Position numbers and translations under genes: made by a program
In this document: positions 1 to 34,139 of the stretch, piece after piece
Numbering within the stretch: the first letter of the stretch is position 1
Layout of the letters: each line of letters begins with the position of its first letter
The notes under the pieces: model-generated
What the model saw: only the letters and a program-made list of their open reading frames with translations
Told to the model about the DNA's origin: nothing
Database searches by the model: none
From: a virus
Length of the DNA stretch: 34,139 nt
Direction: 5' to 3' (one strand)
Virus record (IMG/VR): IMGVR_UViG_3300033153_007341
Span: 1 to 34,139 of that record

Positions 1-30
1 ATGTGTAAGTCGGAATTAGTCACGCGCGAA

Positions 31-62
31 CAGGATAATATGGGGGTAATGTTCAGGATAAC
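31..62 (+). repeat. Left-end transposase binding sites (two copies)
   Basis: Two copies of CAGGATAAY lie at 31-39 and 54-62, 23 bp apart. The same pair occurs inverted at the right end with the same 23 bp spacing. Mu-type phages carry tandem transposase sites of about 22 bp at each end, so these are inferred to be the left-end binding sites. Two weaker look-alikes (TCGGAATTA near 9, TCGGAATAG near 88) may be further sites. The exact phage terminus is somewhere in positions 1-30 and cannot be fixed. Confidence 0.75.
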
Positions 63-126
63 TCGGTATTATGGGGTTTTCGATAGGTCGGAATAGTACT
101 AAAACAGGGCCTCAAACACCCTCGAA

Positions 127-153
127 ATGATAGAGTTCTATCAGATTATGATA
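127..153 (+). repeat. Subterminal 27-bp direct repeat, left copy
   Basis: This 27-bp segment matches 33970-33996 at 25 of 27 positions in the same orientation. It contains the perfect inverted repeat TGATAGA-GT-TCTATCA. It overlaps the stop codon of the helicase gene, so it sits at the 3' end of the early operon. The right copy lies just after the last late gene. It could be a protein-binding site at the phage ends or a weak terminator; the sequence does not decide. Confidence 0.7.
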
Positions 154-1495
154 CTGGTGTCGGGTCATGATTCTCAAACCGCGCGTATTCCTCGATAAAG
201 GCTAGTTTTATGGTCACGCCCTCCGGGCCGTTGCGATGCTTCCCGAAAATAGCCTCAGTGACATTCCCCACCGGCGTGTCCGGATCGTACCGTTTCTCGC
301 GATATAAAAATATAATCAAATCCGCGTCTTGCTCGATCGCGCCCGATTCCCTCAAATCCGACAACCGTGGCCGCTTATTCTCACGCTTCTCGCAATCGCG
401 GTTGAGCTGCGATAGCGCGATCACCGGCACATCCAACTCCTTCGCCAACGCCTTTAACGCCTGCGAGATATCCGATATCTCACGCTCGCGGCCATCGCTC
501 GCCCTCGTGTTCCCGCGCATCAGTTGCATGTAGTCGACCACTACCATCTTGACGTTATGCTCGACGACCAATCGCCGCGCCTTCGCCTTCAATTCGAGCG
601 TCGACAAAGCCGCCGAGTCGTCGATATAAAGCTTCGCATCCATCAATAAGTTTGAAGCGATCATGAGCCGCGCCCAGTCTTCCTTATGGATGTACCCACG
701 CCGCACGTCCGCAGAATCGACTTTCGCTTCCGAACAAAACAGCCGCGTGGCCAGTTGCAGCCTGCTCATTTCGAGGCTGAAAAACGCAACCGCCTCGTCG
801 GTTTCGACAACAACGTTTCGGGCGACGTTCAACGCGAGCGACGTCTTACCCATACCGGGCCGACCCGCAATCACAATCAAGTCTGAAGGTTGCAGCCCGC
901 CGGTAAGCTGGTCTATGTCGTAATAACCCGTCGCCACGCCGGTAAGGTCCCCCTGTTTGGACCGCGCTTCGATCTGAGTGATCGCGTTCGGGATAAGCTC
1001 CTTTAACGACCAATACGATTTCTTGACCTTACGTGACGCCAGGTCGAACAACGCGGCCTGGGCTTCATCGAGGTATTCGTCCACGTCGGCAGGGTCTTCG
1101 TACCCGCGCTGCGAAATCTTTCCGGCCGCCGCAATCGCCGTCCTCACAATCGCCTTCGCGCGAACAATCCGCGCGTAAGTCTCGACGTGTGACGCGGTCG
1201 GCGTCGCCTCGGTAAGGGCGCTCACATAAGTCACACCGCCCGCCTTGTCGAGCGTGTCGTTACGGCGCAGCTCGTCCGTCAACGTCACCAGGTCTATCGG
1301 CTCGCCACGCTCCGAAAGCGCAAGCATCGTCTCGTATATCAGCCGGTTCCGCGCCTCGTAGAAGTCCCCCGGCTGCGCCAACTCCACAGCGCGGTCGAGC
1401 ACAACATTGTCGAGCAATACCGCGCCCAAAACGCCCCGCTCCGCCTCGGCGGAATACGGCGGAACCTTCTTATATATTTCGGTGACGGAGTTCAT
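146..1495 (-). CDS. dnaB: Replicative DNA helicase DnaB
   Basis: This is a full-length hexameric replicative helicase (449 aa). The N-terminal domain begins with the typical PYSAEAERGVLGA segment near residue 13. The RecA-like domain carries Walker A GRPGMGKTS (about residue 210), the FFSLEMS segment, Walker B MVVVDYMQL, and the SQLNRDCE / LRESGAIEQDAD segment. I chose the ATG at 1495 rather than an in-frame start at 1543, because 1495 overlaps the stop of the upstream radical SAM gene as ATGA and starts at the normal DnaB N-terminus. It is the last gene of the early operon. Mu recruits the host helicase, so a phage-owned DnaB is unusual for a transposable phage and suggests self-supplied fork assembly after strand transfer. 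Confidence 0.95.
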   Translation of the reverse strand: MNSVTEIYKKVPPYSAEAERGVLGAVLLDNVVLDRAVELAQPGDFYEARNRLIYETMLALSERGEPIDLVTLTDELRRNDTLDKAGGVTYVSALTEATPTASHVETYARIVRAKAIVRTAIAAAGKISQRGYEDPADVDEYLDEAQAALFDLASRKVKKSYWSLKELIPNAITQIEARSKQGDLTGVATGYYDIDQLTGGLQPSDLIVIAGRPGMGKTSLALNVARNVVVETDEAVAFFSLEMSRLQLATRLFCSEAKVDSADVRRGYIHKEDWARLMIASNLLMDAKLYIDDSAALSTLELKAKARRLVVEHNVKMVVVDYMQLMRGNTRASDGREREISDISQALKALAKELDVPVIALSQLNRDCEKRENKRPRLSDLRESGAIEQDADLIIFLYREKRYDPDTPVGNVTEAIFGKHRNGPEGVTIKLAFIEEYARFENHDPTPVS

Positions 1496-2334
1496 GGGGC
1501 GATTGCTTTCATGTAGGAGAATGTGGCGGCGGGGCGCACCCACCTTCTTAAAAAGTGATACCAGTCCCCACTCGGTCTCTTAAATTCTTTGCCTTGGTAA
1601 TACATTGCAAACGGCAACATGCCCGCATCCCACACCGCCCGGCATCTTGTTTCTGCCCGTGCGACGTGATCGGTGGCATAACCAACCAAGACATAGCATC
1701 GCATTTTTCTGCGAGGCAACCCCATTGCATTGGCGACTACGCGCAACCGTTCCAGCCTTTCTTCGTCGTCACTGTCATAGGCAAAAAACAGTTGGTCTAT
1801 TTTCATTTGAGAGATAGCATCTATGTGCCAGGGTTTTATCAGGTCAACGTCTAATCCGCCAGGAAATGAGGCCGCCTTGCTTTGACTTTTAAGCATAGAC
1901 AGCACTTGGCTCTGGTGGCTTTCGGGGCATGCCAAAATGGTGTCATCCTGCAAAATATGCCCCCTTTTAATCTCAACGGTTCTTGTGTTGCCATCCCGCC
2001 TGGGCACCACACAAAACCAGCACTTGTTTGGGCACCCTCGGCTTGTAATTGTTATCCCCTTTTTTAAGTATTTTCCCGGAGTGAATTCATCCCCTGTGTG
2101 TCCGAATGCCGGGCCGCCAATCAGCGTTTTAAGTTTCGTCTCGTTCCTCCATGCGACGGCAAGCCTGTGGCCTTCGTCCATGTCCCAAGAGAATGTCACT
2201 GAGACATGGACCTCTTCCGCGTCGTCGGGGATTAATAAAGAAAATGGCGGATCGCCAACAAAGGCCAATTCGTCCGTCGGCGTATAAGATGTCCGCCGAG
2301 GGAAAACGCGGATTGTTTTTACGTTCTCACTCAT
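1492..2334 (-). CDS. Radical SAM protein
   Basis: The protein (280 aa) has a CxxxCxxC cluster in TSRGCPNKCWFCVVP near residue 100, the signature that binds the 4Fe-4S cluster and S-adenosylmethionine in radical SAM enzymes. The following 150 residues look like a partial TIM barrel (the segments DQLFFAYDSDD and MRCYVLVGY resemble barrel strands). No accessory cluster is apparent. Its start overlaps the stop of the cytosine methyltransferase gene by ATGA, and its stop overlaps the dnaB start in the same way, so the products are probably made together. The substrate cannot be read from sequence. Its position suggests action on DNA bases or nucleotides, possibly on the base made by the methyltransferase, but this is inference. 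Confidence 0.85.
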   Translation of the reverse strand: MSENVKTIRVFPRRTSYTPTDELAFVGDPPFSLLIPDDAEEVHVSVTFSWDMDEGHRLAVAWRNETKLKTLIGGPAFGHTGDEFTPGKYLKKGITITSRGCPNKCWFCVVPRRDGNTRTVEIKRGHILQDDTILACPESHQSQVLSMLKSQSKAASFPGGLDVDLIKPWHIDAISQMKIDQLFFAYDSDDEERLERLRVVANAMGLPRRKMRCYVLVGYATDHVARAETRCRAVWDAGMLPFAMYYQGKEFKRPSGDWYHFLRRWVRPAATFSYMKAIAP

Positions 2335-3251
2335 GCCGCTTGCCTCTGATGCGCCTTAACAATCGCCTCCAGGATCGCCACGCCAGTGTCCACCTGGACT
2401 GCCTGGCCGATCATTTTGGCCATCCGGTGTCTTGACGCTATAAACACGTAATCGGACGGGAATCCCTGGGCTATCCCCATCTCCGATAAATTCATAAGAC
2501 GCCGCCGGCCATCATCCATTTTTATAACAAAGCCGGTCGGGTTCTTTGTGCCGTGAACAATCGTCGGGCATTTTTCGTAGTATGCCAGTTCTCGTACCGT
2601 GCCACTGTCTCGCCATGCGCTTCCTCTGGGGTTTTGTTGATAGTTCAGATATGCTAACGGGAAATTGTGCGGGCCGGGGTTCAAGCAATCGATTAACTCC
2701 AAATCGTTTCTCACGCCAGGCTTCGGGGCGGGAAAATCGCCGATGTAGGCGCGGTTGCGATTCTGAGGGCTGAACTGGTTTGAGTTTATTTTACGGAAAG
2801 GCGTGCCTTCCGGAAGGTGGTTTACGACCTCAACCACATCTTCCAGGCACCACCATGCAGGCTTGATCGCCTTAACGGCATTCAGACATGCGTCAAGCGT
2901 CAGGAGCCAATCGAATAACTCATCGCCCGACGGCATTGCCTGATTACGCATGCGCGTGATCGTCTCACATGGTATGCCGCCCAACATCAAATCAATCCCT
3001 CCAATAAAAGGCGTAAAGTTCACCTCTCGCACATCCTTATGTATAAACTCGCACCCCTCGGCAACGCCGCCCGGCCTGTCGTGGTTGTATTTATAAGTCG
3101 CCAGGCAATCCTCGGCGAAATCAACAGCCGCCACGATTTGTATCGGCTTGCCTTCGTAACCGATATCGCCGTAATAATTTTTACTGTCCAGCCGCTCCGC
3201 AGCGCAAGCCCAGCCGCCCGCGCCGGCGCATATATCAATCGCCCGAATCAT
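2331..3251 (-). CDS. DNA cytosine-5 methyltransferase
   Basis: The C5-methyltransferase motifs are in order: motif I DICAGAGGW (SAM binding, residue 6 on), motif IV GGIPCETIT with the catalytic Cys, a motif VI-like WWCLEDV, motif VIII SPQNRNRAYIG, motif IX-like LSEMGIAQGFPSDY and motif X IGQAVQVDTG. Motif IV reads PCETI rather than the common PCQ(D/N)F(S/T), and motif VI has LED where ENV is usual. At 306 aa it is short, leaving a small target recognition region between motifs VIII and IX. No restriction endonuclease is nearby, so it is probably an orphan enzyme protecting phage DNA, or the first step of a larger base modification with the coupled genes. ATGA overlaps join it to both neighbours. 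Confidence 0.88.
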   Translation of the reverse strand: MIRAIDICAGAGGWACAAERLDSKNYYGDIGYEGKPIQIVAAVDFAEDCLATYKYNHDRPGGVAEGCEFIHKDVREVNFTPFIGGIDLMLGGIPCETITRMRNQAMPSGDELFDWLLTLDACLNAVKAIKPAWWCLEDVVEVVNHLPEGTPFRKINSNQFSPQNRNRAYIGDFPAPKPGVRNDLELIDCLNPGPHNFPLAYLNYQQNPRGSAWRDSGTVRELAYYEKCPTIVHGTKNPTGFVIKMDDGRRRLMNLSEMGIAQGFPSDYVFIASRHRMAKMIGQAVQVDTGVAILEAIVKAHQRQAA

Positions 3252-3712
3252 TCCGGCTCCAGGAACCGTACCCTCTTGCCCAGCTTGCGGGCGTATTCCA
3301 ACTCGCGGGATGTGGACTCGCCGATGTATCCGCCCACGTTCAGAATCAGGACCTCGTCCGCCAGGTCGATCTTCCGCAAATGCAGCTCGTCGAGTTCAGC
3401 CTTAATCCGGTCGTATTCCTCTCTCGGCAAGTTCCCGAAATGCTCGTCATCCGTACCGGAAGCTGCGCCGATAGACAAAACGATCTTTCCCGCGAGAGTC
3501 TCCCGCAAACTCGCCCGTTGAAACTCCCGCCAAAACCGCGTCGACCCGCACAGGCAGACGATGGTGGGGTGGTTCGTTTCGCCTGGCTCATCAACTTCAA
3601 ACCCGGCGTCTTCAAGTGCCCGAATTACGAGATCAATAGGCATGGCCAGCTTACCCGCTTCGGGGTGGTCTGGTTGGTAATATAAAAACAATTCATCTGA
3701 TGTTATCTTCAT
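3248..3712 (-). CDS. Nucleoside 2-deoxyribosyltransferase-like protein
   Basis: The 154-aa protein has a lead-in of about 45 residues followed by a deoxyribosyltransferase-like fold: TIVCLCGSTRF (nucleotide-binding strand and loop), DLADEVLILNVGGYIGEST, then RELEYARKLGKRV. The Asp of DLADEVL and the Glu of STSRELEYA match positions used by nucleoside 2-deoxyribosyltransferases for catalysis. Such enzymes exchange or hydrolyse the base of deoxynucleosides. An AAAGGA precedes the ATG at 3712. Its stop overlaps the methyltransferase start. In a phage it could recycle host nucleotides or feed modified deoxynucleotides; it could also be a relative with hydrolase activity only. Confidence 0.75.
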   Translation of the reverse strand: MKITSDELFLYYQPDHPEAGKLAMPIDLVIRALEDAGFEVDEPGETNHPTIVCLCGSTRFWREFQRASLRETLAGKIVLSIGAASGTDDEHFGNLPREEYDRIKAELDELHLRKIDLADEVLILNVGGYIGESTSRELEYARKLGKRVRFLEPE

Positions 3713-3746
3713 CTTTCATCCTTTCGGACAGATTTAAAACCCGTCC

Positions 3747-4037
3747 CTACACTTTGAATACATGCCACACGAACGGACCGTCAAAAACGGTGCCGATGTA
3801 TTGAGAGCCGATATCGTATATGTCTTCGCTGTCAATCGGGTGCCCTGTGCCGACAACCTTAAATGTTTGTTGATGGACTTGGCCCGAGCCAGGCACGGCG
3901 GCCCACAAACATATCTCTTGGTGGCGTTGCACGCCCACCTTTAGTATTTCTGAAAAAGCGTCCATTGAGATTGAATAATTGCTCCGCTCGTCCAAGTCCA
4001 AAAGTGGAATTTTATATTTATATATGGTCGTCGTCAC
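3747..4037 (-). CDS. Small phage protein, DUF7352-like
   Basis: This 96-aa protein resembles a family of small phage and bacterial proteins with the pattern YKIPL, VGVQ, ICLWA, VVGTGHPI and YIGTV followed by WHVFKV near the end; all of these are visible here. Function is unknown in the family. It starts with GTG at 4037, seven bases after AAGGAG, which supports that start. A seven-codon ORF ends two bases upstream, so translation may be coupled. It lies between a small HTH gene and the modification cassette. Confidence 0.75.
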   Translation of the reverse strand: MTTTIYKYKIPLLDLDERSNYSISMDAFSEILKVGVQRHQEICLWAAVPGSGQVHQQTFKVVGTGHPIDSEDIYDIGSQYIGTVFDGPFVWHVFKV

Positions 4038-4039
4038 GG

Positions 4040-4063
4040 TTAATCTCCTTTTTCATCCTTCAT
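4040..4063 (-). CDS. Possible seven-codon leader ORF
   Basis: ATG AAG GAT GAA AAA GGA GAT TAA encodes MKDEKGD and ends two bases before the GTG of the next gene; it contains that gene's AAGGAG. It begins six bases after an AGGAGG-hairpin unit, the same geometry that precedes the real genes at 15465 and 25380. It could be a translated leader that opens the downstream site, or an accident of the repeat. No peptide evidence can be had from sequence. Confidence 0.35.
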   Translation of the reverse strand: MKDEKGD

Positions 4064-4094
4064 CCTTTTGACCGACAGGAATGCCGGTCCTCCT
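4064..4094 (-). promoter_or_regulatory. SD-hairpin-start unit, copy 1
   Basis: On the minus strand AGGAGG (4094-4089) runs into an 8-bp hairpin GACCGGCA-TTCC-TGTCGGTC (4089-4070) with one G-T pair, then AAAAGG and ATG. Two other units (15433, 25324) have AGGAGG and the stem GGTGGACA/TGTCCGCC. Several stem positions differ but pairing is kept, and the copy at 15433 has the same TTCC loop. This covariation supports a folded RNA. See the finding on hairpin-bridged ribosome binding. Confidence 0.6.
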
Positions 4095-4105
4095 GTTTTT
4101 TACTT

Positions 4106-4327
4106 TTAACTTTCGTCCCATTGCTTCAGGTATCTCACCAGGGCCGCCTTGCGAACCTTCGTTTTCCGGGGGGCCTCCCGCTCGACGACGAGCTTGCCGT
4201 CGCCGATGTCTCGGTACACCTGGCTGCGGCTCTTTCCTATCAGCCTCGGTACCTGGCCGACCCACCACCACGCGCGGCGGCTCGTCCTTACCCTTTCAAT
4301 TGCCGACGTTTCAGTTGCGATATCCAA
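4106..4327 (-). CDS. Small helix-turn-helix DNA-binding protein
   Basis: This 73-aa protein carries VGQVPRLIGKSRSQVYRDIGDGKL, a MerR/excisionase-type helix-turn-helix with a following wing (VVEREAPRKTKVRKAALVRYL). Proteins of this size act as excisionases, Cox-like regulators or terminase small-subunit-like binders. It overlaps the end of the GemA-like gene by 40 bases if the ATG at 4327 is used. A GTG twelve codons in would remove most of this overlap. Its target is unknown. Confidence 0.7.
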   Translation of the reverse strand: MDIATETSAIERVRTSRRAWWWVGQVPRLIGKSRSQVYRDIGDGKLVVEREAPRKTKVRKAALVRYLKQWDES

Positions 4328-4710
4328 CCTTTGAGTCCTTCGATTACCTTCGCCGCCTCTGCCCTGTTTTGAGGCCAGACGCGGTTTTTATTCTTGAGCA
4401 CCCGCTTGATAAAGCCGGTGCGGTTTGTGGGCGATCCGAGCAACGTCTCCACGTCCTCGAACAGCTTCATCAAATACCGATCCTGTTCGGGAGTCGGCAA
4501 CGCGTCGGGGTTGTCCTCACGGAACCGACGCCGTTGCCCGTCCGGCGACCGCTTCCGGCGCTTCCGTTTGAACTTCGCCCCCTGGGCGCGGAGCATCTTG
4601 CACAGCCTCCGCAACTGCGGCGCCGTCAGGTCGCGCATGCTCTCGACGCCCAGGTTCATGCGCGCGTAATCACTCAGCGCGGCGTGGTCCATGCCGAGCG
4701 AGGTCCCCAA
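4288..4710 (-). CDS. gemA: GemA-like regulator (Mu gp16 family)
   Basis: The fold pattern of Mu gp16/GemA is visible: a small N-terminal helical part (GMDHAALSDYARMNLGVESMRDLTAPQL) in which 'LT..QL..L' is typical, a basic linker (KFKRKRRKRS), and a C-terminal half with PTPEQDRYLMKLFEDVETLLG, FIKRVLKNKNRVWPQNRAEAAKVIEGLKGWI. GemA modulates host gene expression and DNA topology in Mu. Position also fits: it follows the transposase and MuB genes. The listed start at 4710 is TTG. In-frame family-like residues continue upstream to a CTG at 4782 that overlaps the TGA of the previous gene, with no ATG or GTG available, so the true N-terminus may be about 24 residues longer. Confidence 0.75.
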   Translation of the reverse strand: MGTSLGMDHAALSDYARMNLGVESMRDLTAPQLRRLCKMLRAQGAKFKRKRRKRSPDGQRRRFREDNPDALPTPEQDRYLMKLFEDVETLLGSPTNRTGFIKRVLKNKNRVWPQNRAEAAKVIEGLKGWISQLKRRQLKG

Positions 4711-4778
4711 CGCGTGCGCGTCGCGGTTCGCGCGGGTCCAGTCAGGAGACCTGCCCTCGGCGGTGTGGGTCGGGATGC

Positions 4779-5330
4779 TCAGTCCTCAGCCCTCCGTTTG
4801 AATGATACCGACTTGACGAACCAGCGGGCGACGTGCCTCATCAGGATCGACTTCACCTGTTGTTTCTCTTTCGATTTCGATGTGGCCCGCAGCGCCTTCG
4901 ATATCTCCGCCTGGTTTGGGCCGCGCTCGACCTTCCGGTTCACGCGCTTGAACAGCCGCTTGAACAGTTCCGGGTCCGACTCCTTCAATTCCTTGAGAGC
5001 GTCCGCGTCATTAAGAAAAGCGTAATGCGTCTCCTCGACCGAATACGGGAAAAGCTTTTTCCCGATCTCCGGGTCCACCTCGTCGATCACGTCCGCCAGG
5101 CCTTCCGGCATGTCCTTCATCGCGGGCGAGAACGCCACGTCCGCCTGGAAGATGTTCCCGACCAGGGTGAGCGACTCGCCGTCCTCGCAGACCTTTTCCG
5201 CTTCGATACCAGTGTCCGTCTTGACCTTTTTCAACTGCTTGGTTTTCTCCTTCACGTCCTCGTCAAGCTGCCCGCCCTCGTCCACCAGGGCGGTAAGGTC
5301 CGTAAGTTTTTTTGCTTCTGCCGTTTCCAT
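4779..5330 (-). CDS. Unknown early protein between MuB and GemA
   Basis: I do not recognise this 183-aa protein. Residues 1-50 are charged and likely helical (LTDLTALVDEGGQLDEDVKEKTKQLKKVK), the middle is acidic (GLADVIDEVDPEIGKKLFPY), and the C-terminus is strongly basic (RHVARWFVKSVSFKRRAED). The ATG at 5330 is preceded by GAGGAGG nine bases upstream; an in-frame start at 5348 lies in front of that site and is rejected. In Mu-like phages this position is held by Gam-type or DUF3164-type proteins, and the coiled N-terminus would be compatible, but I cannot see a diagnostic motif. Confidence 0.7.
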   Translation of the reverse strand: METAEAKKLTDLTALVDEGGQLDEDVKEKTKQLKKVKTDTGIEAEKVCEDGESLTLVGNIFQADVAFSPAMKDMPEGLADVIDEVDPEIGKKLFPYSVEETHYAFLNDADALKELKESDPELFKRLFKRVNRKVERGPNQAEISKALRATSKSKEKQQVKSILMRHVARWFVKSVSFKRRAED

Positions 5331-5377
5331 CGTTCTAATCCTCCTCACGAGTTTATTTCGCGGGGTTCCTCGTAAAG

Positions 5378-5404
5378 AAGGCTTCAGGCTTAAGGCCTCA
5401 GGCT
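5378..5404. repeat. Heptad array A1 (AGGCTTA family)
   Basis: Tandem 7-mers of the AGGCTTC/AGGCTTA type, about four units. The TGA stop codon of the MuB-like gene (5398-5400) is inside the array. Confidence 0.85.
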
Positions 5405-6708
5405 CTCGCCTTTTTTCTAATCGATTTAAGCTCCGCCTTGTCGGGTCTGAGCATCGGGCGGGTTTCGAGCACCACCCGCTCGTCGACTTTCGTTCCGAGC
5501 GCTGCCGCTTTGTTGACGCACGCCTTGGTGAAGTTCCCGACGAGAAGCGGCGTGTCGTAAGTCTGCGTGGCCATGCGCGAAGTGATCGCCTTCAGGCCGT
5601 CCGCCGCGAACAGCTTGTCCGGGTTGACGCCCTTGGCTTCGCAGCGAAACTTGATGTACGCGCCGATGCGGTTCCCAAGGCCCGGCATGTGGATCGTGAC
5701 GCATCGCGAAAACCACTGGCGGTTTGTCCACCGCTTGATCTTCTGGTCGAGCTCCGGCTGGCCTATCATCACAATCGAGATGAGCTTGTCGACGCCCCGG
5801 AACCATTCGCTCATCGTCTTGAACTGCTTGATCGTGTCGTCCGGCAACTCATGCGCTTCCTCTATAAGAAGCGTCGCCCGCAAGCCTCGATCCGCGACGG
5901 TGGTCAGCGCCTTCTTCGCCCTCGAGCTGCGCTCTTCGAGAGACGCGCCGAGCGACACCCTCGAGTCGGCGACGTTGCAGTCGCGAATGATGCGTTCGAG
6001 AATCAGCGACGGCCTGAGCAACTTCTTGTCCACGATCTCCGGCTCGATAACAAACACCGGCTCGCCGTCCTTCTCGAACCTGCCGAGCAGCCTGCGGTTG
6101 AGTGTGCTCTTGCCGCTGCCCACCTGGCCGCGAATGGCCACGTTCTTCTGTTTCAGGTAAGCGGCTTCGAGGCGCTTCTCGATATCGTTGATCTCCGGCC
6201 ATTCGCTCTTCCGACCTCCGAAAAACGTTTCGGGGTCGAGGTCCGAATCGAACGGGTCCGCGAATAGCTTGAATCGCGACCTCGCGGTTTCCGTTAAGTC
6301 CAATCCTTCCATCGGGGGTTCCTCCTGTTCTATCCATAGGTTTTTAACAGGCAGGCCGCGCGATGCGGCCCACGCTTCGATTACCTTTTTAGCGCCCACT
6401 CGGTTCGGCTCTCCCGCGAGAATGTCCCGCACCGTGACTTCAGACAGCCTGGTCTCCCGCGCCAGGTCCCGCGCGCAAATACCGTGGTTGTCCATCAGGC
6501 GGGCAAGCACCGGGCGGGAATGCGGGACGAAATTGTCGACGAGCGTTTCGAGCTTCGCGGAAACTTCGGGCGATATGCAATATTTGCCGCACTCGATTTT
6601 CGATAAGTGCGCGCGGGTGATTTCGAGCTTCATAGCCAACTGCCTTTGAGTCAGCCCGCGCTCGATTCGGAATGATCGTAAACTTTTACCGGATAATTTT
6701 CGGGACAT
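5398..6708 (-). CDS. MuB-like transposition ATPase with N-terminal HTH domains
   Basis: This 436-aa protein joins DNA-binding and AAA+ parts. An XRE-type helix-turn-helix (FRIERGLTQRQLAMKLEITRAHLSKIE) fills residues 10-40, and a second HTH-like segment (ICARDLARETRLSEVTVRDILAG) lies near 85-110. The ATPase has Walker A RGQVGSGKSTL (about residue 195) and Walker B ATLLIEEAHEL. MuB-type proteins bind target DNA, choose the integration site and activate the transposase. The start at 6708 follows AAGGAACCCACA; an earlier in-frame start at 6735 has no such site. It overlaps the transposase gene by 23 bases. Family MuB is near 310 aa, so this version is larger, with the extra length at the N-terminus. 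Confidence 0.88.
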   Translation of the reverse strand: MSRKLSGKSLRSFRIERGLTQRQLAMKLEITRAHLSKIECGKYCISPEVSAKLETLVDNFVPHSRPVLARLMDNHGICARDLARETRLSEVTVRDILAGEPNRVGAKKVIEAWAASRGLPVKNLWIEQEEPPMEGLDLTETARSRFKLFADPFDSDLDPETFFGGRKSEWPEINDIEKRLEAAYLKQKNVAIRGQVGSGKSTLNRRLLGRFEKDGEPVFVIEPEIVDKKLLRPSLILERIIRDCNVADSRVSLGASLEERSSRAKKALTTVADRGLRATLLIEEAHELPDDTIKQFKTMSEWFRGVDKLISIVMIGQPELDQKIKRWTNRQWFSRCVTIHMPGLGNRIGAYIKFRCEAKGVNPDKLFAADGLKAITSRMATQTYDTPLLVGNFTKACVNKAAALGTKVDERVVLETRPMLRPDKAELKSIRKKARA

Positions 6709-8431
6709 TGTGGGTTCCTTGTGGGGAAGGCGCAAGGCTTAAGGCTTCAGGTTTAAGCGCTTCGCCCTTGAAGATTGTGGCGGTCTCGTTTATGCGGTCT
6801 GCGGCGACCGTGTCGCCCCAGTTGCGTTCGATCCAGGCGACCTCCTCGGCGGTGAACGATTCGCGGCCGAGGATATCGAGCAGCTTGATTCGCGCGGAAG
6901 TGTTGTCGTACTCCCTGGGCGCAGCATGCGACGCCCCTACATCCACATCCTCGCCGCGCCTGCGACCGCCGAGTGACGCGACGGCGATGTCGTCGGTGTC
7001 GCGTCGGAAGCCCTTTAACGGCGGAAGTTTCGGCAGTTCGTTCATTGCTTCCATCGTCGGCGTGTTCACGCGGTGCGCGTATCGCTCGTCATCGTAATCG
7101 CCGCTCGCGACGGCGGGCACGGAATCGACCCGGAACCCGGACTCGTCATCCCTTTCGATCAACGGGCATGCGTAACGCGCGTCTTCGTATTCGACGGTCA
7201 CCTCGTTATCGACGTATGGGTTCATGCGAACGATAACCTTCTTGTCGATAAGCGCGGGGTCCGCCACGCGATACGGATCGCCGTTATAGCTTATCTCCCG
7301 GTCGGGAGTTACGACTCGGGTTTCCGGCTTCAGGTGTATCAACTCGCGGCACACCTCGATGTCCGGCAAGTTGCGGAGCCGCTCGTTCCGTATCGTCGAC
7401 CAGAACGCAGTGCGGGTGTGGCCGTGCCTGGTGTGTTTCTTGGTGGCGTTCAATCGCAAACAATACATCTCGGCAAGCTCGTTCATCTCGCCCAGGTTCT
7501 CTATCCGCTCGAACTTCAACCGGCTCTCGAAGTGCATCTCCCAGATGTTCATAAACCCCTCGACCGCGCCCTTGCGATTCGGGTTTTCCGGCTCATGCAA
7601 ATAAAGGTTGCATTCGAGATGATCTAAAAAATTCGCAAGCATAAAGTTCTTGAAAGCGCCGCCACGATCCGCGCATATCTGAAGCGGGACTCCGCGAAGC
7701 GGGTACCTGTCGGGGTCGGACTTCGGCTGCATAGCCTTGATGATAAATTCAAGCGCGTCGCGCATGTTCTCGCCGGGCGACTCGAAGTACCTCACGTAAA
7801 ACGCGCCGCTGTAATGGTCTATCGCGGCGTACCGCAAAATCTTCTTCCGCTTCGCCAGCCGGTCGATAACCTCGACCTTGTTTTTATTTATCGGGTCGTA
7901 ATATTCGTCAACCTTCAGGCCCTTGCCCTTGAAATAAAACTGGTTGCAGGGAGTGACATCCACCTGCCATTCGTGATTCGGATGGTCGGTGGCAATGTGG
8001 GTGTGGGTGCCGCGATCCATCGCCACCCGCATCTCGCGCTTGCTCATGCCCATTTCGCGCATGTACCGGCATAACGTCGCGGGACTTACCTTCGCGCCGA
8101 TCAGGCCGTTCATCTCGGCAATGTCGAGCGCCACCTCGGCGGGCGCGGTCATCCTCAGCCCTTTGCGCTTGGTCTTTTTGGTCATCGCGATTAACTGCCG
8201 GACTTCATCGCGAGTGAGCGCCCATTTCCCCTTGTCGCTCCGCGCCTTCCGCCCGCTCGACCATCCGCCGCGCTTCGCCAGGTCGTAAACCTTGTTCCGA
8301 CTCCAGCCGGTAAGCTCCATCACGCGCCGGCACATATCGCCACGCTCGCGCGTCGCGCCGCACTGCGCGAACAGCAACGCGATTTCCTTTTCGGGCTTTC
8401 GGGATGTCAGTATTTTGGATAATTCGGTCAT
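6686..8431 (-). CDS. DDE transposase of a Mu/Tn552-type transposable phage
   Basis: The 581-aa protein has HTH-rich N-terminal binding domains (TGWSRNKVYDLAKRGGW near 41-57 and a second one near 100-125), then a catalytic core with D158 (EWQVDVTP), D255 (QICADRGG) and E291 (KGAVEGF). Thirty-five residues separate D255 and E291, the DD(35)E spacing of Tn552, TnsB and retroviral integrases; Mu A has a longer gap. This and the BcepMu gp16-like gene point to a BcepMu-like transposition module. The C-terminal about 25 residues (ALKPEALSLAPSP) are encoded by a heptad repeat array. The ATG at 8431 has no clear Shine-Dalgarno; the preceding gene stops 20 bases upstream, so coupling is likely. Confidence 0.93.
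   Translation of the reverse strand: MTELSKILTSRKPEKEIALLFAQCGATRERGDMCRRVMELTGWSRNKVYDLAKRGGWSSGRKARSDKGKWALTRDEVRQLIAMTKKTKRKGLRMTAPAEVALDIAEMNGLIGAKVSPATLCRYMREMGMSKREMRVAMDRGTHTHIATDHPNHEWQVDVTPCNQFYFKGKGLKVDEYYDPINKNKVEVIDRLAKRKKILRYAAIDHYSGAFYVRYFESPGENMRDALEFIIKAMQPKSDPDRYPLRGVPLQICADRGGAFKNFMLANFLDHLECNLYLHEPENPNRKGAVEGFMNIWEMHFESRLKFERIENLGEMNELAEMYCLRLNATKKHTRHGHTRTAFWSTIRNERLRNLPDIEVCRELIHLKPETRVVTPDREISYNGDPYRVADPALIDKKVIVRMNPYVDNEVTVEYEDARYACPLIERDDESGFRVDSVPAVASGDYDDERYAHRVNTPTMEAMNELPKLPPLKGFRRDTDDIAVASLGGRRRGEDVDVGASHAAPREYDNTSARIKLLDILGRESFTAEEVAWIERNWGDTVAADRINETATIFKGEALKPEALSLAPSPQGTHNVPKIIR
6733..6757. repeat. Heptad array A2, inside the transposase gene
   Basis: About three AGGCTTA-type 7-mers translated in frame as part of the transposase C-terminus (LKPEALSL), just before the MuB start. 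Confidence 0.8.
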
Positions 8432-8442
8432 TGAGTTATGAG

Positions 8443-8460
8443 TCTTGAGCCTTAAGCCTG
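8443..8460. repeat. Heptad array A3
   Basis: A short array whose TTA (8452-8454, TAA on the minus strand) is the stop codon of the preceding gene. Upstream heptads blend into GAGTTAT-GAGTCTT. Confidence 0.75.
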
Positions 8461-9339
8461 GTTCGTCGGTGGTTCGTAAACGCCGTCCTTGACGAGATCG
8501 GCGGCGTGGATACCCTGGGCCGCGTAAACTTCCGAACAGAGCGCGTCCACCTGGTCGCGGAGCGTCGCCACAAAACCGACGAACCGCTTGCGGGTCATCA
8601 GGTTTAGCTTGGGAACGTTTACATCGTTGTGAGATTCGATCATCGCCAGCATGCCCTGTAGCTTCTTCTCGGACTCGTTGATAAACCGGTTCATGGCAAC
8701 GTCGTCAACGCCGCCCTCCTGCATCTCGTCAACCATCCGCTCGAGGTCCACGTTTTTCTTGCGTAAATCGTCGACTTGCTTCTTAGCGTCGCCAATCCGC
8801 TTGTCCTGCTTGCGGGCAAGTTTCTTGATCTCGTCGAACGTCATACGGTCTATCTCGTCCACCGGAGCGCCGCGCAACATTCCCGACTTCTCCGCTTCGC
8901 GCAGTTCGCTCTCCGAAACGTTCAAAGCCATCAAGCGCCGCACTGACCCGAGACTCTCGCGGATGCGTGGAACCTCGGCAAAGCGGCGGGCAAGCTCCAT
9001 CAACGTATAAGCCCAGGAGCGACCGATTCCAATATCTTTTTCGCAGAGGTTCAGCCAATCCTTTTGCGGTTCTTTTTCGCGCAACAGAATGAGGCGATTG
9101 CCCAGCTCGAAACCGGCTTCGCCCATACGGTTGTTAAGGAACTTGCATTCGGCGACAATGCGGTCGCGTTGATACGGCAGGTTCTCGGTGTAGGGCACAA
9201 GCGCCAGTTCGAGCGCTTTGTCCTTTTCCGCCTTCTCGATATTGGCGAGGTCGAGCTTCGAGACTTTAGGCGTCGAGGCTTTAGGCTTCAGGCTTGAGGC
9301 TTTAGTGTTCTTTTTTCCGTTGGTCTTTTTACGCGGCAT
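8452..9339 (-). CDS. Coiled-coil early protein, DUF3102-like
   Basis: The 295-aa protein has a Lys-rich N-terminus, then a segment resembling DUF3102 phage proteins (CKFLNNRMGEAGFELGNRLILLREKEPQKDWLNLCEKDIGIGRSWAYTLMELARRF, residues about 65-120) and a long predicted coiled coil (KKLARKQDKRIGDAKKQVDDLRKKN and on, about 170-210). Residues about 10-28 (SSLKPKASTPKVSK) are encoded by a heptad repeat array, and the stop codon comes from another, so repeats have probably grown into both ends. No catalytic motif is seen. DUF3102-like proteins in other mobile elements have ParB-like or regulatory roles; function here is unknown. Confidence 0.75.
   Translation of the reverse strand: MPRKKTNGKKNTKASSLKPKASTPKVSKLDLANIEKAEKDKALELALVPYTENLPYQRDRIVAECKFLNNRMGEAGFELGNRLILLREKEPQKDWLNLCEKDIGIGRSWAYTLMELARRFAEVPRIRESLGSVRRLMALNVSESELREAEKSGMLRGAPVDEIDRMTFDEIKKLARKQDKRIGDAKKQVDDLRKKNVDLERMVDEMQEGGVDDVAMNRFINESEKKLQGMLAMIESHNDVNVPKLNLMTRKRFVGFVATLRDQVDALCSEVYAAQGIHAADLVKDGVYEPPTNQA
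9261..9305. repeat. Heptad array A4, inside a coding N-terminus
   Basis: About six 7-mers of the AGGCTTT/AGGCTTC/AGGCTTG type lie within the N-terminal coding part of the gene ending at 8452. Confidence 0.8.
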
Positions 9340-9353
9340 TTTCTTCCCCTTTC

Positions 9354-9382
9354 ATACTTTACACTTCACACTTTATACTTTC
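9354..9382. repeat. Heptad array E1 (AAGTATG family)
   Basis: On the minus strand this reads AAGTATA-AAGTGTG-AAGTGTA-AAGTATG: four 7-mers of a second family, between two early genes. Similar arrays occur near 16028 and 25280. Confidence 0.8.
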
Positions 9383-9724
9383 TTAACCTTCCATTTCATT
9401 CAGCATTTCGAGTTGACCGCACAGCTCGAGCACCCAGCGGCTTTTATCGTAAGTCCGCAGCACCTTCGCCAGGCTGATAATCCTGTTGCGTATTTGCTTT
9501 GCGGCGACGCGCCGGTCTTCTTCATCGACGATCATATATATGCCGGGCTTCGATCCGCAGGCCGAGCCGATCTGATAGCCATCGAGAATAAGCTCGCGCT
9601 TGACGTTCTGGACTTCACGAGTGCTCGTGCGCAGGAAGTAGGCGAGCTTGGGCAGCGGGATCGCGTTGTGGCGACCTCGGTGCAGGTTAAGCATCGCGAG
9701 CATCTGCGCGTGGGGTGTCGTCAT
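9383..9724 (-). CDS. Winged-helix-like early protein
   Basis: This 113-aa protein begins MTTPHAQMLAMLNLHRGRHNAIPLPKLAYFL, followed by RTSTREVQNVKRELILDGYQIGS: a winged-helix DNA-binding pattern resembling the 'helix-turn-helix plus wing' of phage replication and regulatory proteins. The rest is helical with no known motif. Its start overlaps the stop of the next gene upstream by ATGA, so the two are translated together. No partner beyond that operon context can be named. Confidence 0.7.
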   Translation of the reverse strand: MTTPHAQMLAMLNLHRGRHNAIPLPKLAYFLRTSTREVQNVKRELILDGYQIGSACGSKPGIYMIVDEEDRRVAAKQIRNRIISLAKVLRTYDKSRWVLELCGQLEMLNEMEG

Positions 9725-10071
9725 TTTTCTTCCACAGATTCCGCGGATGGCATAGATTGCTTTTTATTTTCTGCGAAATCTGCGTCATCTGTGGATTTGA
9801 TTTGAACCGCCGGGGCGGTGGTTAATGTGTTGAGCCGGTCGAGGAAAGACGCTTGAGCGGTGACGAGCAGGCCGAGGAAGTCTTCACTAAGACGCCATGC
9901 GCCGTTCGGCTGCGCGTGGATGAGTCCCTCGGCGGACACGTCTCTCAGCACGCGGAGCGCCTTCTGGTAATCCCATTTATGCTTATTGGCGATCTCGCGA
10001 GAGGTGATCCCGTACCAGTCGTTCTCGGCGAGCATGATTAAAACGCTTATGCCGTCCGCAAAGTCAGCCAT
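9721..10071 (-). CDS. Winged-helix regulator-like early protein
   Basis: Residues 1-70 (DGISVLIMLAENDWYGITSREIANKHKWDYQKALRVLRDVSAEGLIHAQPNGAWRLSEDF) form an IclR/MarR-type winged helix. The ATG at 10071 follows AAGGGGAAAACT. The C-terminal 25 residues (STDDADFAENKKQ and on) are encoded by a period-9 repeat (9732-9797) that is also found untranslated at 25825-25896, so the tail is probably an extension by repeat sequence and not a conserved part. ATGA overlap joins it to the gene downstream. Confidence 0.72.
   Translation of the reverse strand: MADFADGISVLIMLAENDWYGITSREIANKHKWDYQKALRVLRDVSAEGLIHAQPNGAWRLSEDFLGLLVTAQASFLDRLNTLTTAPAVQIKSTDDADFAENKKQSMPSAESVEEK
9732..9797. repeat. Period-9 repeat B1, inside a coding C-terminus
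   Basis: Nonamers of the type CACAGATGA/CGCAGATTT, read in frame as three-residue repeats (TDD-ADF-AEN). Related copies are at 20372-20418 (coding) and 25825-25896 (non-coding). Confidence 0.75.
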
Positions 10072-10087
10072 AGTTTTCCCCTTTCTT

Positions 10088-10120
10088 CCTGAAGCCTAAA
10101 GCCTTAAGCCTTAAGCCTGA
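10088..10120. repeat. Heptad array A5
   Basis: About four to five AAGCCTN 7-mers. The TAA stop of the 59-aa gene (10111-10113, minus strand) lies inside the array. Confidence 0.85.
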
Positions 10121-10290
10121 CTCACTTGCCGACGAGGGCACTCGCGGCATTTAATGTGAAGCGGGTCGGCAACCTGGTCGCAAATCGCCTGGCTGACAAA
10201 GCCCTGCATCATCGGGCAGAAATTACCTTGCCAGTAACGCGCCCTGACGTGTTCCTCAAAATCCTTTTCCTTCTTTGTGGGTTCTTCCAT
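10111..10290 (-). CDS. 59-aa cysteine-rich early protein
   Basis: This small gene starts with ATG at 10290, seven bases after GGAGG, and ends in a TAA supplied by a heptad array. The product has four cysteines (C25, C37, C48, C51; the last pair as CREC), a spacing that could bind one zinc ion. Basic residues follow the last pair (PRRQ). It is the second gene of the early operon. A small zinc protein here could bind DNA or RNA, but no family is recognised. A plus-strand frame over the same stretch lacks a ribosome site and is treated as a shadow. Confidence 0.65.
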   Translation of the reverse strand: MEEPTKKEKDFEEHVRARYWQGNFCPMMQGFVSQAICDQVADPLHIKCRECPRRQVSQA

Positions 10291-10370
10291 GTGGGTTCCT
10301 CCGTTTTGAGTTATTGGTTGTGAGCCATGAGCTTAAATATCGTTTGACTAAACGAATGCTCCGTGATAAT

Positions 10371-10407
10371 CTTAGCCTTATGCCTGAGGCCTGAAGCCTT
10401 AAGCCTG
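10371..10407. repeat. Heptad array A6
   Basis: Five 7-mers of the type GCCTTAT/GCCTGAG/GCCTGAA, non-coding. Confidence 0.8.
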
Positions 10408-10453
10408 TTTTGTGTTGGGTGGAAAATTCCGTGAATGAACTTAGAGAACGCAA

Positions 10454-10473
10454 GGGCGCAATGAATTGCGCCC
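10454..10473. repeat. Palindrome D1 (GGGGCG hairpin family)
   Basis: GGGCGCAAT-GA-ATTGCGCCC is a perfect 9-bp inverted repeat followed by CTAC. A second hairpin with the same outer GGGGCG/CGCCCC arms but a different centre lies at 22913. Confidence 0.8.
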
Positions 10474-10574
10474 CTACGGGGATATACGTCGGCGCGGCGG
10501 GGAGTGCATCCGCCGCGCCACCGGAAAGGAGAAATGCTGTGCCGCATGCCGCTGCGGCTGCCGGAAAAAAACGT

Positions 10575-10606
10575 CTGAGGCCTAAAGCCTTGAGCCTTAA
10601 GCCTTC
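10575..10606. repeat. Heptad array A7
   Basis: Four to five 7-mers of the GCCTAAA/GCCTTGA/GCCTTAA type directly downstream (minus strand) of the gp16-like regulator gene. Confidence 0.8.
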
Positions 10607-10609
10607 TTA

Positions 10610-10822
10610 TCATGCCGCCTCCCGAAGTAGCTCGCCTATCGCCTGCTCGACAATCTCGCTGTTGCGCTTGCCCGCAAACCACATCGAAGCAAACTGTGGA
10701 GTCACGCCCGCTATGGCCGCTACCGCCTCGTTTGGGCGGTATCCAATCAACTCAAGCTTGTGCTTGAGTCGAATGCGTTTTGGGCTTCTGGGAGGCATAC
10801 GAATTAAAGTATTTGGAATCAT
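10610..10822 (-). CDS. BcepMu gp16-like HTH regulator
   Basis: The segment YRPNEAVAAIAGVTPQFASMWFAGKRNSEIVEQAIGELL matches the phage-associated BcepMu gp16 family (TIGR04111) closely: a small helix-turn-helix protein at the head of the early operon in BcepMu-like transposable phages. It probably controls the early/lysogenic switch together with the divergent repressor. The first ATG (10822) lies almost at the predicted transcription start, so it may be leaderless; an internal ATG at 10798 (MPPRSPKRIRL) would leave a normal gp16 domain but has no Shine-Dalgarno either. Confidence 0.82.
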   Translation of the reverse strand: MIPNTLIRMPPRSPKRIRLKHKLELIGYRPNEAVAAIAGVTPQFASMWFAGKRNSEIVEQAIGELLREAA

Positions 10823-10829
10823 GGTTTAA

Positions 10830-10858
10830 AAGGTAACTAAGTATTTTACACTTGTCAA
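10830..10858 (-). promoter_or_regulatory. Early promoter
   Basis: On the minus strand TTGACA (10858-10853) is followed after 17 bases by TACCTT (10835-10830). The predicted transcript begins at about 10823, on top of the first ATG of the gp16-like gene. The spacer contains ACTTAG-TTAC and an AAGT/ACTT dyad, and may hold the repressor operator. Confidence 0.6.
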
Positions 10859-10875
10859 GGGGGAGGATAAAGAAT

Positions 10876-11340
10876 TTGGAAGAAATATTAAATAAGGAAG
10901 ATATCGCAAAGCTGGTTGATGTTATTGCGGGCGGGAACATGGAGAAATTCGGACGAGCCCTTGACGTATCGGGCGCTGCCGTTAAACATTGGATTTCTGG
11001 CACATCCAAGCCTCAAAAGAAAAAAATGAAAACCCTTCTCGAAATGCGCCGCCACACGAAGGAATGTCCTGAGAATCCCGAATTAGCCTTGACAGAACCT
11101 TTCAAGCAGGATAGAGTCAAAGAAGGTGTGGGGGATTATCCATTGGGCCAAAGCACACCATACACACCCTCCCAATTAAAACACCAGGCGCGTTCAATAG
11201 CGGATGAGGTATACAACACCCTGTCACCCGATAGGCGTGAACAGGTAGATAAATTATTCGTGGCTGAGGTTATGAAAGCTCGCGTCGAGCAGGACTATGA
11301 GGAAGTAAAACACGTCGAGGGGAAGGAGGCCGAACCGTGA
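10876..11340 (+). CDS. Phage repressor-like HTH protein
   Basis: The N-terminus LEEILNKEDIAKLVDVIAGGNMEKFGRALDVSGAAVKHWISGTSKPQKKKMKTLLEM is an XRE/Cro-type helix-turn-helix with the recognition helix in SGAAVKHWI. The rest (154 aa total) has no peptidase motif of LexA/CI type, so induction by self-cleavage is not evident. I place the start at the TTG at 10876, nine bases after GGGGGAGG; a TTG at 10852 precedes that site and is less likely. It diverges from the gp16-like gene, the classic place for the lysogeny repressor. Its stop overlaps the GTG of the next gene. Confidence 0.75.
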   Translation: MEEILNKEDIAKLVDVIAGGNMEKFGRALDVSGAAVKHWISGTSKPQKKKMKTLLEMRRHTKECPENPELALTEPFKQDRVKEGVGDYPLGQSTPYTPSQLKHQARSIADEVYNTLSPDRREQVDKLFVAEVMKARVEQDYEEVKHVEGKEAEP

Positions 11341-11927
11341 GAAAAGTTGGTTTGATCGTAGCGATGGTTCTGGTGTTTTCGTTGGCTCATTCCAAGCCGC
11401 CCGACCCCGGCGGATACCAGGGCGCAAAGTGGGGGATGTCTCCAAAAGAAGTGAAGTCCGCTTTTCCGGGGAAAAAATGGAAGGGAAAAGCAAAGCGCGG
11501 GTATACTTATTATTACGATAAATTGATAAAGATAAAGGTGGCGGTTGGTTTTTATTTTGATGCGAAGGAAAAGAGATTATGGAAGGTGGGAATAACGCCA
11601 ATGCCAATGATGGGTGTGACGGTGAGCGGTTCGCCGTATGGCCCTTTATATACTTACAAGCAGCTTAAAGTGGCGATGCGGAAAAAGTATGGGGAACCGA
11701 AACGGAGCGATTGTGTAAATAGATCGGGGACGGTGGATTTGGATGCGGCTATCGTGGCGGGACAAGCGCGGTGTTTTGACGAGTGGGAGTTGGGGGAGAC
11801 TTTGATTGTTTTGCAGGCGCAAATGAGGTATGGGCCGTTTGGCGGCATGATGTGGGATGAGATGATTAAATATGAAATGAAAAATAAGATTACGGAAGAT
11901 GCTCCCAACGTTGAAGATAAAATCTAA
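11337..11927 (+). CDS. Secreted protein coupled to the repressor
   Basis: The 196-aa product begins MRKVGLIVAMVLVFSLAHSKPP, a signal peptide with cleavage probable after AHS. The mature part starts GGYQGAKWGMSPKEVKSAFPG, a 'WGM(S/T)xxEV' segment I associate with small periplasmic domains in many Gram-negative bacteria, and has two cysteines that could pair. It starts with GTG at 11337 inside the repressor's stop (GTGA), seven bases after AAGGAGG. Being translated with the repressor, it should be made in lysogens, which suggests a lysogenic conversion or superinfection-exclusion role; this is inference. Confidence 0.72.
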   Translation: MRKVGLIVAMVLVFSLAHSKPPDPGGYQGAKWGMSPKEVKSAFPGKKWKGKAKRGYTYYYDKLIKIKVAVGFYFDAKEKRLWKVGITPMPMMGVTVSGSPYGPLYTYKQLKVAMRKKYGEPKRSDCVNRSGTVDLDAAIVAGQARCFDEWELGETLIVLQAQMRYGPFGGMMWDEMIKYEMKNKITEDAPNVEDKI

Positions 11928-11964
11928 AGCGTAACCCGGTATTATTTTCTATTACAAGGAACGA

Positions 11965-11989
11965 GTCCAACCCTCTGGACACCTTTTTT
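11965..11989 (+). terminator. Weak terminator after the repressor operon
   Basis: GTCCA-6 nt-TGGAC is followed by ACC and a run of six T. The stem is only five pairs, so termination may be partial. Confidence 0.4.
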
Positions 11990-12023
11990 ATATAAACCGA
12001 ATCCCGCCTATCAGTATTATAGG

Positions 12024-12057
12024 AAGGCTTTAGGCTTCAGGCCCTAGACTTCAGGCC
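12024..12057. repeat. Heptad array A8
   Basis: Four to five 7-mers of the AGGCTTT/AGGCTTC/AGGCCCT type, in the gap between the repressor operon and the next promoter. Confidence 0.75.
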
Positions 12058-12139
12058 AGGCGCGGGAAATAAATTTCTTGTTTTTCCTAAGTACCTGATA
12101 TCATTGTGAAAAAAAATTTCAAAAAAAGCTCCCAGGGGG

Positions 12140-12167
12140 TTGACAAATATAGGTTATATGCTACAAT
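12140..12167 (+). promoter_or_regulatory. Strong sigma-70-type promoter
   Basis: TTGACA at 12140-12145 and TACAAT at 12162-12167 are 16 bases apart. The transcript would start near 12174 and reach the ATG at 12198, which has AAAGGAG upstream. It is the best match to a housekeeping promoter in the window and drives the three small genes up to the terminator at 13432. Confidence 0.8.
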
Positions 12168-12197
12168 AGAAGCATCAACGAGAGAAAGGAGAAGACA

Positions 12198-12581
12198 ATG
12201 AAAAATTTGAGAGAGGAATTAACAATGGTAATTGAGAATGCAGGAGAGTCGTTTGTCATGCCTATCATCACACCTCACGCGCCACAAAAATCAATATGCA
12301 CCGAGCTGGATTGCAACAACGTCATTTCCGAGCGGCTACAACGCACACACACTAACGGCTGCATGGTTTTATGTGAGGATTGCTGGATGAAAACAAACGC
12401 GCGGATATACCGAGTGACCGAGCCGGTCACATTCAAAACCGTGCTGGCGGCGATCCACGAGGCGGAGCGTCGTGAGGCGGCGATGCCTAAAAAATGCGAT
12501 GTTTGCGGCGACGATGAATTTGTGCAGTGGGTGTCAGGGGCGGGCCGCTATTTATGTGAAAAACACCAGGATGATTACTGA
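12198..12581 (+). CDS. Cysteine-rich protein, possible zinc binding
   Basis: The 127-aa protein carries several cysteine pairs: CTELDC, CMVLCEDC and, at the C-terminus, KKCDVCGDDEF with YLCEKH. The last group looks like a small zinc ribbon. A ribosome site AAGGAG precedes the ATG. It is the first gene behind a strong promoter and is followed by two further small genes ending at a terminator, a typical place for middle regulators or moron genes. No family is recognised. Confidence 0.65.
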   Translation: MKNLREELTMVIENAGESFVMPIITPHAPQKSICTELDCNNVISERLQRTHTNGCMVLCEDCWMKTNARIYRVTEPVTFKTVLAAIHEAERREAAMPKKCDVCGDDEFVQWVSGAGRYLCEKHQDDY

Positions 12582-12594
12582 GAGGGAGAAGACA

Positions 12595-12981
12595 GTGAGG
12601 ACAATACACAAAAAAAATGGTGAGGTGGTGGCGGAAATAATTGGAGAATCGGCCAATTTGTTTCTGGGTTTTGAGGAGGCCACATGGGATTTTCTCTATG
12701 AACCCGATGGCCGACCGCTACGTGTGGGCGACGAGGGATGCCTCGTTGAACGAACCGACAATAAAAACAATCTGCTGTCGGTAGCATTGTGGGATATGCC
12801 CGACGGCATACCGGGTAATTTAAATCCCGCTATTTGTAAACTGTGGGGGAGCCGTGGCGTCGACTGTGACATTAGCCGTGACGCATACGGTTGGCGTCGG
12901 GTTTTGAGCATTACACCCCGCAAGCGCGGGTCTGGGATGCGGATATTATTTTCTCGCGCGAGGGATGTAAACGATGGTTGA
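12595..12981 (+). CDS. Unknown small protein
   Basis: I place the start at GTG 12595 (VRTIHKKNGEVVAEIIG), preceded by GAGGGAGAAGACA; the open frame extends further upstream through the previous gene, but that part is a shadow. The 128-aa product has no recognised motif. It seems beta-rich with the segments FLGFEEATWDFLY and LRVGDEGCLVERTDN. Its end overlaps the next gene by eight bases. Confidence 0.6.
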   Translation: MRTIHKKNGEVVAEIIGESANLFLGFEEATWDFLYEPDGRPLRVGDEGCLVERTDNKNNLLSVALWDMPDGIPGNLNPAICKLWGSRGVDCDISRDAYGWRRVLSITPRKRGSGMRILFSRARDVNDG

Positions 12982-13405
12982 TAAACTGATCGTGGAAAAT
13001 ATCAGGCTACTCGAGGCGGAAAATTTAAAATCCCGCCTCGGGCATTACTCCGAATGGGACGGTGTTTGCGCGCAATGCGGTCACAGTTATTTCGAGTGTC
13101 GCGGCAACTGCACCTGCCTCGCCTGTAACGCACAGCGCCAACAGGAAATTGAAAGCGGCCTTGCATTTTCCGAGGACGTTATCGACCTGCCGTGGCTGCG
13201 TGGGGAACTCGAAAAACTAAAACACCCTACGCCCCTCGCGAAAATCCTAGCGGAGAAAAAAATCACACAGGTTAAATTCGCGGAGATGGTCGGCGTATCA
13301 CAGCCCACCGTCCAGGCGCACATTAGTGGCCGCACGCGCATGCGGTCCGACACTATCAAAAAATACGCCGAGGCTCTCGGCGTCGACCCTGGCTTTTTGT
13401 TGTAA
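12974..13405 (+). CDS. Zinc-finger and XRE helix-turn-helix regulator
   Basis: The 143-aa protein joins an N-terminal cysteine cluster (CAQCGHSYFECRGNCTCLAC, residues about 32-51, seven of its residues Cys/His) to a C-terminal XRE HTH (AEKKITQVKFAEMVGVSQPTVQAHISGRTRMRSDTIKKYAEALGV). The HTH resembles HigA-like antitoxins and phage Cro proteins. No toxin gene precedes it. As the last gene before a strong terminator and upstream of the late genes, it may be the middle/late regulator, which would fill the place of Mor or C in Mu. Confidence 0.75.
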   Translation: MVDKLIVENIRLLEAENLKSRLGHYSEWDGVCAQCGHSYFECRGNCTCLACNAQRQQEIESGLAFSEDVIDLPWLRGELEKLKHPTPLAKILAEKKITQVKFAEMVGVSQPTVQAHISGRTRMRSDTIKKYAEALGVDPGFLL

Positions 13406-13422
13406 GCCGGCAAGATGCCAGC
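13406..13422. repeat. Hairpin F1
   Basis: GCCGGC-AAGAT-GCCAGC, an imperfect copy of the hairpin at 14180 (GCCGGC-AAGAT-GCCGGC). Confidence 0.6.
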
Positions 13423-13431
13423 GCTACAATT

Positions 13432-13455
13432 GCCGCCCGATCTGGGCGGCTTTTT
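13432..13455 (+). terminator. Rho-independent terminator
   Basis: The stem GCCGCCC-GATCT-GGGCGGC is perfect over seven GC pairs and is followed by TTTTT. It ends the transcript of the three small genes, so the late genes need their own promoter or antitermination. Confidence 0.9.
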
Positions 13456-13459
13456 CTTA

Positions 13460-13492
13460 CCTAAAGCCTCAAGCCTGAAGCCTGAAGCCTTC
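13460..13492. repeat. Heptad array A9
   Basis: Four to five 7-mers (GCCTCAA, GCCTGAA), directly after the terminator. Confidence 0.85.
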
Positions 13493-13534
13493 TTACGGGA
13501 CATAACCTTCTTTTTAATTTCAAGCACTTAAGTA

Positions 13535-13551
13535 ACTTATGTCGCATAAGT
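13535..13551. promoter_or_regulatory. Palindromic operator-like site before the lysis and late genes
   Basis: ACTTATG-TCG-CATAAGT is a perfect 7-bp inverted repeat with a 3-base centre, in the 288-base gap between the terminator and the first late gene. It shares GTAACTTA-like bases with the early promoter region (GTAACTAAG at 10833). It is a candidate binding site for a phage regulator of late transcription. No good sigma-70 promoter is seen nearby. Confidence 0.5.
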
Positions 13552-13607
13552 CCCAAATCCCTTTATTTTTGCGTTAACCTCTGGGTAATTGTGGGGTTCC
13601 TTGAAAA

Positions 13608-13676
13608 AGGCCCAAGGCTTAAGGCCCAAGGCTTAAGGAAAAAACCTGAAGTCTGAGGCCTTAAGCCTGAAGCCTA
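13608..13676. repeat. Inverted pair of heptad arrays A10
   Basis: AGGCTTA-type 7-mers (13608-13638) are followed by their inverted form (13645-13676) across AAAAAA, so the pair can fold into a long imperfect hairpin. The GGAGG ribosome site of the endolysin gene follows at once. Confidence 0.8.
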
Positions 13677-13693
13677 ACCGATTGGAGGCTTGA

Positions 13694-14152
13694 ATGAACC
13701 CGGAGGAAAAACTCAGCGAACATTTTAAGGCCAGCGAGTTCCAGTGCCATGACGGCTCGCCTCTTCCCGACGATTTCGCGGTAACGATCTGCGACACCGT
13801 CGTGTTCCTCGAAAAGCTTCGCAGCGACATGAACGCATTGTTGCGGAAGCGAACCGGCCACCCGCATGACGTGGGATTGGTAATTGTCAGCGGACACCGC
13901 ACCGAGAAATACAACCGCCGTTGCGGAGGCGCGAAAACTTCGCGGCATGTTTCCGGTCATGCGGTGGACGTAAAGCCGACCCGCCCATACGACGACACTT
14001 TTTCTTATTCCGATTTTCGCGAGCTTTGTGAAAGACTGGATCGGCGTCTGCCGAATCCGTACCGGCTCGGTTTCTATTCGCGCAAGGGCGCAGGCGCATG
14101 GGTGCATGTCGACTGCGCATACGGCCACGGCGGCCGTCGATGGGGTTCGTAA
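13694..14152 (+). CDS. Endolysin, M15-type peptidase
   Basis: The 152-aa protein has the zinc peptidase signature SRHVSGHAVDV (H85, D92) and WVHVD (H138, D140), as in peptidase M15A enzymes that cut peptidoglycan peptides. The segment VIVSGHRTEKYNRRCGG is the usual strand before it. There is no signal peptide, so release should depend on a holin, which probably is one of the next genes. GGAGG lies six bases before the ATG. It opens the late region. Confidence 0.9.
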   Translation: MNPEEKLSEHFKASEFQCHDGSPLPDDFAVTICDTVVFLEKLRSDMNALLRKRTGHPHDVGLVIVSGHRTEKYNRRCGGAKTSRHVSGHAVDVKPTRPYDDTFSYSDFRELCERLDRRLPNPYRLGFYSRKGAGAWVHVDCAYGHGGRRWGS

Positions 14153-14179
14153 CGCCGCCGTCTCGGCGGCAGAGAAAAT

Positions 14180-14196
14180 GCCGGCAAGATGCCGGC
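14180..14196. repeat. Hairpin F2
   Basis: GCCGGC-AAGAT-GCCGGC, a perfect 6-bp stem, just before the AAGGAGG of the next gene. Confidence 0.75.
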
Positions 14197-14213
14197 GATA
14201 CAAGGAGGTTGTT

Positions 14214-15035
14214 ATGAAACGTCTGATTTTTTTTATCGCTCTTGCTATGGCATTTGCTATAACGCCGCTGATACTGTTTGCGGCAGCGGCCACCGAGCCG
14301 GCAATTGATCCGGTTGCGGTGAAGACGCTCGTCGAGATCATCCTGGCAATCGCCGCGACGCAGCCGTGGGGAGTGTGGGTTGTTGTCGGGTTTGCCGGAC
14401 TTGGCCTGCTCGCGACAATCGCGCGGGTTGTGGTGACGGTTACGCCGGGCGATAAGGACGACAACTGGGTCACGAAATATCTCGGCTGGATCCCGACCAT
14501 CGTCCCCGCGAAGCTCGCCAACAGGATCGTCGGCTGGAAAAGCAGGGACACGAAGAAGCTAATCAACGACCTGGAGAACGCCAAGGCAAAAGTAGAAAAG
14601 CTGGCGAAGAGCATGGTTGTGCTTGTGCTCGTCGGAACAATGTTCGGGCTTGCCGTTTCCGGGTGCCCGAAGAAAATACCTGATCCCGACGCGCAGCCTC
14701 TGACGGAAATCGAGAAGGTTCAGAAGTATCTCGAACAGTCGCAGGAAGTCGTCACGGCTTTGGAAAATGAGCTGCCCGTTTTGTACGGCGTCATCAAGGG
14801 AATCTGCGACGCGAAGCGCTACAAGTGGTGCGACGACCTCGATGACATCGACGCCGACATCGGGGACGGCCTGGCCGTTGCGAACACCGCAATCGAACGG
14901 GCGTTGAGCATGCTCGCAGCGGGCAACTTCGAGAACCCAGGTGATGTAACGACGGAGGTCGTAAAAGCTCTTGCGGACCTCGCTCGAATATACGGCCGGA
15001 TTATTGGAATAATCAGCCGGCACGATACGGAGTAG
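14214..15035 (+). CDS. Membrane protein with internal lipobox; possible holin/spanin
   Basis: The ATG at 14214 follows AAGGAGG; the frame is open upstream but that part overlaps the endolysin. The 273-aa product has a signal-like N-terminus (residues 1-26), a second hydrophobic segment (about 53-75), a short basic coiled part, then a third hydrophobic run VVLVLVGTMFGLAVSGC with a good lipobox VSGC at C151, and an acidic coiled C-terminus. Pro-rich and coiled sequence after a lipobox is typical of Rz1-like outer spanins. One protein may combine holin-like and spanin-like parts, or an internal start at 14613 may make a separate lipoprotein. Position next to the endolysin supports a lysis role. 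Confidence 0.7.
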   Translation: MKRLIFFIALAMAFAITPLILFAAAATEPAIDPVAVKTLVEIILAIAATQPWGVWVVVGFAGLGLLATIARVVVTVTPGDKDDNWVTKYLGWIPTIVPAKLANRIVGWKSRDTKKLINDLENAKAKVEKLAKSMVVLVLVGTMFGLAVSGCPKKIPDPDAQPLTEIEKVQKYLEQSQEVVTALENELPVLYGVIKGICDAKRYKWCDDLDDIDADIGDGLAVANTAIERALSMLAAGNFENPGDVTTEVVKALADLARIYGRIIGIISRHDTE

Positions 15036-15066
15036 AGGCTTCAGGCTTGAGGCTTCAGGCTTGAGG
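15035..15066. repeat. Heptad array A11
   Basis: Four perfect units alternating GAGGCTTC and AGGCTTGA. The array begins at the last base of a stop codon, and its final GAGG serves as the ribosome site of the gene at 15073. Confidence 0.9.
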
Positions 15067-15072
15067 TAAGAA

Positions 15073-15351
15073 GTGACAGGCGAAGAGAAAAAGATTCCCG
15101 TTTCCACCGCAGAGCTGGGCATCGTTGTTGCCCGGCTCGACGAGCGTGTGGAAGGCATGCGCGAAGACGTGACCGACATAAAGGACATGCTGAAAAATGG
15201 CAACGATAAATTCGGCGCAATCGAGGAGAGACTGGTGTGTCTCGAGACGGAGAAAAAAGCCGTGGGCAGGATGGCGGCAATTCTGAGTTGGATCGCCGCG
15301 ATAACCGCAGGCGCGATAACCGCAATTCAGAAGTTGCACCCTTCCCCGTGA
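15073..15351 (+). CDS. XhlA-like holin accessory protein
   Basis: The 92-aa protein has an N-terminal coiled coil (ARLDERVEGMREDVTDIKDML and on to about residue 62) and one C-terminal transmembrane segment (MAAILSWIAAITAGAITAI). This layout matches the XhlA/haemolysin-like family that works with phage holins. It starts with GTG six bases after GAGG of the repeat. Its stop overlaps the GTG of the next small ORF. Confidence 0.72.
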   Translation: MTGEEKKIPVSTAELGIVVARLDERVEGMREDVTDIKDMLKNGNDKFGAIEERLVCLETEKKAVGRMAAILSWIAAITAGAITAIQKLHPSP

Positions 15352-15434
15352 TCGGAGTGTGGACTCGAAAATGTCCGTGGTGCAGGAAATATATCCAGGG
15401 GACCAGATGCTCATGCGGCTGGGAACTGAAATAG
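15348..15434 (+). CDS. 28-residue zinc-ribbon peptide
   Basis: A GTG inside the previous stop (GTGA) opens a 28-codon frame, MIGVWTRKCPWCRKYIQG then TRCSCGWELK, with CPWC and CSC as a compact zinc-binding pair. No Shine-Dalgarno is visible, so it would rely on coupling. Very small zinc proteins occur in Mu-like phages (Com, which controls translation of mom), but there is no sequence match to claim that. Confidence 0.45.
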   Translation: MIGVWTRKCPWCRKYIQGTRCSCGWELK

Positions 15435-15464
15435 GAGGGTGGACATTCCTGTCCGCCGAATGAA
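15433..15464 (+). promoter_or_regulatory. SD-hairpin-start unit, copy 2
   Basis: AGGAGG (15433-15438), then hairpin GGTGGACA-TTCC-TGTCCGCC (15438-15457), then seven bases and the ATG of the small terminase gene. In linear form the AGGAGG is 26 bases from the ATG, too far; with the hairpin folded the effective spacing is seven. Confidence 0.65.
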
Positions 15465-16028
15465 ATGGGCTACCCGCAAAAAGTCAGAGAACGGGCGTTC
15501 GATTTATATCTCAAACATCGGAACGTCGAGAAGGTTGCCGAGATCATGCGGCGGGATTACAAGTATCTCGCCGTTTCGACGGTTAAGCGATGGGCTTCCG
15601 AATACAACTGGAAAGAGCGCGCGGACCGCGCCGACGAGAACCGCGCGAAGAGAGTCGACCCCGACGTATCGCCCCTCGAGCTGCTCGTCGACGAAGTGGC
15701 CGAAATCCGCGAGCGCGTGAAGGCCGGCCTCGACCTCGACGACGAAGACCTTGCGAGCGGGAAGTCCATTCCGAAAAAAATCACCGGAAAAGAGGCCCAG
15801 GCTATTTATGCATATCGCGGCCTGGTGCAGGTTGAAGCGAAGCTACAGGAGACGGTGAATAACCAGAAGAAACGCGAGGGGCGCGAGACCACGCCGGACG
15901 TGATCTTCGCCGCGCTTAACAAGCACCCGAAGTTCGCGAAGTTGCTATCGAGCCAGAAGGTACTCGCCGAGTTGATGGAAATAATCGACGCGGAGCAAAT
16001 GGAAGCGTACAGGAGGGCGGCAGCCTGA
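15465..16028 (+). CDS. Terminase small subunit
   Basis: The 187-aa protein has an N-terminal HTH (FDLYLKHRNVEKVAEIMRRDYKYLAVSTVKRWASEYNWKERADRAD) as in Mu gp27/DUF1804-type small terminases, then a helical oligomerisation region. It binds phage DNA and loads the large subunit. It lies 62 bases before the large terminase gene. Translation starts behind an unusual hairpin-bridged ribosome site. Confidence 0.8.
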   Translation: MGYPQKVRERAFDLYLKHRNVEKVAEIMRRDYKYLAVSTVKRWASEYNWKERADRADENRAKRVDPDVSPLELLVDEVAEIRERVKAGLDLDDEDLASGKSIPKKITGKEAQAIYAYRGLVQVEAKLQETVNNQKKREGRETTPDVIFAALNKHPKFAKLLSSQKVLAELMEIIDAEQMEAYRRAAA

Positions 16029-16057
16029 AAGTATGAAGTGTGAAGTATGAATTATGA
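16028..16057. repeat. Heptad array E2 (AAGTATG family)
   Basis: AAGTATG-AAGTGTG-AAGTATG-AATTATG: four 7-mers in the gap between the terminase genes. Confidence 0.85.
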
Positions 16058-16090
16058 AAAAAGAAAAAGACTTCAGTGGGAGGATGTGAG

Positions 16091-17539
16091 ATGAGCAGCG
16101 TTCCATTTGAGGTCGAAGTTCTTCAGCAGTTCAAGGGCAAACTTTTGCAATTGCATGAGCGGCCCAAACGCGAACGCGCCCGGAAGGATTTCGTTTACTT
16201 CCTCAAGCATGTCCTCGGCTTTATGGTCGAGCCGTTTCACAAGGACGCTTTTAAGTTTCAGCTTGATAACAACCGCACGCTGATACTCGCGCCACGCGGG
16301 CACGGCAAGAGCACGATTTTGACGATCGGGTACGCCCTCTGGTTGATACTCCGCAATCCGAACGTCCGCATCCTGGTGGTCAGCGCCACCGACGACCTGG
16401 CTTTCGACATGGTGCGGCGCATTCGCGGCATACTCGAAAGCTTCCGATGGAAAGCGATGTTCGGGGACTGGCGCGGGCCGGTCTGGGCGGACGACGGTTT
16501 TGTGGTCAACCGCAGGTCGATTATCGCGCAGGAGCGCACGGTGGCCGGCGCGGGAATTTTGAGCACGATCCAAAGCGGCCATTACGAGGTGGTTATCTGC
16601 GACGACGTTGTGAGCGAGGACAATTCGCGGAGCGAAAAAGTTCGCGCGCGGGTCAGCCGCAAGTTCAAGCAATCGCTTATGCCGACCCTGATGCCCGGCG
16701 CATCGATTCACGTTATCGGCACCCGGTACCACTGGCAGGATCTGTACGGCGAGCTTACCGGCAAGGCCGGCATGATGGCCGACGTTCTAAAAGTTTATAA
16801 AGCCGTTGGAAACGACGGCGCGGCGCTGTGGGAAGATTTCCAGCCGCTTAACAACCGCGTCGATGAGCGTGGGAAAATCGTCGTCAAGGGATTGCTTCAG
16901 ATCAAAAGCGATATCGGCACGATTATTTTCAACGCGCAATATCAGAACGACACGGAAGCGATGAAGGGCAAGCTGTTTAAGCTCGAATGGTTTGAGCGAA
17001 ACGCTTACGATCCGGGAGACATACCGGAGAAGGCTTTCCTCGTGCAGGCGGTGGACCCGGCAGTCGGCCAGAAGGCGCATAACGATTACTGCGTTATTTC
17101 CACGGGGGCATGGGACCGCAAATCCAAGACGCTTTATGTAATAGCCGTCAGGCGCGGTAAGTGGAGTTTCGACGGGCAGGTGAAGCGGATTAAAAGCGAA
17201 TACCGCGAATGGAATAAACCCAAGCACCCGGTGACAAAAGTCGGTATAGAAAGCAACGCCGCGCAGGATTTCATATATCAGCATTTACGCAAAAACACCA
17301 GGATGCCGGTAATTAGAGTAAGGGCGATTAAGGACAAGATCGCCCGCGCGGAAAAGTATAGCGCGCAGGTGGAAAACGGGCGGGTGCGGTACCCGAAGCA
17401 CATGCTCAACTCGGACGTTATCGAGGAGTTCCTCTTGTTCCCCGAAGGAGAGCATGACGATATTGTCGACTCGAACGTGCACCTGCTCGCGGTCGCGCAA
17501 CGCAAAAAAAGCAAAGCGCTTGCGTTTAGCGCCAGATGA
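16091..17539 (+). CDS. Terminase large subunit
   Basis: The motor has Walker A APRGHGKST (about residue 65), Walker B EVVICDDVVSED with the catalytic acid, and the nuclease domain beginning VQAVDPAVGQKAHNDYCVI with its metal-binding Asp. At 482 aa it has the normal length of Mu gp28-like large terminases that package DNA into proheads. The ATG at 16091 follows GGGAGG by seven bases; an in-frame ATG at 16076 precedes that site. Confidence 0.93.
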   Translation: MSSVPFEVEVLQQFKGKLLQLHERPKRERARKDFVYFLKHVLGFMVEPFHKDAFKFQLDNNRTLILAPRGHGKSTILTIGYALWLILRNPNVRILVVSATDDLAFDMVRRIRGILESFRWKAMFGDWRGPVWADDGFVVNRRSIIAQERTVAGAGILSTIQSGHYEVVICDDVVSEDNSRSEKVRARVSRKFKQSLMPTLMPGASIHVIGTRYHWQDLYGELTGKAGMMADVLKVYKAVGNDGAALWEDFQPLNNRVDERGKIVVKGLLQIKSDIGTIIFNAQYQNDTEAMKGKLFKLEWFERNAYDPGDIPEKAFLVQAVDPAVGQKAHNDYCVISTGAWDRKSKTLYVIAVRRGKWSFDGQVKRIKSEYREWNKPKHPVTKVGIESNAAQDFIYQHLRKNTRMPVIRVRAIKDKIARAEKYSAQVENGRVRYPKHMLNSDVIEEFLLFPEGEHDDIVDSNVHLLAVAQRKKSKALAFSAR

Positions 17540-17543
17540 AAAC

Positions 17544-17571
17544 AAGGCTTAAGGCTTAAGGCCAGAAGCCT
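17544..17571. repeat. Heptad array A12
   Basis: Four 7-mers (AGGCTTA, AGGCTTA, AGGCCAG) between the large terminase stop and the next ribosome site. Confidence 0.85.
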
Positions 17572-17589
17572 AACGAAAAGGAGATAGAC

Positions 17590-17979
17590 ATGAGACAGTG
17601 GAAGGAAATTCGGGACAACCCGAAAACCGACGAGGAGAAAGTTATCAAGCATTGCGTCGAGGCGATGCACAAAAACGCGCATCGGGACATCGAGTCCAGC
17701 GGCCCGGAGCACATCTTCAACGTGGCTTGCGTGAAGCATCACATCGCGATTGAGGGCGAGGAAAAGGCGGACGGCGTGGATGTCGGAAAGGACATCGACG
17801 AGCATGTCGATATCGACGCCCTCGAAGACAAGCTTGGCGAGCACGTGGTCGAGCTTCTGCGCGAGGCCGGCCTGGACACTATCGAAAAGGTACGCATGAC
17901 CAGCGAGGACGACCTCGTTGAGATAAGCGGCATCGGCGAGAGCACTGCATCCAAGATCGTGGAGGCGGTAGGGAAATAA
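17590..17979 (+). CDS. Small helix-hairpin-helix protein
   Basis: The 129-aa protein ends in a helix-hairpin-helix domain: VVELLREAGLDTIEKVRMTSEDDLVEISGIGESTASKIVEAVG, with ISGIGESTA as the second hairpin. Such domains bind DNA backbones without sequence preference. The N-terminal half (residues 1-75) is charged with CVEAMHKNAH and ACVKHH, and has no match I recognise. The gene lies between terminase and portal, where it could help DNA handling at the packaging motor. AAAGGAG precedes the ATG. Confidence 0.75.
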   Translation: MRQWKEIRDNPKTDEEKVIKHCVEAMHKNAHRDIESSGPEHIFNVACVKHHIAIEGEEKADGVDVGKDIDEHVDIDALEDKLGEHVVELLREAGLDTIEKVRMTSEDDLVEISGIGESTASKIVEAVGK

Positions 17980-17992
17980 GGCTCTGGGTTCA

Positions 17993-18016
17993 GGCAAGGG
18001 ATTTAAATCCCTTGCC
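17993..18016. repeat. Palindrome C1 (AAGGGATTTAAATCCCTT family)
   Basis: A perfect 24-bp palindrome centred on TTTAAA before the portal gene. Copies are at 21591 and 27443. Outside it, TTCAGGCA and TGCCTGAA extend the pairing across the repeat. Confidence 0.9.
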
Positions 18017-18019
18017 TTA

Positions 18020-18036
18020 CCTGATGCCTGAAGCCT
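18020..18036. repeat. Heptad array A13
   Basis: Two to three units (GATGCCT-GAAGCCT) directly before the portal start; the TGA at 18022 closes the frame upstream. Confidence 0.7.
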
Positions 18037-18039
18037 AAT

Positions 18040-19536
18040 TTGAGACGCGCATTTGCCATAGCTACCGACCGCGACGAAGTGGCGCTCACTTCCGTCTTGG
18101 AAAGGTACGCCTTGAAGTCGGAGGATGAGGAAAAAAGCCGCGCGATAACCGAAGACCCGTTTTCCGGGTCTTACGGCCAGAGCGGGCTTGCTGCGCCGCT
18201 TTACAGCGCCGAGACGCTTATCCAGGCGATGAAGCTGAACACATGGCACTACAGGTGTTGCGACACCAAGGCTCATGACGTTGCGGGTCTGGGGTGGGGA
18301 CTGTCCTCGACTGGAGATGGAGAAGGCTCCGAAGCAAACAGGGAAAAACTAAAAGACTTTTTCGATAACTGCGCCGGCTCCGACGACGAAACGCTGGAGA
18401 ACATCCTGGTAAACGCCTTGATAGATTACGAGGCGCTCGGCTATTGTTTCATCGAGCTGGTGCGCGAGAATTACGCGCCGGAGGGCGAGCCGAAACTGTT
18501 GGCGCACCTTCGCGCGCACACCGTGCGTATTCACAAATCGCGCGAGAAATACTGCCAGCAGCGCGGAACAAAAAAGCGATGGTTCAAGCGATACGGATAC
18601 GAGCGGGATATCGACTATGAAAACGGAGAAGAATATCCGCTCGGTTCGCTTGCGCCGGACAAGCGCGCGACCGAGATAATATTCCTCAAGAATTACGATC
18701 CGCAAAGCGACTATTACGGCGCGTCGGACGTTATGCCCGCTCTCGGCGCGTTGCTCGGCCTGCAATCCCTGACGGACTACAACATCAGCTTCTTCGCAAC
18801 TTACGGCGTACCCTCGTATGCGATTTATATCACGGGCGATTACGACCTGGGGGACCCCGACGAGAACAGCGAATACGAGGTTGTTAAGGAAATTAAGGCG
18901 CACCTCAAAACCATAAAGGACAACCCGCACGCTCCGTTGATATTGGCGATCCCCAACACCGAGGATGGCGGCGAGGTCAAGGTCGAGTTTGAGAAGCTGG
19001 CGGTCGAGACCAAGGACGCGAGTTTCAGGTTTTATCGAACCGACATGCGCGACGAAATACTCGTGGCGCACGGAGTCCCGCCGTACCGCGTGGGAATTAT
19101 GACGGCGGGCACGCTCGGTGGAAACCTCGGCAAGGAAGCGACGGGCATTTACAAGACTTCCGTGCTGGCGCCTCGCAAAAGAAAACTCGCGCGGATGATA
19201 AATATAAGAATAATTCAAAAGGGGTTCGGGATAAACGATTGGAAATTCCGGCTCGAAGACCTCGATGACTCGGACGAAGAACACGACATGAAGATCGCGG
19301 AGTTCCTGTTCGGTAAAGCTTCGATGACTCCGAACGAATTGATACGATATTTCGGCGGGCGATTCGGGTTGAGCGAAGTCGAGGACGAAGACGCAATGAA
19401 CTATCACTACCTGAACGGGCAGCCTATCGAGGTGGGCAGGCAGACGAACGAGGAGCTGATGAAATCGCTCAAGCAGCTTCACGACCGGCTGGTGAACCTG
19501 GCGATAAAGGACAGGGCGGCGCATGGGGTTAATTGA
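18040..19536 (+). CDS. Portal protein, PBSX-type
   Basis: The 498-aa protein resembles PBSX-family portals: an upstream tail-facing part with LKNYDPQSDYYGASDVMPALGA, then YNISFFATYGVPSYAIYITGDYDLGD and RTDMRDEILVAHGVPPYRVGI, the segments usually conserved in this family. It forms the dodecameric DNA channel at one prohead vertex. The start is uncertain: TTG at 18040 is the first usable codon after a TGA, and no ordinary Shine-Dalgarno is in front. A hairpin-bridged AAGG at 17978-17981 is possible. The last 14 bases overlap the next gene. Confidence 0.87.
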   Translation: MRRAFAIATDRDEVALTSVLERYALKSEDEEKSRAITEDPFSGSYGQSGLAAPLYSAETLIQAMKLNTWHYRCCDTKAHDVAGLGWGLSSTGDGEGSEANREKLKDFFDNCAGSDDETLENILVNALIDYEALGYCFIELVRENYAPEGEPKLLAHLRAHTVRIHKSREKYCQQRGTKKRWFKRYGYERDIDYENGEEYPLGSLAPDKRATEIIFLKNYDPQSDYYGASDVMPALGALLGLQSLTDYNISFFATYGVPSYAIYITGDYDLGDPDENSEYEVVKEIKAHLKTIKDNPHAPLILAIPNTEDGGEVKVEFEKLAVETKDASFRFYRTDMRDEILVAHGVPPYRVGIMTAGTLGGNLGKEATGIYKTSVLAPRKRKLARMINIRIIQKGFGINDWKFRLEDLDDSDEEHDMKIAEFLFGKASMTPNELIRYFGGRFGLSEVEDEDAMNYHYLNGQPIEVGRQTNEELMKSLKQLHDRLVNLAIKDRAAHGVN

Positions 19537-20293
19537 GCAAATGGCCGTCGAGATAAACAATTGGGCGATTAAGGGCGGAGACCCTTACCTGGCCGCCGCC
19601 GAACAACGGCTCGAAGCGAAGCTTCGCAAGCTGATGAATCGCGTGGCAAAGGCAATGAATGAGAAATTGAAACAGCCCGGCGGAATGAACAATCCGACTC
19701 TTGCGAGCGGGTTTAAGCAAATCGAAAGCGAGTTCGCGGGAGTTATCGAGAGCGAAATATCGCGCATGAAAGACTTGCCGCGAAGCGCAACGAAATTGAT
19801 GCGGGAGCACGCGTTCGAGGCGTCGAAAAAAACCCTGTCACGCATGCGCGGCAACGTGATGGATGTCATATCGAAAACCTATTCGGAAGGACTCGGCCCG
19901 CAGGAAGCCGCGCGACGATTGAAGCAAACTTTTACGGGGATGAGGGAATACGAGCTGGCGCGCATAGCGCGGAACGAGATAGGCGGCGCGCAGGGATTAG
20001 CCACTTACGGGCGGCACCTCGACAACCCTGTTATCGATTACCACCAGTGGTGGACCGCGGACGATGACGACGTGCGCGATTCACACGCCGATCTGCACGG
20101 CGAGATAGTTCGCGTCGGAACGGAATTCTCGAACGGCTTGAAGTATCCGAAAGACCGCAGCGGACCGTTCGAGGAGTGGATGCAATGCCGTTGCGCGGTT
20201 GTGCCGTTCATCATGCCGCGCGGGAAAATCGCGCCGCCCGGCATGACGCAGTTCCGGGAAGGCGACCTTGTGGAGATAGTTAAGAAATTATGA
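19523..20293 (+). CDS. Minor head protein, SPP1 gp7/Mu F type
   Basis: The conserved C-terminal pattern of head morphogenesis proteins is present: RIARNEIGGAQGLATYGRHL, then YHQWWTADDDDVRDSHADLHGEIVRV, then KYPKDRSGP and WMQCRCAVVPFI. The family joins portal and capsid at the vertex. At 256 aa it lacks additional domains. It overlaps the portal gene by 14 bases. It resembles the C-terminal domain of Mu gp30. Confidence 0.88.
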   Translation: MGLIEQMAVEINNWAIKGGDPYLAAAEQRLEAKLRKLMNRVAKAMNEKLKQPGGMNNPTLASGFKQIESEFAGVIESEISRMKDLPRSATKLMREHAFEASKKTLSRMRGNVMDVISKTYSEGLGPQEAARRLKQTFTGMREYELARIARNEIGGAQGLATYGRHLDNPVIDYHQWWTADDDDVRDSHADLHGEIVRVGTEFSNGLKYPKDRSGPFEEWMQCRCAVVPFIMPRGKIAPPGMTQFREGDLVEIVKKL

Positions 20294-20323
20294 AGTATAA
20301 AATCAAGACTCAAGGAGGGCGCT

Positions 20324-21580
20324 ATGAGCGTTGAAGATATTGGAAAAAAACTTTTTGAATTTTTAGCGTCTATAGAATCCTCGCTATCTGTGGATTCCGC
20401 GCAATCTGCGGATGCGATAAGCCTCGCCGGGCCGATTGTGCGTAAGGATTCCGCCAAGCGCATAGTCACCGCGCCGGTGCTTGTGCCCGGCGAGAAGGAC
20501 AGCGACGACGAGGTTGTTACCGAGGAGCAGGTCGAAGGCGTGGCTATCGAGTGGATGGAGAAATACCAGATAGTGGACAAGGGCCATTCGTTCAACGCCG
20601 CCGCCGTGCCGGTCGAAAGCTGGATATTGCGCAAGGAGGAAATGTTCGGCGATATGGTTTTGCCGAAAGGCGCGTGGATGATGAGCGCGAAGATCAAGGA
20701 CAACGAAACGTGGAACGGTATTCTCAACGAAAAGTACAAGGGCTTCTCGATAACCGCCGCGCGGCGCGAGGACGCTCCGGCGACCAAGAGCGCGGCCACG
20801 GCGGACAAGCGCAAGACGTTGCTTCGCGACCTCGGCGAGGATTTCGTTGTCATAACGGTTTCCGTGGTGGAAGACCCCGCCGTATGGAAATCGAAGTGGG
20901 TGGCGATAAAGAGCAAAGATGAAAACGGCAACTTAATTCAGCGGCTGTTAAACCGCTTTCACATAAAATCGGACAAACAACAAAAACAAGAAGGCCGGAC
21001 GTCGCAGTTCGGCGATATGGAGGATGATATGGATGAAGAAAAAATCAAGGCAGCCATGAAAGACGCCCTGGGAGACTTGACTCAGCTTGTCGCAGATCTG
21101 GTGAAGCGCGTCGAGGCGATTGAAGGCAAGGGTTCGGACAGCGCGGGCAAAGAGACGGCGGCGGCAACGGAGCCGGCAACGGACGCGAAACCGGAACCCG
21201 AAAAACAAACCACCGCGCCGGAGAAGGACCCCGTGGCCGTGAAACTCGCGGAAGCCAAGAACTCGTTGCTTGAACTTTACGAGGACGAGGAGGACGTGGA
21301 GGGTAAGGACGATAAGATCAAAGTCCTCAAGGCCCACATTGCGATACTCGAAGACATGCTCGGCACGGTGGGCAAGGGCGAAGGGGAAGGCGACTCGGGC
21401 GAAGGCGACGCCGCGTTGAAATCGAAGGTTCTGAAATTCGAGAAATTCCAGAAGGACGTGGAGAAAGCCCTCGCGGCGAAATCGCGCGGGATAGTCGGGC
21501 AGGACGGCGAGACGGGCGAGACCGTTGCGAAAAAGGAACAAGGGCCTCAACGCGACACTTACGGAAGAAGAATTCAATAG
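20324..21580 (+). CDS. Prohead protease (XkdF-like) fused to scaffold
   Basis: Residues about 35-200 resemble the XkdF phage protease: KRIVTAPVLVPGEKDSDDEVVTEEQVEGVAIEWMEKYQ, KGHSFN (candidate catalytic His), LPKGAWMMSAKIKD, and KYKGFSITA (candidate Ser). The second half (about 230-418) is acidic and coiled-coil-like (EEKIKAAMKDALGDLTQLVADLVKRVEAIEGK; EAKNSLLELYEDEEDVEGKDDKIKVLK), typical of a scaffold. The protein would thus be a self-removing scaffold-protease. Residues about 17-32 (SLSVDSAQSADAISL) are encoded by a period-9 repeat, suggesting a repeat-derived N-terminus. Confidence 0.8.
   Translation: MSVEDIGKKLFEFLASIESSLSVDSAQSADAISLAGPIVRKDSAKRIVTAPVLVPGEKDSDDEVVTEEQVEGVAIEWMEKYQIVDKGHSFNAAAVPVESWILRKEEMFGDMVLPKGAWMMSAKIKDNETWNGILNEKYKGFSITAARREDAPATKSAATADKRKTLLRDLGEDFVVITVSVVEDPAVWKSKWVAIKSKDENGNLIQRLLNRFHIKSDKQQKQEGRTSQFGDMEDDMDEEKIKAAMKDALGDLTQLVADLVKRVEAIEGKGSDSAGKETAAATEPATDAKPEPEKQTTAPEKDPVAVKLAEAKNSLLELYEDEEDVEGKDDKIKVLKAHIAILEDMLGTVGKGEGEGDSGEGDAALKSKVLKFEKFQKDVEKALAAKSRGIVGQDGETGETVAKKEQGPQRDTYGRRIQ
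20372..20418. repeat. Period-9 repeat B2, inside a coding N-terminus
   Basis: ATCTGTGGA and ATCTGCGGA nonamers, in frame as VDS-AQS-ADA, near the start of the protease-scaffold gene. Confidence 0.7.
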
Positions 21581-21590
21581 CCAATACGGA

Positions 21591-21610
21591 CAAGGGATTT
21601 AAATCCCTTG
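21591..21610. repeat. Palindrome C2
   Basis: A perfect 20-bp palindrome of the AAGGGATTTAAATCCCTT family, between the scaffold-protease stop and the AGGAGG of the major capsid gene. Confidence 0.9.
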
Positions 21611-21636
21611 CCTGAAAACATGAGGAGGAAAAAACA

Positions 21637-22878
21637 ATGTTGACTTTAGCTCAAATGCTCGAAGCGCTCAAAAGCCGAGTGGCCACCAAGGGCGTCTCCA
21701 CGGTGGCCTCCCTGGGCGCGTCGAAGCTTAACGACGAACAGGCCGACCGATACATTCGGATGCTTCAAAACAAGGCCGTGGTGCTTCCGCAGGCGCGGCT
21801 ATACAAGATGCGGAACGCCACCCGGAAAATCGACCGTGTGGGATTTGCGTCCCGCATTCTCACCGCGCCCCCGAACGAAGGTGCCGCTTTCGACGTCGCG
21901 AATGCGGTAGCGCCTACGTTCGAGCAGCGCACGTTAACCGCCGTGAAGGCTATGGGAGTCGGGTCTTTAACCGATGAGTTACTCGAGGAGAATCTCGAGA
22001 AGAAAAACTTCGAGCAGACCTTCATCGACATGATGGCCGAACGCGTCGGCCTGGACATCGAGGAGTGGGGCATCCTGGGCGACACCGACAGTGGCGATAC
22101 GCTGCTCGCGCTTAACGATGGCTGGCTCAAACTCTGCGGCCGCGTCTGCGTCGAAGAGGCCGCAAAGGAACAGAAGGACACGTTTACCACAGGCGGGGCC
22201 GAGACCACCCAGGTTCTCGATCACAGCGTGGCCGTGCCTTTGAAAATCTACGCAACCACCGGCTACTGGCAGCTCGCCACCGGCGCGTATCCGGGCGCGG
22301 GCGGAGACACCATCGTCGCGCGCGACAACGGCGACGGCACTATCGTCGAGGCCGCCGCAAGCGGTATCTCCGGAACCATCGACTATTACAGCGGCGATGT
22401 CACGCTTGCCGGCCTGGCCAACAGCACACAGTACTACTGGAAATACGAAGCCGATTACTTCGATCTCGACGGAGCTCTCGGCGGCCTGAGCTGGCCGGAG
22501 AACATGTTCGAGCGAATGCTTGTGTGTATCCCGGAGGCCCACAGGAAGGATTTCCAGAACTGGAGATTCTGGGTGCCGTGGCATTGCGAGAACTCTTATC
22601 GCAACCTGCTGAAGGCTCGCGGCACGGCGCTTGGGGATTCCGCGCAGACGGGCATGAACAAGCTCGTTTACAAGCAGGTTCCGGTCGAGGTGGTTCCGTC
22701 GATGCCCGTGAAAAAAGCGTGGCTCTCTCACCCCGACAACACCGTCTATGGCATACAGCGCGATATCACCATGGAGCCGGAGCGTGAGGCGAAGGCGCAA
22801 CGCACGGACATGGTCAACAGCGTGAAGCCTGATTTCGAATACGAAAACGCCGAGTGCGCCATTCGCGCGGATTGGTAA
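21637..22878 (+). CDS. Major capsid protein with inserted beta domain
   Basis: Position after the protease-scaffold and the fold pattern (SLTDELLEENLEKKNFEQTFIDMMAERVGLDIEEWGILGD; later FQNWRFWVPWHCENSYRNLLKARGT, VEVVPSMP) identify an HK97-type capsid protein of 413 aa. Between them, about residues 187-275, lies a beta-rich insert with TFTTGGAETTQV, VPLKIY, IVARDNGDGTIVE, AASGISGTIDYYSGDVTLAGL and STQYYW. The tail tube protein contains a near relative of this insert, so it is probably a surface decoration domain shared within the phage. AGGAGG lies eight bases before the ATG. Confidence 0.85.
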   Translation: MLTLAQMLEALKSRVATKGVSTVASLGASKLNDEQADRYIRMLQNKAVVLPQARLYKMRNATRKIDRVGFASRILTAPPNEGAAFDVANAVAPTFEQRTLTAVKAMGVGSLTDELLEENLEKKNFEQTFIDMMAERVGLDIEEWGILGDTDSGDTLLALNDGWLKLCGRVCVEEAAKEQKDTFTTGGAETTQVLDHSVAVPLKIYATTGYWQLATGAYPGAGGDTIVARDNGDGTIVEAAASGISGTIDYYSGDVTLAGLANSTQYYWKYEADYFDLDGALGGLSWPENMFERMLVCIPEAHRKDFQNWRFWVPWHCENSYRNLLKARGTALGDSAQTGMNKLVYKQVPVEVVPSMPVKKAWLSHPDNTVYGIQRDITMEPEREAKAQRTDMVNSVKPDFEYENAECAIRADW

Positions 22879-22882
22879 AAAG

Positions 22883-22910
22883 AAGGCTTAAGGCTCCATG
22901 CTTAAGGCTG
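22883..22910. repeat. Heptad array A14
   Basis: AGGCTTA-AGGCTCC-ATGCTTA-AGGCT, four units, after the capsid gene. Confidence 0.8.
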
Positions 22911-22912
22911 TA

Positions 22913-22935
22913 GGGGCGTAGCGTCGCTACGCCCC
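22913..22935. repeat. Hairpin D2 (GGGGCG family)
   Basis: GGGGCGTAGCG-T-CGCTACGCCCC, a perfect 11-bp stem directly after a heptad array. The outer arms match the palindrome at 10454, the centre differs. Confidence 0.85.
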
Positions 22936-22957
22936 TGCATAAAAAACGGAGGATAAA

Positions 22958-23434
22958 ATGAAACGAATTGTTGTTGCTTCGTTGACGTTTTTACTTATCG
23001 CGGCGATTGTGTTTGCCCTAACAGTCGGCTCGAAGACCATTTCGGGCGGCACGATGTTCAAGCCGATAAAAAAGTCGGAACAATCCACGGCGGACCTGGC
23101 GGGAACTTCCACGGCGGTCTTTTCGATTCAGGAAATTCACGGCCACGGGTGGACGCTGTTCGTTCTGAACACCGGAGCAAACCCGCTCGTCGACCTGGAC
23201 GTTAAGGCGGTCCCCGATATCGGCGTGACGACTTACGCGGTCGAGCTTGACGCCGACCACGCGAATTATTCGCACGTTAGCGCGTCGAATTGCTCGGATA
23301 CATTGGCCTCCGGGGCGACTTGCGTTGTCACCAGTTCCGGGGACGACGTATTCGGCTATTTGCAAGTTGACGCGAAAGCGGCGGCGAGCACGGTAACGGA
23401 CGTAAAGGTTATTTTGTACGAAAACACGGATTGA
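22958..23434 (+). CDS. Secreted or virion protein with signal peptide
   Basis: The 158-aa product begins MKRIVVASLTFLLIAAIVFALTVGS, a clear signal peptide with cleavage likely after VFA. The mature part looks like a beta-sandwich (SIQEIHGHGWTLFVLNTGANPLVDLDVKAVPDIG) and has two cysteines (CSDTLASGATC) able to form a short disulphide loop. CGGAGG precedes the ATG. It lies between the major capsid and head-tail connector genes, where decoration proteins are often found, yet a signal peptide would send it out of the cytoplasm. Its role is unknown. Confidence 0.65.
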   Translation: MKRIVVASLTFLLIAAIVFALTVGSKTISGGTMFKPIKKSEQSTADLAGTSTAVFSIQEIHGHGWTLFVLNTGANPLVDLDVKAVPDIGVTTYAVELDADHANYSHVSASNCSDTLASGATCVVTSSGDDVFGYLQVDAKAAASTVTDVKVILYENTD

Positions 23435-23438
23435 TTTT

Positions 23439-24854
23439 ATGCTTGCGATTTTAGATTACAGTTCCGCCGAATTCACTCCGGCGGACTCGCTCGAGATAAA
23501 AGGCGGGCGACTCATAAAAAAGCCTGTGGATAATTATATCTGGCTGTGCCATTTCGAGTTCGATGATCCGGCCAGCGATGCGGAGTTGGAGGTAATCGAG
23601 GGTCGGTATCGAATATATAAGCAGGGAACGGCGGTCGCCTCGAAGTCCGGCTTCGGAAATTGTCTCCGAGCGAATGTGGCGCTTGCCGGGGCGACGGTGG
23701 ACTCGTTGCCGGCTGTTTCCGCCAAGGCTCGCTATTTCAGATTCTTATACAAACCGGCTTCCGTAGAGATAGCCGCGTATATGTTCGCTTACAAAGGCCT
23801 AGGCGACGGCTCTGAAATGGCGTCAATCATACAAGCGAACGCCAACATACAATTCAGGCATATAATAAGACATCCCTTGTTAGGCAATATGGTTTTTCAG
23901 GTGACCGCAGTGTCCGCATTGCAAGCGGACGAATGGCACGATATAACTTGCGCGGTTTACTACGATACCGCCGAAAGCAAAACCATGTTGAAAATATTCG
24001 TAAATGAATCCGAAGTCGCCAGCGGCCCCAGTAACATAAATTATAGTCCGATCTTAAGCGTCGGTCCGACTCAATTCGATTTTATCCTAAACCCGAACGA
24101 AGATTACCTGTATATAGATGAATTTCATATCCGGGATGTAAAACTGGAATCCGCGCCGGCAAACATGCTCGAGCCGATAAAACCGTTTTACGATGGGACC
24201 GCCGTGTCCGTCGAAATTACGAATTCCGGCGTCGAGGATACCGTATGGAAATTGGCGACAATGGATTTTGCCGACACGCCTCACGCCGATTTCAGGTACC
24301 GGGTAATCTCTTATAATTCAGGCGAGCCGACTTTCGACGGCGAGGGGCTGACTTTGGCGCAACTGGTGGCCCTCGACAATATCGAAGGGAAATATATCGC
24401 ATTGGAAATTTCTTTTCCATCCGCGCAGAATCAGTACAAGCACCCTGTCGGCTGGATAGAGTTCGAGTTCCCGGGGACCGATTATTATGCGACCGCCGCC
24501 GATGTCCGAAACAACACTGGCGTAAAATACGGCGACCTCGAATGCGACAACGCGGAAGACCTCGATGTTTTGCTCGAGGACTGGCTCAGAGACGCCACTC
24601 AATATATCAATGAGTTTTGCAACCGGACGTGGGCGACTGCGCCCAAGGGCATAAAGAACGCCTGCATGCGTATAGTGAGCAACATGGTAGGCCTGGCGAT
24701 CCAGCGCCGGAAGTCGCCGATAATCAAAATCGGCGAATACAACGTGAAGCTCCTCGAGGATAAAGTCGTTAGCGACGACGTTAAAGCGCTGCTGAAACTA
24801 TATAAAAAATCGAAGCCCGCAACTCTCGGCATGGGCGTGTTTTACGATGAGTGA
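23439..24854 (+). CDS. LamG-like domain fused to head-tail connector
   Basis: The first about 240 residues have a concanavalin/LamG-like pattern (YIWLCHFEFDDPASD; ARYFRFLYKPASV; DEWHDITCAVYYD; KIFVNESEVASG; DYLYIDEFHIRDV), typical of glycan or protein binding. A middle part follows. The last about 115 residues (YYATAADVRNNTGVKYGDL, LLEDWLRDATQYINEFCNRTW, GIKNACMRIVSNMVGLAIQRRKS) resemble gp6-like head-tail connectors. So an adhesin-like module seems attached to a neck protein, which is unusual. The ATG at 23439 is four bases after the previous stop and lacks a strong ribosome site, so coupling is likely. Confidence 0.7.
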   Translation: MLAILDYSSAEFTPADSLEIKGGRLIKKPVDNYIWLCHFEFDDPASDAELEVIEGRYRIYKQGTAVASKSGFGNCLRANVALAGATVDSLPAVSAKARYFRFLYKPASVEIAAYMFAYKGLGDGSEMASIIQANANIQFRHIIRHPLLGNMVFQVTAVSALQADEWHDITCAVYYDTAESKTMLKIFVNESEVASGPSNINYSPILSVGPTQFDFILNPNEDYLYIDEFHIRDVKLESAPANMLEPIKPFYDGTAVSVEITNSGVEDTVWKLATMDFADTPHADFRYRVISYNSGEPTFDGEGLTLAQLVALDNIEGKYIALEISFPSAQNQYKHPVGWIEFEFPGTDYYATAADVRNNTGVKYGDLECDNAEDLDVLLEDWLRDATQYINEFCNRTWATAPKGIKNACMRIVSNMVGLAIQRRKSPIIKIGEYNVKLLEDKVVSDDVKALLKLYKKSKPATLGMGVFYDE

Positions 24855-25278
24855 AATCACAATGGACATGAGTGATATCGAGGAGCTGGTGGCGCAGTTT
24901 CCCGGAGCGGCTTCGTATGCGGTCGAATTGACGGCGACGGACGCCTACGGAAACCTGAAGCGTGAAGCTCCGGTAAAAACCGGAACGTTGCGGGACTCGT
25001 TCGATGGGCCGAACAAAAAGGACGACTTCAGTTATTCCATCGACATAGGCGTCGATTACTGGCGGTTCATAAACGACGGCACGGCCATTCATTGGATCGA
25101 GCCGAGCGGCAAGGCGCTTTATTTTTATTTCGAGAAAATAGGCCAGTGGGTTTTCTTCAAGGCGGTGCTCCATCCGGGGACCAGGCCGAACCCGTTTGTC
25201 GACCGCGCGCTCGAGGCCACCGGGGGGAGAGTCGAGGAGTTTGTCGAGATGGCGTTGGATCGAATAGGAGCGAATTAA
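24847..25278 (+). CDS. HK97 gp10-like tail completion protein
   Basis: The hallmark APVKTGTLRDSF lies near residue 40, followed by SIDIGVDYWRFINDGTAIHW and HPGTRPNPFVDRALEA, as in HK97 gp10/XkdI-type proteins that join head and tail. Length (143 aa) is normal. The start overlaps the previous gene by eight bases. Confidence 0.88.
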   Translation: MSEITMDMSDIEELVAQFPGAASYAVELTATDAYGNLKREAPVKTGTLRDSFDGPNKKDDFSYSIDIGVDYWRFINDGTAIHWIEPSGKALYFYFEKIGQWVFFKAVLHPGTRPNPFVDRALEATGGRVEEFVEMALDRIGAN

Positions 25279-25279
25279 A

Positions 25280-25316
25280 GAAAGTATGAAGTGTAAAGCA
25301 TGAAGTATGAAGTAAA
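25280..25316. repeat. Heptad array E3 (AAGTATG family)
   Basis: AAGTATG-AAGTGTA-AAGCATG-AAGTATG-AAGTAAA, five 7-mers after the gp10-like gene. Confidence 0.88.
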
Positions 25317-25323
25317 AAACAAT

Positions 25324-25379
25324 AGGAGGGTGGACATTTTTACCCTGAGCGAAGTCGAGGGGCCTGTCCGCCGTCAAAA
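25324..25379 (+). promoter_or_regulatory. SD-hairpin-start unit, copy 3, with nested repeat
   Basis: AGGAGG (25324-25329) runs into the stem GGTGGACA (25329-25336) that pairs with TGTCCGCC (25365-25372), then seven bases and ATG. The loop is enlarged by a second hairpin, CCCTGAGCGAAGTCGAGGGG (25343-25362), a different repeat. The effective spacing from AGGAGG to ATG when folded is seven bases, the same as copy 2. Confidence 0.65.
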
Positions 25380-25823
25380 ATGAATACGTGGGATCGAATA
25401 AAATCCATCCAGGAGAAGCTGGTCGAGACGCTCGAGGCCGCCGACTACGGGGCGATAACCGTGAACGAAGTTGTTGTCGGCTCGAAACAAAAATCAAGTA
25501 AATTCCGGCCGCCCCTTTTGTGGGTTGTCCCGATGAAGTCTCCCATCGACGACACCAGCTTTGCGCTTAACGAAACGTGGAAACTCAAGTTCCTGATACT
25601 CGGCGTGATAAAGACTTACGAGCCGGAAGAGGGCAAGGAGAAGGCGGAGGAATTAGCGCTTCGCGCAAGCGCAAGCCTGCTGGCAGATAGAACGTTGGGC
25701 GGCCTGGATATCGACCTGGTAAGGACAGGCTGGATACCGGGCCATGAAAAAGTAACGGACGACGCGGCAATGTTCGGCGCGGGCGTCGAGATCGAAATAA
25801 GGTTTGAAACAAGAGAAGCATAA
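25380..25823 (+). CDS. Probable tail terminator protein
   Basis: Position between the gp10-like protein and the tail tube, a length of 147 aa and the pattern WDRIKSIQEKLVETLEA, PLLWVVPMKS, TWKLKFLILGVIKTYEPEEGKEKAEELALRASASLL and a final strand GAGVEIEIRFE fit tail terminator proteins that cap the tail tube. No sequence motif is diagnostic. Translation begins behind a hairpin-bridged ribosome site. Confidence 0.6.
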   Translation: MNTWDRIKSIQEKLVETLEAADYGAITVNEVVVGSKQKSSKFRPPLLWVVPMKSPIDDTSFALNETWKLKFLILGVIKTYEPEEGKEKAEELALRASASLLADRTLGGLDIDLVRTGWIPGHEKVTDDAAMFGAGVEIEIRFETREA

Positions 25824-25824
25824 A

Positions 25825-25896
25825 GAATCCACAGATTGCATAGATTTGCAGATTCTAAAACTTTCATGTTTGTGAAATCTGCGTAATCTGCGGATA
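25825..25896. repeat. Period-9 repeat B3, non-coding
   Basis: Nonamers ACAGATTGC, ATAGATTTG, AATCTGCGT and AATCTGCGG in two inverted halves before the AGGAGG of the tail tube gene. The halves can pair. Confidence 0.75.
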
Positions 25897-25913
25897 AAAG
25901 GAGGTTTAAGAAA

Positions 25914-27431
25914 ATGGCAGTTCAAATTTTACGGTACCTGGGCGTGGCGAAGGAAAAAGTTTTCGGCGCGAAGAAGGCCGCGCGGTTCCACGTGGATATT
26001 TCGAGCGGCGGCCTGGACAGTCCCAGCGATCCGAACATCCACTTCGAGGGAGGCATGGGCCGATACGCGCGCCGTTACGTCCCAGGCGCTTATATCAGCG
26101 CGGGCGGCCTCGAGATGGCCGTGGACGTAAGCACGCTGTGGTATCTACTGTGGCTGGTCCTCGGGACCATATCGTCGGACAAGACGAACGTGACGGACGT
26201 TACGGACGAAGCGCTAGGCTCGACGGACGCAGAGGGCGACATTTCCGGCACGCTCGGCAACACGCCCGACACTTTCGGATCGCTTGTTATCAAGGACACG
26301 GGACCGGATATCGTGGCGAACGATAACGGGTTCGGAAAGATATTCGCCACCACGGAAGTGTTGAAGGGCGACACGTTCACCACGGACGCGGGCGAGACCA
26401 CCCAGGACGGCGCGCTCGGCAACTTGCCCACTGTGCCCGGCAGCCTGAAGGTTTATTCCGACCCTGCCGGCTCGCCGACGCTCGTCGCGCATGACGACGG
26501 CAAGGGTCTTGTAGTCGATGACGCCGCTTCGGGAGTAACCGGAACTATCGACTACCAGACGGGCGAGTACGCTTTGACGGGCCTGACCGAATCCACAACT
26601 TACGGATTCGATCACTCGTATCGGAACGGAACTGCAATAGGCGATATCGATTACATCACGGGCGAGTTTGCGGTGACCGGCCTCGGCGCGTCCGAGGCGC
26701 ATACGGGAGACTATTCACACGGTAAGTACAAGCACACCATTACGCCGCAGAACACGGTCGAGTTGCCGAGCGAAACGTTCGAGCTTGGCAAAGACCTTTA
26801 CGAGCACGTGTTCCCCGGCTGCGCTATCAACTCGATATCGATCTCCGTGGAAAAAGAACTCGCCAAACTGAGCGTTGACGTTACGGGAGGCAAGGACGAG
26901 AAGGACACCATCAAGGAGATGATCGATCTCCTGCTTGTGGCGGAGTTCCCCGTCGCGTTCCATAAGGTCAAATTCGAGTACGCCGATAAAGGCGGCGCCT
27001 ATGTGGACATCTCCGCCGACGTGGACTCGTTGAAAATCGACATCGGCAATAACGCCGATGGAGAAGGCGGCCTTGGCCTCAACAGCCGCTATCCGCAGCG
27101 GGCTTATTGCGCCGGGCTGGACGTGTCGGCGGAATTGAAAATAAAGTTCGACGACATGACACACAAAGAGGACTTCTGGGGAGGCTCCACCGGGCCGACG
27201 GAGACGCCTCAGGAAAAGCAGGGCAAGGTGACTTTCGACGCGGGCGATTATGGCGACGTAGTGTGCGAGATACCCAGGATGTTGATAAGCAGCGTGCCGC
27301 ACACGCCGAGCGGTCGCGGCCGGCTCGAACAGACCCTTTCATTGAAGGCGCTTTACGATTCGACGACTGAGAAAATGATCGAATTCGTGTGCCAGACTCT
27401 GGCCACGTGGGACCGGACGTATCCGGCATAA
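25914..27431 (+). CDS. Tail tube protein with nested beta domains
   Basis: N- and C-terminal parts (PSDPNIHFEGGMGRYARRYVPGAYISAGGLEMAVD; TVELPSETFELGKDLYEHVFPGCAINSISISVEKELAKLSVDVTGGKD; SVPHTPSGRGRLEQTLSLKALYD) look like a phage tail tube protein. Between them lie about 170 residues of repeated beta units: an outer unit starting LGNTPDTFGSLVIKDTGPDIVAND and finishing IGDIDYITGEFAVTGL, interrupted by a complete inner unit TFTTDAGETTQDG to ESTTYGFDHSY. The inner unit is very similar to the insert in the major capsid protein. At 505 aa it is much longer than a simple tube protein (about 150-250). Confidence 0.78.
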   Translation: MAVQILRYLGVAKEKVFGAKKAARFHVDISSGGLDSPSDPNIHFEGGMGRYARRYVPGAYISAGGLEMAVDVSTLWYLLWLVLGTISSDKTNVTDVTDEALGSTDAEGDISGTLGNTPDTFGSLVIKDTGPDIVANDNGFGKIFATTEVLKGDTFTTDAGETTQDGALGNLPTVPGSLKVYSDPAGSPTLVAHDDGKGLVVDDAASGVTGTIDYQTGEYALTGLTESTTYGFDHSYRNGTAIGDIDYITGEFAVTGLGASEAHTGDYSHGKYKHTITPQNTVELPSETFELGKDLYEHVFPGCAINSISISVEKELAKLSVDVTGGKDEKDTIKEMIDLLLVAEFPVAFHKVKFEYADKGGAYVDISADVDSLKIDIGNNADGEGGLGLNSRYPQRAYCAGLDVSAELKIKFDDMTHKEDFWGGSTGPTETPQEKQGKVTFDAGDYGDVVCEIPRMLISSVPHTPSGRGRLEQTLSLKALYDSTTEKMIEFVCQTLATWDRTYPA

Positions 27432-27442
27432 CGCGAATAGCG

Positions 27443-27466
27443 GACAAGGGATTTAAATCCCTTGTC
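27443..27466. repeat. Palindrome C3
   Basis: A perfect 24-bp palindrome of the AAGGGATTTAAATCCCTT family, between the tail tube stop and the AGGAGG of the chaperone gene. Confidence 0.9.
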
Positions 27467-27488
27467 TCAAAAAAACAAGGAGGAATCC

Positions 27489-27980
27489 ATGAGTGAAGAA
27501 ATGAATCATGTGACCGTGAAGTCGCTGATCGTCAACGGCAAGGAGCACGTCGAGGATGTCGAGACGGAAGTGGGAGTTTTTAAAGTGCGGCCTTTGACCA
27601 AGGGCGAGAAGGACCGGATCGCGGCTATAGAAAACCGAGGCGCGACAACGAACGCCAGCGGCAAGGGTAGGAAAATGCAACGGGGCGGCGATCCGGACGT
27701 CGACGTCACGATCGATCACGAGAAGCTCGCGGAGGCGCAGGCGGAGGCGTTCAACTTGACGCTGGCCTGCGGCCTGAGCGTCGGCGACGAGAAGGTCACT
27801 GTCGAGGATATAAAAAAATTGGACGTGCCCGACCGGGTGCTCGATACGATTTACATAAAGATCAGGTTGATTTCGGGGGTGGCGACACGCGATGTCGCGG
27901 CCTTTCCTGGAGACAGCGAGCGGACAGGACTTAGCGTTGTTGATGATAACGGGCCACCGCCTCCAGTCGAAAATAGCTGA
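27489..27980 (+). CDS. Tail assembly chaperone (G-like)
   Basis: The ATG at 27489 follows AAGGAGG; an in-frame ATG at 27462 lies before it. The 163-aa product (VGVFKVRPLTKGEKDRIAAIE; AEAFNLTLACGLSVGDEKVTVEDIKKL; IYIKIRLISGVA) has the pattern of tail assembly chaperones just upstream of a tape measure gene. In most phages the first chaperone is extended by programmed frameshifting into a second frame; a suitable overlapping frame exists here (27892-28062). Confidence 0.75.
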   Translation: MSEEMNHVTVKSLIVNGKEHVEDVETEVGVFKVRPLTKGEKDRIAAIENRGATTNASGKGRKMQRGGDPDVDVTIDHEKLAEAQAEAFNLTLACGLSVGDEKVTVEDIKKLDVPDRVLDTIYIKIRLISGVATRDVAAFPGDSERTGLSVVDDNGPPPPVENS

Positions 27981-28062
27981 TCTTACGGAGGCGCAATTCG
28001 AGTTTACGGTAATGGTCTGGCAAAAACATTTCGAGGAGCGACAACGAAGGCTTAAGGCATGA
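27892..28062 (+). CDS. Overlapping second tail chaperone frame (T-like)
   Basis: A 56-codon frame, +1 relative to the gene it overlaps, encodes ETASGQDLALLMITGHRLQ, then SKIADLTEAQFEFTVMVW and QKHFEERQRRLKA. The pattern fits the T domain of tail chaperones. It can be reached by a +1 (or -2) shift near CGGGGGT (27874-27880), where GGG re-pairs after a +1 slip, or by its own ATG at 27892. Its stop TGA and last residues (RRLKA) come from a heptad repeat unit. Confidence 0.6.
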   Translation: MSRPFLETASGQDLALLMITGHRLQSKIADLTEAQFEFTVMVWQKHFEERQRRLKA

Positions 28063-28126
28063 GGGTTCTTTTCTTAATTCTTACCTGATGCCTAAAGCCT
28101 GAAGCCTAAAGCCTAAATTCTGAGGA
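28045..28126. repeat. Inverted pair of heptad arrays A15
   Basis: AGGCTTAAGGCATGAGG is followed after about 20 bases by inverted units GCCTAAA-GCCTGAA-GCCTAAA-GCCTAAA, just before the GAGG of the tape measure gene. Confidence 0.8.
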
Positions 28127-28132
28127 CTGATA

Positions 28133-30508
28133 ATGCCTGAAGTATCCATAACGATAACCGCCAGGGATATGGCGTCAAAAGCTTTCCGGGATGTGCAGTC
28201 CGCCGGAGGACAGGCGGGCCAGTTCCTTAAGGAAAACTGGAAGGGCATTGCCGTGGGCGCTGCGGCGGCGGGCGCGGCTATCGAAGCCGTGGGCCGCAAG
28301 GCCGCTGCGCAAAATGAAGCGCTCAAAAAAGCCGCAGAGGTTGTAGGTATGACATCCAAGGCCCTGCGTCAACTTACCATAGATACCGCTAACGTAACCT
28401 TTCCCACTGAAGATGCGATAAAACTTTTCGAGTTAGCCGGTAAGCAGGGATTAAAAACGGGCGAAGAATTAAAAAAATACGCCACGTTTTGGGACACAGT
28501 GGGGGACGCCACAGGCGAAAGCGCCGTGATGTTGGCTAAAGCCGGTATTGCATTAAAGGGCATGGGGATCGAAATAGGAAAAGAGGAAACAGCGACAGCG
28601 GCATTCGGTTTTATAATAAAGAAAACCACAATGAACGTTGGAGAATTCCTTACGTTTATAGATAAGGCCGGACCCGACCTTCGTGAAATGGGCATGAATA
28701 TAAACGATACTGCGGGCATCGTAGGTGTGCTTACGAACGAGCTTGGCATGTCTGCCCGTACCGCCCGGTCTGAATTTATTGCCGCCGTCTCTGAATCAAA
28801 AGGCAATTTGGAAGAGTTATATAAAATACTCGGCGTTACAGAAGAACAGGTGAAAACATATACCGATGCGGTGGAAGGTTGCGGCGATGTCGTTCAAGAC
28901 CTGGCGGACATTCACGCCGATAGTTATTCAATATTGCAAAAAATTCAACATGAGATTTCAGAACTGGCGTTGAAGCATGGGGAACTGATACAAAAAGCGG
29001 CGGACTTAGCGCCGCTGCTTATCGCCGTGAGCGTATCGTTGACGGCAATAATGACAATAGGGCCTCCGGTTAAGGCTGCGTTAACCGCTATTAGCGCAAG
29101 CATGACAAAAGTGGCGGCAACGTCCAAGGCGGCGGCTTTCGGAATAAAATCCATAAAAACGGCGCTGTTGTCATTGACGGCTTTTGTTGTAGGGTGGGAA
29201 ATAGGGAGAATGCTGGCGAATAAATTCGATTTCGTTCGCCGCCTGGGCATATCTCTGGCCGGCGGATTTATGAAAGTGTGGATCGGAATAAAAGGTTACG
29301 CGAAGGCGGCTGCAAATGGTCTTGCGTGGGCCTTCACCAAAGCATTTGACAGTGTAAAAAAAGCGCTTGCGAGCCTGATGATATCGTTGGCGAATGCGCT
29401 AAAGAAAATGCCGGACAAGCTTGTCCCGGACGGTTGGATAAAATCGTTAGAGGATACGAGCGCGTCGGTTACCAAAAGCATAAAAACCGAAGCTGAATGG
29501 GCGGCGAAGGCCGAGGAGGCATTGGCCAAGATGAGAGAGGAAATGGCCAAAGTCGACGCGCTTGCGGCGGAGATGTGGGATAGAGTACCAGCAGCGGTCG
29601 CAAAAAAAGCGCCTAAAAAAACTGGGGCATCGCAAGAGGGGGACGAACCGCCAGCGCGAGCCGGACAGAAAATAAATCAAGTTGCGCAACAGGCGGAAGA
29701 AGCGGCGCGCAAAGTGGCCGTTTCGGTATCTAATGTTGTACAGAAGTTTCATGGTTTATCGAAAGCTTCCGAAGGCGTGTTGTTCGAGATACAGGACAAC
29801 CTCGGAAAGGTGAACTTATTTCAAATAGAGGATGGAGTCGCCAGACAGATTACCGCTATGGATTCGCTCCAGGCGGCGATGCAAAGACACGGATCCGCCG
29901 CGCAAACCAACGCCGAATTGACAAAACAATTCTGGGATGACATGGCCAATTGGTCAACGGATGCTGCGCAGCGGATAATCAGCGATGGGTACATGGCGAT
30001 GGCAAAGGCCGCAACGGCGTGGATGCTGGCGGAGGAAGGCGCACTGAAAGCGTTCGGGATCGCCATGTATAGAATGGTCGCCCAGGCGATTCTAGGTCTT
30101 GGGCAGCTGGCGGCGGTGAAAGCGTTATTCGCGCTGGCCGAGTTCTTCTTACTTAAAGACCCGATGGCGCTCAAGGCCGCACAGTTATATGGCATAGTTG
30201 CCGGGATGTCTTTGGCCGTCGGCGCGGCCATGATGGCTCATGCCTCGAAGCTCGAAGGCGCCGCAAGCGCAGATAGTGGTGGAGGCGGCGGAGGTAGAGG
30301 CGGAGGCGGCAGGGGCGGCGGCGGCGCGAGGGAAGCGGCGGAATTGGAAAGGCAGCCTTTTTTCACGTACCCGCTAAGCGAGCCAGCGCCCGCCTACAAT
30401 ACCACCATCAACATCAGTGTCAGCGAGGCGGATTTCACGACGCCCACGCGACGCCGTGAGTTTGCTCGCTCCATAGTGAGATATATTGAAGAGGAACAGG
30501 CAGGATGA
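28133..30508 (+). CDS. Tail tape measure protein
   Basis: The 791-aa protein has an N-terminal TP901-1-type start (ITARDMASKAFRDVQSAGG), an Ala/Lys-rich helical core with KAAEVVGMTSKALRQLTIDTANVTFPTEDAIKLFELAGK, several hydrophobic segments near residues 295-410 (LIAVSVSLTAIMTIGPPV; ALLSLTAFVVGWEIG) and 675-715, and a Gly-rich linker (SGGGGGGRGGGG) before a short beta end (TTINISVSEADF). The family sets tail length; this size predicts a tail of roughly 120 nm if 0.15 nm per residue holds. GAGGACTGATA precedes the ATG. Confidence 0.9.
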   Translation: MPEVSITITARDMASKAFRDVQSAGGQAGQFLKENWKGIAVGAAAAGAAIEAVGRKAAAQNEALKKAAEVVGMTSKALRQLTIDTANVTFPTEDAIKLFELAGKQGLKTGEELKKYATFWDTVGDATGESAVMLAKAGIALKGMGIEIGKEETATAAFGFIIKKTTMNVGEFLTFIDKAGPDLREMGMNINDTAGIVGVLTNELGMSARTARSEFIAAVSESKGNLEELYKILGVTEEQVKTYTDAVEGCGDVVQDLADIHADSYSILQKIQHEISELALKHGELIQKAADLAPLLIAVSVSLTAIMTIGPPVKAALTAISASMTKVAATSKAAAFGIKSIKTALLSLTAFVVGWEIGRMLANKFDFVRRLGISLAGGFMKVWIGIKGYAKAAANGLAWAFTKAFDSVKKALASLMISLANALKKMPDKLVPDGWIKSLEDTSASVTKSIKTEAEWAAKAEEALAKMREEMAKVDALAAEMWDRVPAAVAKKAPKKTGASQEGDEPPARAGQKINQVAQQAEEAARKVAVSVSNVVQKFHGLSKASEGVLFEIQDNLGKVNLFQIEDGVARQITAMDSLQAAMQRHGSAAQTNAELTKQFWDDMANWSTDAAQRIISDGYMAMAKAATAWMLAEEGALKAFGIAMYRMVAQAILGLGQLAAVKALFALAEFFLLKDPMALKAAQLYGIVAGMSLAVGAAMMAHASKLEGAASADSGGGGGGRGGGGRGGGGAREAAELERQPFFTYPLSEPAPAYNTTINISVSEADFTTPTRRREFARSIVRYIEEEQAG

Positions 30509-30511
30509 GAC

Positions 30512-33076
30512 ATGCGAAGGATTGCGCTTTTACTGTTTGCCGTTCTTTTGTGTTGCGGGGGTTACGACATGGACGCTGAATTTAAGATCGAATACGCGGA
30601 AGTTCTTTTGGATAATGAACAGGAATATAACACAGGGGTGAATCCATCCACCGCGTACCAGGACGTTTACGGTTCTCCCGATTCCAATTCGGAACGCATG
30701 GCCCAGACATTCAAAGTGACCAATGCGGGTATTCTTACTGAAATAACCGCCGATATTCGCGTTGTGGGAGCTTCGGTTTCAGACACGTTGAAGTGCGCCA
30801 TATACCTTGATGACAGCGGATCGCCCGGCGAGTTGATAGGCGAATCGATTAACGAATGTTTTCCGAGCCAGGCCGGGGGCGGCTTTACGTTCGATTTTGA
30901 AATTTACCTGGTACCCGGTACCAGTTGGTTTATCGAGTTCAGGAGGACCGGCGCTCATGACGCTACAAATTTCTGGAGAATATACGACGCGAACTCAAAT
31001 CAATATCCGGACGGAGCCATGTATCAACGCAGGTCCGGAACTTGGTACAATCTCGGCGGCGATTTCCTCATCGGCTGGACGATATTGGAAGAAGGCTCTG
31101 AAACCGTTACCGACCTGACAGACGACGTGCTCGATATAGCCGTTAAGACGGGCAAGTCGGATGTCGATGGGAAATACAAGGAGGGCAGCGCGGATATATC
31201 GTTGCAGAACAAGACCAGGAAATACGCGCCCGAAGAAGACCTCAGGCTATATCAGAAAATCAGGATAAAAGCTTTGGCGGATACAGCGGAAACGGTGGAC
31301 GATTGCGAGGTTCCCGATTGGGAAGAATCGACTGAAGCGACCGAGCCGACACAAAACGGGACAGAGAAAAAAGAGGGCGACTATAGCGTCGATATGGGCA
31401 AGTCGGGAACAAGCGCTTCTTATTTTGGGTATTCCAGGGACTTGTCTTCCCAATATGATGGCGATGGGAAAACATTAAAAGTCTGGCTCTATGTCTACGA
31501 TATAAATGAGTTGCTCGAAAGTAATTCCGTTCGTATTTTTATCGGGAATGATTCAAGCAATCATTATTATAAAAATTTCAGTCGGGCCGAGCTTGAAAAT
31601 GGATGGAATGATATCGGCGCAGCGTTATCGGGTTTTTCCCAATACGGCTCGCCGGACATTAACAACCTCGATTGGTTAAGAATTTATTTTTATACATATT
31701 CAACGGCGGACACCATATCGCACGGCCATTTAAAAATGGATTATTGGCGTCTTGTCGAGCAGAGCGCCGAGCATCCTTTGTTTACCGGCTATATTACGCG
31801 CATGCGGCCCGCGCTGGAATTCAAAAACGGAGGTCTGTACTTATCCGTAAATGACGTTTTTTATCCATTGAAAAAAAGGAAAGTTTCCATTGGGCAACAG
31901 GCCACAAAAAAGGTTTCGCAGATCGTCGAGGCGATACTTGCGGCTTGCGGCTTGTCCGCAAGCGAGTACTCGGTCGACGATACCGACCAGACGATCATGG
32001 CTACGGTTACCTGGGATGAAGAAGAAGCGAAGGGTAGCCTGGACAAGTGCGTCGAGGTGGGTCAGCACCACCACTTTGTCGATGGCGAAGGGGTTTACCA
32101 GTTCAAGAGCAACCAGTGGTTGAGTTCGAGCGATCCCAATTTTTCCTTTGATCTTTTGGACCTGGACGCCTATAAATTCGAGTACGATCTGAAGGGCCTC
32201 AAGAATCGGATTCGCGTTAAATATCCGACCGATTTGTGGGCAACGGAAACGGATGAACTCAGCATCGCTTATCATGGCCAGTTGGATAAAGAGGTAGACA
32301 ACGAACTGATGCCGACCGAAACATACGCAAAAGGCGTTGCGGCCTACATGCTCGAGCTGTTGAAGGGCGCGAAAACCGGGGTGACATTCACATTAAAAAA
32401 CAGGTACCCCGAGATTCTGCAAATTCAGTTGGGATCCAGGGTCGAGCTTTACGATCCGTTTCTGGATGAGAGTGAAATATATACAGTGTTGGGCATGAAT
32501 CGAAAAGTGGACAATAAACAAAAGCATGAGCTAACCGTCAAGTGCAAGAAGTGGGTGGATATTCCACCAATAGAATCATGGTACGACTTAGAGCCGTTCC
32601 CGTTTTTGTCGGGGTCCGCTTATTGGGTTGGGGCCAGCGGCGGCTTCGATTCTTATGGCGAAGCGCAAAGTTTCCAGGTGCCCGCTACCGGGGACATCCA
32701 AAGCATAACACTCAAAATGTACCGTTCGCCACAGTATTGGGTTTCGACGTACCTGGAATTATATAATACCGATGCGAACGGCCTGCCGACCGGAGCGGCG
32801 TTGGCGACGAGCGAAGTGGTAAACGATTGGAAAAATCACGGCAGGCGTAATTGGGTCTATAAATTTTCAGGCGCGGAGCAAATAGAGTTGACGGAAGGCG
32901 CTCAGTACGCCTGGGCGCTGAAGTTTAGCAAGATTGGGTATATAGGCTGGACGTTCAACGGTAGAGCTTCCGACGCTTATGGTGGCGGCGTTCCGAGTTG
33001 GAAAAATTCCAGTAGCGTCTGGACGGAGATCGCCGGCCATGACAGATATTTCAAGGCGCGAATAAAGACAGGATAA
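30512..33076 (+). CDS. Large tail hub/adhesin with duplicated sugar-binding-like domains
   Basis: The 854-aa protein starts with a signal-like stretch (MRRIALLLFAVLLCCGG). Residues about 60-200 form a beta domain (MAQTFKVTNAGILTEI; PGTSWFIEFRR; YPDGAMYQRRSGTWY) repeated at the C-terminus (EAQSFQVPATGDIQSI; LTEGAQYAWALKF; WKNSSSVWTEIAGHD). Between them lie a second carbohydrate-binding-like module (DYSVDMGKSGTSASYFGYSRDL; DWLRIYFYTYS) and a baseplate hub-like core (YITRMRPALEF; KVSQIVEAILAACGL; LGSRVELYDPF; YTVLGMNRK). It takes the place of all fibre and baseplate genes. An internal ATG at 30569 after GGGGG would give a protein without the signal sequence. Confidence 0.7.
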   Translation: MRRIALLLFAVLLCCGGYDMDAEFKIEYAEVLLDNEQEYNTGVNPSTAYQDVYGSPDSNSERMAQTFKVTNAGILTEITADIRVVGASVSDTLKCAIYLDDSGSPGELIGESINECFPSQAGGGFTFDFEIYLVPGTSWFIEFRRTGAHDATNFWRIYDANSNQYPDGAMYQRRSGTWYNLGGDFLIGWTILEEGSETVTDLTDDVLDIAVKTGKSDVDGKYKEGSADISLQNKTRKYAPEEDLRLYQKIRIKALADTAETVDDCEVPDWEESTEATEPTQNGTEKKEGDYSVDMGKSGTSASYFGYSRDLSSQYDGDGKTLKVWLYVYDINELLESNSVRIFIGNDSSNHYYKNFSRAELENGWNDIGAALSGFSQYGSPDINNLDWLRIYFYTYSTADTISHGHLKMDYWRLVEQSAEHPLFTGYITRMRPALEFKNGGLYLSVNDVFYPLKKRKVSIGQQATKKVSQIVEAILAACGLSASEYSVDDTDQTIMATVTWDEEEAKGSLDKCVEVGQHHHFVDGEGVYQFKSNQWLSSSDPNFSFDLLDLDAYKFEYDLKGLKNRIRVKYPTDLWATETDELSIAYHGQLDKEVDNELMPTETYAKGVAAYMLELLKGAKTGVTFTLKNRYPEILQIQLGSRVELYDPFLDESEIYTVLGMNRKVDNKQKHELTVKCKKWVDIPPIESWYDLEPFPFLSGSAYWVGASGGFDSYGEAQSFQVPATGDIQSITLKMYRSPQYWVSTYLELYNTDANGLPTGAALATSEVVNDWKNHGRRNWVYKFSGAEQIELTEGAQYAWALKFSKIGYIGWTFNGRASDAYGGGVPSWKNSSSVWTEIAGHDRYFKARIKTG

Positions 33077-33078
33077 AG

Positions 33079-33163
33079 GGCGCCGAGAACGCATCGAGGG
33101 AGAAAAAGCCTCCCCCAAACCAGGCGTAGCAGCGCCTGACCCGTAAGGGACGCCCCCGGCGCT
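33079..33163 (+). ncRNA. Structured RNA leader before the Dam-type methyltransferase
   Basis: The stretch folds by eye into a closed multibranch: outer stem GCGCCG (33080-33085) with CGGCGC (33157-33162), hairpin GGGAG/CTCCC (33098-33114), hairpin CAGGCG-TAGCAG-CGCCTG (33121-33138), and CCC-GTAA-GGG (33140-33149) with a GNRA-type loop. An alternative hairpin (33161-33179, GATAT-GGT-ATATC plus flanking pairs) shares bases with the outer stem, so the two exclude one another. I do not recognise an Rfam class. Confidence 0.55.
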
Positions 33164-33207
33164 GATATGGTATATCGGCTCCGTCGACGGCACAACAGGA
33201 GGTTAAA

Positions 33208-33966
33208 TTGATTCAATCGCCGATATCGTGGGTGGGAGGGAAAAGACAACTCAGGGAGAAAATAATCGAGCGGATCCCGGAGCACACATGCTACGTCGAG
33301 GTGTTTGCCGGCGCGGGTTGGGTGCTGTTCGGTAAGGAGCCGAGCAAGTCCGAGGTACTCAACGACATCAACGGCGAGCTGATCAACTTCTGGATGCAGG
33401 CGCAACTCAACCCTGAAGGCTTCATAGCTCTGGCCGAGAAGTTGCTGGTCAGCCGTGAGATATTCGAGATATTCCTGAAAACGCCCCCGGACTTACTCCA
33501 GGAGCTCCCTCGAGCCGTGCGTTTCTATTATATAATAAAGAACAGCTTCGGTAGTAGGTGCGAGAACTTCGGCACGGCGACCGAGAGACGCCCCAGGTTC
33601 AACCTCGAAACGCTACAGGAGCGCATCTGGGAGGCCCATAAGCGCCTCAAGGCGGTAAAGATCGAGAGACTGGACTTCGCACGCCTGATGAAGAGCTACG
33701 ACCGGCCACACACGTTCTTCTACCTCGATCCCCCGTACTGCTTGCCTGGCAAGTATTACGAGTACGGTTTCGAGCAAGATGACCATGAGCGACTCGCGGA
33801 GTGCCTCCGTAAAGCGAAGGGGAAATGGATGTTGAGTTATAACGACTGCCCTGAAGTTCGGAAGCTGTACAAGGGGTTCTCGATCGAGGAACTCAAGATA
33901 AAATACAGCATCCGGGGCCCAGGAAAACGCACAACGAAGACCGAACTCCTCATTCGCAACTATTAA
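33208..33966 (+). CDS. DNA adenine methyltransferase (Dam type)
   Basis: The 252-aa protein follows the class alpha order: WVGGKRQL at the start, FAGAGWVLFGK (SAM-binding motif I), DIN after it, and the catalytic FFYLDPPYCLPGKYY (motif IV). It methylates adenine N6. Dam targets GATC, but the target of this enzyme cannot be read from sequence. The start is TTG at 33208 after AGGAGGTTAAA. No endonuclease is adjacent; it is likely an orphan enzyme that protects phage DNA or regulates late expression. It ends just before the right phage end. Confidence 0.92.
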   Translation: MIQSPISWVGGKRQLREKIIERIPEHTCYVEVFAGAGWVLFGKEPSKSEVLNDINGELINFWMQAQLNPEGFIALAEKLLVSREIFEIFLKTPPDLLQELPRAVRFYYIIKNSFGSRCENFGTATERRPRFNLETLQERIWEAHKRLKAVKIERLDFARLMKSYDRPHTFFYLDPPYCLPGKYYEYGFEQDDHERLAECLRKAKGKWMLSYNDCPEVRKLYKGFSIEELKIKYSIRGPGKRTTKTELLIRNY

Positions 33967-33969
33967 ATT

Positions 33970-33996
33970 ATGATAGAGGACTATCAGATTATGATA
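33970..33996 (+). repeat. Subterminal 27-bp direct repeat, right copy
   Basis: Matches 127-153 except two central bases (GA for TT), so the outer TGATAG/CTATCA pairing is kept. It lies four bases after the methyltransferase stop. Confidence 0.7.
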
Positions 33997-34013
33997 TTAA
34001 AAAATCCGCCCCC

Positions 34014-34045
34014 GTTATCCTGATTTTCCGCCCTGAGTTATCCTA
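34014..34045 (-). repeat. Right-end transposase binding sites (two copies)
   Basis: GTTATCCTG (34014-34022) and GTTATCCTA (34037-34045) are the inverse of the left-end CAGGATAAC sites, with the same 23-bp spacing. The phage terminus probably lies in the next 10-35 bases; a CA dinucleotide at 34076-34077 is one candidate. Confidence 0.75.
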
Positions 34046-34056
34046 AGCCGCCCTGG

Positions 34057-34139
34057 GTGAGAGATTATGAAAACGCAATACGGCTGTACAACGAAATAGG
34101 GGACTTCAATGGAGCCGTAAGGACGCTTGTTGCAGCCGA
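34057..34139 (+). CDS. Partial host ORF, TPR-like
   Basis: From 34057 to the window edge one frame stays open and reads RDYENAIRLYNEIGDF then NGAVRTLVAA, with the alternating A-Y-G-A pattern of a tetratricopeptide repeat. It does not resemble phage proteins. It is probably part of the host gene in which the phage is inserted. The exact junction and the host start are not visible. Confidence 0.5.
   Translation, partial: MRDYENAIRLYNEIGDFNGAVRTLVAA

Follow-up and report, generated by a model that had tools for sequence, protein, structure and literature searches.

A Widespread RNA Leader of Phage DNA Modification Genes with a Second State Predicted To Cover the Ribosome-Binding Site

Introduction

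To our knowledge, the delay that phages impose on the modification of their own and their host's DNA is understood in detail mainly from Mu mom. On mom mRNA, the Com protein attaches to a hairpin adjoining the translation inhibition structure and activates translation (PMC6483171). The leader family described here resembles com-mom in that an mRNA structure would restrain translation of a phage DNA modification gene and in that com often follows the leader. It differs in that Mu lacks the leader, in that the family has a multibranched RNA of 100 to 150 nt before the first gene of the operon, and in that this RNA occurs with or without com, the locus studied here being without it.

A second likeness is to translational riboswitches that sequester the ribosome-binding site (RBS), in which a strand of the folded domain alternates between its own hairpin and the Shine-Dalgarno region; the family fold, unlike theirs, fits no Rfam family. 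Finally, palindromic kissing-loop RNA dimers, such as the HIV-1 DIS and the hatchet ribozyme (PMC7357161), have a counterpart in one type of leader (type B), which carries a hairpin with a self-complementary loop of 4 to 6 nt. Unlike in those dimers, the type B palindrome is kept while its sequence drifts between close relatives, and it lies in a bacterial mRNA leader.

The locus lies in a 34,139-base virus record (the window, meaning that whole stretch of DNA), which carries terminase, portal, head, and tail genes together with a transposase-like gene. A first-pass annotation had proposed a multibranched RNA leader ahead of its Dam-type gene, a proposal borne out by the fold and by the covariance models of homologues reported below.

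Results

Organization of the locus. The right end of the window encodes a D12-class adenine-N6 DNA methylase of 252 amino acids (33208..33966, + strand; PF02086, E value of 2.2e-31), whose start codon is the TTG at 33208. The tail-region gene upstream stops at 33074-33076, 131 bases from there to the methylase start, and the leader as a whole (33078..33207, + strand) occupies the space between them. No open reading frame of at least 40 amino acids was found on the + strand between 33076 and 33208, so no com precedes dam in the window. Neither a promoter-like site nor, on the + strand, a terminator-like site was seen near the leader. At the left end of the window, a DnaB-like helicase gene is adjoined by a second DNA methyltransferase (phrog_116; 2331-3251, - strand) and by a radical-SAM-domain protein (phrog_9298; 1492-2334, - strand).

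Predicted fold of the window leader. The segment 33079-33190 folds at -45.5 kcal/mol, compared with -37.3 ± 3.1 kcal/mol for dinucleotide shuffles (z = -2.66; 3 of 200 shuffles as good). By itself, a fold z-score of -2.7 would be weak evidence, and the strength of the case lies in the homologues. In the predicted structure, a closed multibranch contains three hairpins, and a further hairpin downstream of it competes for the closing strand of the family type (all + strand). The three inner hairpins of the first-pass annotation, including that with the CCC-GTAA-GGG loop, are all present in the sequence. H1 (GGGAG/CTCCC, 33098-33102/33110-33114) contributes the conserved switching strand with its 3' arm. 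H2 (CAGGCGU/GCGCCUG, 33121-33127/33132-33138) has an equivalent in type C leaders (see below) that shows double changes in 5 of 6 pairs. H3 (CCC-GUAA-GGG, 33140-33149) is the counterpart of the type C CGGG/CCCG hairpin, without its CTACC linker.

The six-pair closing stem that had been noted is apparently GCGCCG/CGGCGC (P1, 33080-33085/33157-33162). This helix exists and overlaps the closing helix of both covariance models; in the window it is the energetically minor form, and a mutually exclusive 5-bp helix, GGGCG/CGCCC (33078-33082/33151-33155), is favored by energy, with a pairing probability of about 0.9. The hairpin said to share the closing stem is also there (H4, 33157-33183) and takes the 3' strand of the 6-bp P1, but the competition shows no covariation across relatives (z = -1.0), and H4 was rejected as a conserved switch.

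What is conserved instead is an alternative pairing of the 3' arm of H1 with the Shine-Dalgarno region. In the window, the sequence AGCCUCC, formed by the loop and 3' arm of H1 (33107..33113, + strand), can pair with the Shine-Dalgarno sequence GGAGGUU (33198..33204, + strand), 5 nt before the TTG start. The pairing comprises 7 bp, one of them G-U, and its predicted equilibrium probability is only about 0.02, the energies being -49.0 kcal/mol for the open fold and -46.5 kcal/mol for the Shine-Dalgarno-paired fold.

A leader family upstream of dam. Methylase-seeded searches of viral contigs, prokaryote genomes, and GenBank phages yielded some 247 Dam loci, reduced to 180 once near-identical upstream regions had been removed. 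The gap before dam was mostly 120 to 185 nt, behind unrelated upstream genes. The leaders were sorted by eye into types B, C, and A. Type B, the majority, includes those of Burkholderia phage KS9, Vibrio phage VP882, Halomonas phage phiHAP-1, Acidovorax phage Aval, and Klebsiella phage KP12; the named hosts of type C are Deltaproteobacteria and Nitrospirae, and type A comprises divergent leaders. Named, cultured phages with type B leaders, and hence candidate laboratory test cases, are L082 (VP882; EF057797, 20851-21004), L084 (KS9), L088 (phiHAP-1), L083 (Aval), L085 (KP12), and L250 (JD024).

Covariance models were built from 10 (R1) and 74 (R3) type C leaders, the window being in neither, and from 28 type B leaders (R2); the E values of all three are rough. 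When the whole window was searched, the best match fell on the leader with both R1 (19.8 bits, E value of 0.0025) and R3 (19.3 bits, E value of 0.0017), the runner-up reaching about 10 bits in each case. The window's own match to the family models, at 19 to 20 bits, is modest. R2 gave no + strand match at the leader. Since the CTACC linker and the downstream TAGCAGGG strand of type C are absent from the window, it was filed as a divergent, type-C-like member of the family. No relatives of the window itself were found by direct DNA similarity, exact pattern, or the upstream tail gene.

The covariance search in phages near Dam genes that had been suggested for this locus placed the leader, at a covariance model E value of ≤0.01, in 134 of the 180 nonredundant phage or prophage Dam loci. 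R2 recovered over 110 loci, and R3 matched the leader position weakly (E values of 0.018 to 3.7) in 7 of 16 divergent loci tried. The Rfam search, also suggested, returned no match in the window to any family, SAM riboswitches included, at the curated gathering score, and in 20 related loci it returned nothing but two tRNAs elsewhere; the best matches by E value were weak and far below gathering scores. The literature comparison covered the main text of the 104-RNA paper, in which a methylase motif does not appear. The leader is apparently a new family, widespread and uncatalogued, of which an earlier description may exist.

Genes that follow the leader. In searches that were not seeded with Dam, nearly all matches stood ahead of either dam or com accompanied by dam, Mom-like, C5, or N4/N6 genes. 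Of the 28 matches of R2 in 250 genomes from the order of a Burkholderia genome, 27 lay before dam or com; behind the exception (L272), the gene looks degenerate. Of the 12 matches of R1 in 155 genomes from the class of a deltaproteobacterium, 11 lay before dam. Two motif scans of viral contigs placed 128 of 131 informative matches before dam, one of the three exceptions lying before a Dam-like/GNAT fusion and one before an N4/N6 methylase locus, and the third not being assigned. The position is almost always about 80 to 130 nt before the modification operon. Where com is present, the leader precedes it, and dam, Mom-like, C5, or N4/N6 genes follow, as in the leader-com-mom order of phage JD024; no such leader was found in Mu. 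The idea that the RNA replaces Com, so that a locus would have one or the other, was rejected, as com loci have the leader just upstream of com. In all, phage DNA modification operons marked by the leader occur in Proteobacteria, Desulfobacterota-type, and Nitrospirota genomes. Among 5,426 complete Escherichia coli genomes, 549 (about 10%) contain a close relative of the KP12 leader.

Several single loci have features of their own. The annotated dam start of Acidovorax phage Aval gp44 (L083, 2018-3280) lies far upstream, so that the gene spans the leader, and is probably misannotated. In Pseudomonas phage Bise (L086, 1043-2229), a reverse-transcriptase-family gene stands directly upstream of the leader-com-dam cluster. 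A Dam gene in L003 (4001-4765) has one in-frame UAG stop in an otherwise full-length frame, and one viral contig (L320) carries two type C leaders, at 1785-1853 and 4599-4676, about 2.8 kb apart.

Covariation of the multibranch. The first-pass annotation held that a lack of covariation among homologues would speak against the proposed leader; the analysis revealed strong covariation, which favors it. With the caveat that fitting of the alignments (A5 and A6) to the models favors structure, the 90 type B leaders had 91.2% of cells paired and double changes in 23 of 24 pairs. Their covariation score was 0.534, compared with 0.146 for shuffles and no more than 0.09 for slid registers. The 67 distinct type C leaders had 94.4% of cells paired and a score of 0.185 versus 0.060. 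As a phylogeny-aware null, akin in spirit to R-scape, each column was simulated independently along a FastTree tree (40 simulations). In type B, 14 of 24 pairs, spread over all five helices, exceeded all 40 simulations, against a null made a little lenient by simulated columns slightly less variable than those observed. The apical loop of P2 in type B (A5 columns 24-36) keeps the pattern UG-NNNN-A(A/G or similar)-CA family-wide and is perhaps a contact or binding site.

Pairing of a leader arm with the ribosome-binding region. The sequence-permutation tests that follow are independent of the fitting of the alignments. Type B leaders show complementarity between the P3 3' strand (e.g., CUGUGAGCC) and the bases immediately preceding the start codon (GGCUCACA-AUG), and changes in one strand are matched by changes in the other (GUGAAUC/GAUUCAC, GUGAACC/GGUUCAC, and CUGCAAGCC/GGCUUGCA). 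With their own partners, arm and RBS pair at -10.9 kcal/mol, versus -7.6 kcal/mol with permuted ones (z = -10.7; 0 of 2,000 permutations). Columns 58-93 form another covarying pair, which suggests that the RBS strand is mimicked by the 5' strand of P3. In type C, the 3' arm of H1 covaries with the Shine-Dalgarno region over up to 11 bp (59 leaders; z = -8.1; 0 of 5,000 permutations), and a strand of H3 covaries with the downstream TAGCAGGG strand (z = -5.4). The first of these complementarities is present in the window and the H3 partner is absent.

These data show that leaders of the family can fold so as to cover the ribosome-binding site of the gene. As the helices of the multibranch and the arm-RBS pairing both covary, both states are under selection. 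The two-state leader that had been proposed for the window is thus well supported, by the homologues, by the strong covariation of the fold, and by the covarying RBS pairing, as a putative RBS-sequestering element.

A self-complementary loop in type B. The hairpin that follows P1 in type B (P4) has a loop that is self-complementary in about 85 to 93% of members. The first and fourth loop nucleotides are complementary in 75 of 81 cases and the second and third in 75 of 88, about 35% being expected, while the loop sequence itself varies among 11 different center tetranucleotides. The longest palindrome is at least 8 nt in 81% of leaders versus 7% of shuffles, and loop columns 128-133 covary beyond the phylogenetic null. 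Because the inner bases are unable to pair inside a four-base loop, this selection speaks for pairing of one copy with another or for a palindrome at the DNA level; it suggests private homodimerization. Type C, the closest to the window, shows no excess of palindromes. The window contains a 10-nt perfect palindrome, CCGTCGACGG (33181..33190, + strand), in a place comparable to that of the type B P4 loop (shuffle P of about 0.035), which could be due to chance. Palindromes were rejected as methylase targets, given that Dams 90 to 96% identical have different ones.

Discussion

We read the RNA, with a probability of roughly 0.7, as a leader that acts in cis to control the translation of a phage DNA modification gene. 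It would be cotranscribed with the methylase. With the multibranch intact, the Shine-Dalgarno region would be accessible, and translation of the methylase, or of com in loci that have it, would proceed; with the arm (the 3' arm of H1 in type C, the 3' strand of P3 in type B) on the Shine-Dalgarno region, translation would be off. The balance would be shifted by a signal common to the leaders of chemically different modification enzymes, and the switch would probably serve to confine DNA modification to the right stage of infection.

That signal might be an RNA-binding protein of phage or host by which the leader is opened or closed, much as Com acts on Mu mom mRNA. Such a trigger, which we regard as possible though doubtful, is compatible with the cis-acting switch and would just give its trigger a name. 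Com activates translation from a hairpin by the mom translation inhibition structure (PMC6483171), and many loci have com directly behind the leader; against this, most loci, the window among them, have no com before dam, and where com occurs the leader precedes it instead of lying between com and the enzyme gene.

Self-dimerization of the type B leader is a less probable trigger. Copies of the mRNA would kiss or anneal through the P4 loop, so that the late abundance of the transcript would drive the switch. The excess of loop complementarity kept over 11 tetranucleotides and the covariation of columns 128-133 speak for this, and palindromic kissing loops of 2 to 6 nt do occur in RNA dimers (PMC7357161). 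However, type C, nearest to the window, lacks the palindrome excess, a dimerizing mRNA would be unusual as a bacterial leader, and the palindrome may instead act at the DNA level. It is similarly unlikely that type B leaders form a self-recognizing switch in which transcript number times translation of the enzyme and distinct palindromes avert cross-talk between phages.

It appears improbable that a Dam-specific, riboswitch-type leader senses SAM or a related metabolite. A methylase gene does stand behind most leaders, and the compact multibranch with conserved unpaired bases would suit a riboswitch, but the leader also precedes com with Mom-like GNAT, C5, N4/N6, and Dam-like/GNAT genes, and neither the SAM riboswitches nor any other Rfam family matches its fold. 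Because unrelated modification enzymes share the leader, SAM or the Dam enzyme itself, the sensed ligands put forward in the first-pass annotation, are unlikely as a general trigger.

Still more remote is a DNA-level role of the palindrome, and perhaps of the leader too, for instance as an operator or modification site: a perfect palindrome is a typical site for a dimeric DNA-binding protein, but it is not the methylase target, as judged from the near-identical Dams with different palindromes, the helices covary as an RNA fold, and arm-RBS pairing is sensible in RNA only. A stable or packaged phage RNA acting in trans, to which a compact conserved fold amid late genes could point, appears equally improbable for an element that lies nearly always about 80 to 130 nt before a modification operon and covaries with the adjacent RBS.

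For phage biology, it is of note that Mu, the main case of delayed DNA modification known in detail, lacks an element that marks phage modification operons. A conserved switch common to enzymes of unrelated chemistry would imply a shared timing signal, now open to testing in E. coli, and the drifting self-complementary loop, if it dimerizes, would give mRNAs a novel means of gauging their own abundance.
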